From positions 1-44,430 of the forward strand of contig JAEINW010000019.1 in assembly GCA_016342715.1 (NCBI GenBank): DNA of 44,430 nucleotides, written 5' to 3'. Positions within the stretch are counted from its first letter, which is position 1. Each line of letters begins with the position of its first letter. This document shows positions 1-44,430 of the stretch, in pieces. The notes below the pieces were generated by a model. It had not been told where the DNA came from. It did not search any database and saw only the letters and a program-made list of their open reading frames with translations. The position numbers were made by a program, and so were the translations under genes. Source of the DNA: Salinivirgaceae bacterium (lineage in GTDB: Bacteria > Bacteroidota > Bacteroidia > Bacteroidales > SZUA-534).

Positions 1-53
1 ATTTTAATAATTTAACATATTTACTTGCGACGGTTCGTATGGTTGTACTAATT

Positions 54-106
54 CTTAGGGCGTTGCCCTAAGTTGAATTATATAAGCCTTGCAGGCTATT
101 TTTTTT
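54..106 (+). other. Two short hairpins, the second terminator-like
   Basis: CTTAGGGC (54-61) pairs perfectly with GCCCTAAG (65-72) over a GTT loop. AGCCT (85-89) pairs with AGGCT (93-97) and is followed by a run of T, like a weak intrinsic terminator for a gene left of the window. Nothing else is recognisable in 1-171. Confidence 0.35.
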
Positions 107-171
107 GATTGTTATGGGTGCTTAGTTTCACTTTAAGACTTTAGTTTTCACAGTTTGTATTTGTAAAATAA

Positions 172-362
172 TATCCTCCCCAGCCCTCCTTAGAAAGTAG
201 GCCTGTCTGCCGATAGGCAGGGAGCTTCATTTGTATTTCAATTAGAATTTGTTTCGTTAATTTTTTGGTTGTGTTCTTTCAATTTGGCAGAATGTAATTA
301 CTCACTTCGTTCATGAACGCTATGCTAAGTTCCTCCCTTTTTAAGGGAGGTTAGGTGGGATA
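172..362. repeat. MITE-like intergenic element with 26-bp imperfect terminal inverted repeats
   Basis: The first 26 bases (172-197) and the reverse complement of the last 26 (337-362) match at about 19 of 26 positions; both begin TATCC. The right end also folds on itself: CCTCCCTT at 332-339 pairs with AAGGGAGG at 343-350 across a TTT loop. Inside are a small hairpin (CTGCC / GGCAG, about 200-221) and a perfect 12-bp palindrome, CGTTCATGAACG (308-319). No ORF is seen. This looks like a non-coding mobile or repetitive element. No second copy lies in the window, so mobility is inferred. Confidence 0.45.
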
Positions 363-451
363 AATAGTACGATGCAAGCATAAAATTTGTTTTTATGAAA
401 TTATCTACATGCATCGCAACAATTTAACATTAAATATTTAGGTGATTTTTT

Positions 452-1768
452 TTAAATTCCCAACTTTTTAATGTGATCTCTTTTTCTTAGTTTATTTAGT
501 TTCTCAAAATTAATCATAAAAAGTAAGGCTATTGCTAAGAATGGTAAAGCCGGAGCTTTATATCTAACCAAGGCTCCTAAAACGGGAGTTGTTAAACCAC
601 TAAGTGCAAATAATATTAATGTGAAGGAAACGCAAAATAAAAACCAGTGGTTTTTTAGATTCCGCTTTGTAAAGTAAAATATGGTAAGTAGTATGGCCGC
701 AACTATTAATAAGTTTTCAAGTGCTGCCATTAACATCATAGCGTTGGAAACTTCAAATAGTGTTGGGCGAAATAATGAATTATAAAGAGCTTGAGGAATT
801 GCTTTTATAAGACTAAAGAGATTTGGTTCAATAGCTTGTATTTCAATTTTACTTCCAACATAATTCAAACTATTTATATAATTTATAAAGTCGTGTTGTT
901 TATGTGCAAGAATTTCGGGGAAACTGATTCCTAAAATTGGTTTTGTGAGCCATGCTCCAATTAGAAAAAATACATGAATTAGTAAATATTTTAGGGCAAT
1001 AAATTTTGGTTTTGTTTTTATGTAGAGAAAAATAAATGCCAATCCAGGCAAAGCCGCAACTAGAATATAGAATTTTGAAATCAGCAATAAAAAAATTGAG
1101 AGTATAAAAACTATCAAACTACTTAGGGTAAAATGTTTTTTCATTAACTGATTAAAAGAATATAATAACATACCAAAGGCAAACATTAAAATGCCTTCTT
1201 TTAGTAAGCCTGAAGTCCAAAAATAAAGCGATGGAATAAAAAATACGACCAAAACAAGCAGCCATTTTTGATTTTTAAAATAAGATAAAAACACTTTATA
1301 AATTCCCCATAAGCCGGTAAATGATAGAAATGAAATAATTAATGTGTGTATATGAATGTTGCCCATGGAAATTAAACGAACAAGAGCATTGAACCTAATT
1401 ACCGTTAAATTGTCGTTAAAAAGACCATAGTTAAAGGGTTTCATCCAAAAGTAGCAGGTGTAATAATATTTGTCTAAATGTGGTGCATTTCCACCAATGC
1501 CAGTAATCATTCGAAGATAATCCCAAGGGTTTTCGTAAATGGCACTATGAATAATAATTCCATCGTCGAAGTATTTAAAAATGTCGGAAGAATACCTAGC
1601 ATCATAGAATTTTGAATAAACAAAGAAAACTGATAAGCCAGCAAAAAATTTGAGAATGAATAATATTATTGGTGTGTATTTGGGCAAGTGGTGATTTTTA
1701 AAAAATGGTGATTTGTAAATAATCACACAGAAAATTATCATATATATAACTAGCAATATATAGCTCAT
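452..1768 (-). CDS. Polytopic inner-membrane protein, function unknown
   Basis: This 438-residue protein is almost entirely hydrophobic, with roughly ten or more membrane segments separated by short loops. It ends in a basic tail (KLNKLRKRDHIKK). The early loop is acidic and aromatic (DIFKYFDDG, about residue 60), which recalls membrane glycosyltransferases of the GT-C type, but no diagnostic motif is visible and I do not assign a function. The start is the ATG at 1768. An in-frame TTG at 1855 would give a longer ORF, but that extension reads through a -7 promoter box at 1783-1790 as residues SIFAK and overlaps the start of menG. The gene is divergent from menG. Confidence 0.7.
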   Translation of the reverse strand: MSYILLVIYMIIFCVIIYKSPFFKNHHLPKYTPIILFILKFFAGLSVFFVYSKFYDARYSSDIFKYFDDGIIIHSAIYENPWDYLRMITGIGGNAPHLDKYYYTCYFWMKPFNYGLFNDNLTVIRFNALVRLISMGNIHIHTLIISFLSFTGLWGIYKVFLSYFKNQKWLLVLVVFFIPSLYFWTSGLLKEGILMFAFGMLLYSFNQLMKKHFTLSSLIVFILSIFLLLISKFYILVAALPGLAFIFLYIKTKPKFIALKYLLIHVFFLIGAWLTKPILGISFPEILAHKQHDFINYINSLNYVGSKIEIQAIEPNLFSLIKAIPQALYNSLFRPTLFEVSNAMMLMAALENLLIVAAILLTIFYFTKRNLKNHWFLFCVSFTLILFALSGLTTPVLGALVRYKAPALPFLAIALLFMINFEKLNKLRKRDHIKKLGI

Positions 1769-1782
1769 AGAAGTTTTTTTTG

Positions 1783-1790
1783 CAAATATA
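1783..1790 (-). promoter_or_regulatory. -7 box TATATTTG for the membrane protein gene
   Basis: On the minus strand TATATTTG matches the Bacteroidota -7 consensus TAnnTTTG exactly. It lies 14 bases upstream of the ATG at 1768. No clear -33 TTTG is seen at 19-base spacing. Confidence 0.55.
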
Positions 1791-1849
1791 GAAAACCTTG
1801 ATATCGATTGTATGTTTTTTTGTTTATTTGTGGTCTGAATTAAACTGAA

Positions 1850-2593
1850 ATGCAAGAAGTAAAACCTTATTTAAATTTAGAAAGCAGTAAAAAGGAACAA
1901 GTTGCCAGCATGTTCAATAATATTGCTGGGAAGTATGATTTCTTGAATCATTTTTTATCGATGAATATTGATAAAGGTTGGCGTAAAAAAGTAGTTAAAA
2001 TATTAATTGAACATAAAGCAAAACGAATTTTAGATGTGGCAACTGGTACTGGAGATTTAGCCATTGCCTCTCTAAATGCAAATCCTGAAAGAATTGATGG
2101 AATTGATATTTCTGAGGGTATGCTTGCTGTTGGCGTGGAAAAAATTAAAAAGAAAAAGCTTGATCATCAAATATTTCTTAAAAGTGGGGATGCCGAGAAT
2201 ATTCCTTTTGAAGAGCAAACATTTGATGCTGTAACTGTGGCTTTTGGTGTTCGTAATTTCGAAAATTTAGACAAAGGTTTGGGCGAAATGTTACGGGTTT
2301 TAAAAGCTAATGGGAAAACTATAATTCTTGAATTTACCATGCCGATTACATTTCCTATTAAACAGCTTTATAAGTTTTATTTTAAATATATTTTGCCCAC
2401 TTTAGGTAAATTAGTTTCAAAAGATGATAGCGCTTATACATATCTTCCCGAATCGGTAGGTGCTTTTGCACAACGCAATGAATTAATTGCAAAGATGGAA
2501 AAAGTTGGATTTACCGATTGTTATTATAAAAGTTTGTCATTTGGCATTGCAGCCATTTATGTAGGTTCAAAAAAGGTTTCTAAAGTATTGTAA
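1850..2593 (+). CDS. menG: Demethylmenaquinone methyltransferase (UbiE/MenG)
   Basis: SAM-dependent C-methyltransferase that makes menaquinone from demethylmenaquinone, the last step of the pathway in respiring Bacteroidota. At 247 residues it is of normal family length. The UbiE signature around residues 20-46 ([13 protein letters not shown] then WRKK) is followed by SAM motif [11 protein letters not shown], at residues 61-70. The second family signature, [14 protein letters not shown], lies near residue 130. It starts at the ATG at 1850 and is followed by porT (36-base gap) and an FAD oxidoreductase (10-base gap), so the three are probably co-transcribed. Confidence 0.93.
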
Positions 2594-2629
2594 AATTTTT
2601 TGGTATTTTTAACGTTTAAGGATTTGAAA

Positions 2630-3349
2630 ATGAAGATAAAAACTATCATATTTCTACTTTTTTTATTGCCAACTATACTTTTGGCTCAAAAGTCAAAGGT
2701 TTGGAATAAGCCATTGTATGATGCTTATAAATACCATTTTGGCTTTGCTTTTTCTGGCGGCTTGCTTGATTTTAGTGTTACTCATTCCGAAAACTTCATG
2801 TCTGACACCACAATTAATTCAATTGAAGGTCAGGCCAGACCTTTATTTGGAGTAAGTATGGTTTCTAATCTTCGATTAAATGAGAATTTTGATTTGCGTT
2901 TTACACCTGGCCTATATTTTGGACAAAGGAATCTTGTTTATAATCACAATGTTTTAAATAAAACAGACTCTACTTATTCCCCACAACAGCATGTAATGAA
3001 AATTGAAACAACCTTTCTTCAATTCCCATTAAATATTAAATACAGAGCTGTAAGGGAAAATAATTACAGACCGTATGTGGTTTTTGGGGTAAATTATGTG
3101 ATTGACTTAGCCGCAAGAAAAAAAATAAAAGAAGAAGAAAAACCTAAAATAAGGTTGTATAGACAAGACATTTTATTGGAAGCTGGTTTTGGAGTGGATT
3201 ATTACCTTCCATTTTTTAAGCTTTCAACAGAATTGCGTTTTTCTTATGGATTAATGAATATTGTAAATTACGATGACACTCCATATACAAATAATACCTT
3301 TGAAAGACTTGGAACAAAAATGGTTTCATTAATTGTATTCTTTGAATAA
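2630..3349 (+). CDS. porT: Type IX secretion outer-membrane protein PorT/SprT
   Basis: A 239-residue protein with a signal peptide (hydrophobic core then LLAQ, cleavage near residue 20). The rest alternates like an outer-membrane beta-barrel of about eight strands and ends in an aromatic residue plus E. PorT/SprT is a beta-barrel protein required for T9SS secretion and gliding in Porphyromonas and Flavobacterium. The position directly after menG fits the conserved ubiE-porT neighbourhood known in this phylum, and length and fold agree. The ATG at 2630 is chosen over an upstream TTG at 2600 because it begins the signal peptide. A generic PorT-like porin would be the alternative. Confidence 0.78.
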   Translation: MKIKTIIFLLFLLPTILLAQKSKVWNKPLYDAYKYHFGFAFSGGLLDFSVTHSENFMSDTTINSIEGQARPLFGVSMVSNLRLNENFDLRFTPGLYFGQRNLVYNHNVLNKTDSTYSPQQHVMKIETTFLQFPLNIKYRAVRENNYRPYVVFGVNYVIDLAARKKIKEEEKPKIRLYRQDILLEAGFGVDYYLPFFKLSTELRFSYGLMNIVNYDDTPYTNNTFERLGTKMVSLIVFFE

Positions 3350-3359
3350 GTAATATTCC

Positions 3360-4913
3360 ATGGAAAAAGAAATTACGCTTGTTTTATCACCAAAGCAAGC
3401 TTCAAGTACGGCTTTATACACCCCTTTAATTGCAAACAAATTAAAAGTTTCGCTAAAACAAATTAGCTATACTAAAGTAATTAATCGGTCGATTGATGCC
3501 AGAGGACGAAATGTAAAAATAAATTTGAAACTATTAGTTTGCATTGATTCACCTCCTAAGGAAAAAGGAAAAATAAATATAAAATATAAAAACGTAAAGA
3601 ATTCAGAACCGGTGCTTATTATTGGAGCTGGTCCTGCTGGTTTATTTGCAGCTTTAAAGCTCTTAGAAATTGGATTAAAACCCATTATTATTGAACGTGG
3701 GAAAGATGTTATTTCACGAAAACGTGATATTGCTGATATTCATAAAAATAAGGCGTTGAATCCAGATTCTAATTATGCTTTTGGTGAGGGTGGTGCTGGT
3801 ACATTTTCTGATGGAAAGCTTTATACGCGCTCAAAAAAAAGGGGCAGTAATAAAAATGTATTAAATGTTTTAACGCAACATGGAGCATCCGAGGATATTT
3901 TAATTGATGCACATCCTCATATTGGATCGGATAAATTGCCGGGTATTATTAAATCGATACGAGAAAGCATAATTGAATATGGTGGTGAGATTCATTTTAA
4001 TACCTGTTTGAAATCTTTACTAATTGAATCGAATTCAATTAAGGGAATTGTAACAAAGAATAACGAAAAAATTGAATCGCGAGCAGTTATTCTTGCCACA
4101 GGCCATTCGGCACGTGATGTTTATTTCATGTTGAATGAATTGGGAATAATGCTTGAGGCCAAATCTTTTGCAATGGGAGTTCGAATAGAACATCCTCAAG
4201 AGTTAATTGATTCCATTCAATATTCTTGCGATTTCAGAGGACCTTATTTGCCAGCAGCTTCGTATGGCTTGGTTCAACAAGTAAAAGAAAGAGGCGTATA
4301 TTCTTTTTGTATGTGCCCTGGAGGTATCATTGTTCCAGCTTCAACCGCAGCTGATGAGATGGTGGTAAATGGAATGTCACCATCGAACAGAAACACACGC
4401 TGGGCAAATTCAGGAATTGTTGTTGAAATAAGACCAGAGGATATAAAAAATGTTAATATAAATGCTTTAATAGGATTAGATTATCAACAGAAATTTGAGA
4501 AGTTAGCCTTTGCAAATGGGGGTGAAGGACAAATTGCTCCTGCACAAAACATGGTTGATTTTGTTGAGGGTAGAATTTCAAATAAATTAGCAGAAAGCTC
4601 TTTTCGTCCTTCCATTCAAACTTCTGCAATGCATGAATGGATTCCTGAGCAAATTCGATTCAGATTGCAAGAAGGTTTTAAAGCTTTTGGCAAAAAAATG
4701 AAAGGGTATTACACAAATGAAGCAACTTTAATTGGAGTTGAAAGTAGAACAAGTTCACCGGTTCGTATTCCACGAGACAGAGAAACTATGCAGCATCCTC
4801 AAATAAAAGGATTGTTTCCTAGTGGCGAAGGTTCAGGATATGCCGGAGGAATTACTTCATCGGCAATTGATGGTGAAAATACAGCAGTTAAGGTTGATGA
4901 ATATTTGAAATAA
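3360..4913 (+). CDS. NAD(P)/FAD-dependent oxidoreductase (COG2509-type)
   Basis: A 517-residue flavoprotein of the uncharacterised FAD-dependent dehydrogenase family. The dinucleotide-binding motif GAGPAG is at residues 89-94, followed about 20 residues later by an acidic strand end (IIIERG). It is preceded by an N-terminal domain of about 80 residues typical of this family. A second FAD contact, GLFPSGEGSGYAGG, lies near the C-terminus. The substrate is unknown. It lies 10 bases after porT and probably belongs to the menG-porT operon. Soluble and cytoplasmic; no signal peptide. Confidence 0.85.
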   Translation: MEKEITLVLSPKQASSTALYTPLIANKLKVSLKQISYTKVINRSIDARGRNVKINLKLLVCIDSPPKEKGKINIKYKNVKNSEPVLIIGAGPAGLFAALKLLEIGLKPIIIERGKDVISRKRDIADIHKNKALNPDSNYAFGEGGAGTFSDGKLYTRSKKRGSNKNVLNVLTQHGASEDILIDAHPHIGSDKLPGIIKSIRESIIEYGGEIHFNTCLKSLLIESNSIKGIVTKNNEKIESRAVILATGHSARDVYFMLNELGIMLEAKSFAMGVRIEHPQELIDSIQYSCDFRGPYLPAASYGLVQQVKERGVYSFCMCPGGIIVPASTAADEMVVNGMSPSNRNTRWANSGIVVEIRPEDIKNVNINALIGLDYQQKFEKLAFANGGEGQIAPAQNMVDFVEGRISNKLAESSFRPSIQTSAMHEWIPEQIRFRLQEGFKAFGKKMKGYYTNEATLIGVESRTSSPVRIPRDRETMQHPQIKGLFPSGEGSGYAGGITSSAIDGENTAVKVDEYLK

Positions 4914-4945
4914 TTTTACATTAATTTTTAATTATTCATTGCACA

Positions 4946-5719
4946 TTAATAATTGTTAATCGACAGGGCTCTTCTTCTAAATTCAGAACACACAATAGCA
5001 CAAGCTACACCCACATTTAACGATTCAATATTTCTTGTGTTTTCAGGGAAATTTGGAATTAAAATCGCTTTATCGATATATTTTTCAAGTTCTTTCGAAA
5101 CTCCTTTCGACTCATTTCCCATAATAACTAAGGCTTTCTTAGATAATTCAGCATTGTAAATATTTTCGCCCTTTAATAGCGTTCCATAAATTGAAACTTT
5201 GTCATTTTTGGCTTTTTGTAAAAGAGGAATTAATTCGGTATAAATAATATTTATATTAAAAATAGCACCCATAGTTGATTGAATAACTTTGGTATTGTAT
5301 GCTTCAACAGTGTCTCTTGAGCAATAAATAGTTTTTATTCCAAACCAGCTCGCTGTTCTGATAATGGTTCCAAAATTACCTGGATCTTGAATATTATCTA
5401 ATACTAAGGACAAATCAGAAAAGAAATAATCAGTGGTTGGTTCACTTTTTGGAATTTCAACCAGTGCCAGATGTTTATTTGGTGTTTTTAAAGAACTAAT
5501 TCTGTTTAATTCTTTTTCAGCGATTAATGATATTTTTTGATTGATATAATTTGATTGCAAGGTAGAATCGGTAGTAAATACTTCTTTAATTTTGAATTTA
5601 TTTGATTGGAGTAGCTCCAAAACCATTTTTTCGCCTTCAACAATAAAACAATTGTGTTCGGTTCTAAACTTCTTTTTATCAAGCGATTTAATGAATTTTA
5701 TAGTATTATTAGAAAGCAT
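4946..5719 (-). CDS. TrmH/SpoU-family RNA 2'-O-methyltransferase
   Basis: A 257-residue SPOUT methyltransferase that would put a 2'-O-methyl group on rRNA (or tRNA) using SAM. An N-terminal substrate-binding domain (about 1-95, FIVEGEKMVLELL) precedes the SpoU domain. The SpoU domain shows all three trefoil-knot motifs: DNIQDPGNFGTIIRTA, VIMGNESKGVS and IESLNVGVACAI. The ATG at 5719 is preferred to one at 5755, because the 12-residue extension (with FSIFAK) is a translated -7 promoter box at 5734-5741. It is divergent from tamL. The exact target base cannot be read from the sequence. Confidence 0.87.
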   Translation of the reverse strand: MLSNNTIKFIKSLDKKKFRTEHNCFIVEGEKMVLELLQSNKFKIKEVFTTDSTLQSNYINQKISLIAEKELNRISSLKTPNKHLALVEIPKSEPTTDYFFSDLSLVLDNIQDPGNFGTIIRTASWFGIKTIYCSRDTVEAYNTKVIQSTMGAIFNINIIYTELIPLLQKAKNDKVSIYGTLLKGENIYNAELSKKALVIMGNESKGVSKELEKYIDKAILIPNFPENTRNIESLNVGVACAIVCSEFRRRALSINNY

Positions 5720-5733
5720 ATTAACATTTTTGG

Positions 5734-5741
5734 CAAATATA
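5734..5741 (-). promoter_or_regulatory. -7 box TATATTTG for the RNA methyltransferase
   Basis: Exact TAnnTTTG match on the minus strand, 14 bases upstream of the ATG at 5719. It settles the start codon. Confidence 0.55.
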
Positions 5742-5821
5742 CTAAACTTTAGCACGTATATTGTTTAACAAAATAGTCATAAAAAAGTGTGGCATATTAT
5801 TTATGGTTGCAATTTGATAGT

Positions 5822-5829
5822 TATATTTG
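5822..5829 (+). promoter_or_regulatory. -7 box TATATTTG for tamL
   Basis: Exact TAnnTTTG match ending 21 bases before the tamL ATG. No -33 box at the usual spacing. It is divergent from the box at 5734-5741. Confidence 0.55.
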
Positions 5830-5850
5830 CCATTGAAAATGAATCAATAG

Positions 5851-8199
5851 ATGCGACAATTATTAAAGGAATTAAAAAGTAGGTCATTTATATATTTTCT
5901 TGTTATTTTATATTCTTTATCGAGTTGCAAGCCAACACGCTTATTAACCGAAGATGAATATTTATTTCAAAATAATACAACAAAAATTGACTCCAAAAAT
6001 ATTAATAAAAGTGATTTAACCGGCTATTATCGTCAAAAGCCAAATAAAAGAACTTTAATAATTTTCAAGCTTCCATTAGCAGCATATAATTTTTCAAAGC
6101 TAGGTAAAGAGCGCAAATGGAAACAATGGGTTGGAAGGGTAATTGGAGAACCACCAACGGTGTACGATTCCCTTTTAGTAGAAAGAACCAGACAGCAGTT
6201 TGTTAGGTATTTAAAAAATGAAGCGTATTATAATGCTATTGTAACCAAAGAAACTGAACTTAAAAGAAAAAGAGCATGGGTTACTTATTCCATTGAAGCC
6301 AAGGATCCTATTGTTATTAATTCTGTTAGTTACACCATAAATGATTCCTTAATAGCACCATTAATTTTTTCAGATACATCAAAAAGAATGTTACGAAAAG
6401 GTGACTTGTTTAAGTTAGAATCATTGCAAAATGAGCGAAATAGAATTACACGGCAGGTACGAGACAGTGGATATTTTTATTTCAAAGAAGATTATATAAG
6501 CTATAAAGTTGATACCACTGATTTAATTGCCGATATTAATGTTGTGATAAATAAAGCGCTAGTATTTGACACAGAGAATAATCCAAGTGTGGAAAATCAT
6601 AAAAAATATTGGATTAATAAGGTATTTGTTTACCCAGATTTTGATCCACAAAAAGCAATAAGAAATAAGAATAATTATTTTTTATCGTTTGATACCATTG
6701 ATTATAATGGATTTAACATGATTTATACTGGTGATGTAAATGTAAGACCAAAAACAATTTTAAAGGCAAATGCCATTTGCCCTGGCGATAAATACAATTT
6801 TTCAAAAGTAGAATCAACCACAAAATTTTTAAATTCACTTAGGCTTTTTCGATTAAACAATATAAACTTTTCACCAACAGTAGAAAGTGACAGTTTGATC
6901 GATTGTAATATTCAATTAACACCTGCAACTTATCAGAATATTTCTGTGAATATAGAAACCACTAGTACTCAAGGGAACTATGGATTAGGAGGTTATTTAA
7001 ACTATCAGCACAGGAATTTGTTCAAAGGAGCGGAAATATTGAATATTAAAGTTTCAGGATCTGTTCAAAGGCAGAATAAAACAGAAACCAATGATGGAGT
7101 TATAGTTGACGCATTTAATATTATTGATTACGGGATGATTGCCAGTTTAGAGACTCCTTCTTTCATCTTACCGTTTAAAATGCAACGCTTTTATAAAAAA
7201 TATAATCCAAAAACAGCATTTTCATTAGTGTTGAATACTCAGAAAAAGCCAAAATATTACAATCGAAATATTTATGGTATTAGCATGGGCTATAATTGGA
7301 AAGGTTCCAAAAATGTGAAACATGTGTTAAATCCCTTTGATTTTAGTTCAGTAACAATTCCATTAAAAACTCAATTGTTTGACAGTATTATTGATGGAAA
7401 ATATATTGAAAATAGTTTTAAGGATTATTTTATTGCTGGTGGAAATTATAGTATTATTTTTCAAAATAAGAAAAAAACAGAAGGGAATAGCTATACATAT
7501 GTTAGATGGAATGTAGGGATTGCAGGAAATTTGATTCACTTTTTGCATAGAAACGTTTTTACTAAAGATACAGTAGCAGGTGGATATTATAAGATATTTA
7601 ATTATCAATATGCCCAATATGTCCAATCCGATATTGATGTACGATACTTTGGTTTTTTTAATAAAGATCACTTAATAGCAACTCGCTTTTTTGCAGGTCT
7701 TGCTGCGCCCATGCCCAACGGAAACGCAAAAGCCATCCCCTTTGTTAAGCAATATTTTGCGGGTGGTGCTCAGGATTTAAGAGCTTGGCCTGCAAGATCA
7801 TTAGGTCCAGGAACATATACGCTACCAAACACAGGTGAAGCCGGATATTATGACCAAACCGCAGATATTAAATTAGCAGTGAATATCGAATATAGATTTA
7901 GTTTTACTCGAAGTTGGAAAGGAGCATTATTTGTTGATGCTGGTAATATATGGTCGATTAGTGATGAGGATGAGCGATCGGGAGCTTTGTTTAAAAGAGA
8001 TGAATTTTATAAACAATTTGCTGTTGGAACAGGTTTTGGTTTGCGCTACGATTTAAAGTTTGCAGTTCTTCGATTAGATTGGGGAATAAAAGTAAATGAT
8101 CCTTCCATTCAGGGAAATGATTCATGGGTATTGTTTCATAATCCTTTTGTTCCAAGAAATGATTTAACATGGCATTTTGCTATTGGCTATCCTTTTTAA
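5851..8199 (+). CDS. tamL: TamL, Omp85/BamA-superfamily outer-membrane lipoprotein
   Basis: A 782-residue Omp85 protein. The N-terminus is a lipoprotein signal with lipobox LSSC (Cys26), which distinguishes the Bacteroidota TamL type from BamA. POTRA-like alpha/beta repeats occupy the first half (to about residue 370). A 16-strand-type surface-antigen barrel follows, with strand sequences such as QYFAGGAQDLRAWPARSLGPG, and the protein ends in aromatic F. TamL is thought to pair with TamB in outer-membrane assembly; no tamB lies nearby. It is read divergently from the RNA methyltransferase. BamA itself is less likely because of the lipobox. Confidence 0.82.
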   Translation: MRQLLKELKSRSFIYFLVILYSLSSCKPTRLLTEDEYLFQNNTTKIDSKNINKSDLTGYYRQKPNKRTLIIFKLPLAAYNFSKLGKERKWKQWVGRVIGEPPTVYDSLLVERTRQQFVRYLKNEAYYNAIVTKETELKRKRAWVTYSIEAKDPIVINSVSYTINDSLIAPLIFSDTSKRMLRKGDLFKLESLQNERNRITRQVRDSGYFYFKEDYISYKVDTTDLIADINVVINKALVFDTENNPSVENHKKYWINKVFVYPDFDPQKAIRNKNNYFLSFDTIDYNGFNMIYTGDVNVRPKTILKANAICPGDKYNFSKVESTTKFLNSLRLFRLNNINFSPTVESDSLIDCNIQLTPATYQNISVNIETTSTQGNYGLGGYLNYQHRNLFKGAEILNIKVSGSVQRQNKTETNDGVIVDAFNIIDYGMIASLETPSFILPFKMQRFYKKYNPKTAFSLVLNTQKKPKYYNRNIYGISMGYNWKGSKNVKHVLNPFDFSSVTIPLKTQLFDSIIDGKYIENSFKDYFIAGGNYSIIFQNKKKTEGNSYTYVRWNVGIAGNLIHFLHRNVFTKDTVAGGYYKIFNYQYAQYVQSDIDVRYFGFFNKDHLIATRFFAGLAAPMPNGNAKAIPFVKQYFAGGAQDLRAWPARSLGPGTYTLPNTGEAGYYDQTADIKLAVNIEYRFSFTRSWKGALFVDAGNIWSISDEDERSGALFKRDEFYKQFAVGTGFGLRYDLKFAVLRLDWGIKVNDPSIQGNDSWVLFHNPFVPRNDLTWHFAIGYPF

Positions 8200-8305
8200 A
8201 ATATGATTTTTATTTTTTTCAATTTGTTAATTATCATCTGTAGCTCTTGAATTTAATGCTAATTTTTCGCATTATTGCACATTCGTAGCCTAAAACAAAT
8301 ATAAT

Positions 8306-9676
8306 ATGCAAAAACAAAGAGATAGCTTTTCAAGTAAATTTGGAATAATTGCTGCAGCAGCTGGATCGGCCATTGGGCTAGGTAATATATGGAAATTTCC
8401 ATACATAGCAGGTGAAAATGGAGGAAGTGCATTCATAATTATATATCTTATTTTCATTGTGTTGATAGGAGTTCCAGTTATGATGTCAGAATTTATTATA
8501 GGTAGAAAAGCCAAACAAAATGTGTTTGGTGCATTCAGACAACTCACTTCACATGGTTTTTGGAAAATAATTGGTATTATGGGAGTTTTGGCAGCTTTTT
8601 TAATATTATCATTTTACGGAACAGTTGCAAGTTGGACTATTGAATACTTAGTTCTTGCATTTAAAGATGGATTTTCCGGTAAATCATCCGATGAGTTAAC
8701 ATTCATGTTCGAATCATTTAGTCAAAGCACCTTTAAACCAATTGTATGGCAAGTTTTATTTATGGCATTAACTGCATATATTGTTATAGGAGGCATAAAA
8801 AAAGGCATTGAAAAATACACAAAAATATTAATGCCACTATTGGTAGTAATTATTATTTATTTAGATATAACTGCAATAACTCTAAAGGGAGGAATGGGAG
8901 GAATTCGCTTTTTATTTTATCCTGATTTTTCAGTTTTAACACATCAAAGTATTATTGATGCTTTAGGTCATGCATTTTTTACTTTAAGTTTAGGAATGGG
9001 AGTGTTAATAACCTATGGATCTTATTTTAAGAAAGATACTAATATTACAAGCACAAGTATATCGGTAGCTGGCGCAGATACAATAATTGCACTTTTAGCT
9101 GGCTTAGCTATTTTTCCGGTTGTATTCGCATTTGGAGCAGAACCAGGAAAAGGTGCAGGACTGGTATTTATGACCTTACCTAAAATATTTGAGTTAATTC
9201 CAGGAGGTTATATTTTTTCAATTTTATTCTTTTTGTTACTTTCTGTGGCTGCCTTAACCTCTTCAATATCAATATTAGAAGTTATTGTGGCCTATATTTC
9301 TGAGGAAAAAAATATTTCAAGAAAAAAGGCAACAATTATAACTGCTATTTTAATTACTCTAACTGGTATTGTTTGTACCTTATCGTTTGGGCCATTAAAT
9401 CACATTCAGTTAAGAGGGTTTACTATATTTGATATTTTTGATAAACTAGCTTCCAATATACTGCTTCCATTGGGAGGTATGTTTATATCTATTTTTATTG
9501 GCTGGAAGTTGAAAAAACAAATTATTACTGATGAACTTGGGAATTATGGAACACTTCGCTTTAAATTTTTGAAAGTATTTATGTTTTTAGTTCGATATTT
9601 GGCTCCTATTGCAATACTAATTGTATTGGTTCAAGGAATATGGCAAATAATAATGGAAATGATAATAGCCGGCTAA
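8306..9676 (+). CDS. Sodium-dependent transporter, NSS/SNF (LeuT-fold) family
   Basis: A 456-residue inner-membrane symporter that uses the Na+ gradient to take up an amino acid or similar solute. The hallmark of the family is at the start: SAIGLGNIWKFPYIAGENGG (about residues 19-38), containing the unwound TM1 that binds Na+ and substrate. About eleven to twelve hydrophobic segments follow. The substrate cannot be deduced. The next gene starts 12 bases downstream, so the two may be co-transcribed. Confidence 0.92.
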   Translation: MQKQRDSFSSKFGIIAAAAGSAIGLGNIWKFPYIAGENGGSAFIIIYLIFIVLIGVPVMMSEFIIGRKAKQNVFGAFRQLTSHGFWKIIGIMGVLAAFLILSFYGTVASWTIEYLVLAFKDGFSGKSSDELTFMFESFSQSTFKPIVWQVLFMALTAYIVIGGIKKGIEKYTKILMPLLVVIIIYLDITAITLKGGMGGIRFLFYPDFSVLTHQSIIDALGHAFFTLSLGMGVLITYGSYFKKDTNITSTSISVAGADTIIALLAGLAIFPVVFAFGAEPGKGAGLVFMTLPKIFELIPGGYIFSILFFLLLSVAALTSSISILEVIVAYISEEKNISRKKATIITAILITLTGIVCTLSFGPLNHIQLRGFTIFDIFDKLASNILLPLGGMFISIFIGWKLKKQIITDELGNYGTLRFKFLKVFMFLVRYLAPIAILIVLVQGIWQIIMEMIIAG

Positions 9677-9688
9677 TACTCTAATAGT

Positions 9689-10603
9689 ATGAAACAGCTT
9701 TTAAAAGACTATTTTACTTTTTCAAGGAAAGAATTGAGTGGAATAATAGTATTAATTATTCTAATCATATTATTTGCCGTATTACCCAAAATAGTATCTC
9801 ATTATAAAGAGGAATCGATACTTGATGTTTCCAGTTTTGAGAAAGAAATTTCGGAATTTGAATATAAAATTGCTAAAAAGGAGCAAGCAAAAACTCAGAA
9901 GCAGTTGTTTTTATTCGATCCGAATACGGTTTCTAAATCAAATCTTTTAAAGTTAGGTTTTTCTAACAAGCAAGCTGAAACCTTATTAAAATATAGAAAA
10001 GCAGGAGGGGAATTTGAAAATGAATCTGATTTGAAAAAAGTATACGGGGTATCAAATGATATGTATAAAGAATTAGCACCATATATTAGAATAACATCAG
10101 TTAAAGAAAAAACAGCGCATCTTTCTCACAATAAAAAGGATTCAATTTGCCAATATTCCAGATACGATACCATTGATAATAATTTTGTGATTGAATTAAA
10201 TTCTGCCGATACCTTAGATTTAGTTAAACTACCTGGCATTGGAGCCACATTTTCACGAAGAATTGTTAGTTACAGAGAATTTCTTGGCGGCTATTATAGC
10301 ATAAATCAACTGCTTGAGGTATATGGTATTTCTGAAAATACGCTCATTGAAATTAAAAATAATATTACTATTGATACCTTACAAATCATTCAAATTGATA
10401 TCAATAATGCCGATTTTAAGACGCTTAATAAGCATCCGTATATAAATTACAAACAGACAAAGGGAATATTTAAATATCTAAATTTAATGGTTGAGTTTAA
10501 AAGAAAGGATGATATTTTAAATAATAACTTAATGGATTCTTCTTCATACGAAAAAATTAAACCCTACCTGTTAATTCAGCCTAAAATTAAGGAAGCAATT
10601 TAA
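9689..10603 (+). CDS. Membrane-anchored helix-hairpin-helix protein (ComEA-like, three HhH regions)
   Basis: A 304-residue protein with an N-terminal transmembrane anchor (about 17-35) and an acidic/basic linker, then three regions resembling the ComEA HhH fold. The regions are at about 70-130 (FDPNTVSKSNLLKLGF), 160-222 (ELNSADTLDLVKLPGIG, the best match) and 227-290 (DINNADFKTL, degenerate). HhH modules bind DNA backbone without sequence specificity. In ComEA they take up DNA, but no competence genes are nearby, so a role in uptake is not shown. The TAA stop sits at the left edge of the element at 10604-10768. Confidence 0.8.
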   Translation: MKQLLKDYFTFSRKELSGIIVLIILIILFAVLPKIVSHYKEESILDVSSFEKEISEFEYKIAKKEQAKTQKQLFLFDPNTVSKSNLLKLGFSNKQAETLLKYRKAGGEFENESDLKKVYGVSNDMYKELAPYIRITSVKEKTAHLSHNKKDSICQYSRYDTIDNNFVIELNSADTLDLVKLPGIGATFSRRIVSYREFLGGYYSINQLLEVYGISENTLIEIKNNITIDTLQIIQIDINNADFKTLNKHPYINYKQTKGIFKYLNLMVEFKRKDDILNNNLMDSSSYEKIKPYLLIQPKIKEAI

Positions 10604-10768
10604 ACCTAAGTTGAGCGATTTGAATAAAATGAAAGGCGCTATACTTAGAGTTAACCCCGACCTAGAAATTGTTGGTTTTCACAATTTGAGTGAAATGAAA
10701 AATTTGAAAACCTTACAATAACTCAGTCGATTGAGCAGAATAGCGATAGCTAATAGCTCAATTTGGGT
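10604..10768. mobile_element. Small non-autonomous element with terminal inverted repeats
   Basis: The left end ACCTAAGTTGAGCGATT and the reverse complement of the right end ACCCAAATTGAGCTATT agree at 14 of 17 positions. A short direct repeat flanks it: TTAAA at 10600-10604 and at 10768-10772 if the element starts with CC, or TAA if it starts with ACC. It sits exactly between two convergent genes. The right end supplies the TGA stop and about the last three residues of the MATE gene. A 30-codon ORF starts at 10629; it matches nothing I recognise. The same end sequence interrupts the aspartate kinase gene at 44358, so this is probably a MITE or internally deleted relative of that insertion sequence. 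Confidence 0.6.
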
Positions 10769-12125
10769 TAAAGTTAATTTTTTTATTTAAAGTTTTTATT
10801 TCATTCCTTAGGAATACAAATACGATTGCTGCTGAAATAGTGTCTGCAATAGGTGCTGATAACCAAACCCCATCAAGTCCCCAAAATCTTGGGAAAATTA
10901 ATATAGCAGGAATCAGCAGAAAAACTTGCCTGAGAAGGGTTAAAATAGCTGATATTTTAGCTTTTCCAATAGATTGAAAATAATTTCCTACAATAATTTG
11001 AAATCCTACAATTGGGAATGCTGCGAATATTAAGCGTAATCCTTGCTTTCCAATATTCAGTAATTCTTGGTTATCGTTATTGAATATTTTTATAATGGGT
11101 GCAGGAAATAACTCAACCAATATCCAAGCAAAAATTGAAATTAGGCTTGCCGCTTTTATTCCAATTAAAAGGGTTTCTTTCACTCGCTTATAATGTTCAG
11201 CACCGTAATTAAACCCAATAATAGGTTGTGCAGCCATATTAATAGCAATCATTGTCATTACAACGAACATTGCCACACTATTTATAATTCCCATAGCGCC
11301 GATGGCTAAATCGCCCCCAAATTTCACTAATTGGGTATTAAAAGTACCTTGCACAAAACTGGAGGCAAATTGCATGGCAAATGGTGCAAATCCTATGGTG
11401 ACAATGTAAATTACAATTTCAGGAACTATTTTTAGATTTTCTTTTTTAAGTTTCAATACCGATCGCTGACTTCTAAAATGCCATATAACCCATATGCATA
11501 AAATAAACATTGAAATTATAGTAGCATAAGCCGCTCCAGCAACGCCCATATCAAACACAAAAATGAATATTGGATCCAGAATTATATTTGTTCCTGCACT
11601 TATAAGCATGGAGTACATGGCAATTTTTACGTTGCCCTCTGAGCGTATTAAGTTATTTAACGAAAAACCCGTCATATTTAGGATAGTTCCCAGTAAAATA
11701 ATGTTTAAATATTCGTTGGCATACCCCATAGTTAAATCGCTGGCACCAAATAATCGAAGCATTGGCCCTTTAATTAAAAACCCTAAACCCGTAACAAAAA
11801 GCGATACAATTATTATTAATGCAAAAGCATTTCCTAAAACTAGTTCGGCACGCTTAAAATCTTTTCTACCCATATTAATTGATATGCGAACTCCAGCTCC
11901 CATACCTATCATCATTCCAAAGGCCATCATAATTAACATTACTGGAAAAACAGCACTTAAACCAGATAAAGCATAAGCACCCACACCTTGTCCGATAAAA
12001 ATACGATCGACAATATTGTATAATGAATTGATAATTACGCCAGTAAATGCAGGAAGAAAAAATTTCCAAAGTAGTTTTGGTATACTTTTAAATTCTAAAT
12101 CTGCTATGTTACTATTGATAGACAT
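10758..12125 (-). CDS. MATE-family multidrug/Na+ efflux protein
   Basis: A 455-residue inner-membrane antiporter with about twelve helices in two homologous MatE halves. The N-terminal half contains FFLPAFTGVIINSLYNIVDR and GIGMGAGVRISINMGR-like stretches, as expected for the family. It exports cationic drugs or metabolites in exchange for Na+ or H+; the substrate is not predictable. The start ATG at 12125 lies about 40 bases after a minus-strand TATCTTTG. The last residues and stop are encoded inside the inverted repeat of the neighbouring small element, so the natural C-terminus has probably been slightly altered. Confidence 0.9.
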   Translation of the reverse strand: MSINSNIADLEFKSIPKLLWKFFLPAFTGVIINSLYNIVDRIFIGQGVGAYALSGLSAVFPVMLIMMAFGMMIGMGAGVRISINMGRKDFKRAELVLGNAFALIIIVSLFVTGLGFLIKGPMLRLFGASDLTMGYANEYLNIILLGTILNMTGFSLNNLIRSEGNVKIAMYSMLISAGTNIILDPIFIFVFDMGVAGAAYATIISMFILCIWVIWHFRSQRSVLKLKKENLKIVPEIVIYIVTIGFAPFAMQFASSFVQGTFNTQLVKFGGDLAIGAMGIINSVAMFVVMTMIAINMAAQPIIGFNYGAEHYKRVKETLLIGIKAASLISIFAWILVELFPAPIIKIFNNDNQELLNIGKQGLRLIFAAFPIVGFQIIVGNYFQSIGKAKISAILTLLRQVFLLIPAILIFPRFWGLDGVWLSAPIADTISAAIVFVFLRNEIKTLNKKINFNPN

Positions 12126-12152
12126 ATATTGATTTTTTTTTGAAAAACAGCT

Positions 12153-12174
12153 TAAATTTGACGTGTCAAAGATA
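12153..12174. promoter_or_regulatory. Divergent -7 boxes between the MATE gene and a small membrane ORF
   Basis: TAAATTTG at 12153-12160 (+) and TATCTTTG at 12167-12174 (-) both match TAnnTTTG. They face the small ORF at 12202 and the MATE gene respectively. The -33 boxes are weak for both. Confidence 0.4.
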
Positions 12175-12201
12175 TTATTTGTTCTATTAAAACTTTAAAA
12201 A

Positions 12202-12416
12202 ATGGCTTTATATCAAAAAATATTGATTTATGCCTCCATATTGGCTTTATTGGAATACCAGTTTTTGTACTGTATTATACCAATTTATTATGGAAAAATA
12301 ATGCCGAAAGTTACTTAGGTTTTATAGCAATAATAGCGTTATTGGTTTCGACCCTTATATACCGTGGTGCGGAGCTCTTGGAGGAAAAATTAACAAAAAG
12401 ACAAAAGAATAAATAG
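12202..12416 (+). pseudogene. Small two-helix membrane protein, apparently frameshifted
   Basis: The frame ending at the TAG at 12414-12416 reads as a coherent small membrane protein. It has a helix HIGFIGIPVFVLYYTNLLW, a second helix YLGFIAIIALLVSTLIY and a charged tail (ELLEEKLTKRQKNK). That frame has no ATG, GTG or TTG start before its upstream stop at 12159. The ATG at 12202 is in another frame and soon leaves the protein-like sequence. Adding one A to the A6 run at 12215-12220 would join the two and give a protein of about 71 residues beginning MALYQKNIDL. A one-base deletion, a sequencing error or slippage are all possible. A plus-strand -7 box lies at 12153-12160. Confidence 0.5.
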
Positions 12417-12543
12417 GGTTATTTGAACATCAAATGTGATTGTAAAATATTTAAAAATCTTTTGCAAAACTCTTTGTTTTGAGGGCATAAATAACTACCT
12501 TGGTAAGCACACTAAAAATAAATTAATTTTTTTTCAATAAAAA

Positions 12544-12574
12544 TTTGTTAATATATGTCAATGTTCTAAATTTG
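12544..12574 (+). promoter_or_regulatory. rpsU operon promoter (textbook Bacteroidota)
   Basis: TTTG at 12544-12547, a spacer of exactly 19 bases, then TAAATTTG at 12567-12574. This matches the consensus TTTG-N19-TAnnTTTG perfectly and lies 36 bases before the rpsU ATG. Confidence 0.8.
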
Positions 12575-12610
12575 CAGCCTCATTTATTTGGATGTTAAAA
12601 AATAAACAAT

Positions 12611-12808
12611 ATGATAGTTATACCAGTAAAAGAAGGCGAAAATATTGATAGAGCTTTAAAGAAGTTTAAGAGGAAGTTTGAAAAAACTGGCGTTATAAAA
12701 GAGTTAAGAGCCAGACAGGTTTATAGAAAACCTTCAGTAACGAATCGCGAACAAAGAATTAAAGCTGCTTATATTCAACAGCTGCAAAACGAAGAGCAAG
12801 CACAATAG
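12611..12808 (+). CDS. rpsU: 30S ribosomal protein bS21
   Basis: A 65-residue, strongly basic protein with the bS21 pattern: VKEGENIDRALKKFKRKFEKTG, then ELRARQVYRKPS. It binds the 30S platform next to the 3' end of 16S rRNA. In Flavobacterium bS21 with bS18 and bS6 sequesters the anti-Shine-Dalgarno tail. The leader upstream of this ATG has no purine-rich SD sequence, which is notable because rpsU in many relatives has an unusually strong one. First gene of rpsU-xerC-hpf, driven by the promoter at 12544. Confidence 0.94.
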   Translation: MIVIPVKEGENIDRALKKFKRKFEKTGVIKELRARQVYRKPSVTNREQRIKAAYIQQLQNEEQAQ

Positions 12809-12861
12809 TAATTGTACTTGCTTGGGATTGGTTTCCCTATTGAGATATAGCATTATAGCCT

Positions 12862-13740
12862 ATGTATATAGATGCTTTTGTCCGATATATAACCAATGAG
12901 AAAAGGTACTCAAAGCATACCATTCGCTCCTATAAAAGTGATTTAGAGCAGTTTGTAGAGTTTGTATATGCCGAAGATATTCAATTTAATCCGCTTACGA
13001 TTGATCATCACATCATACGTAAGTGGATTATTCATTTAATGGAATCGGGCACTTCGGCTCGCTCGGTAAATCGAAAAATCACCACCTTAAAATCATTCTT
13101 CCGATTCCTCCTTAGAGAAGGGCATATTGATTGTTTACCAACCGATAAAGTAGTTTTGCCAAAAATGAGCAAAAATTTACCTTATTTTTTAAGTAAGAAA
13201 TCAATGGATCAATTATTCGATCAGATTTCATTTACAAATGACTTTGAAGGAGTTCGTGATAGAAGCATTTTGCTTTTATTTTATTGCACAGGAATGCGTC
13301 AAAGTGAATTAACAAATTTAAAAATAGGAGATATTGATTTAAATGCTGGTTCACTTAAAGTATTAGGAAAAAGAAATAAAGAAAGATTAATTCCGTTTGG
13401 AATAGAACTAAAAGAGCAAATAATTACATATATTAATATACGAGAAACTTTAAATTGTGATCACAATTGGTTAATTGTTACAAATGAAGGTAACCCAATT
13501 TATGACAGATTGGTTTACACTATAGTTAATAAACATTTAAGCTTGATTACAACTTTAGAGAAGAAAAGTCCGCATATATTGCGTCATACTTTTGCTACTC
13601 AAATGTTAAATAATGGAGCCGATATAAATGCAATTAAAGAACTTTTGGGTCATGCGAATTTGTCAGCAACTCAGATATACACGCATACCACGTTTGAAAA
13701 ATTGAAAAGCATATATAAACAAGCTCATCCAAGGGCTTAA
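12862..13740 (+). CDS. xerC: Tyrosine recombinase, XerC/XerD family
   Basis: A 292-residue site-specific recombinase of the size of the chromosome-dimer-resolving Xer proteins. It has an N-terminal SAM-like core-binding domain (about 1-90) and a C-terminal catalytic domain with all expected residues: Arg146 (GMRQSEL), Lys170, His238 and Arg241 (HILRH), His264 (LLGH) and nucleophile Tyr273 (QIYTHT). Its place between rpsU and hpf in a housekeeping operon argues for a chromosomal Xer role rather than an integrase of a mobile element. Whether it is XerC or XerD cannot be settled here. Confidence 0.87.
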   Translation: MYIDAFVRYITNEKRYSKHTIRSYKSDLEQFVEFVYAEDIQFNPLTIDHHIIRKWIIHLMESGTSARSVNRKITTLKSFFRFLLREGHIDCLPTDKVVLPKMSKNLPYFLSKKSMDQLFDQISFTNDFEGVRDRSILLLFYCTGMRQSELTNLKIGDIDLNAGSLKVLGKRNKERLIPFGIELKEQIITYINIRETLNCDHNWLIVTNEGNPIYDRLVYTIVNKHLSLITTLEKKSPHILRHTFATQMLNNGADINAIKELLGHANLSATQIYTHTTFEKLKSIYKQAHPRA

Positions 13741-13749
13741 TAAAAAAAC

Positions 13750-13761
13750 AGGAGGTAAATT
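13750..13761 (+). promoter_or_regulatory. Canonical Shine-Dalgarno AGGAGGT before hpf
   Basis: AGGAGGT at 13750-13756 ends five bases before the hpf ATG at 13762, with near-ideal complementarity to the 16S tail CACCTCCT. It is the only strong SD seen among the genes of this window. The other starts are preceded by A/T-rich sequence, as usual for the phylum. Confidence 0.85.
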
Positions 13762-14061
13762 ATGGATATAAAAATTCAATCATTGAGATTTGATGCAGAT
13801 GGAAAGTTATTAGACTTTGTTGAAAACAAAGTAAGTAAACTTGATCAGTTTCATGATAATATTATTGGAGCCGAAGTTACTTTGCGTTTGGATAAATCTG
13901 AAAGTTCTGAAAATAAAGTGGCAGATATTAAAGTGTTAATTCCTGGAAGTGATTTATTTTCAAAAAAACAAGCTAAAACTTTTGAGGAGGCAACCGATTT
14001 AGCCACTGAAGCTTTAAGAAAGCAGTTGAAAAGGACAAAAGAAAAGCTTAAAAATAAATAG
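13762..14061 (+). CDS. hpf: Ribosome hibernation promoting factor (short HPF/RaiA type)
   Basis: A 99-residue protein of the HPF/RaiA (S30AE) family, which binds the decoding region of idle ribosomes. The family pattern is clear: an N-terminal strand MDIKIQSLRFDADGKL, a helix with LDQFHDNI, central strands and a basic C-terminal helix (EALRKQLKRTKEKLKNK). The long-HPF dimerisation tail is absent, so it is the short form. Third gene of the rpsU operon, 21 bases after xerC, with its own strong SD. An intrinsic terminator follows at 14084. Confidence 0.93.
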   Translation: MDIKIQSLRFDADGKLLDFVENKVSKLDQFHDNIIGAEVTLRLDKSESSENKVADIKVLIPGSDLFSKKQAKTFEEATDLATEALRKQLKRTKEKLKNK

Positions 14062-14083
14062 AACGATTATAGTAATACTCAGC

Positions 14084-14117
14084 AAGATGACCTTAGTTAA
14101 ATTAGGGTCATCTTTTT
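14084..14117 (+). terminator. Intrinsic terminator after hpf
   Basis: AAGATGACCTTA pairs with TAGGGTCATCTT (12 bp, one G-T) over a 7-base loop, followed by TTTTT. Confidence 0.85.
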
Positions 14118-14222
14118 ATTTAATTTTGAACACTGACACATATTATAATACATGGAATTTATATATTTTTCGATGCCCAAAATAGCTGATAAAAAAAACA
14201 ATAAAAAAAAGAGTTGGAATGT

Positions 14223-14253
14223 TGTGTTTTAAAAAAATATTTTCATACATTTG
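14223..14253 (+). promoter_or_regulatory. Promoter of the tRNA-tuf block
   Basis: TACATTTG at 14246-14253 is an exact -7 box. TGTG at 14223-14226 lies 19 bases upstream as a weak -33 box. Transcription would begin a few tens of bases before the first tRNA. Confidence 0.6.
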
Positions 14254-14297
14254 CCAACCGTTTTGAGAAGTAAAATTATCTTCTCTTAATATGTATT

Positions 14298-14374
14298 GCC
14301 GGTGTAGCTCAGTTGGTCAGAGCAGCTGATTTGTAATCAGCAGGTCGACGGTTCGAATCCGCCTACCGGCTCCA
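14298..14374 (+). tRNA. tRNA-Thr (anticodon TGT)
   Basis: The acceptor stem GCCGGTG / TACCGGC closes with one G-T pair. The anticodon stem GCTGA / TCAGC holds the loop TTTGTAA with anticodon TGT, reading ACA. The 3' CCA is encoded (TCCA at 14371-14374), unlike the other tRNAs here. Confidence 0.96.
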
Positions 14375-14406
14375 ATAAGTTCTTACTGTATTGAATTAAT
14401 ATTTTT

Positions 14407-14489
14407 GGGGAGATACCAAAGTGGCCAACTGGGACAGACTGTAACTCTGTTGTCTTACGACTTCGAAGGTTCGAATCCTTCTCTCCCCA
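14407..14489 (+). tRNA. tRNA-Tyr (anticodon GTA)
   Basis: Acceptor stem GGGGAGA / TCTCCCC. The anticodon stem ACAGA / TCTGT holds the loop CTGTAAC. The long variable arm makes it 83 bases (class II), as expected for tyrosine. CCA is not encoded. Confidence 0.96.
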
Positions 14490-14581
14490 CAAAGCTGTAG
14501 AAATGCAATTTTTAATAATTATTAAATAGAATCTGAGTAATCGGGTTTGTAATCTATAGTTGATTGTGTAATAAAATATAA

Positions 14582-14654
14582 GCGGGAGTAGCTCAGTTGA
14601 TAGAGCATCAGCCTTCCAAGCTGAGGGCCGCGGGTTTGAATCCCGTCTCCCGCT
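14582..14654 (+). tRNA. tRNA-Gly (anticodon TCC)
   Basis: Perfect acceptor stem GCGGGAG / CTCCCGC. The anticodon stem TCAGC / GCTGA holds the loop CTTCCAA, reading GGA. 73 bases, no encoded CCA. Confidence 0.96.
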
Positions 14655-14664
14655 CAATTTTATT

Positions 14665-14736
14665 GCCGATGTAGCTCAGGGGTAGAGCGCTTCCTTGGTA
14701 AGGAAGAGGTCACGAGTTCAATTCTCGTCATTGGCT
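14665..14736 (+). tRNA. tRNA-Thr (anticodon GGT)
   Basis: Acceptor stem GCCGATG / CATTGGC with one G-T pair. The anticodon stem CTTCC / GGAAG holds the loop TTGGTAA, reading ACC/ACT. 72 bases, no encoded CCA. It ends 61 bases before tuf. Confidence 0.95.
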
Positions 14737-14753
14737 CTAAGACTGGGAAATAA

Positions 14754-14781
14754 TTTTGTTGAAATAACTTTTGTTGAAATA
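14754..14781 (+). repeat. Tandem 13-base direct repeat in the tuf leader
   Basis: TTTTGTTGAAATA occurs at 14754-14766 and again at 14769-14781, a period of 15 bases, just before the tuf start. Role unknown. Confidence 0.6.
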
Positions 14782-14797
14782 GTAATAATTGGTAATT

Positions 14798-15985
14798 ATG
14801 GCTAAAGAAACTTTTAAGAGGGATAAACCTCATGTTAATATTGGTACCATTGGTCACGTTGACCATGGTAAAACTACTTTGACCGCTGCTATAACTAAAG
14901 TTTTAGCAGAAAAAGGTCTTTCAGAGATACGTAGTTTCGATTCAATCGATAACGCTCCTGAAGAAAAAGAGCGTGGTATTACAATTAATACCGCTCACGT
15001 AGAGTATTCAACTGCAAACCGTCACTACGCACACGTAGACTGTCCGGGTCACGCTGACTATGTTAAAAACATGGTAACAGGTGCTGCTCAAATGGATGGA
15101 GCTATTCTTGTATGTGCTGCTACTGATGGTCCTATGCCACAAACTCGTGAGCATATCCTATTAGCTCGTCAGGTAAATGTGCCTAAAATCGTTGTTTTCT
15201 TAAACAAGGTTGACATGGTAGATGATGAAGAGTTATTAGAACTAGTTGAAATGGAAGTAAGAGAATTGTTAGACTTTTATGAGTTTGATGGTGAAAATGC
15301 TCCTGTAATTAGTGGTTCAGCTCTTGGCGCACTTAACGGTGAAGAGAAATGGGTTGAGAAAGTAATGGAGCTTATGGATGCAGTAGATACCTGGATTCCA
15401 CTTCCAAAGAGAGATGTTGATAAACCATTTATTATGCCTGTTGAAGATGTATTCTCAATTACAGGACGTGGTACAGTTGCAACTGGTAGAATTGAAGCTG
15501 GTATAATCAAAACCGGTGAAGCAATGGAGCTAATTGGTCTTGGTGCTCAAGCAATGAAAACAGTATGTACTGGTGTTGAGATGTTCCGTAAGATTCTAGA
15601 CGAAGGTCGTGCTGGTGATAATGTAGGTATATTATTACGTGGAATTGATAAAGATAAAGTTAAACGTGGTATGGTAATTACAAAACCAGGAACCGTTAAA
15701 CCTCATACTAAAGTTAAAGCTGAAATTTACGTATTGAAGAAAGAAGAAGGTGGACGTCATACTCCATTCCATGACAATTATCGTCCTCAATTCTATATCC
15801 GCACATTGGATGTAACAGGTGAAATTAAATTACCTGAAGGAACTGAAATGGTAATGCCTGGTGATAACGTAACCATTCAGATTAACTTAATTACTCCAGT
15901 TGCTTGTACTGTTGGTCTTCGTTTTGCTATCCGTGAAGGTGGTAGAACAGTAGGAGCTGGACAGATTACTGAAATTATTGAGTAA
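14798..15985 (+). CDS. tuf: Translation elongation factor EF-Tu
   Basis: A 395-residue GTPase that carries aminoacyl-tRNA to the ribosome. The G1 loop GHVDHGKT is at residues 19-26; DCPGHADY (G3) and NKVD (G4) follow, then the two beta-barrel domains. The ATG at 14798 gives the universal start MAKETF; an in-frame TTG at 14789 is rejected. It sits between four tRNA genes and tRNA-Trp-secE, the arrangement found widely in bacteria. No SD is visible. Confidence 0.99.
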
Positions 15986-15994
15986 AATAAAATA

Positions 15995-16026
15995 TTAAGA
16001 GAATTCAAATCTTTGAATTCTCTTAA
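15995..16026 (+). other. 15-bp perfect hairpin between tuf and tRNA-Trp
   Basis: TTAAGAGAATTCAAA pairs perfectly with the reverse-complementary 16012-16026 over a two-base loop. No T-run follows, and tRNA-Trp begins four bases later. It could be a processing site or a weak terminator separating tuf from the downstream genes. Confidence 0.7.
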
Positions 16027-16030
16027 ATTT

Positions 16031-16103
16031 ACGGGTGTAGCTCAGTTGGTAGAGCACTGGTCTCCAAAACCAGGTGTCGGGCGTTCGAGTCGCTCCTCCC
16101 GTG
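16031..16103 (+). tRNA. tRNA-Trp (anticodon CCA)
   Basis: The anticodon stem CTGGT / ACCAG holds the loop CTCCAAA. The T arm GGGCG-TTCGAGT-CGCTC is intact, and the acceptor stem is ACGGGTG / CTCCCGT with one T-T mismatch at the sixth pair. CCA is not encoded. It lies directly before secE, the usual place. Confidence 0.94.
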
Positions 16104-16118
16104 CTAATATTTTTAACG

Positions 16119-16313
16119 ATGCGTAAAATAAGTAATTACTTAAAAGAAGTTTATAACGAATTAGTTCATAAGGTAACATGGCCATCATGGCCAGAGTTGC
16201 AGAACAGTATGGTTGTTGTAATGGTTGCTTCCTTAATTATAGCCCTCATTATTTATGGGATGGATGTTTCATTTACGAAAATAATGGAGCAGATATATAA
16301 ATTGTTTTATTAA
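16119..16313 (+). CDS. secE: Preprotein translocase subunit SecE
   Basis: A 64-residue single-helix SecE, the clamp subunit of the SecYEG channel. The amphipathic segment KEVYNELVHKVTWPSWPEL is the conserved SecE signature, followed by one transmembrane helix (about 30-50). The ATG at 16119 is used; a longer frame from 16074 would start inside tRNA-Trp. nusG follows 15 bases later. Confidence 0.95.
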   Translation: MRKISNYLKEVYNELVHKVTWPSWPELQNSMVVVMVASLIIALIIYGMDVSFTKIMEQIYKLFY

Positions 16314-16328
16314 TCTTCCTTAATAGAG

Positions 16329-16862
16329 ATGGAAAAAAAGTGGTATGTAGTGCGCGCTGTAAGCGGTAAGGAAAAAAAAGTTAAAGAACAAATTGAAAGC
16401 GAAATTGCTCATCTGAAATTGGAGGAATATGTTTCCCAAGTCTTAATTCCTACAGAGAAAATCTACCAGATCAGAAACGGTAAAAAAATTAGCAAAGAGA
16501 GAAGTTTTTTTCCTGGTTACGTTCTTATCGAGGCTGCACTTGTCGGTGAAATACCGCACATAATAAAAAATATTCCAAATGTACTAAGCTTCCTTGGTAC
16601 GGCAGGAGTTGCCACTCCATTAAGGATGTCAGAAGTAAACCGTATATTAGGTAAAGTTGATGAACTTGCTGAAAGTGAAGAAGAAATCAATGTACCTTAT
16701 ATAGTGGGTGAAACTGTCAAGGTTATTGACGGACCTTTTAATAGTTTCAGCGGGATTATTGAAGAGGTTAATGAGGAGAAAAAGAAGCTGAAAGTTTCTG
16801 TTAAAATTTTCGGTAGAAAGACTCCCGTTGAACTAAGTTTTATGCAGGTTGTAAAAGAATAA
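16329..16862 (+). CDS. nusG: Transcription termination/antitermination factor NusG
   Basis: A 177-residue NusG with the N-terminal NGN domain ([20 protein letters not shown], then FFPGYVLIE near residue 60) that binds the RNA polymerase clamp. A C-terminal KOW domain (about 124-175, [12 protein letters not shown]) binds S10 or Rho. It is encoded between secE and rplK, as in most bacteria. Confidence 0.97.
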
Positions 16863-16872
16863 ATTATTTATT

Positions 16873-17316
16873 ATGGCAAAAGTAGTTGATGGATTAATCA
16901 AATTGCAGATTAAAGGAGGGGCTGCCAATCCTTCTCCGCCTGTTGGTCCAGCTCTTGGTTCGAAGGGTGTGAACATAATGGAGTTCTGCAAGCAATTTAA
17001 TGCTAGAACTCAAAATAGTGCTGGTAAAGTATTACCTGTTATTATTACAGTTTATGGTGATAAATCATTTGATTTTATCATTAAAAAACCACCTGTTGCA
17101 GTACAGATTTTAGAAGCAGTTAAATTAAAGAGTGGTTCAGCTGAACCAAATCGTAAAAAAGTTGCTTCTGTTACTTGGGACCAAATTAAAGAAATTGCAG
17201 AAGAAAAAATGCCCGATTTAAATGCATTTACAATGTCTTCAGCAATGAAAATGGTTGCAGGAACTGCAAGAAGTATGGGTGTAACTGTATCAGGTGAATT
17301 TCCTGGCAAAAATTAA
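16873..17316 (+). CDS. rplK: 50S ribosomal protein uL11
   Basis: A 147-residue L11 with the N-terminal signature [21 protein letters not shown]-like stretch (here [19 protein letters not shown]) and a C-terminal rRNA-binding domain ending MGVTVSGE. It forms the GTPase-associated centre with L10/L12. 10 bases after nusG. Confidence 0.98.
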
Positions 17317-17337
17317 TTATTAATACCTCGAGTTTAA

Positions 17338-18033
17338 ATGGCTAAGCTAACAAAGAATAGAAAAAAAGTGGCAGATAAGATTGAAGCGAATAAGCTTTAT
17401 TCATTGTCTGAAGCAGCTAAGTTGGTTAAAGAGGTAACTACTACGAAGTTTGATGCTTCTGTTGATATTGATGTACGCTTAGGTGTAGATCCAAGAAAAG
17501 CAAATCAAATGGTTCGTGGAGTTGTTTCATTACCTCATGGAACAGGAAAAGAGACGCGTGTTTTAGTGTTATGTACTCCTGAAAAGGAAGAGGAAGCTAA
17601 AGCAGCAGGTGCAGATCACGTTGGCCTTGATGATTATATAGCAAAAATCAAAGATGGATGGACTGATATTGATGTTATCATTACCATGCCTCCAGTAATG
17701 GCTAAAGTAGGAGCACTTGGACGTATTCTCGGACCCCGTGGATTAATGCCTAACCCTAAAAGTGGAACAGTAACAATGGATGTTGCTTCTGCGGTTAAAG
17801 AGGTTAAGCAAGGTAAAATCGACTTTAAGGTTGACAAATTTGGTATTATACATGCTGGAATTGGTAAAGTTTCTTTTGATGCTGATAAAATCAGAGATAA
17901 CGCCAAGGAAATGGTAGATACAATACAAAAATTGAAACCTGCTGCGGCAAAAGGTACTTATATGAAAAGTATTACCATATCAAGTACAATGAGTCCTGGT
18001 ATACCAGTGGATGTTAAATCAATTGATGAGTAA
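17338..18033 (+). CDS. rplA: 50S ribosomal protein uL1
   Basis: A 231-residue L1, the mobile stalk protein near the E site. The signature [16 protein letters not shown] lies at about residues 130-146. L1 represses its own operon in E. coli by binding mRNA; no such site was identified here. 21 bases after rplK and 11 before rplJ. Confidence 0.98.
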
Positions 18034-18044
18034 AATTATTTATT

Positions 18045-18563
18045 ATGAAGCGCGAAGATAAAGCGGGTATTATATCTGAACTTGCTCAAAAGTTAAAAGA
18101 TTCAACACATTTTTACTTAACTGATATCGCTGAATTAAATGCAGATGATTCCAGTACTTTACGTAGAAGATGTTTTGAAAAAGAAATTGAGTTAGTAGTA
18201 GTTAAAAATACTCTGCTTAAGAAAGCTATGGACGAATCTGAAAAAGATTATTCCGAAATGTACGAAGTTTTGAAAGGCGCTACTTCAATTATGTTTACCA
18301 CAACTGGAAATATTCCTGGTAAACTAATTAAAGAATTTAGAAAGAAAAGTAAAAAGCCTATCGTCAAAGCTGCATTTGTTGAAGAAACAGTTTACATCGG
18401 CGACGATCAGTTGGATACTCTAGCTAATATTAAGTCTAAAGATGAACTTATTGCTGATGTAATCAGCTTGCTACAATCACCTGCCAAAAATGTTATTTCT
18501 GCCCTACAATCAGGTGGTCAGATATTGACAGGTGTATTAAAAACATTATCAGAAAGAGAATAG
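18045..18563 (+). CDS. rplJ: 50S ribosomal protein uL10
   Basis: A 172-residue L10, the base of the L7/L12 stalk. The N-terminus (KREDKAGIISELAQKLKDS) and the C-terminal helix that docks L12 dimers are as in the family. The spacing to rplA is only 11 bases, so the long L10 leader that mediates autoregulation in many bacteria has no room here. Confidence 0.97.
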   Translation: MKREDKAGIISELAQKLKDSTHFYLTDIAELNADDSSTLRRRCFEKEIELVVVKNTLLKKAMDESEKDYSEMYEVLKGATSIMFTTTGNIPGKLIKEFRKKSKKPIVKAAFVEETVYIGDDQLDTLANIKSKDELIADVISLLQSPAKNVISALQSGGQILTGVLKTLSERE

Positions 18564-18603
18564 TAATTATTTAGTAAACATTTAATATTTAAAATAGAGG
18601 AAA

Positions 18604-18978
18604 ATGGCAGATTTAAAGAAATTTGCGGAAGAGTTGGTAAACTTAACTGTAAAAGAGGTAAATGAATTAGCTGAAATCCTTAAGGAAGAATACGGTATTG
18701 AACCTGCTGCGGCTGCTGTTGCTGTTGCTGGTCCTGCTGCTGGTGGCGAAGCTGCTGCAGAAGAACAAACCGAATTTGATGTAATCCTTAAAGCTGCTGG
18801 TGGAGCAAAACTTCAAGTTGTTAAGTTGGTAAAAGAACTTACAGGTTTGGGTCTTAAAGAAGCAAAAGAAGTTGTTGATAGTGCACCTAAAGAAATCAAA
18901 ACTGGAGTATCTAAAGACGAAGCTGAAGCATTAAAAGCTAAATTAGAAGAAGCTGGAGCCGAAGTTGAACTTAAATAA
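18604..18978 (+). CDS. rplL: 50S ribosomal protein bL12 (L7/L12)
   Basis: A 124-residue stalk protein with an N-terminal dimerisation helix pair, an alanine-rich hinge (about 35-58), and the globular C-terminal domain ([20 protein letters not shown]) that recruits translation GTPases. A short GAGG lies a few bases before the ATG, a weak SD at best. Followed by a hairpin terminator before rpoB. Confidence 0.98.
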
Positions 18979-19001
18979 GCTCCGCTAAAATATACTTATA
19001 A

Positions 19002-19037
19002 GGTTTAATCCCGGTGTAATCGGGATTAAGCCTTTTT
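19002..19037 (+). terminator. Hairpin terminator/attenuator between rplL and rpoB
   Basis: GGTTTAATCCCG pairs with CGGGATTAAGCC (12 bp, one G-T) over GTGTAAT, followed by TTTTT. The equivalent place in E. coli holds a partial attenuator, so readthrough into rpoB is likely. Confidence 0.85.
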
Positions 19038-19059
19038 GTTGTTATTTTTAAGTTCAATT

Positions 19060-19067
19060 TATTTTTG
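19060..19067 (+). promoter_or_regulatory. Possible -7 box before rpoB
   Basis: TATTTTTG matches TAnnTTTG, with TTTG 21 bases upstream at 19035-19038. It is only five bases from the ATG, so a transcript from it would be nearly leaderless. Weak. Confidence 0.25.
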
Positions 19068-19072
19068 TAATT

Positions 19073-22000
19073 ATGGCTTCAAACACGTATCAAGAAAGGG
19101 TGAATTTTGCTTCAATAAAAAATCAGTTGGAATACCCTGATTTTATGGAAGTTCAATTGAAATCTTTCACTGATTTTTTTCAAATAAACACGACACCTGA
19201 GAAGAGAAATACAGAGGGGTTATTTCAAGTTTTCATTGAAAACTTTCCTATTACGGATACAAGAAACAACTTTGTACTTGAATTTTTGGATTATTCAATT
19301 GATCCTCCTCGTTATACAATTAGCGAGTGTATCGAAAGAGGTTTAACTTATAGTATTCCCTTAAAAGCGAAACTTAAGTTATATTGTACCGATCCGGAAC
19401 ATGAAGATTTTGATACAGTAGTACAAGATGTTTACTTGGGTACAGTTCCTTATATGACTCCAAAAGGAACATTTGTAATAAATGGTGCAGAAAGAGTAAT
19501 TGTTTCGCAATTACACAGGTCTCCTGGTGTATTTTTCGGACAAAGTATTCATGCGAATGGTACAAAACTTTATTCTGCAAGAGTAATACCTTTTAAAGGT
19601 TCATGGATTGAGTTTGCTACTGACATTAATAGTGTTATGTATGCTTATATCGATCGTAAAAAGAAATTACCCGTAACTACATTGCTTAGGGCAATTGGTT
19701 ATGAAGGTGATAAAGATATTTTAGAAATATTTGGATTAGCCGATGAAATAAAGGTGTCCAAATCAGGCTTGAAAAAGGTTGTAGGTCGCAGACTAGCTGC
19801 ACGTGTTTTAAAATCGTGGGTTGAAGACTTTGTTGATGAGGATACTGGTGAAGTAGTATCAATAGAGCGTAATGAAATTATTATCGATAGAGAGGTAGTA
19901 ATTGAAAACGATCACATTGATGAAATTTTAGATTCAGGTACAAAAACAATACTTATACATAAAGAGCAAGCAAATCTTTCTGATTTTGGTATTATTTATA
20001 ATACCTTACAAAAAGATCCGTGTAACTCTGAAAAAGAAGCTGTATTGCATATTTATCGTCAATTACGTAATTCTGAGCCACCTGATGAGGCTACAGCTCG
20101 TGATGTAATCGATAAATTATTCTTTTCTGATAAGAGATATGATCTTGGTGAAGTAGGTAGATACCGATTAAATAAAAAATTGGGTCTGAATACTGAAAAA
20201 GAGATGAAAGTTCTTACAAAAGAAGACATAATTGAAATTATTAAATACCTTATAGAACTTATTAACAGTAAAACTGATGTTGATGATATTGATCACTTGA
20301 GCAATCGTCGTGTTAGAACTGTTGGTGAGCAATTAATGAATCAATTTGGTGTAGGTTTAGCTCGTATGGCTAGAACTATTCGTGAAAGAATGAATGTTCG
20401 TGACAACGAAGTATTTACTCCTGTTGATTTGATTAATTCAAAAACGCTATCTAGTGTTATTAACTCTTTCTTTGGAACAAATGCTTTATCACAGTTTATG
20501 GATCAAACAAATCCATTGGCTGAGATGACTCACAAACGAAGAATGTCGGCCTTAGGACCAGGTGGTTTATCACGTGAACGTGCAGGTTTTGAAGTACGTG
20601 ATGTTCACTACACCCACTATGGACGCTTATGTCCGATTGAAACTCCTGAAGGACCAAATATTGGACTTATTTCATCATTATGTGTATTTGCTAAAATCAA
20701 CACTTTAGGATTTATTGAAACTCCTTATAGAACTGTAGATAAAGGGCAAGTGGAACTAGATGCTAACAAAGTTATCTATTTAAGTGCTGAAGAAGAAGAG
20801 CAAAAGATAATTGCACAAGCAAATGCCCCATTACATCCCGATGGAAAATTTGTTAATCCAAGAGTTAAATCTCGTTTAGAGGCTGATTATCCTGTTGTTG
20901 AACCAAGTGAGATTCAATTAATGGATGTTGCTCCAAACCAGATTGCTTCTATTGCAGCTTCATTAATTCCTTTCCTTGAACATGATGATGCCAACCGTGC
21001 ATTGATGGGATCGAATATGATGCGTCAAGCCGTTCCATTGTTGCAGCCACAGGCTCCAATTGTGGGAACTGGAATTGAAAAAAAGGTTGCTGAAGATTCA
21101 AGAAACTTAATTAGATCTGAAGGTGATGGAGTTGTTGAATTTGTTGACGCTGAAGAAATTGTTGTTAGATACAATAGATCAGAAGAAGAAAAATTCGTAA
21201 GTTTCGACGAAGATACCATTCGTTATCGCTTAAACAAATTTCTTAAAACTAACCAAAATACTACCATAAATCAACGTCCAATTGTTACAAAAGGACAAAA
21301 AGTTGCTAATGGAACTGTGTTATCAGAAGGTTATGGAACCGAAGGTGGTGAACTTGCTCTAGGAAGAAACCTTAAAGTAGCATTCATGCCTTGGAAAGGA
21401 TACAACTTTGAGGATGCTATTGTTCTTTCTGAACGTGTAGTTCGTGATGACGTATTTACATCATTACACGTTGATGAATATATGCTTGAGGTTCGTGACA
21501 CCAAACGTGGTCTTGAAGAATTAACTGCAGATATTCCAAATGTTAGTGAAGAAGCTACAAAGAACCTTGATGAAAATGGTTTAATTAGAATTGGTGCTCA
21601 TGTAAAACCTGGTGACATTCTAATTGGTAAGATTACTCCAAAAGGAGAATCTGATCCTTCGCCAGAAGAGAAATTACTAAGAGCAATTTTTGGTGATAAA
21701 GCCGGTGATGTTAAAGATGCTTCGTTAAAAGCTTCCCCATCGTTGTCTGGAGTTGTTATCAATAAAAAACTTTTCTCCAGATCGGTAAAGGATAAAAAAG
21801 TAAAAGCTGCAGAGAAACCATTAATGCAAAAACTTGACGATGAACTTGAAAGAAAACAAGCTGATTTAAAAGCTAAGTTAATTGATAAGTTATTTGTTTT
21901 AGTAAATGGTAAAGTATCGCAAGGTGTAAAAGATTATTTTGGAGCCGATATTATTTCAAAAGGAACTAAATTTACACAAAAAGTACTTCAGGATATTGAT

Positions 22001-22885
22001 TATCTGAATATTAATCCAAATAAATGGACTACAGATAAGCAAAAGAATGATATCATTAAAACTTTAATGCATAATTACTTAATAAAACATCGCGAAACCG
22101 AAGGTGATGTTAAACGTAAGAAGTTTAACATTCTGGTTGGTGATGAACTTCCAAATGGAATTGTTCAACTTGCGAAAGTTTATATAGCTAAAAAGCGTAA
22201 AGTAAAGGTGGGTGATAAAATGGCCGGACGTCATGGTAACAAAGGTATTGTTGCTCGTGTGGTTCGCGAAGAAGATATGCCATTCTTAGAAGATGGTTCA
22301 ACTGTGGATATTGTATTAAATCCATTAGGGGTGCCTTCACGTATGAACCTTGGTCAGATTTACGAAACGGTACTTGCATGGGCAGGAAAAGAATTGGGTG
22401 AAAGATTTGCCACTCCAATTTTTGATGGAGCAACACTTGATCAGATTACAGAATATACCAGAAAAGCAGGTATTCCTGATTTTGGTAGAACTTACTTGTA
22501 TGATGGTGGTTCAGGTGAAAAATTCCATCAACCAGCTACGGTAGGCATCATTTATATGCTTAAACTAGGTCACATGGTTGACGACAAAATGCATGCACGT
22601 TCAATAGGTCCTTATTCATTAATTACTCAGCAACCTCTTGGTGGTAAAGCACAATTTGGTGGTCAGCGTTTTGGTGAGATGGAAGTTTGGGCACTTGAAG
22701 CATTTGGCGCAGCTAATATTCTACAAGAAATCTTGACTATTAAGTCGGATGATGTTTTGGGTAGAGCGAAAGCTTATGAAGCCATTGTTAAAGGTGAGCC
22801 AATGCCAAAACCTGGTATTCCTGAATCGTTAAATGTATTATTACATGAATTGCGAGGATTAGGATTAAGTATGAGTTTAGATTAA
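19073..22885 (+). CDS. rpoB: RNA polymerase beta subunit
   Basis: A 1270-residue beta subunit, full length for Bacteroidota. The rifampicin-binding cluster (about 473-495, [23 protein letters not shown]) shows the drug-sensitive residues Asp477, His487 and Ser492, equivalent to E. coli 516, 526 and 531. The flap and the C-terminal catalytic segment ([10 protein letters not shown] and [21 protein letters not shown]) are intact. Transcription comes through the attenuator upstream and perhaps a weak local promoter. Confidence 0.99.
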
Positions 22886-22895
22886 TATTATTATT

Positions 22896-22918
22896 GGGAA
22901 CAGCATATTGCTGTTCCC
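22896..22918 (+). other. 10-bp hairpin between rpoB and rpoC
   Basis: GGGAACAGCA pairs perfectly with TGCTGTTCCC over TAT. The tail is TTATAC, not a T-run, so it is a poor terminator and may stabilise or separate the two messages. Confidence 0.7.
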
Positions 22919-22947
22919 TTATACATAATTTTTAAAACTTTGTATAT

Positions 22948-25900
22948 ATGGCCTTTAGAAAGGAAAACAAAGTACACAGTGACTTTTCACGAATTACTAT
23001 TGGGTTAGCATCTCCCGAAGAAATTCTTGAACGATCAAGTGGTGAGGTTTTAAAACCAGAAACCATAAATTACAGAACCTATAAGCCTGAAAGAGATGGT
23101 TTATTCTGTGAAAGAATTTTTGGTCCTGTTAAGGATTACGAATGTCACTGTGGTAAATACAAAAGAATAAGATATAAAGGAATTGTTTGTGACAGATGTG
23201 GGGTTGAAGTAACTGAGAAAAAAGTTCGTCGTGAAAGGATGGGACATATTCAATTAGTTGTTCCTGTGGCTCATATCTGGTATTTCAAATCGTTACCAAA
23301 TAAAATCGGGTATCTTTTAGGTTTACCAACTAAGAAATTAGACACCATAATTTATTACGAACGATACGTTGTAATAAATGCAGGTATTCTTGCCGAAGAA
23401 GGAGTTAATTATCTTGACTTTTTAACTGAAGAAGAATATTTAGATTTTCTTGAACAATTACCTAAAGAAAATCAACATCTTGAAGATTCAGATCCTAACA
23501 AATTCATTGCTAAGATGGGTGCTGAAGGCCTTTACGGACTTTTAGAGCGTCTTGATTTAGATGAATTGTCATACTCTTTAAGACATAAAGCTAATACGGA
23601 AACTTCGCAGCAGCGTAAGAACGAGGCTTTAAAAAGACTTCAAGTTGTTGAATCGTTTAGAGCCTCAAAAGGTCGTAATAAACCTGAATGGATGATTGTT
23701 AAAGTGGTGCCTGTAATTCCACCAGAATTACGACCATTAGTTCCATTAGATGGTGGCAGATTTGCTACCTCAGATTTAAATGATTTATACAGAAGAGTTA
23801 TTATTCGTAACAATCGATTAAAAAGATTGATTGAAATTAAAGCTCCTGAAGTTATTTTACGTAACGAAAAACGTATGCTTCAAGAAGCTGTTGATTCCTT
23901 GTTCGATAACTCAAGAAAAGCGAATGCAGTTAAAACTGAAAGTAATAGACCACTAAAATCGTTAAGTGATTCTTTAAAAGGTAAGCAAGGACGTTTCCGT
24001 CAAAACTTACTTGGTAAGAGGGTCGACTATAGTGCTCGTTCGGTTATTGTTGTAGGACCTGAGTTGGAAATGCACGAGTGCGGTATTCCAAAAGATATGG
24101 CTGCTGAGCTTTACAAACCTTTTATTATTAGAAAACTAATTGAAAGAGGTATTGTAAAAACCGTAAAATCAGCAAAGAAAATTGTTGACAGAAAAGATCC
24201 TGTTGTTTGGGATATCTTGGAAAATGTGTTGAGAGGTCATCCGGTATTACTTAACCGTGCACCAACACTTCACCGTTTAGGTATTCAGTCTTTCCAGCCA
24301 AAATTAATTGAAGGAAAAGCAATTCAGTTGCATCCACTAGCATGTACGGCATTTAATGCCGACTTTGATGGTGACCAGATGGCAGTGCATTTACCTTTAG
24401 GTAATGCGGCTATTCTCGAGGCCCAAATGTTAATGTTAGGTTCGCATAATATTTTAAACCCTGCCAATGGAGCTCCTATTACGGTTCCTTCACAGGATAT
24501 GGTTTTAGGCTTATATTATATAACCAAAGGTCGTACCGGTGTTAAGGGTGAAGGAATGAGATTTTATTCGCCAGAAGAAGTAAACATTGCCTATAACGAA
24601 AAACGTATTGCTTTACATGCAAACATTAAGGTTAAAACGCATGATGTTGTTGATGGTGAAGCAAAAAATATATTAATTGAAACAACGGTTGGTCGTGTTC
24701 TTTTTAATCAATTTGTTCCACCCGATGCTGGATATATCAATGAAGTTTTAACGAAACGATCGTTAAGAGACATTATTGGAAAAATATACAAAACTTGTGG
24801 TACCGCTATTACTGCTAAATTTCTTGATGATATTAAGAACTTAGGATATCGTATGGCATTCGAGGGTGGTTTATCATTTAACTTAGGTGATGTACTTATT
24901 CCTAAAGAAAAAGCCGTATTGGTAAAAGAAGGATACGATCAAGTGGATGAGGTGAAGAATAACTATAATATGGGATTCATCACTAATAATGAACGTTACA
25001 ATCAGATTATCGATATTTGGACACATACAAATGCCAAATTGACTCAGATTTTAATGACTCAGTTAGCTGAAGATAATCAGGGATTTAACTCTGTTTACAT
25101 GATGCTTGATTCTGGTGCAAGGGGTTCTAAAGAACAAATTCGCCAGTTATCAGGAATGAGGGGGCTTATGGCAAAACCTCAAAAGTCTGGAGCTGAAGGG
25201 GGTCAGATTATTGAAAATCCTATTCTATCAAACTTTAAAGAAGGTTTATCGGTACTTGAGTACTTTATTTCTACTCACGGTGCTCGTAAAGGTTTGGCCG
25301 ATACTGCTCTTAAAACTGCCGATGCTGGTTATTTAACGCGTCGTTTAGTAGATGTATCGCAAGATGTTATTATTCAGGAACCCGATTGTGGAACCTTAAG
25401 AGGTCTTATTGCAACAACCTTAAAAAAGAATGAAGAGATTGTTGAAACATTATCTGATAGAATTCTTGGACGTTCATCGGTACATGATATTTATCATCCA
25501 ATAAGTGGTGATTTAATTATTGCTGCCGGAGATGAATTTACTGAGGCAGAATCAAAAGTAATTGAAGATTCTCCTATTGAGCAAGTTGAGATACGTTCAG
25601 TATTAACCTGTGAATCAAAAAATGGTGTTTGCGCCAAATGTTACGGTAGAAACTTGTCGAACAGTAGAATGGTTCAGATGGGAGAAGCTGTAGGTGTTAT
25701 TGCAGCACAGTCAATTGGTGAACCAGGTACACAGCTTACACTTCGTACATTCCACGTGGGGGGTACCGCTGGTAATATTGCATCAGATTCAAGTGTAGTT
25801 ACTAGTTACGACGGACGAGTTGAGTTTGAAGAACTTAGAACTATTGAAAGTACTGATACAGAAGGTGTTAAAGTCGATATCGTTGTGGGTCGTTTAGCTG

Positions 25901-27216
25901 AAGTTAAATTGATTGATAAAAATACAAACTTGGTTCTTTCTACACATGCGATACCTTATGGTGCCAAATTATATGTGAAAGAAGGTGCTAGTGTTAAGAA
26001 AGCCGATGTCATTTGTGAATGGGATCCATATAATGCAGTAATTATTTCTGAAGCTTCGGGGCAAATAAGTTTTGTTAATGTTGAAGAAGGAATAACTTTT
26101 AAGGAAGAATCTGATGAGCAAACAGGTTTTAGAGAAAAAGTAATTATTGAAACAAGAGATAAAACAAAGAACCCAACAATTAAGATTATTAATGAAGCTG
26201 GAGAGCAGCTTAAAACATATAACTTACCTGTTGGTGCTCACGTTGTTATTGGTGAAGGTGTAGATGTAAAACAAGGCCAAGTTATTGTTAAAATACCTAG
26301 GTCTGTTGGTAAAGCTGGTGATATCACTGGTGGTCTTCCAAGGGTAACAGAATTATTTGAAGCAAGAAATCCATCAAATCCAGCGGTTGTAGCTGAAATT
26401 GATGGAGAAGTAAGTTTTGGTAAAATTAAAAGAGGTAATAGAGAAATTATTGTAACATCACGTACTGGTGAATTAAATAAATATCTTGTTCCACTTTCAA
26501 GACAAATTCTTGTACAGGAAAATGATTATGTAAAAGCCGGAACACCATTATCCGATGGTGCTACAACACCTTCTGATATCCTTGCCATTAAAGGTCCAAC
26601 AAAAGTTCAGGAATATATTGTAAACGAAGTGCAAGAGGTATATCGTTTGCAGGGTGTGAAAATTAACGACAAACACTTTGAAGTTATCGTACGTCAAATG
26701 ATGCGCAAAGTTGAAATTGTTGATCCAGGAGATACAAAATTCCTTGAAAAACAAGTTGTTGATAAGAATGACTTTATGGAAGAAAATGATTGGATTTGGG
26801 ATAAAAAAGTTGTAGTTGATGCAGGTGATTCTGGAATGAGACCAGGACAGATTGTAACTTCTAGAAAACTAAGAGATGAAAATTCAATTCTTAGGCGTAA
26901 AGATTTAAAATTAATTGAAGCAAGAGAGGCCGTACCTGCAACATCAAGTCAGGTTTTACAGGGTATTACAAAAGCAGCTCTACAAACAAGAAGTTTTATT
27001 TCTGCAGCATCTTTCCAGGAAACAACAAAAGTTCTGAACGAGGCAGCTATTAAAGGTAAAATAGATGGTCTTGAAGGACTTAAAGAGAATGTTATTGTTG
27101 GGCACTTAATTCCAGCAGGAACAGGAAGTAGAAGATTTAACGATATGGTTGTTGGTAATAAAGAGGAATATGAAGCAATTTTAGCTTCTAAACGTCAATC
27201 TTTAGGCCAAGAATAA
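22948..27216 (+). CDS. rpoC: RNA polymerase beta' subunit
   Basis: A 1422-residue catalytic subunit. The first zinc site is Cys66, Cys68, Cys81, Cys84; the active-site NADFDGD places the Mg-binding aspartates at 472, 474 and 476. The second zinc site is Cys814, Cys888, Cys895, Cys898. The C-terminal trigger-loop and jaw region is complete ([18 protein letters not shown]). It follows rpoB by 62 bases and ends the block with a terminator. Confidence 0.99.
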
Positions 27217-27237
27217 ATATTGTTTTAAAATAGTTAA

Positions 27238-27265
27238 AAGGTCATCAATTTGGTGGCCTTTTTTT
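27238..27265 (+). terminator. Intrinsic terminator after rpoC
   Basis: AAGGTCATC pairs with GGTGGCCTT (two G-T pairs) over AATTT, followed by TTTTT. Confidence 0.85.
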
Positions 27266-27281
27266 ATTTGAATTGAATTGC

Positions 27282-27289
27282 TATTTTTG
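27282..27289 (+). promoter_or_regulatory. -7 box TATTTTTG before the DUF3467 gene
   Basis: Exact TAnnTTTG match 25 bases before the ATG at 27315, just after the rpoC terminator. No -33 box at the usual spacing. Confidence 0.5.
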
Positions 27290-27314
27290 TTAATATTAAA
27301 TTAAAATTATTAAA

Positions 27315-27638
27315 ATGGACGAACAACAAAAAAAAGGAAATCAGTTAAATATTGAATTGAGTGAAGACGTGGCTCAGGGAGTATACTCAAACTTAGCTGT
27401 AATTACACATTCAAGCGCAGAGTTTGTTTTAGATTTTGTGCGAATAATGCCAGGAATACCTAAAGCAAAAGTAAAATCGAGAATAATTTTAACTCCTGAA
27501 CATGCCAAGCGTTTATTAGGTGCTTTAAAAGATAATATCTCAAAATACGAAGCAATGCATGGAAAAATAAAAAATGTTGAAGGAGGAGGAACTCCAAATA
27601 TTCCAATGGGCTTTGGAGGGCCGACAGCTCAAGCTTAA
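27315..27638 (+). CDS. DUF3467 domain protein
   Basis: A 107-residue soluble protein. The family pattern fills it: LSEDVAQGVYSNLAVITHSSAEFVLDF, then MPGIPKAKVKSRIILTPEHAKRLLGAL. The tail is glycine- and proline-rich. The function of DUF3467 is not established. It lies right after rpoC but has its own promoter-like box, so it may be transcribed separately. Confidence 0.88.
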   Translation: MDEQQKKGNQLNIELSEDVAQGVYSNLAVITHSSAEFVLDFVRIMPGIPKAKVKSRIILTPEHAKRLLGALKDNISKYEAMHGKIKNVEGGGTPNIPMGFGGPTAQA

Positions 27639-27830
27639 GTTATGTTAAGTTACTGTCTTACTGTATCATAGGCTTGTAGTACAAATTCTTTTATAATCGA
27701 TGTTTTTTTGAACTATTATTGGACTTAACTTGTTAACCTTTCACAAGTGATTAGAATTATTTTGAATAATTATCTATTGGATTTAATTTTATTTGAAGAA
27801 TTTCGCAATATTAATTTAAACTCGATTAAC

Positions 27831-28655
27831 ATGAAAAAGAATTTATTAGGCTTAGGCTTATCAGTTTTATTTATGACATTTTTTGTAGCGTGCGATGTTG
27901 AAAATATTTCAACAACGGCAGATAATTTAGAAAATTCTAAAGGAACATTGGCTGAGAATGCTAATGCCGAAGTGGGTGTAATTAAAGTTTTTGAGAACGT
28001 TAATAATTTTGGTTTTAATAGTGATGGTTTAAAGTCGTTTGAATCGGGAGATCCTATTGAAACATGGGATTCTACACATACTGTTATGACTCTTGATTTC
28101 TCTAATACTTCTAATAGCTCAGGTAAAGTAATTGTTGAATTTTCCGCCTATCCAGTTTATCAAACAGGATTAACTGCAGATGTTACATTTGAAAATTATG
28201 AAAGTGAAGGAGTCGGAATAAATGGGGACTTAAAATTTATAGTTGTTGCTTATACCGAATCACAAAGTGTAATGTTTGCTATGGAAGCTCCTGAGTATTT
28301 AACAATCACTGAAAATGGTGCAAGTTATGATTGGCTGTGCAACCAAACCGTGTTGTGGGAAACTGGGTTTGGTACTCTTGATAGTGCAGATGATTTGTTT
28401 ATTATAAATGGCACATCCATGCAGCAAATTGATGGGCTAACAAATAAAACCACCTTAGATGATATTAATTATGCTAGTTCTTGTGAATTTATGCTCGATG
28501 GGGAATTAGAATTAATTAAAGATTATGAAGGTGACAATTCATTTACTATTAATTGTGATTTTGGAGCTGGACCTGATTCCTCAATCGAAGGAGAATGTGA
28601 TGGATGGGTTTTATTAACAGCTAATGGATTTACTTTAAGGGTAAATTTAGAATAG
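27831..28655 (+). CDS. Secreted lipoprotein, unknown function
   Basis: A 274-residue protein with a signal peptide ending FVAC (Cys21), a lipobox-like site followed by acidic DVEN. The mature part is acidic, rich in N, T, S and D, with several cysteines (CNQTV, SSCEF, NCDFGAG, ECDGW) that could form disulfides. The beta-rich look suggests a periplasmic or surface domain. No family is recognised. The ATG at 27831 begins the signal peptide; an earlier frame opening at 27747 is rejected. Followed by a terminator. Confidence 0.7.
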   Translation: MKKNLLGLGLSVLFMTFFVACDVENISTTADNLENSKGTLAENANAEVGVIKVFENVNNFGFNSDGLKSFESGDPIETWDSTHTVMTLDFSNTSNSSGKVIVEFSAYPVYQTGLTADVTFENYESEGVGINGDLKFIVVAYTESQSVMFAMEAPEYLTITENGASYDWLCNQTVLWETGFGTLDSADDLFIINGTSMQQIDGLTNKTTLDDINYASSCEFMLDGELELIKDYEGDNSFTINCDFGAGPDSSIEGECDGWVLLTANGFTLRVNLE

Positions 28656-28681
28656 AAAATTAAATTTTTAAATAAAACAGA

Positions 28682-28709
28682 AAAAGGTTCCGAGTTGGGA
28701 TCTTTTTTT
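28682..28709 (+). terminator. Intrinsic terminator after the lipoprotein gene
   Basis: AAAAGGTTCC pairs with GGGATCTTTT (G-T pairs included) over GAGTT, with a following T-run. Confidence 0.75.
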
Positions 28710-28755
28710 ATGCAGTGATAGTTATTATAATCACCTTCAAATTAAAGGAATATTA

Positions 28756-28786
28756 TCTGCAAAATATAAAATATAAAGTACATTTG
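28756..28786 (+). promoter_or_regulatory. Promoter of the T9SS cargo gene
   Basis: TCTG at 28756-28759, a 19-base spacer, then TACATTTG at 28779-28786. The ATG is 42 bases further on. Confidence 0.6.
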
Positions 28787-28828
28787 TTTATTGCTAACTA
28801 ATATAAAATAATTTAATAAATAATTTTA

Positions 28829-30760
28829 ATGATGAAAAAAATACTACTATTATTTTCTGTAATGTTTTCTTTTATTGTTTCGTTTTCAAATACTTCTGAT
28901 TTAATAATTTCGGAATACATTGAAGGTAGTAACTTTAATAAAGCAATTGAACTATATAATGGAACAGGAGAAACCGTTGACTTGTCGAATTATATTTTAA
29001 AAAAAGCTTCAAATGGTGGAGACTGGACAGAGGAGGTTGAACTATCTGGTAGTCTTAATGATGGTGATGTATTTGTTATTTCAAGAAACGATGCAGATGC
29101 TGCTATTGTTGCAGTTACCGATTTTGAAAGCAGTGTTGTCATAAATTTTAATGGAAATGACGCTGTAGGCTTATTTAAAAATGGGATATTGATTGATGTT
29201 ATTGGAAATCCTAATTTAGCTGTTGATTTTGATGTGGCTGGTATAACTGCCGGAACTAAGGATCACACGCTGGTTAGAAAATCATCTATTACTAACCCAA
29301 ATAATAATTGGGAAGTTTCTGCAGGTACAAATACTGACGATTCTGAATGGATTGTTTACAACAAAGATGATTTCAATTATATTGGGTTTCATTCTGCTGA
29401 AGTAGTTTTATCAGACGCCACAGATATTTTGTCGTTTAATATAGAGTATCAATTGGAAGAGGAAGACATAAATGCAGAAACACATACTGTTGATATTAAA
29501 GTGTTATTTGGAACTGATATTTCTAATCTAATTCCAATATTTACAATATCCGATGGTGCTCTTGCAAGTCCGAGTTCTGGAGTTGCTCAAAATTTTTCTG
29601 CGCCTTTTGAATACTTGATTACTGCTGAAGATGGAACAACAACTCAAATTTGGACAGTTACAGTAAATATTTCGGAAGAGTTAAGCACTGAAGCGGAGAT
29701 CCTTACCTTTGTTTTGACTGATGAGCTTGGCAATGCTGAAATTAATTCTAGTGAGGCGACCATTTATTCAATAGTGCCTTGGGATACCGATTTAACAACA
29801 TTAACACCTGTAATAACTATTTCATCAGGTGCTCAAATAACTCCGACTGTCGCTCAAGACTTTTCTGCTCCTGTTGTGTACACAGTTACAGCTCAGGATG
29901 GAACAACCATTAAAGAATGGACGGTTACGGTTGTTAATGATGAAGAAGCTAGTTTAATCTCTATTCACGATATCCAATTTATTGAAAATGGAAATGATAG
30001 TCCTTACTTAGGTCAGAGTATTACAACAAAAGGTGTTGTGGCAGCAGTTGATTCGAAAGGGCTATATCTTCAAGATGGCGAAGGTGCCTGGAACGGAGTT
30101 TATGTTTACAAAGGAAGTGCACCTGAAGCAACTATTGGTGATTCAATTATTGTTGCAGGAGACATTGTTGAGTACCTGAATCTAACAGAAATATTAAATC
30201 CAGTAATTACCGTTTTAAATTCAGATAATTTAATTTCTGATCCAGTATCGACATCAATTGCTGAATTTAAGCAAGAAAAATACGAGGGTGTTTTAGTAAA
30301 TGTTAGTAATGTGATTTGTGTTGGAATAGTGGTTAATAATAATTGGAAAATTGCTGATTCTACAAATGACACATTAATTGTTAGAAATGGTATTTTTGTT
30401 TACGAACCAGAACTTGGACAAGTGTTTACTTCAATTATTGGTTTTAGCGGGCAGTTTAGTGATGATTATCAGTTATTCCCGAGAAGTGCTTCGGATGTTA
30501 TTACTTCTATTTCAAAAGCTGCAAAGCTTGAAAATATTGTTTTATATCCAAACCCAGTGAAATCATCATTAATTATCAATAATATAATTGATGTGTCGAA
30601 AATTTCAGTAACAAATATAATTGGTAAGTTAGTTTTTAGTGAAAATGTGAAAGAGGATACATTTATTTTAGATGTTTCTCAGTTTAAAAGTGGAATTTAT
30701 GTTGTGACATTTATTTCAGTAAATGGCGAAACACATTCAAAAAGAATAATTGTTGAATAA
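28829..30760 (+). CDS. T9SS-exported multidomain surface protein
   Basis: A 643-residue secreted protein. Domains in order: signal peptide (to about residue 20); a lamin-tail-type domain (LIISEYIEGSNFNKAIELYNGTG, about 23-185); two related beta-sandwich repeats of about 90 residues, each ending in an AEDGTT/AQDGTT...WTVTV motif (about 190-370); an OB-fold-like domain (about 373-555, GVVAAVDSKGLYLQDGEGAWNGVYVY). The T9SS type A sorting domain begins YPNPVKSS near residue 572. Lamin-tail and OB domains often accompany secreted nucleases, but no nuclease catalytic domain is seen. It is a likely client of the PorU/PorV/GldJ system encoded nearby. Confidence 0.82.
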   Translation: MMKKILLLFSVMFSFIVSFSNTSDLIISEYIEGSNFNKAIELYNGTGETVDLSNYILKKASNGGDWTEEVELSGSLNDGDVFVISRNDADAAIVAVTDFESSVVINFNGNDAVGLFKNGILIDVIGNPNLAVDFDVAGITAGTKDHTLVRKSSITNPNNNWEVSAGTNTDDSEWIVYNKDDFNYIGFHSAEVVLSDATDILSFNIEYQLEEEDINAETHTVDIKVLFGTDISNLIPIFTISDGALASPSSGVAQNFSAPFEYLITAEDGTTTQIWTVTVNISEELSTEAEILTFVLTDELGNAEINSSEATIYSIVPWDTDLTTLTPVITISSGAQITPTVAQDFSAPVVYTVTAQDGTTIKEWTVTVVNDEEASLISIHDIQFIENGNDSPYLGQSITTKGVVAAVDSKGLYLQDGEGAWNGVYVYKGSAPEATIGDSIIVAGDIVEYLNLTEILNPVITVLNSDNLISDPVSTSIAEFKQEKYEGVLVNVSNVICVGIVVNNNWKIADSTNDTLIVRNGIFVYEPELGQVFTSIIGFSGQFSDDYQLFPRSASDVITSISKAAKLENIVLYPNPVKSSLIINNIIDVSKISVTNIIGKLVFSENVKEDTFILDVSQFKSGIYVVTFISVNGETHSKRIIVE

Positions 30761-30780
30761 AAGATATTTATGAATCTTAT

Positions 30781-30810
30781 AAAAGGGTCTCAATAGGAGA
30801 CCCTTTTTTT
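30781..30810 (+). terminator. Intrinsic terminator after the T9SS cargo gene
   Basis: AAAAGGGTCTC pairs perfectly with GAGACCCTTTT over AATAG, followed by TTT. Confidence 0.92.
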
Positions 30811-30857
30811 ATGTTATGAAATTGTTTAGAATGCTACATTAAGCTGCTTCAAAAATG

Positions 30858-30865
30858 TAAATTTG
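30858..30865 (+). promoter_or_regulatory. -7 box TAAATTTG before hutU
   Basis: Exact TAnnTTTG match 24 bases before the ATG at 30890. No -33 box at the usual spacing. Confidence 0.5.
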
Positions 30866-30889
30866 TAACTTAATTTAAAACTATATATT

Positions 30890-32899
30890 ATGGATGTTAA
30901 ACAATTTCAACAGGCTGTATTAGAAGGCATTCCTGACGAGTTGCCAAAAGCCAAATCATACGATCCGTCTATTAATCATGCTCCTAAAAGGAAGGAAATT
31001 CTTTCAGCAAAAGAAAAAAAATTGGCTATTCAAAATGCCTTACGGTATTTTCCAGCAAAACAGCACAAAATATTGGCTAAAGAGTTTTACGAAGAACTTG
31101 AAAAATATGGCCGAATTTATATGTATCGTTTTCGTCCTGATTATGAAATTAAATCACGTCACTTTGAGGATTTTCCTCATCAATCGAAACAAGCGGCTGC
31201 AATTTTATTAATGATATTCAATAATTTAGATTATGCAGTAGCGCAGCATCCTCACGAGTTAATTACCTATGGTGGAAATGGTGCAGTTTTTCAAAACTGG
31301 GCTCAGTTTCGATTAGTGGTTAAGTATTTGGCAGAAATGACCGAAGATCAGACCTTAGCAATGTATTCAGGGCATCCTATGGGCTTATATCCTTCGCATA
31401 AAGATGCGCCTAGAGTTATTGTAACTAATGGTATGATGATACCAAATTATAGTAAGCCTGATGATTGGGAAAAATTTAATGCCTTAGGAGTTACTCAATA
31501 TGGTCAAATGACTGCTGGTTCATATATGTATATTGGACCCCAAGGAATTGTTCATGGTACAACGATTACCTTATTAAATGCAGGGAGAAAAATTTCAAAA
31601 CCTGGCGAAAGTATTCAAGGAAAACTTTTTATTACTTCAGGTTTAGGTGGAATGTCAGGTGCACAGCCCAAAGCGGCTAATATTGCTGGAGCGGTGTCTG
31701 TAACTGCTGAAATAAATCCCAAAGCTACTCATACGCGTCATAGTCAAGCTTGGGTCGATGAAGTTTTTGATAATTTAGATCAACTTATAGTAAGAGTTAG
31801 AGAAGCAAAAGAAAAGAAAGAGGTGGTTTCAATCGCTTATCAAGGAAACATAGTTGATGTTTGGGAGCGTTTTGCCAATGAAGATATTAAAGTAGACTTA
31901 GGCTCCGATCAAACATCCTTACATAATCCTTGGGCTGGGGGATACTATCCTGCGGGAGTAACATTTGAAGAGGCGAATGTAATGATGGCTGAACAACCTG
32001 ATGTATTCAAGGGAAAAGTTAAGGAAAGCTTACGTCGTCATGTGGCGGCAATTAATAAATGTGTTAACAAGTTTGATATGTACTTTTTCGATTACGGAAA
32101 TGCATTTTTACTTGAATCAAGTAGGGCAGGAGCAGATGTTTTAAACAAGGAGGGTGATTTTAAATATCCATCATACGTTCAGGATATTATGGGACCTATG
32201 TGCTTCGATTTTGGCTTTGGTCCCTTCCGTTGGGTATGTGCATCAAACGATCCCAAAGACTTGGCAATAACTGATAAAATTGCAAGTGATGCTCTTGAAG
32301 AATTAATGAAAGATGCTCCAGATGAGATTAAACAACAGTTGTCCGATAATATTCATTGGATAAAAGAGGCGGGTAAAAATAAAATGGTGGTGGGTTCTCA
32401 AGCAAGAATTTTATATGCCGATTGTGAGGGAAGAACAAAAATTGCGGCGGCGTTTAATAAAGCAATTGCCGACGGAATTTTATCAGCGCCCATTATTTTA
32501 GGAAGAGATCATCACGATGTTTCAGGAACCGATTCTCCATATAGAGAAACTTCAAATATTTATGATGGCTCTCAATTTACAGCCGATATGGCAATTCAAA
32601 ATGTTATTGGAGACTCATTTAGAGGAGCTACCTGGGTATCTATTCATAATGGTGGCGGTGTTGGTTGGGGCGAAGTGATAAACGGGGGGTTTGGAATGGT
32701 TTTAGATGGTTCTGACGATGCCGACAGAAGGCTGCGTTTAATGTTGAATTGGGACGTAAATAATGGTTTATCGCGTAGAAACTGGGCAAGAAATGAGGGA
32801 GCTATTTTTGCTATTAAAAGAGCAATGAAAGTAGAGCCTCTATTGAAGGTTACCATACCAAACTTGGTTGATGAACAAATACTTAATGAATTATTATAG
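30890..32899 (+). CDS. hutU: Urocanate hydratase
   Basis: A 669-residue urocanate hydratase, second enzyme of histidine degradation, which uses tightly bound NAD+ to convert urocanate to imidazolone propionate. Family segments are clear: YGGNGAVFQNWAQF, QMTAGSYMYIGPQGIVHGT, MCFDFGFGPFRWV (Cys near the active site) and DHHDVSGTDSPYRETSN. It is longer than the roughly 560-residue proteobacterial form, matching the longer variant found in Bacteroidota. It stands alone: no hutH, hutI or hutG is adjacent. Own promoter-like box upstream and terminator downstream. Confidence 0.95.
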   Translation: MDVKQFQQAVLEGIPDELPKAKSYDPSINHAPKRKEILSAKEKKLAIQNALRYFPAKQHKILAKEFYEELEKYGRIYMYRFRPDYEIKSRHFEDFPHQSKQAAAILLMIFNNLDYAVAQHPHELITYGGNGAVFQNWAQFRLVVKYLAEMTEDQTLAMYSGHPMGLYPSHKDAPRVIVTNGMMIPNYSKPDDWEKFNALGVTQYGQMTAGSYMYIGPQGIVHGTTITLLNAGRKISKPGESIQGKLFITSGLGGMSGAQPKAANIAGAVSVTAEINPKATHTRHSQAWVDEVFDNLDQLIVRVREAKEKKEVVSIAYQGNIVDVWERFANEDIKVDLGSDQTSLHNPWAGGYYPAGVTFEEANVMMAEQPDVFKGKVKESLRRHVAAINKCVNKFDMYFFDYGNAFLLESSRAGADVLNKEGDFKYPSYVQDIMGPMCFDFGFGPFRWVCASNDPKDLAITDKIASDALEELMKDAPDEIKQQLSDNIHWIKEAGKNKMVVGSQARILYADCEGRTKIAAAFNKAIADGILSAPIILGRDHHDVSGTDSPYRETSNIYDGSQFTADMAIQNVIGDSFRGATWVSIHNGGGVGWGEVINGGFGMVLDGSDDADRRLRLMLNWDVNNGLSRRNWARNEGAIFAIKRAMKVEPLLKVTIPNLVDEQILNELL

Positions 32900-32905
32900 T
32901 TTATG

Positions 32906-32930
32906 AAAGGAGTCAAATGGCTCCTTTTTT
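32906..32930 (+). terminator. Intrinsic terminator after hutU
   Basis: AAAGGAGTC pairs with GGCTCCTTT (one G-T) over AAAT, followed by TTT. Confidence 0.9.
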
Positions 32931-32953
32931 GTATCTTTAGAAAAAGAAATTAA

Positions 32954-33349
32954 ATGAAAACAAAATCCCTTTTAATTATTTTCATAGTTGCTATTTTATT
33001 TTCTTGTAAGAAAAAAGATGAGGAGCGTACAAGTATTTTAGGATCATGGAATTGCGAGCATTTCTCTGATATTAATGGACAGAAAGTTTATCAGGCAAGT
33101 ATTACCAGTTCACCTTTGTTCGACTCTTTATATGTAATTTCTAATTTTCATAATTTTGGAATTAATGAAGAAGATCAGGTTTATTTCTCAAAAAATGCAA
33201 ATGGAGAATTAATTCTTGACTTTTTCGGAAATAGCCAAATTCAAGTTGCTGGAAAAGGTATAGTAGCTGATGATTTTTCAAAAATCACTTGGACTTATAC
33301 CGTTGATAATGGAACTGCTTTTGAAACTGTTGATGCAATCTATCATTAA
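32954..33349 (+). CDS. Small lipoprotein, unknown function
   Basis: A 131-residue lipoprotein with lipobox LFSC (Cys18). The residues after Cys, KKKDEE, resemble the charged lipoprotein export signal that sends Bacteroidota lipoproteins to the cell surface. The mature part (ILGSWNCEHF... beta-rich, about 110 residues) suggests a small lipocalin-like barrel, but I recognise no family. Its last four bases overlap the end of the convergent thioredoxin-like gene. Confidence 0.75.
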   Translation: MKTKSLLIIFIVAILFSCKKKDEERTSILGSWNCEHFSDINGQKVYQASITSSPLFDSLYVISNFHNFGINEEDQVYFSKNANGELILDFFGNSQIQVAGKGIVADDFSKITWTYTVDNGTAFETVDAIYH

Positions 33350-33675
33350 TTAAATATAAGATTATAGGGTCTTTGAACTAAATCGGATAGCTCTTGAATA
33401 CCGAAAGATCGGGCTTTTCTAAATGATTCTTTCCCTTCAAAATATACCACAATAACAGGAACCGTAAATATTGAATTTGCGGCTGATAGTTCCGGGTATT
33501 TTTCAACATCGACATAAACAAGTTTGAATTTAGGAAATGTTGTAGTAAAATGTTCTGTTATTTTTGGTTTTAATACCTTACAAACATTACATTTTTCATG
33601 TGAAAAATAGGCCAGAATGGCAATGTTTTCTTTTAATACAGCATTAAATTCTTCAATAGTAGAAATTTTATCCAT
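33346..33675 (-). CDS. Thioredoxin-family protein with CNVC active site
   Basis: A 109-residue cytoplasmic thioredoxin-fold protein. The redox motif is Cys29-Asn-Val-Cys32 (EKCNVCK) instead of the usual WCGPC; the cis-proline is Pro73 (TVPVIVV). It lacks a signal peptide and the Trp before the first Cys. It could be a thiol reductase of restricted specificity; the partner is unknown. It overlaps the 3' end of ispF by eight bases, so the two are translationally linked, and overlaps the convergent lipoprotein by four. Confidence 0.85.
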   Translation of the reverse strand: MDKISTIEEFNAVLKENIAILAYFSHEKCNVCKVLKPKITEHFTTTFPKFKLVYVDVEKYPELSAANSIFTVPVIVVYFEGKESFRKARSFGIQELSDLVQRPYNLIFN

Positions 33676-34153
33676 TTTGTTTTTCTATTAAAACGGTGGC
33701 ATAGGCTGAAATTCCTTCTTCACGGCCTTCAAAACCTAACTTTTCGGTTGTGGTTGCTTTAATTGAAAGATCTTCAATAGCAATGTTGCAAGTTTTAGCT
33801 AAAACTTTCTGCATTTCAGGAATGTAATCTTTAATCTTGGGTTTTTGTAAGCAAATTGTGCTGTCAATATTACCTATTGCAAAGCCTTTTTCTGTAATTA
33901 GTTCAATGGTTTGTTTTAGTATTTTTTTACTGTCAATTCCTTTTAATGTAGGGTCAGTATCTGGAAAATGAAAACCAATGTCTCGCATATTTGCTGCTCC
34001 AAGAAGCGCATCGCAAATAGCATGTATTAAGGTGTCACCATCAGAATGACCTAATGAACCTTTTGAATGTGGAATCTCGATACCTCCGATAGTTAATGGA
34101 AGATTTTCTTTTAATTGATGAACATCAAAACCAAAACCAACTTTTATTTTCAT
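33668..34153 (-). CDS. ispF: 2-C-methyl-D-erythritol 2,4-cyclodiphosphate synthase
   Basis: A 161-residue enzyme of the non-mevalonate isoprenoid (MEP) pathway, a trimer in the cytoplasm. The zinc ligands Asp10, His12 (GFDVHQL) and His44 are present, with the family stretch SLGHSDGDTLIHAICDALLGA and the C-terminal ATTTEKLGFEGREEGI. It precedes the thioredoxin-like gene. Its promoter is not clear; the porV terminator lies just upstream. Confidence 0.97.
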   Translation of the reverse strand: MKIKVGFGFDVHQLKENLPLTIGGIEIPHSKGSLGHSDGDTLIHAICDALLGAANMRDIGFHFPDTDPTLKGIDSKKILKQTIELITEKGFAIGNIDSTICLQKPKIKDYIPEMQKVLAKTCNIAIEDLSIKATTTEKLGFEGREEGISAYATVLIEKQNG

Positions 34154-34173
34154 TTGTGTATTATTAATAATAT

Positions 34174-34203
34174 AAAAAAAAAGTATGCTCTTACGAGCAT
34201 ACT
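34174..34203 (-). terminator. Intrinsic terminator after porV
   Basis: On the minus strand AGTATGCTC pairs perfectly with GAGCATACT over GTAA and is followed by nine T. It separates porV from ispF. Confidence 0.92.
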
Positions 34204-34227
34204 AAAGATATCAATTTTATGAATGTA

Positions 34228-35457
34228 TTATTGATTTGTAAAGCTTTCTAAATCAAATATTAATGAAAAGCGCCATGTGTTTGAAAGTGGACTATTGTTA
34301 AAATTACCTGCAGGAACCAAGTAAGAAAAATCAAGACCAAAAACGTTCATTTTTAATCCAACACCCGCTGTAAAATATTTTCGGTTTCCTTTAGTTGCAT
34401 GTTCATAAAAATATCCGGCTCTAACCGCAAATTGCTTGGCATACCAGTATTCCAAACCAACTGCATAACTTATTTCATGCAATTCTTCCTTACCACCACC
34501 GGGGGCATCGTAAAACGATTGTACCATTCCTTGTACAATGGCAACATCATTGTCTTTACCTTCCTTAATTTCTTCACCTGAGACAGTTACAACCGTTCCG
34601 TCGGGTTTAATTTCATCTCTTATGTAATATACTGGAGGAGTTGGCACTAATAATTTGTTGACATCAAAAGTGGCTGTAATGCTGTTGTAATCATCTAAAT
34701 GTAAGGTACCTGCTCCACCAATCCGAAGGTTGGTAGGTATAAAATTCTTTTCATCTTCGGTATAACCTAGTTTTGCACCTACATTTGAAATATTAAAACC
34801 AGCTGCCCAGTTTCCATCATAACCACCAACAGTCATTTTATTTGTATAATATCCATTAACATCTATGGCAACAGTTTTTCCTGCACTAACAGTTTTTTCT
34901 CCAGCGGCAGTGCCTCCTGTTAAATTAGAGTAAATGAACCTTCCAACAACTCCCAGAGCAAAATTTTCAGAAAGTTTCCTATTGTAGGAGGCATCCAAAG
35001 CAAACTCGTGGGGTGAAAAATCTCCAATTTTTTCATTTGATTCATCGGTAAAAGTTATATTACCCATTGTAAAATAACGTAAACTAGCACCAATGGTTTG
35101 ATTTTTATCTATCTGGTAATAACCTGCCAAGTATGCTAAGTTAATATCATCTACTAATTTTTTAAGCCAAGGAGTGTACGACATGGTTGCTCCCATTGGG
35201 GATTCAATAAAAGCTAATTTTGATGAATTCCAATGTTGCGAATATACATCGGGTGATAGGGCAACCCCTGCATCACCCATGGCTCCTGATCGTGAATCGG
35301 GGGCTATCATTAAAAACGGAACCGATGTGGTAATAGCATTTAGCTCTTTGCTATAATCTTGACCAAGTGTTTGATTCGCATTCGGTGGATCACCTGCTTT
35401 TACATTAAATGTTACCAATATTGATAGTGTAAATACGCTTAAAATTATTTTTTTCAT
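34228..35457 (-). CDS. porV: Type IX secretion outer-membrane protein PorV
   Basis: A 409-residue outer-membrane beta-barrel with a signal peptide (cleavage near VKA, residue 21). The start of the mature part, AITTSVPFLMIAPDSRSGAMGDAGVA, is the PorV/LptO signature. PorV accepts T9SS cargo from the SprA translocon and passes it to PorU for sorting-domain removal and anchoring. It lies just downstream of porU in the same direction but has its own -7 box and terminator. Confidence 0.93.
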   Translation of the reverse strand: MKKIILSVFTLSILVTFNVKAGDPPNANQTLGQDYSKELNAITTSVPFLMIAPDSRSGAMGDAGVALSPDVYSQHWNSSKLAFIESPMGATMSYTPWLKKLVDDINLAYLAGYYQIDKNQTIGASLRYFTMGNITFTDESNEKIGDFSPHEFALDASYNRKLSENFALGVVGRFIYSNLTGGTAAGEKTVSAGKTVAIDVNGYYTNKMTVGGYDGNWAAGFNISNVGAKLGYTEDEKNFIPTNLRIGGAGTLHLDDYNSITATFDVNKLLVPTPPVYYIRDEIKPDGTVVTVSGEEIKEGKDNDVAIVQGMVQSFYDAPGGGKEELHEISYAVGLEYWYAKQFAVRAGYFYEHATKGNRKYFTAGVGLKMNVFGLDFSYLVPAGNFNNSPLSNTWRFSLIFDLESFTNQ

Positions 35458-35471
35458 TTTATATTTTTTTG

Positions 35472-35479
35472 CAAATTTA
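35472..35479 (-). promoter_or_regulatory. -7 box TAAATTTG for porV
   Basis: Exact TAnnTTTG match on the minus strand, 14 bases before the porV ATG. Confidence 0.5.
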
Positions 35480-35508
35480 GAAATACAAACTATTAATTTT
35501 CAATTTTA

Positions 35509-38500
35509 TTATCTAAAAATCATCAATTTTGATGATTTAGTTGTTTTTTGTCCATTTTCAAGCTCCATTACCGCAGTATAAATATAAACACCATTAGCTA
35601 ATTTCGCCCCATTATTACTTGTTCCATTCCAATATATAGGTTCACTTTGGAATCCTGCTTGGTAAAAATCTTGTTCAATGGTAGTCACTTCATTACCCAT
35701 AATGTCAAAAACTGATATTTTAACCTTGAAGGTTTGATTTGCTTGGTTATGTTCAAAAATAAAACTTGTTTGCTCGCCAACTGGGTTGGGATTATTTCGT
35801 AGGTTGTTTATTGATATTTCATTTTTATCATGAACCGTAAAACTAATTTCAGCTGTTGATGAATTGTTGTAAATATCCCATACTTTTAATGTTAAGGTGT
35901 GATCGCCGGTCGTAATATTTGATAAAGGATAATTGATTTTGCCTTGATTATATTTATTTAAATCACCGGTGTAAAACGAGTTTAAATTAAAAATGTTATC
36001 TTGATTATTGTCAAGTAATAAGGTAATATTATGGCCAAATCCATTACCCGTTGTATTTATACCATTTTCATCCTTTATATGTGCAATTAATATTGGATTT
36101 TCATTTGCTGTTCCACCATTGGTAAAAAGCGTATCATTTAAAAAAAGTTCAATATCTGGTCCATAATAATCGATACCTGCATTTTCGTTATTACCTCCAA
36201 TAATAATATCTGAGGTTTGACCAATTGCCTCGTAGGATTCTATGGCAGCATAAAGGCTGATTTTTCCATTTCCAAAGGAATAATTGATATCTTTTGGAAT
36301 AATAAAATCAAAATCGAAAAAGCCTTGAGTTATTGAGGCTTTGCCTTTATATAGTATGGAGTTTTGTAATTCAAAATTAATTACACCATTATCCAGGCCG
36401 TAGGTTGATAATGTTTTTGCCTTATCAAACACTGAAATATATAATTCGCCATTCTCACCTACAATATTATCGTCAGAATCTGTAATGTATCCTTTTATGT
36501 TGGCTTTTTCCAGAGCATTTAAGGTGTCAATTACAAATTTTATTTTTAAAGGACTAAGGTCTATTTCCTGTGATTCTGATTCGTTTTGCGAAATATTATA
36601 GTTGTTATTTATTTGACTTATGTTAATAGTATTTGCAGGTATCGCAAGTTTTAAGGCTGGGTCGCCTAACAATGAAAAATTACGTTTGTTTGTGCCAGAG
36701 GTTTTAACTTTTGCAATTCTAATTATATCCCCAAGTCTTAAATTTGGATCAAATACTGTATTGAAAAAGTTTGTATTTAAATCATGATTTTGTCCAGAGT
36801 AAACTACCCTTGTTGTAGTTAAGGCAGCAATTCCACCACCGTTTTCACTTAATAGTAACCATTCTCCAAACGAAGTTATTTCGTAATCATCAAACCTTCC
36901 AACTTCACAACTGGCTGTCACAAAAATGGGTAAAGTATTTTTGTTGTTCCAATTTTTGACATCATTTGTCGAAAGAATCTCTTCATGAGCCAAAATTCTA
37001 GGATTGCCATGTCCTACATAGTCAATTATAAATGCACCTTGTTCAATTTGTTCATTAATAGCAGTGGTTACATCAGGAGCTCTTTGTCCAGCAGGTGTCG
37101 ATATTTGTTGGTAAGCATCCAAATATATTTTATTTACATTATATTCTGGATGATTTGTATTCACATCTCTTGCTATTTCATCAGCATCCAACATATGCCG
37201 TCCACTATCAGCGTCGTCGCCAATAAAACAAATTCTTGTTTTCCAATCTCCCATCGATTCAGGGGACATGTAAATATTAATTTTATCAATCATTAATTGC
37301 GCTTGTTCAGCTGTTTGAACGGGAAAACGTCCAATACCGATATCAAGACTTCCTGTAGCACCGCCTTCATTAAAATCTAATAAGCCATAAAAATCGTCGC
37401 TAACATAGCTGGTTGTACTAATTAACGATTCTTCACTCTGATAGGTAGGAATATAATTCGAATTCGAGCCGCTTGCTGTTTTATTGTCATAAGAACCATC
37501 GCCAAACAATAACAAATATTTAAGCATATCATCTTCATTGGAACTTCTGCTATAAAGCATTCTCATAAAATTTCGTATGGCTGAAATATCAGGAGTTCCT
37601 GAAGAAAATTCATTGTAAATAACACTGGGTGTAGCCACATATACAGAAAGTCCATCCTTGTCTCTATGGATTTGAGCTAATTCATTAGCATAAGTTAAAA
37701 ATTTTGGATGCGTAACAATTATCATATCATATAAACCAATACCATGTAGATTTTGGTTTTCAACTTTTCCCAAATCGGAGCCAGATATTGTTGGAGTTAA
37801 ATAAGATGATCCATTAAATGCAACAAATTCTTTCAAGGTATCGCTTTGAGACTTGAATTTTACACCTTCAGAATTTGAAGTAGTACTTATTTCAATTGGA
37901 TAAACTGGGTTTGTAATATCCCAAACGGTAATTGGGTTTGAACTGTTTTCTAAAGTAAATTGAGCAATACTATTTTCGCTTACTGAGTTTTTATCTCTAA
38001 AAAGTAGTTGGCCATTTTTAAGAGCTAGTTTTTCACGGGCATTTAAGCACACATAATTTAAATAACCTTCAGTGGATGAATTACCTAATTTAAAAGAAAT
38101 ATTTAAATTTATATTTGTACTACTTGAATTTATTTCAAAGGTTTTACTATATTCATAAGCATATGTGTGGTTACCATATACACCTGTAATATTAATGCTT
38201 CCAATGGATGAGTTATCTTTTATGAATGAAAAATAGGATAGCGGGCTACCTGCTTCTCTATGACCAGCAACATTGCTTCTGATTTTTATTTTTTCTTCAG
38301 TTAATAAATTTGGAAAATTAAAGTTTAGTTCAATATTTTCACCAGGTCTAAATTTTTCTCCGTACCAGGTTCTACCTGTTTTAATTAAATTATACTTATC
38401 AATTTCGTGACATAAATAGCTGTCAAAACTGGTGGTTGAATAAGTAGGAGTTAAATTATTATTGTCGACTCCTGCTATCCGAAGCCCTTTGCCTAAATCG

Positions 38501-39282
38501 GAAGTAACAAATAAGTAAATGTCATTTGAGTAATAATGATATTTGTTCATAAACATATTATTGGCTTTATCATATTCCCAAACTAAAGGTCCCTCAGCAT
38601 AAAAAAGAATATAATCGTCTGAATTAAACGATCCATCATTTCCTAAATCCATTTTAATAGGAATTTCATTCAAATCGTCGTAATTGTCAAGTGAATTTGA
38701 ATAGGGGAGTTGTTTGCCCCCATAGCTATAAATTCGAATGTTTTCAGGATTTCCAATACCTATATCTTTAATTTTTTGGTAGCTTAATTTATAAACTCCC
38801 GAATTATTAATTTTTATTTTGTACCAATTTCCTGATGCCAGCAATGAGTTTGAACTATATGAAGCTTTTAAGGGTGTTACAGCTTTAGGAGTTTTAGAGA
38901 TAGCAATTGTATACTTAGAAACAATTTCGTATTCATTGGTAACTGGGTTAATTCTAAAGGGCTTAAACCAGTAATTTGCATATTGTTTTTTTCGTTCAGT
39001 CGATGCGTTGAAATTTAATTTTATGTCAGTGGATAAAGAGCTTAAGTCTTTAATATTTGATAATTGTGAAGGCGAAATAGCTTCAAATTCAATAGTTTCA
39101 AATTTAACATTAGTAATTACTGCATTATCATCAACTTCAACTTTATTTGAAACAATTACATCAGCAAGAGTTTTATTTAATTCAACTTCTGATATAATTT
39201 TCTTTGTATCAACAGAGTTTTGACCTTTAATAAACGGGCTGAACAATAAAAAAAGCACCAAAATTAGATAGTATCTATTCAT
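35509..39282 (-). CDS. porU: Type IX secretion sortase PorU
   Basis: A 1257-residue gingipain-family (peptidase C25) protein, the T9SS sortase that cuts the C-terminal sorting domain and links cargo to surface lipopolysaccharide. It has a signal peptide (MNRYYLILVLFLLF...KGQ), beta-rich N-terminal domains and a C25 domain with catalytic His758 (DYVGHGNP) and Cys792 (TASCEVG). Ig-like regions follow, then its own sorting domain at the C-terminus (NPNPVGEQ ... KLMIFR). The ATG at 39282 begins the signal peptide; one at 39303 would add seven residues across the leader. porU next to porV and near gldJ is the order known from Flavobacterium. Confidence 0.93.
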   Translation of the reverse strand: MNRYYLILVLFLLFSPFIKGQNSVDTKKIISEVELNKTLADVIVSNKVEVDDNAVITNVKFETIEFEAISPSQLSNIKDLSSLSTDIKLNFNASTERKKQYANYWFKPFRINPVTNEYEIVSKYTIAISKTPKAVTPLKASYSSNSLLASGNWYKIKINNSGVYKLSYQKIKDIGIGNPENIRIYSYGGKQLPYSNSLDNYDDLNEIPIKMDLGNDGSFNSDDYILFYAEGPLVWEYDKANNMFMNKYHYYSNDIYLFVTSDLGKGLRIAGVDNNNLTPTYSTTSFDSYLCHEIDKYNLIKTGRTWYGEKFRPGENIELNFNFPNLLTEEKIKIRSNVAGHREAGSPLSYFSFIKDNSSIGSINITGVYGNHTYAYEYSKTFEINSSSTNINLNISFKLGNSSTEGYLNYVCLNAREKLALKNGQLLFRDKNSVSENSIAQFTLENSSNPITVWDITNPVYPIEISTTSNSEGVKFKSQSDTLKEFVAFNGSSYLTPTISGSDLGKVENQNLHGIGLYDMIIVTHPKFLTYANELAQIHRDKDGLSVYVATPSVIYNEFSSGTPDISAIRNFMRMLYSRSSNEDDMLKYLLLFGDGSYDNKTASGSNSNYIPTYQSEESLISTTSYVSDDFYGLLDFNEGGATGSLDIGIGRFPVQTAEQAQLMIDKINIYMSPESMGDWKTRICFIGDDADSGRHMLDADEIARDVNTNHPEYNVNKIYLDAYQQISTPAGQRAPDVTTAINEQIEQGAFIIDYVGHGNPRILAHEEILSTNDVKNWNNKNTLPIFVTASCEVGRFDDYEITSFGEWLLLSENGGGIAALTTTRVVYSGQNHDLNTNFFNTVFDPNLRLGDIIRIAKVKTSGTNKRNFSLLGDPALKLAIPANTINISQINNNYNISQNESESQEIDLSPLKIKFVIDTLNALEKANIKGYITDSDDNIVGENGELYISVFDKAKTLSTYGLDNGVINFELQNSILYKGKASITQGFFDFDFIIPKDINYSFGNGKISLYAAIESYEAIGQTSDIIIGGNNENAGIDYYGPDIELFLNDTLFTNGGTANENPILIAHIKDENGINTTGNGFGHNITLLLDNNQDNIFNLNSFYTGDLNKYNQGKINYPLSNITTGDHTLTLKVWDIYNNSSTAEISFTVHDKNEISINNLRNNPNPVGEQTSFIFEHNQANQTFKVKISVFDIMGNEVTTIEQDFYQAGFQSEPIYWNGTSNNGAKLANGVYIYTAVMELENGQKTTKSSKLMIFR

Positions 39283-39300
39283 ATATAAATAATTAAATTG

Positions 39301-39308
39301 CAAAAATA
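39301..39308 (-). promoter_or_regulatory. -7 box TATTTTTG for porU
   Basis: Exact TAnnTTTG match on the minus strand, 18 bases before the ATG at 39282. Confidence 0.45.
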
Positions 39309-39395
39309 TAATTATAAGTTAATCGTTAAAACAATAATGCAAACGTAACATTTTGAATTTATAGTATTTTAAGAATAATTTTTAATCAAAAAAAA

Positions 39396-40349
39396 ATGCG
39401 TAAACTAATTATTAAAACAAGTTTACTTGTATATAGTTTATTTTTTTATCAAAATACTGGTTATTCTCAAGATATAGCCTTTTCACAGCAATTTTCAAAT
39501 TTAGTTGCAATAAACCCTGCATTTTCGGGTACCACTTTGGGAGAAAGAATCAATTTTTATTACAGAAATCAATGGTTGGGAAATCATTCAGGGTTTCAGA
39601 ATTTTGGTTTTACCTATGATTCTTATCTATCAAAATATAATAGTGGCATTGGAGTTTTAGTAAATAATGATATCCAAGGCGCCTATATTGCTCCATCAAT
39701 TGACATTTCGTATTCATATATAATAAAGTTGGATAGAGATTTTTATCTAAGTATGGGTTTGCAAGCGGGAATTAACCAAAAATACCTTTCTACTTCAAAA
39801 CTTGAATTTGAGCAAAATGAATCCATAGCATCGGGATTAAAAAAAACATATCCCGATTTTGTCACAGGAATTATTGGATTATCAAAAAACACCTATTTTG
39901 GGCTTGCCGTTGATCATATTGGAAAGCCTTATACAGGAGTTTTTAGCTCCCAAGATTCAAGATTAAATAGAAAGTATTCACTTTTTGCAGGATATATTTA
40001 TGAGCTAAAAACAAGGCTCATTTCTCAGCATAGATATATTTCGCCAAATGTTTTGGTTCAATTACAGGGCTTGCAACAAAATATAAATTGGGGAATTGCG
40101 TTTCAATATGAGAATTTACTTGGTGGCTTGTGGGTTCGGCATAATTTAGAGCCGCATTTTGAATCTACAATAATTTATCTTGGTTATAAAACAAAATCAT
40201 TTAGGTTTACGTATAGCTATGATGTAAACATTGGAAAACGAACAACAAGAATGATTGGAGCACATGAAATTTCAGTAACCAGATTATTACCCACTCAAAA
40301 AAGCAAGAAAAACTATGCCCATAAATCAATGTCTTTTTTGCTGCAATAG
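39396..40349 (+). CDS. PorP/SprF-family outer-membrane protein
   Basis: A 317-residue beta-barrel with a signal peptide ending GYSQ (about residue 24). The mature N-terminus, DIAFSQQFSNLVAINPAFSGT, is the hallmark of the PorP/SprF family. Members either are part of the T9SS ring or serve one exported filament or adhesin (as SprF does for SprB). Because it is not followed by gldK-gldL-gldM-gldN, it is more likely a paralogue than the core PorP. It sits between porU (divergent) and gldJ. Confidence 0.88.
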   Translation: MRKLIIKTSLLVYSLFFYQNTGYSQDIAFSQQFSNLVAINPAFSGTTLGERINFYYRNQWLGNHSGFQNFGFTYDSYLSKYNSGIGVLVNNDIQGAYIAPSIDISYSYIIKLDRDFYLSMGLQAGINQKYLSTSKLEFEQNESIASGLKKTYPDFVTGIIGLSKNTYFGLAVDHIGKPYTGVFSSQDSRLNRKYSLFAGYIYELKTRLISQHRYISPNVLVQLQGLQQNINWGIAFQYENLLGGLWVRHNLEPHFESTIIYLGYKTKSFRFTYSYDVNIGKRTTRMIGAHEISVTRLLPTQKSKKNYAHKSMSFLLQ

Positions 40350-40372
40350 TGATGTTAATTGAAGTTTTTAAT

Positions 40373-40380
40373 TATATTTG
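40373..40380 (+). promoter_or_regulatory. -7 box TATATTTG for gldJ
   Basis: Exact TAnnTTTG match 34 bases before the ATG at 40415. It argues against start codons at 40349 (upstream of the box) and for 40415. Confidence 0.55.
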
Positions 40381-40414
40381 TAATAATAACATAATGCATA
40401 AAAAATATAATATT

Positions 40415-41905
40415 ATGAAAGTGAAAGCATTAAGCATTTCTTCCTGTTGCGCTGTTGCGCTTTTACTCAGTTCTTGTTTAGGAGGAGGTAGTGGTAACTC
40501 ATCAACAACTGGTTGGGATTATAATAATCCTGATTTTGGTGGGTTTGAATATTATGGAGATTTCTACGAGCAAGAAACAGGACCAGGTTTAGTATTTGTT
40601 GAAGGTGGTTCTTTTACAATGGGTCGAGTTGAGCAAGATGTTGTATACGATTGGAACAATATACCAAGAACAGTTACTGTTTCTTCATTTTATATGGATG
40701 AGACTGAAGTTAGAAACATTGATTACCGCGAGTATTTATATTGGATAAGTAGAGTTTTTATTGATTATCCTGAAGTTTACAGAAAGGCATTACCCGATTC
40801 ATTAGTTTGGAGAAGAAAGCTTGCATATAATGAGCCTTTAGTTGAATATTATTTCAGACATCCAGCATATGCTGAATATCCAGTGGTTGGTGTAAACTGG
40901 CTTCAAGCAAACGATTTTTGTGCTTGGAGAACAGATAGAGTTAATGAATTATTTTTAATCGAAAAAGGTATTTTATTACCAGATCCAAATCAGCAAGGAG
41001 ATCAAAACTTTAATACACAAGCATATTTGGCTCATCAGTACGAAGGAGCAGTTGGTCAGGAATTAGAAGATCTAGATCCAAATAAAGATTATAGAAAAGT
41101 ACGTATGGAAGATGGAATATTACTTCCAAAATATAGACTTCCATCAGAAGCTGAATGGGAATATGCAGCTTTAGCTTTAGTTGGAACATCGGTTGATGAG
41201 CGAGTTTACGAAAGAAGAATTTATCCTTGGAATGGTGATGGTTTAAGAAATCCGAATCAAGCTGATAGAGGTAAAATTATGGCCAATAATATTAGAGCAA
41301 GAGGTGATATGATGGGTGTTGCTGGAGCATTAAATGACGATGCTGATATTACCGCTCCAGTTAAATCGTATTGGCCCAATGATTACGGTTTATACAATAT
41401 GGCAGGTAATGTTAATGAGTGGGTATTAGATGTTTATCGTCCACTTACCTCACAAGATGTTGATGAATTTAGACCTTTTAGAGGTAATGTTTTTAAAACC
41501 TTAGTGAAGGATGAAGAAGGAAATATTGCTGAAAAAGACAGTCTAGGTAGATTAAAATATAGAGAAATAACAGAGGAAGAAGCAATTGATAGAAGAAATT
41601 ACCAAAAATCCGATAACATTAATTATCAGGATGGTGATTTTGCTTCAAGTCTTGATTATAGTAATGAAGATGCAAGTCGCGGTAGAGGTTCAAATAGAAT
41701 GTATAATACAGGGAAAGAAAGAAATGATCGATTTATGACCTCACTTGTTAGCGATCATGCTAGAGTTTATAAAGGTGGTTCATGGAGAGATAGAACTTAT
41801 TGGTTAGGAGCTGGGACAAGAAGATATCTTGATGAGGATTTGAGTAAAGATGACTTAGGTTTTAGATGTGCCATGACTCGTGTTGGTGGATCGCAAGGAA
41901 ATTAA
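40415..41905 (+). CDS. gldJ: Gliding/T9SS lipoprotein GldJ
   Basis: A 496-residue outer-membrane lipoprotein with lipobox LSSC (Cys21) and a formylglycine-generating-enzyme (SUMF1) fold. Fold segments are FVEGGSFTMG, PVVGVNWLQANDFCAW, YRLPSEAEWEYAA, NVNEWVLDVY and KGGSWRDRTYW ... LGFRCAMT. GldJ stabilises GldK and is needed for T9SS function and gliding in Flavobacterium. Its place directly before murF is the conserved one. In-frame ATGs at 40349 and 40394 would put extra residues before the signal peptide. Confidence 0.92.
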   Translation: MKVKALSISSCCAVALLLSSCLGGGSGNSSTTGWDYNNPDFGGFEYYGDFYEQETGPGLVFVEGGSFTMGRVEQDVVYDWNNIPRTVTVSSFYMDETEVRNIDYREYLYWISRVFIDYPEVYRKALPDSLVWRRKLAYNEPLVEYYFRHPAYAEYPVVGVNWLQANDFCAWRTDRVNELFLIEKGILLPDPNQQGDQNFNTQAYLAHQYEGAVGQELEDLDPNKDYRKVRMEDGILLPKYRLPSEAEWEYAALALVGTSVDERVYERRIYPWNGDGLRNPNQADRGKIMANNIRARGDMMGVAGALNDDADITAPVKSYWPNDYGLYNMAGNVNEWVLDVYRPLTSQDVDEFRPFRGNVFKTLVKDEEGNIAEKDSLGRLKYREITEEEAIDRRNYQKSDNINYQDGDFASSLDYSNEDASRGRGSNRMYNTGKERNDRFMTSLVSDHARVYKGGSWRDRTYWLGAGTRRYLDEDLSKDDLGFRCAMTRVGGSQGN

Positions 41906-41925
41906 AGAAAATAAATTTATATTTT

Positions 41926-41950
41926 AAGGCTCCTTTTTGGAGCCTTTTTT
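41926..41950 (+). terminator. Intrinsic terminator after gldJ
   Basis: AAGGCTCC pairs perfectly with GGAGCCTT over TTTTT, followed by TTTT. Confidence 0.9.
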
Positions 41951-41967
41951 AATAACAAGAGATATTT

Positions 41968-43290
41968 ATGAACACTCCTGATTTATATGAAATATATTTA
42001 GTTCATCCAAAAATTTGCATTGATAGTAGGCTGGTGTCAAAAGATGCCATTTTTTTTGCTTTAAGGGGACCAAATTTTAACGGGAATGTTTATGCCGAAA
42101 AAGCCTTAGAAACTTGCAGTTATGCCGTGGTTGACGATGAATCAGTTGTTAAAAGCGATAAATATATTTTAGTTGAAAACGTTTTAGATAAACTTCAAAA
42201 ACTTGCCAAATACCATAGAAAACGTTTGGGTATTCCAGTGTTAGCAATAACCGGAACAAATGGAAAAACAACTACGAAAGAATTAGTAACAAGGGTATTA
42301 TCAAAAAAATACAAAACAGCATCAACAAAAGGGAATTTTAACAATCATATTGGAGTGCCATTAACACTGCTGGAAATTACAAAAGAACATGAATTTGCTG
42401 TGATTGAAATGGGAGCAAATCATCAAGGTGAAATCTCCTTATTATGTAAACTTGCAGCACCTGATTTTGGACTAATTACTAATGTTGGGAAAGCTCATTT
42501 AGAAGGATTTGGATCTTTTGAAGGTGTGAAAAAAGCTAAAAGTGAATTATATAGATACTTATATGAAAACGATGGTACCGCTTTTATTAATTACGATAAT
42601 GAACTTTTAGAAGATTTAAATCCTCCACATAGTGCTATTTATTATGGAACAAGAGGTTTTACTCATTGTCAGGGACGTATTGAATCCAATGGAGTCTTTC
42701 TAAAATTTAGATGGGTTTCTTCAGATGACGATAATATTTCAAATGAAATTGAATGGAAAAAGGATGGTAAATTAATTACAACTAAATTAATTGGAGAATA
42801 TAATTTTGAGAATGCATTGGCAGCTGTTTGTATAGGCAAAAAATTTAATATTAGTGAAAGACGAATTAAACAAGCAATTGAATCATACACACCACAAAAC
42901 AACAGAAGTCAGTTTACTGAGACTTCAAAAAATAGAATTATTATTGACAGTTATAATGCCAATCCGACAAGCATGAAGGCTTCATTGGAAAATTTTACAA
43001 AATTGACGGCAACTAATAAAATAGTGATTCTTGGTGATATGTTTGAGTTGGGCGCTGCTGCTATAAGGGAACATGGTGTGGTTATGGCGCTTTTAGAAGA
43101 GTATGAAATTGAAAATGCCATTTTAATAGGATCGCTGTTTAAAAACTATAGTGAAGTAGGTAATTTTAATTTCTTTTCAAATACGGAGGAGGCAGCAAAT
43201 TATTTAGAAAAAATTGATTTGAAAGATCATTTGGTTCTATTAAAAGGTTCCAGAGCAATGAAACTAGAAGAAATTATTAGCTATTTATAA
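41968..43290 (+). CDS. murF: UDP-MurNAc-tripeptide-D-alanyl-D-alanine ligase
   Basis: A 440-residue ATP-dependent ligase that adds D-Ala-D-Ala to UDP-MurNAc-tripeptide, the last cytoplasmic step of peptidoglycan precursor synthesis. The Mur-ligase P-loop GTNGKTT is at about residues 96-102. It is followed by GNFNNHIGVPLTLL, EMGANHQGEI, NVGKAHLEGFG and the C-terminal domain DSYNANPTSM ... ILGDMFELG. It begins 17 bases after the gldJ terminator. Confidence 0.96.
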   Translation: MNTPDLYEIYLVHPKICIDSRLVSKDAIFFALRGPNFNGNVYAEKALETCSYAVVDDESVVKSDKYILVENVLDKLQKLAKYHRKRLGIPVLAITGTNGKTTTKELVTRVLSKKYKTASTKGNFNNHIGVPLTLLEITKEHEFAVIEMGANHQGEISLLCKLAAPDFGLITNVGKAHLEGFGSFEGVKKAKSELYRYLYENDGTAFINYDNELLEDLNPPHSAIYYGTRGFTHCQGRIESNGVFLKFRWVSSDDDNISNEIEWKKDGKLITTKLIGEYNFENALAAVCIGKKFNISERRIKQAIESYTPQNNRSQFTETSKNRIIIDSYNANPTSMKASLENFTKLTATNKIVILGDMFELGAAAIREHGVVMALLEEYEIENAILIGSLFKNYSEVGNFNFFSNTEEAANYLEKIDLKDHLVLLKGSRAMKLEEIISYL

Positions 43291-43297
43291 AAAGAAA

Positions 43298-43315
43298 CGG
43301 GAGTTTTACCTCCCG
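43298..43315 (+). other. Hairpin after murF
   Basis: CGGGAG pairs with CTCCCG over a six-base loop; the tail CATGTTATT is not a T-run. It is a weak terminator candidate. Confidence 0.45.
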
Positions 43316-43320
43316 CATGT

Positions 43321-43602
43321 TATTAACCCTTAAAACCATGACGACAGAAACTGTCGATATTCAAAATTAACATTTCTTAAACAATCTCCAAAACGATCGA
43401 TCATAAAAATTTGCTTATTGTTACTGTTTTTTTTATTAAGCACTTAATTATTAAGGCTTAATGCGCAGATAAACAGATAAATAGTTGTTTCAATTAAGCC
43501 AAATTCAAATTAAAATATTTTTTATTGTAAGTTGGCTTTTATTACAAATAATATAAATATGTAGGTAATAGTATTATGAAAATATTAAGCTGTACGAAAT
43601 AT
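43321..43602 (+). other. Gene-free, structure-rich intergenic stretch
   Basis: No protein-coding gene is seen here. There is a perfect hairpin CGACAG-AAA-CTGTCG (43342-43356). Segment ATTAAGCC (43493-43500) can pair either with GGCTTAAT upstream (43455-43462) or, as AAGCCAA, with TTGGCTT downstream (about 43534-43540). These mutually exclusive folds could belong to an RNA, but the AT-rich background makes chance pairing easy. Confidence 0.3.
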
Positions 43603-43633
43603 GTTGTAAATGATTAAGATTTAACTATTTTTG
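43603..43633 (+). promoter_or_regulatory. Promoter of the short leader transcript before aspartate kinase
   Basis: GTTG at 43603-43606, a spacer of exactly 19 bases, then TATTTTTG at 43626-43633. The spacing and -7 box match the Bacteroidota consensus. Confidence 0.6.
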
Positions 43634-43642
43634 GGAATAATT

Positions 43643-43738
43643 ATGAGAAATATATCAGGAAATAGTCAACTTTTATTTATAAAACAGACAATAATGTCTG
43701 TAAATAAGAAAGTTATGGCTAATAGCAATCCTGATTGA
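43643..43738 (+). CDS. 31-codon ORF, possible leader peptide
   Basis: ATG at 43643 and TGA at 43736-43738 enclose 31 codons (begins MRNISGNSQLL, ends MANSNPD). It starts 10 bases after a good -7 box and is followed 28 bases later by an intrinsic terminator just before the aspartate kinase gene. The layout is that of a leader peptide, or of a free-standing small-protein gene. The peptide is not clearly enriched in lysine, threonine or methionine beyond what an AT-rich genome gives. Chance ORF is possible. Confidence 0.4.
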   Translation: MRNISGNSQLLFIKQTIMSVNKKVMANSNPD

Positions 43739-43766
43739 TATTGAATTTATTATAATTTTAAATATG

Positions 43767-43802
43767 AAGGTCAGGACTTAAAGGTTCTGACCTTTCTTTT
43801 TT
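43767..43802 (+). terminator. Intrinsic terminator/attenuator before aspartate kinase
   Basis: AAGGTCAGGA (43767-43776) pairs with TTCTGACCTT (43785-43794), 10 bp with one G-T, then TCTTTTTT. It lies 24 bases before the kinase start. TCAGGA of its 5' arm can also pair with TCCTGA at 43729-43734, which in turn can pair with ATCAGGA at 43654-43660. Confidence 0.82.
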
Positions 43803-43826
43803 GTATTAACTGTAAAAACTAATATT

Positions 43827-44363
43827 GTGCAAGTATTTAAATTTGGTGGTACATCGGTAGGTTCAGTAGCAAGAATTAAAGAAGTTGCTGAATTGATTAA
43901 AAGTGGAGATAAAAAAATTGTAATTCTTTCGGCAATGTCGGGCACAACGAATGCTTTGGTTGAAATTGCTGAGTATTTGTATAAAAAGAACAATGAAGGT
44001 GCCAATGAAAAAATTAATCATTTAGAAACAAAATACAATTCGGTGCTAGATGAATTATTTTCTTCGGAAAGGTATTTGACTTTTGGAAAAGAGTTAATAA
44101 AAAACCATTTTGAACATTTACGCTCTTTTACTCGTGACATGTTTACCCAATATGAAGAAAAAGAGGTGTTGGCTCAAGGTGAATTAATTTCAACAGCTTT
44201 GCTTCATTATTATCTTCTTGAAAAAGGGCTTAAGTCGGAATTATTATCGGCATTAAATTTTATGAGAATTGATAAGGCAGGCGAGCCTGATGAATTCTAT
44301 ATAAAAGAAAATCTGAAAAGAGAATTAAGTAACTTGAAGGATGTCCATTTGATTATAACCTAA
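43827..44363 (+). pseudogene. Aspartate kinase, truncated by an insertion
   Basis: The first 178 residues of an aspartate kinase, the enzyme that commits aspartate to lysine/DAP, threonine, methionine and isoleucine synthesis. The ATP-site motif KFGGTSVGS is at residues 5-13, and LSAMSGTTNALVEIAEYLYKKN and LAQGELISTALL are typical. Family members have about 440 or more residues. Here the reading frame stops right after LIIT, where QGF is normally expected, so the rest of the catalytic domain and the ACT domains are missing. The stop TAA is inside ACCTAAATTGAGC, the same sequence as the inverted end of the element at 10604. Start is GTG at 43827. Confidence 0.85.
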
Positions 44364-44430
44364 ATTGAGCGATTCATAAAATCAGGTGGTCATTTAGTTT
44401 CACCATGAGTTTTTTTTATGCCATATATTG
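44358..44430. mobile_element. Left end of an insertion sequence (runs off the window)
   Basis: ACCTAAATTGAGCGATT at 44358-44374 matches the left end of the 10604-10768 element at 16 of 17 positions and its right end at 15 of 17. It begins exactly where the aspartate kinase reading frame breaks. The remaining bases show no coding start yet. Ends beginning CC with 4-5-bp target duplications would suit the IS1380 family, but no transposase is visible, so the family is not assigned. Confidence 0.6.

Follow-up and report, generated by a model that had tools for sequence, protein, structure and literature searches.

Ribosomes of Bacteroidia are reported to be blind to Shine-Dalgarno (SD) sequences, the tail of their 16S rRNA being hidden in a pocket of bS21, bS18, and bS6 (PMC9976891). 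In Flavobacterium johnsoniae, a tuf reporter carrying AGGAGGU showed no rise in the wild type, increased more than 2-fold upon bS21 truncation, by 70% with the Y54A substitution, and by 40 to 70% in a bS21 depletion strain, and AGGA in the same reporter had no effect (PMC9976891). Autoregulation of rpsU by its product bS21 was linked to extended SDs with pairing energies below -13 kcal/mol, typically near -20 kcal/mol (PMC9976891). SDs preceding rpsR, the gene of bS18, were described in Bacteroidales, Cytophagales, and Sphingobacteriales by Jha et al. (2021), as cited in PMC9976891, and the accessible parts of the published screens, which covered whole genomes in Flavobacteriales, name rpsU, rpsR, and several ribosomal protein genes as SD bearing (PMC9976891). 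For Escherichia coli, it was reported that bS21 is degraded in stationary phase and that about 25% of the 70S ribosomes lack it after 12 days (PMC9601097).

Here, we analyzed a window of 44,430 nucleotides from a 5.5-Mb metagenome-assembled genome of a member of the Salinivirgaceae (Bacteroidales), in which a strong SD precedes the gene of a ribosome hibernation factor. Three genes, rpsU, a xerC-type tyrosine recombinase gene, and hpf, follow each other on the forward strand with short gaps between them. The 65-amino-acid bS21 encoded by rpsU (12611 to 12808) matches the Ribosomal_S21 profile. The xerC-type gene (12862 to 13740) ends with a stop codon 21 bases upstream of the hpf ATG. The hpf gene (13762 to 14061) encodes a protein of 99 amino acids (Pfam S30AE, 6.6e-19; NCBIfam yfiA/HPF, 1.1e-12), which represents the short form of HPF, since PF02482 spans residues 3 to 97 and the C-terminal domain of the long form is absent. 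The start codon of hpf is correctly assigned, because Met1 is invariant across 21 aligned homologues. A perfect match to a Bacteroidota-type promoter, TTTG-N19-TAAATTTG (also recorded as TTTG-N19-TANNTTTG), is located on the forward strand at 12544 to 12574, 36 bases upstream of rpsU. About two such matches are expected by chance in the window, and thus this placement is suggestive only. Together with the absence of a TTTG-type match from the xerC-hpf gap in a pattern scan of the window, it suggests that rpsU, xerC, and hpf share one messenger.

The hpf SD, AGGAGGT, occupies positions 13750 to 13756 and is separated by the 5-nt spacer AAATT from the ATG at 13762 to 13764 (13740 to 13764, ataaaaaaacAGGAGGTaaattATG). 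It is predicted to form 7 bp with A1534 to U1540 of the 16S rRNA at -11.7 kcal/mol, at a spacing within 4 to 9 nt of the start codon, the tail having been taken from a genome of the same family. The rpsU leader, tttggatgttaaaaaataaacaatATG, lacks GGAG and pairs at -3.9 kcal/mol, and pairing in the nine other window leaders tested was -5.2 kcal/mol or weaker. All these energies were computed against the tail ACACCUCCUUUCU. Thus, a sequence-only reading of this DNA, which had claimed a strong and well-spaced SD on hpf and none on rpsU, described this locus correctly. In folding of the hpf leader the SD was mostly unpaired (0.6 to 0.96 per base), and no hairpin sequestering it was found. The leader also carries A at -3 and at -12, making SD-free initiation possible. 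Another occurrence of AGGAGGTN followed by ATG in the window (3542 to 3557, minus strand) was rejected, being antisense within another gene.

The same reading had asked for the 16S 3' end to be confirmed. It is canonical in the same-family genome, where it reads GGAACACCTCCTTTCT (written GGAACACCTCCTTTCTGGAG in a second record), and no 16S gene was found when the assembly of the window itself was searched. An initial search pattern, GGATCACC, gave only a spurious match, as the Bacteroidota tail reads GGAACACC.

The general neglect of SDs that had been claimed for Bacteroidota was confirmed in this genome. AGGAGGTN3-9ATG matched 70 times versus 65 times for a reversed control pattern, indicating no global SD use. 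About 9 of the 70 matches look like real gene starts. Besides hpf, they include genes for an ECF sigma factor, a DUF3987 protein, a cytidylate-kinase-like protein, and two Rnf-type subunits; the few others are unidentified. The two Rnf-type genes, encoding an FMN-binding and a membrane subunit, are adjacent to each other, and both AGGAGGT motifs are well spaced (L163:2343-3571, genome contig C317). Among 549 gene starts, sampled by simple open reading frame calling from about 0.78 Mb of the genome's contigs, the SD window gave 30 matches at -6 kcal/mol versus 38 in a mock window, and only 3 starts paired at or below -11 kcal/mol. With so few starts pairing as strongly, hpf ranks among roughly the top half percent in this SD-blind genome.

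With respect to the pocket in which the 16S tail is hidden, the bS21 of the window aligns colinearly with its F. johnsoniae counterpart and contains the pocket residue Tyr54, which was found in 123 of 124 SD-bearing loci. For bS18 and bS6, compared at the level of whole chains, the best PDB matches were 9i5v and 7jil, the latter being the F. johnsoniae ribosome, over nearly the full length.

The sequence-only reading had named lack of conservation of the SD in relatives as one refutation of its idea, and the SD proved to be widely conserved. In pooled distinct Bacteroidales hpf leaders, pairing at -9 kcal/mol or better was detected in 107 of 123, versus 2 of 123 in the mock window, with a median of -12.2 kcal/mol and most values between -10 and -14 kcal/mol. 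GGAGG was present in 95 of the 123 leaders, at 4 to 8 nt from the ATG in 94 of these 95, with variable flanks around it. Neither the upstream flank nor the first 45 nt of hpf contained GGAGG. In named Bacteroidales loci, 63 of 77 hpf leaders contained GGAGG and 71 of 77 paired at -9 kcal/mol or better. The corresponding GGAGG counts were 0/80 for rpsU, 0/79 for xerC, 0/63 for tuf, 0/56 each for secE, rplK, and rplJ, 0/50 for rplL, and 1/56 for rplA. In the secE-rpoB region, nusG is an exception, with GGAGG in 8 of 57 leaders (L062 to L141). Since 24 of 80 rpsU leaders paired at -9 kcal/mol or better, many of them through the AAAGGAG of Marinifilum relatives, the absence of an SD from rpsU is usual but not universal beyond this genome. 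Several Marinifilum loci (L091, L095 to L097, L100, and L110) combine AAAGGAG before rpsU with GGAGG on hpf.

In a class-wide draw of 49 families, the hpf SD was nearly all-or-none by family and present in 16, two of them belonging to Bacteroidales; about one-third of the families outside this order had it and about two-thirds did not. On a tree of 186 rows its state changed 19 times, versus 52 times when shuffled, indicating that the hpf SD is inherited. Two families (f60 and f66) possess the hpf SD together with an extended rpsU SD, and another (f74) has an rpsU SD of about -20 kcal/mol and none on hpf. An association between the hpf SD and the extended rpsU SD was not detectable on this tree, which offers few informative pairs. 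Within the Salinivirgaceae, part of a single rumen genus (L006, L008, L009, L010, and L012) has lost the hpf SD and kept the rpsR SD, and close relatives retain the hpf SD.

We regard as best supported, and hold with moderate confidence as a joint proposition, that AGGAGGT is a genuine SD kept on hpf by selection and that bS21-poor ribosomes use it to raise HPF. This preference is based on the pocket, the conservation of Tyr54, the response of the AGGAGGU reporter, and the loss of bS21 in E. coli taken together. In intact ribosomes the tail would lie in the bS21-bS18-bS6 pocket, and hpf would be translated at a basal rate from its A-rich leader. Ribosomes lacking bS21, or with a tail freed otherwise, could arise by unfinished assembly or by loss in stationary phase; they would pair with the hpf SD and translate hpf faster, and ribosome incompleteness would thereby yield more hibernation factor. 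Thus, incomplete or ageing ribosomes with an exposed tail may preferentially make HPF, and we infer that hpf of this organism responds to bS21 loss and that this is of consequence during starvation. It is tempting to go further and to speculate, somewhat more tentatively, that in Bacteroidales without an rpsU SD the anti-SD switch is wired to hpf, with bS21-less ribosomes selectively translating hpf from the rpsU-xerC-hpf messenger and ribosome state triggering hibernation without a transcription factor or alarmone.

The link between bS21 and hpf proposed from the sequence alone is thus upheld in part. The SD-blind genome, the canonical anti-SD of the family, the retained Tyr54, the SD-free rpsU, and the wide conservation of the hpf SD speak for it. 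Its weaker side includes a pairing energy of -11.7 kcal/mol that falls short of the -13 kcal/mol threshold of rpsU-type SDs, as computed with an energy program different from the published one, the losses in rumen Salinivirgaceae, the lack of a detectable tree association with the extended rpsU SD, the two-thirds of non-Bacteroidales families without the motif, and the possibility of SD-free initiation. The SDs of rpsR and hpf, moreover, do not always occur together.

Rather unlikely, in our estimation, is a constitutive helper function, by which normal Bacteroidales ribosomes partly use the hpf SD for start-site choice or for termination-reinitiation after the xerC stop, so that it sets the HPF level and senses nothing. 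The arrangement of the junction is compatible with this, as the SD lies within the 21-nt gap after the xerC stop, 68 of 75 rows with gaps of 15 to 25 nt have an SD, and the rpsR SDs likewise lie within the end of rpsF, where the junction is tight. However, other short-gap operon genes (rplK, rplA, and rplJ) do without an SD, and in one genus (L013 to L016) the hpf SD is retained although the gap measures 94 or 213 nt. It also occurs where no ribosome terminates ahead of hpf: three in-frame XerC-HPF fusions were seen, two of which (L359 and L365) keep GGAGG and an internal ATG within the coding sequence, and the third (L388) has neither SD nor stop. The RaiA-labelled 401-residue chain 14 of the Bacteroidota-type ribosome 9i5v is such a fusion, too. 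A pattern designed for such fused junctions returned no matches across the phylum, being too specific. As judged from these gene arrangements, the hpf SD is not merely a product of coupling to xerC. The published SD-blindness of Bacteroidia and the inertness of AGGAGGU in wild-type F. johnsoniae (PMC9976891) further argue against use of the hpf SD by normal ribosomes.

We consider it improbable that the loss sensed by the hpf SD is that of bS18 or of the entire pocket, not that of bS21; hpf would then belong in one set with rpsR and be tied to bS18 supply. The rpsR SDs of Salinivirgaceae are indeed similar in strength (-9.2 kcal/mol here and mostly -12.6 kcal/mol in relatives), and such SDs are reported for Bacteroidales (PMC9976891). 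Nevertheless, genomes were found with one SD but not the other, in both directions (L019/L205, L029/L202, and L026/L207), and the literature we searched yielded no bS18 experiment on this point. Even less probable is that the hpf SD is an unused relic of an SD-using ancestor. The rumen genus lost it without obvious compensation, as a relic might be lost, but other genes at the same loci have almost completely lost theirs, and an unused 5-base motif should decay between families rather than stay intact at fixed spacing between variable flanks. That GGAGG is some other signal, such as a protein or RNase site, is scarcely credible, as no point in its favor was found, it keeps a constant position with respect to the ATG rather than the xerC stop, and the next base, a T in 55 of 95 leaders, extends the pairing to A1534.

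Responsiveness of a genuine hpf SD to bS21-poor ribosomes, our preferred reading, has one of its closest precedents in rpsU autoregulation of F. johnsoniae (McNutt et al. 2023, PMC9976891). Common to both are a conspicuous SD in an SD-blind genome, the canonical tail, and the bS21 pocket residue, and it was in F. johnsoniae that AGGAGGU responded to bS21. In contrast to that system, rpsU itself lacks the SD here and hpf carries it, pairing amounts to 7 bp and -11.7 kcal/mol instead of 9 to 13 bp and -14 to -21 kcal/mol, and the result would be hibernation rather than replenishment of bS21. The rpsR SDs resemble the hpf SD in occurring in the same order, in their energy range (-7 to -14 kcal/mol), and in a ribosome-tied product; bS18, however, is a pocket protein and suited to feedback, whereas HPF inactivates ribosomes and is not part of the pocket. 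Stationary-phase loss of bS21 in E. coli (PMC9601097) illustrates a natural source of bS21-less ribosomes at a time when hibernation is needed. Unlike the present genome, E. coli uses SDs widely, and a selection of hpf mRNA through this loss is therefore not known.

The published screens, in their accessible parts, do not mention hpf, and our search found no literature on an hpf SD in Bacteroidota, although Jha et al. (2021) may mention one; the known SD/anti-SD switch thus apparently has a new target here, and a new output as well. The hpf SD could help explain why Bacteroidales keep the pocket together with a canonical anti-SD left unused by most of their genes. The existence of specialised bacterial ribosomes is debated, and the clear reported case, the bS21-less ribosomes of Flavobacterium, was described as controlling rpsU alone. 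A strong hpf SD across an SD-blind order offers a second target, which is easy to test and has an evident physiological meaning. If the proposed mechanism holds true, it would add a second example of specialised ribosomes in bacteria, one whose physiological output goes beyond self-supply.
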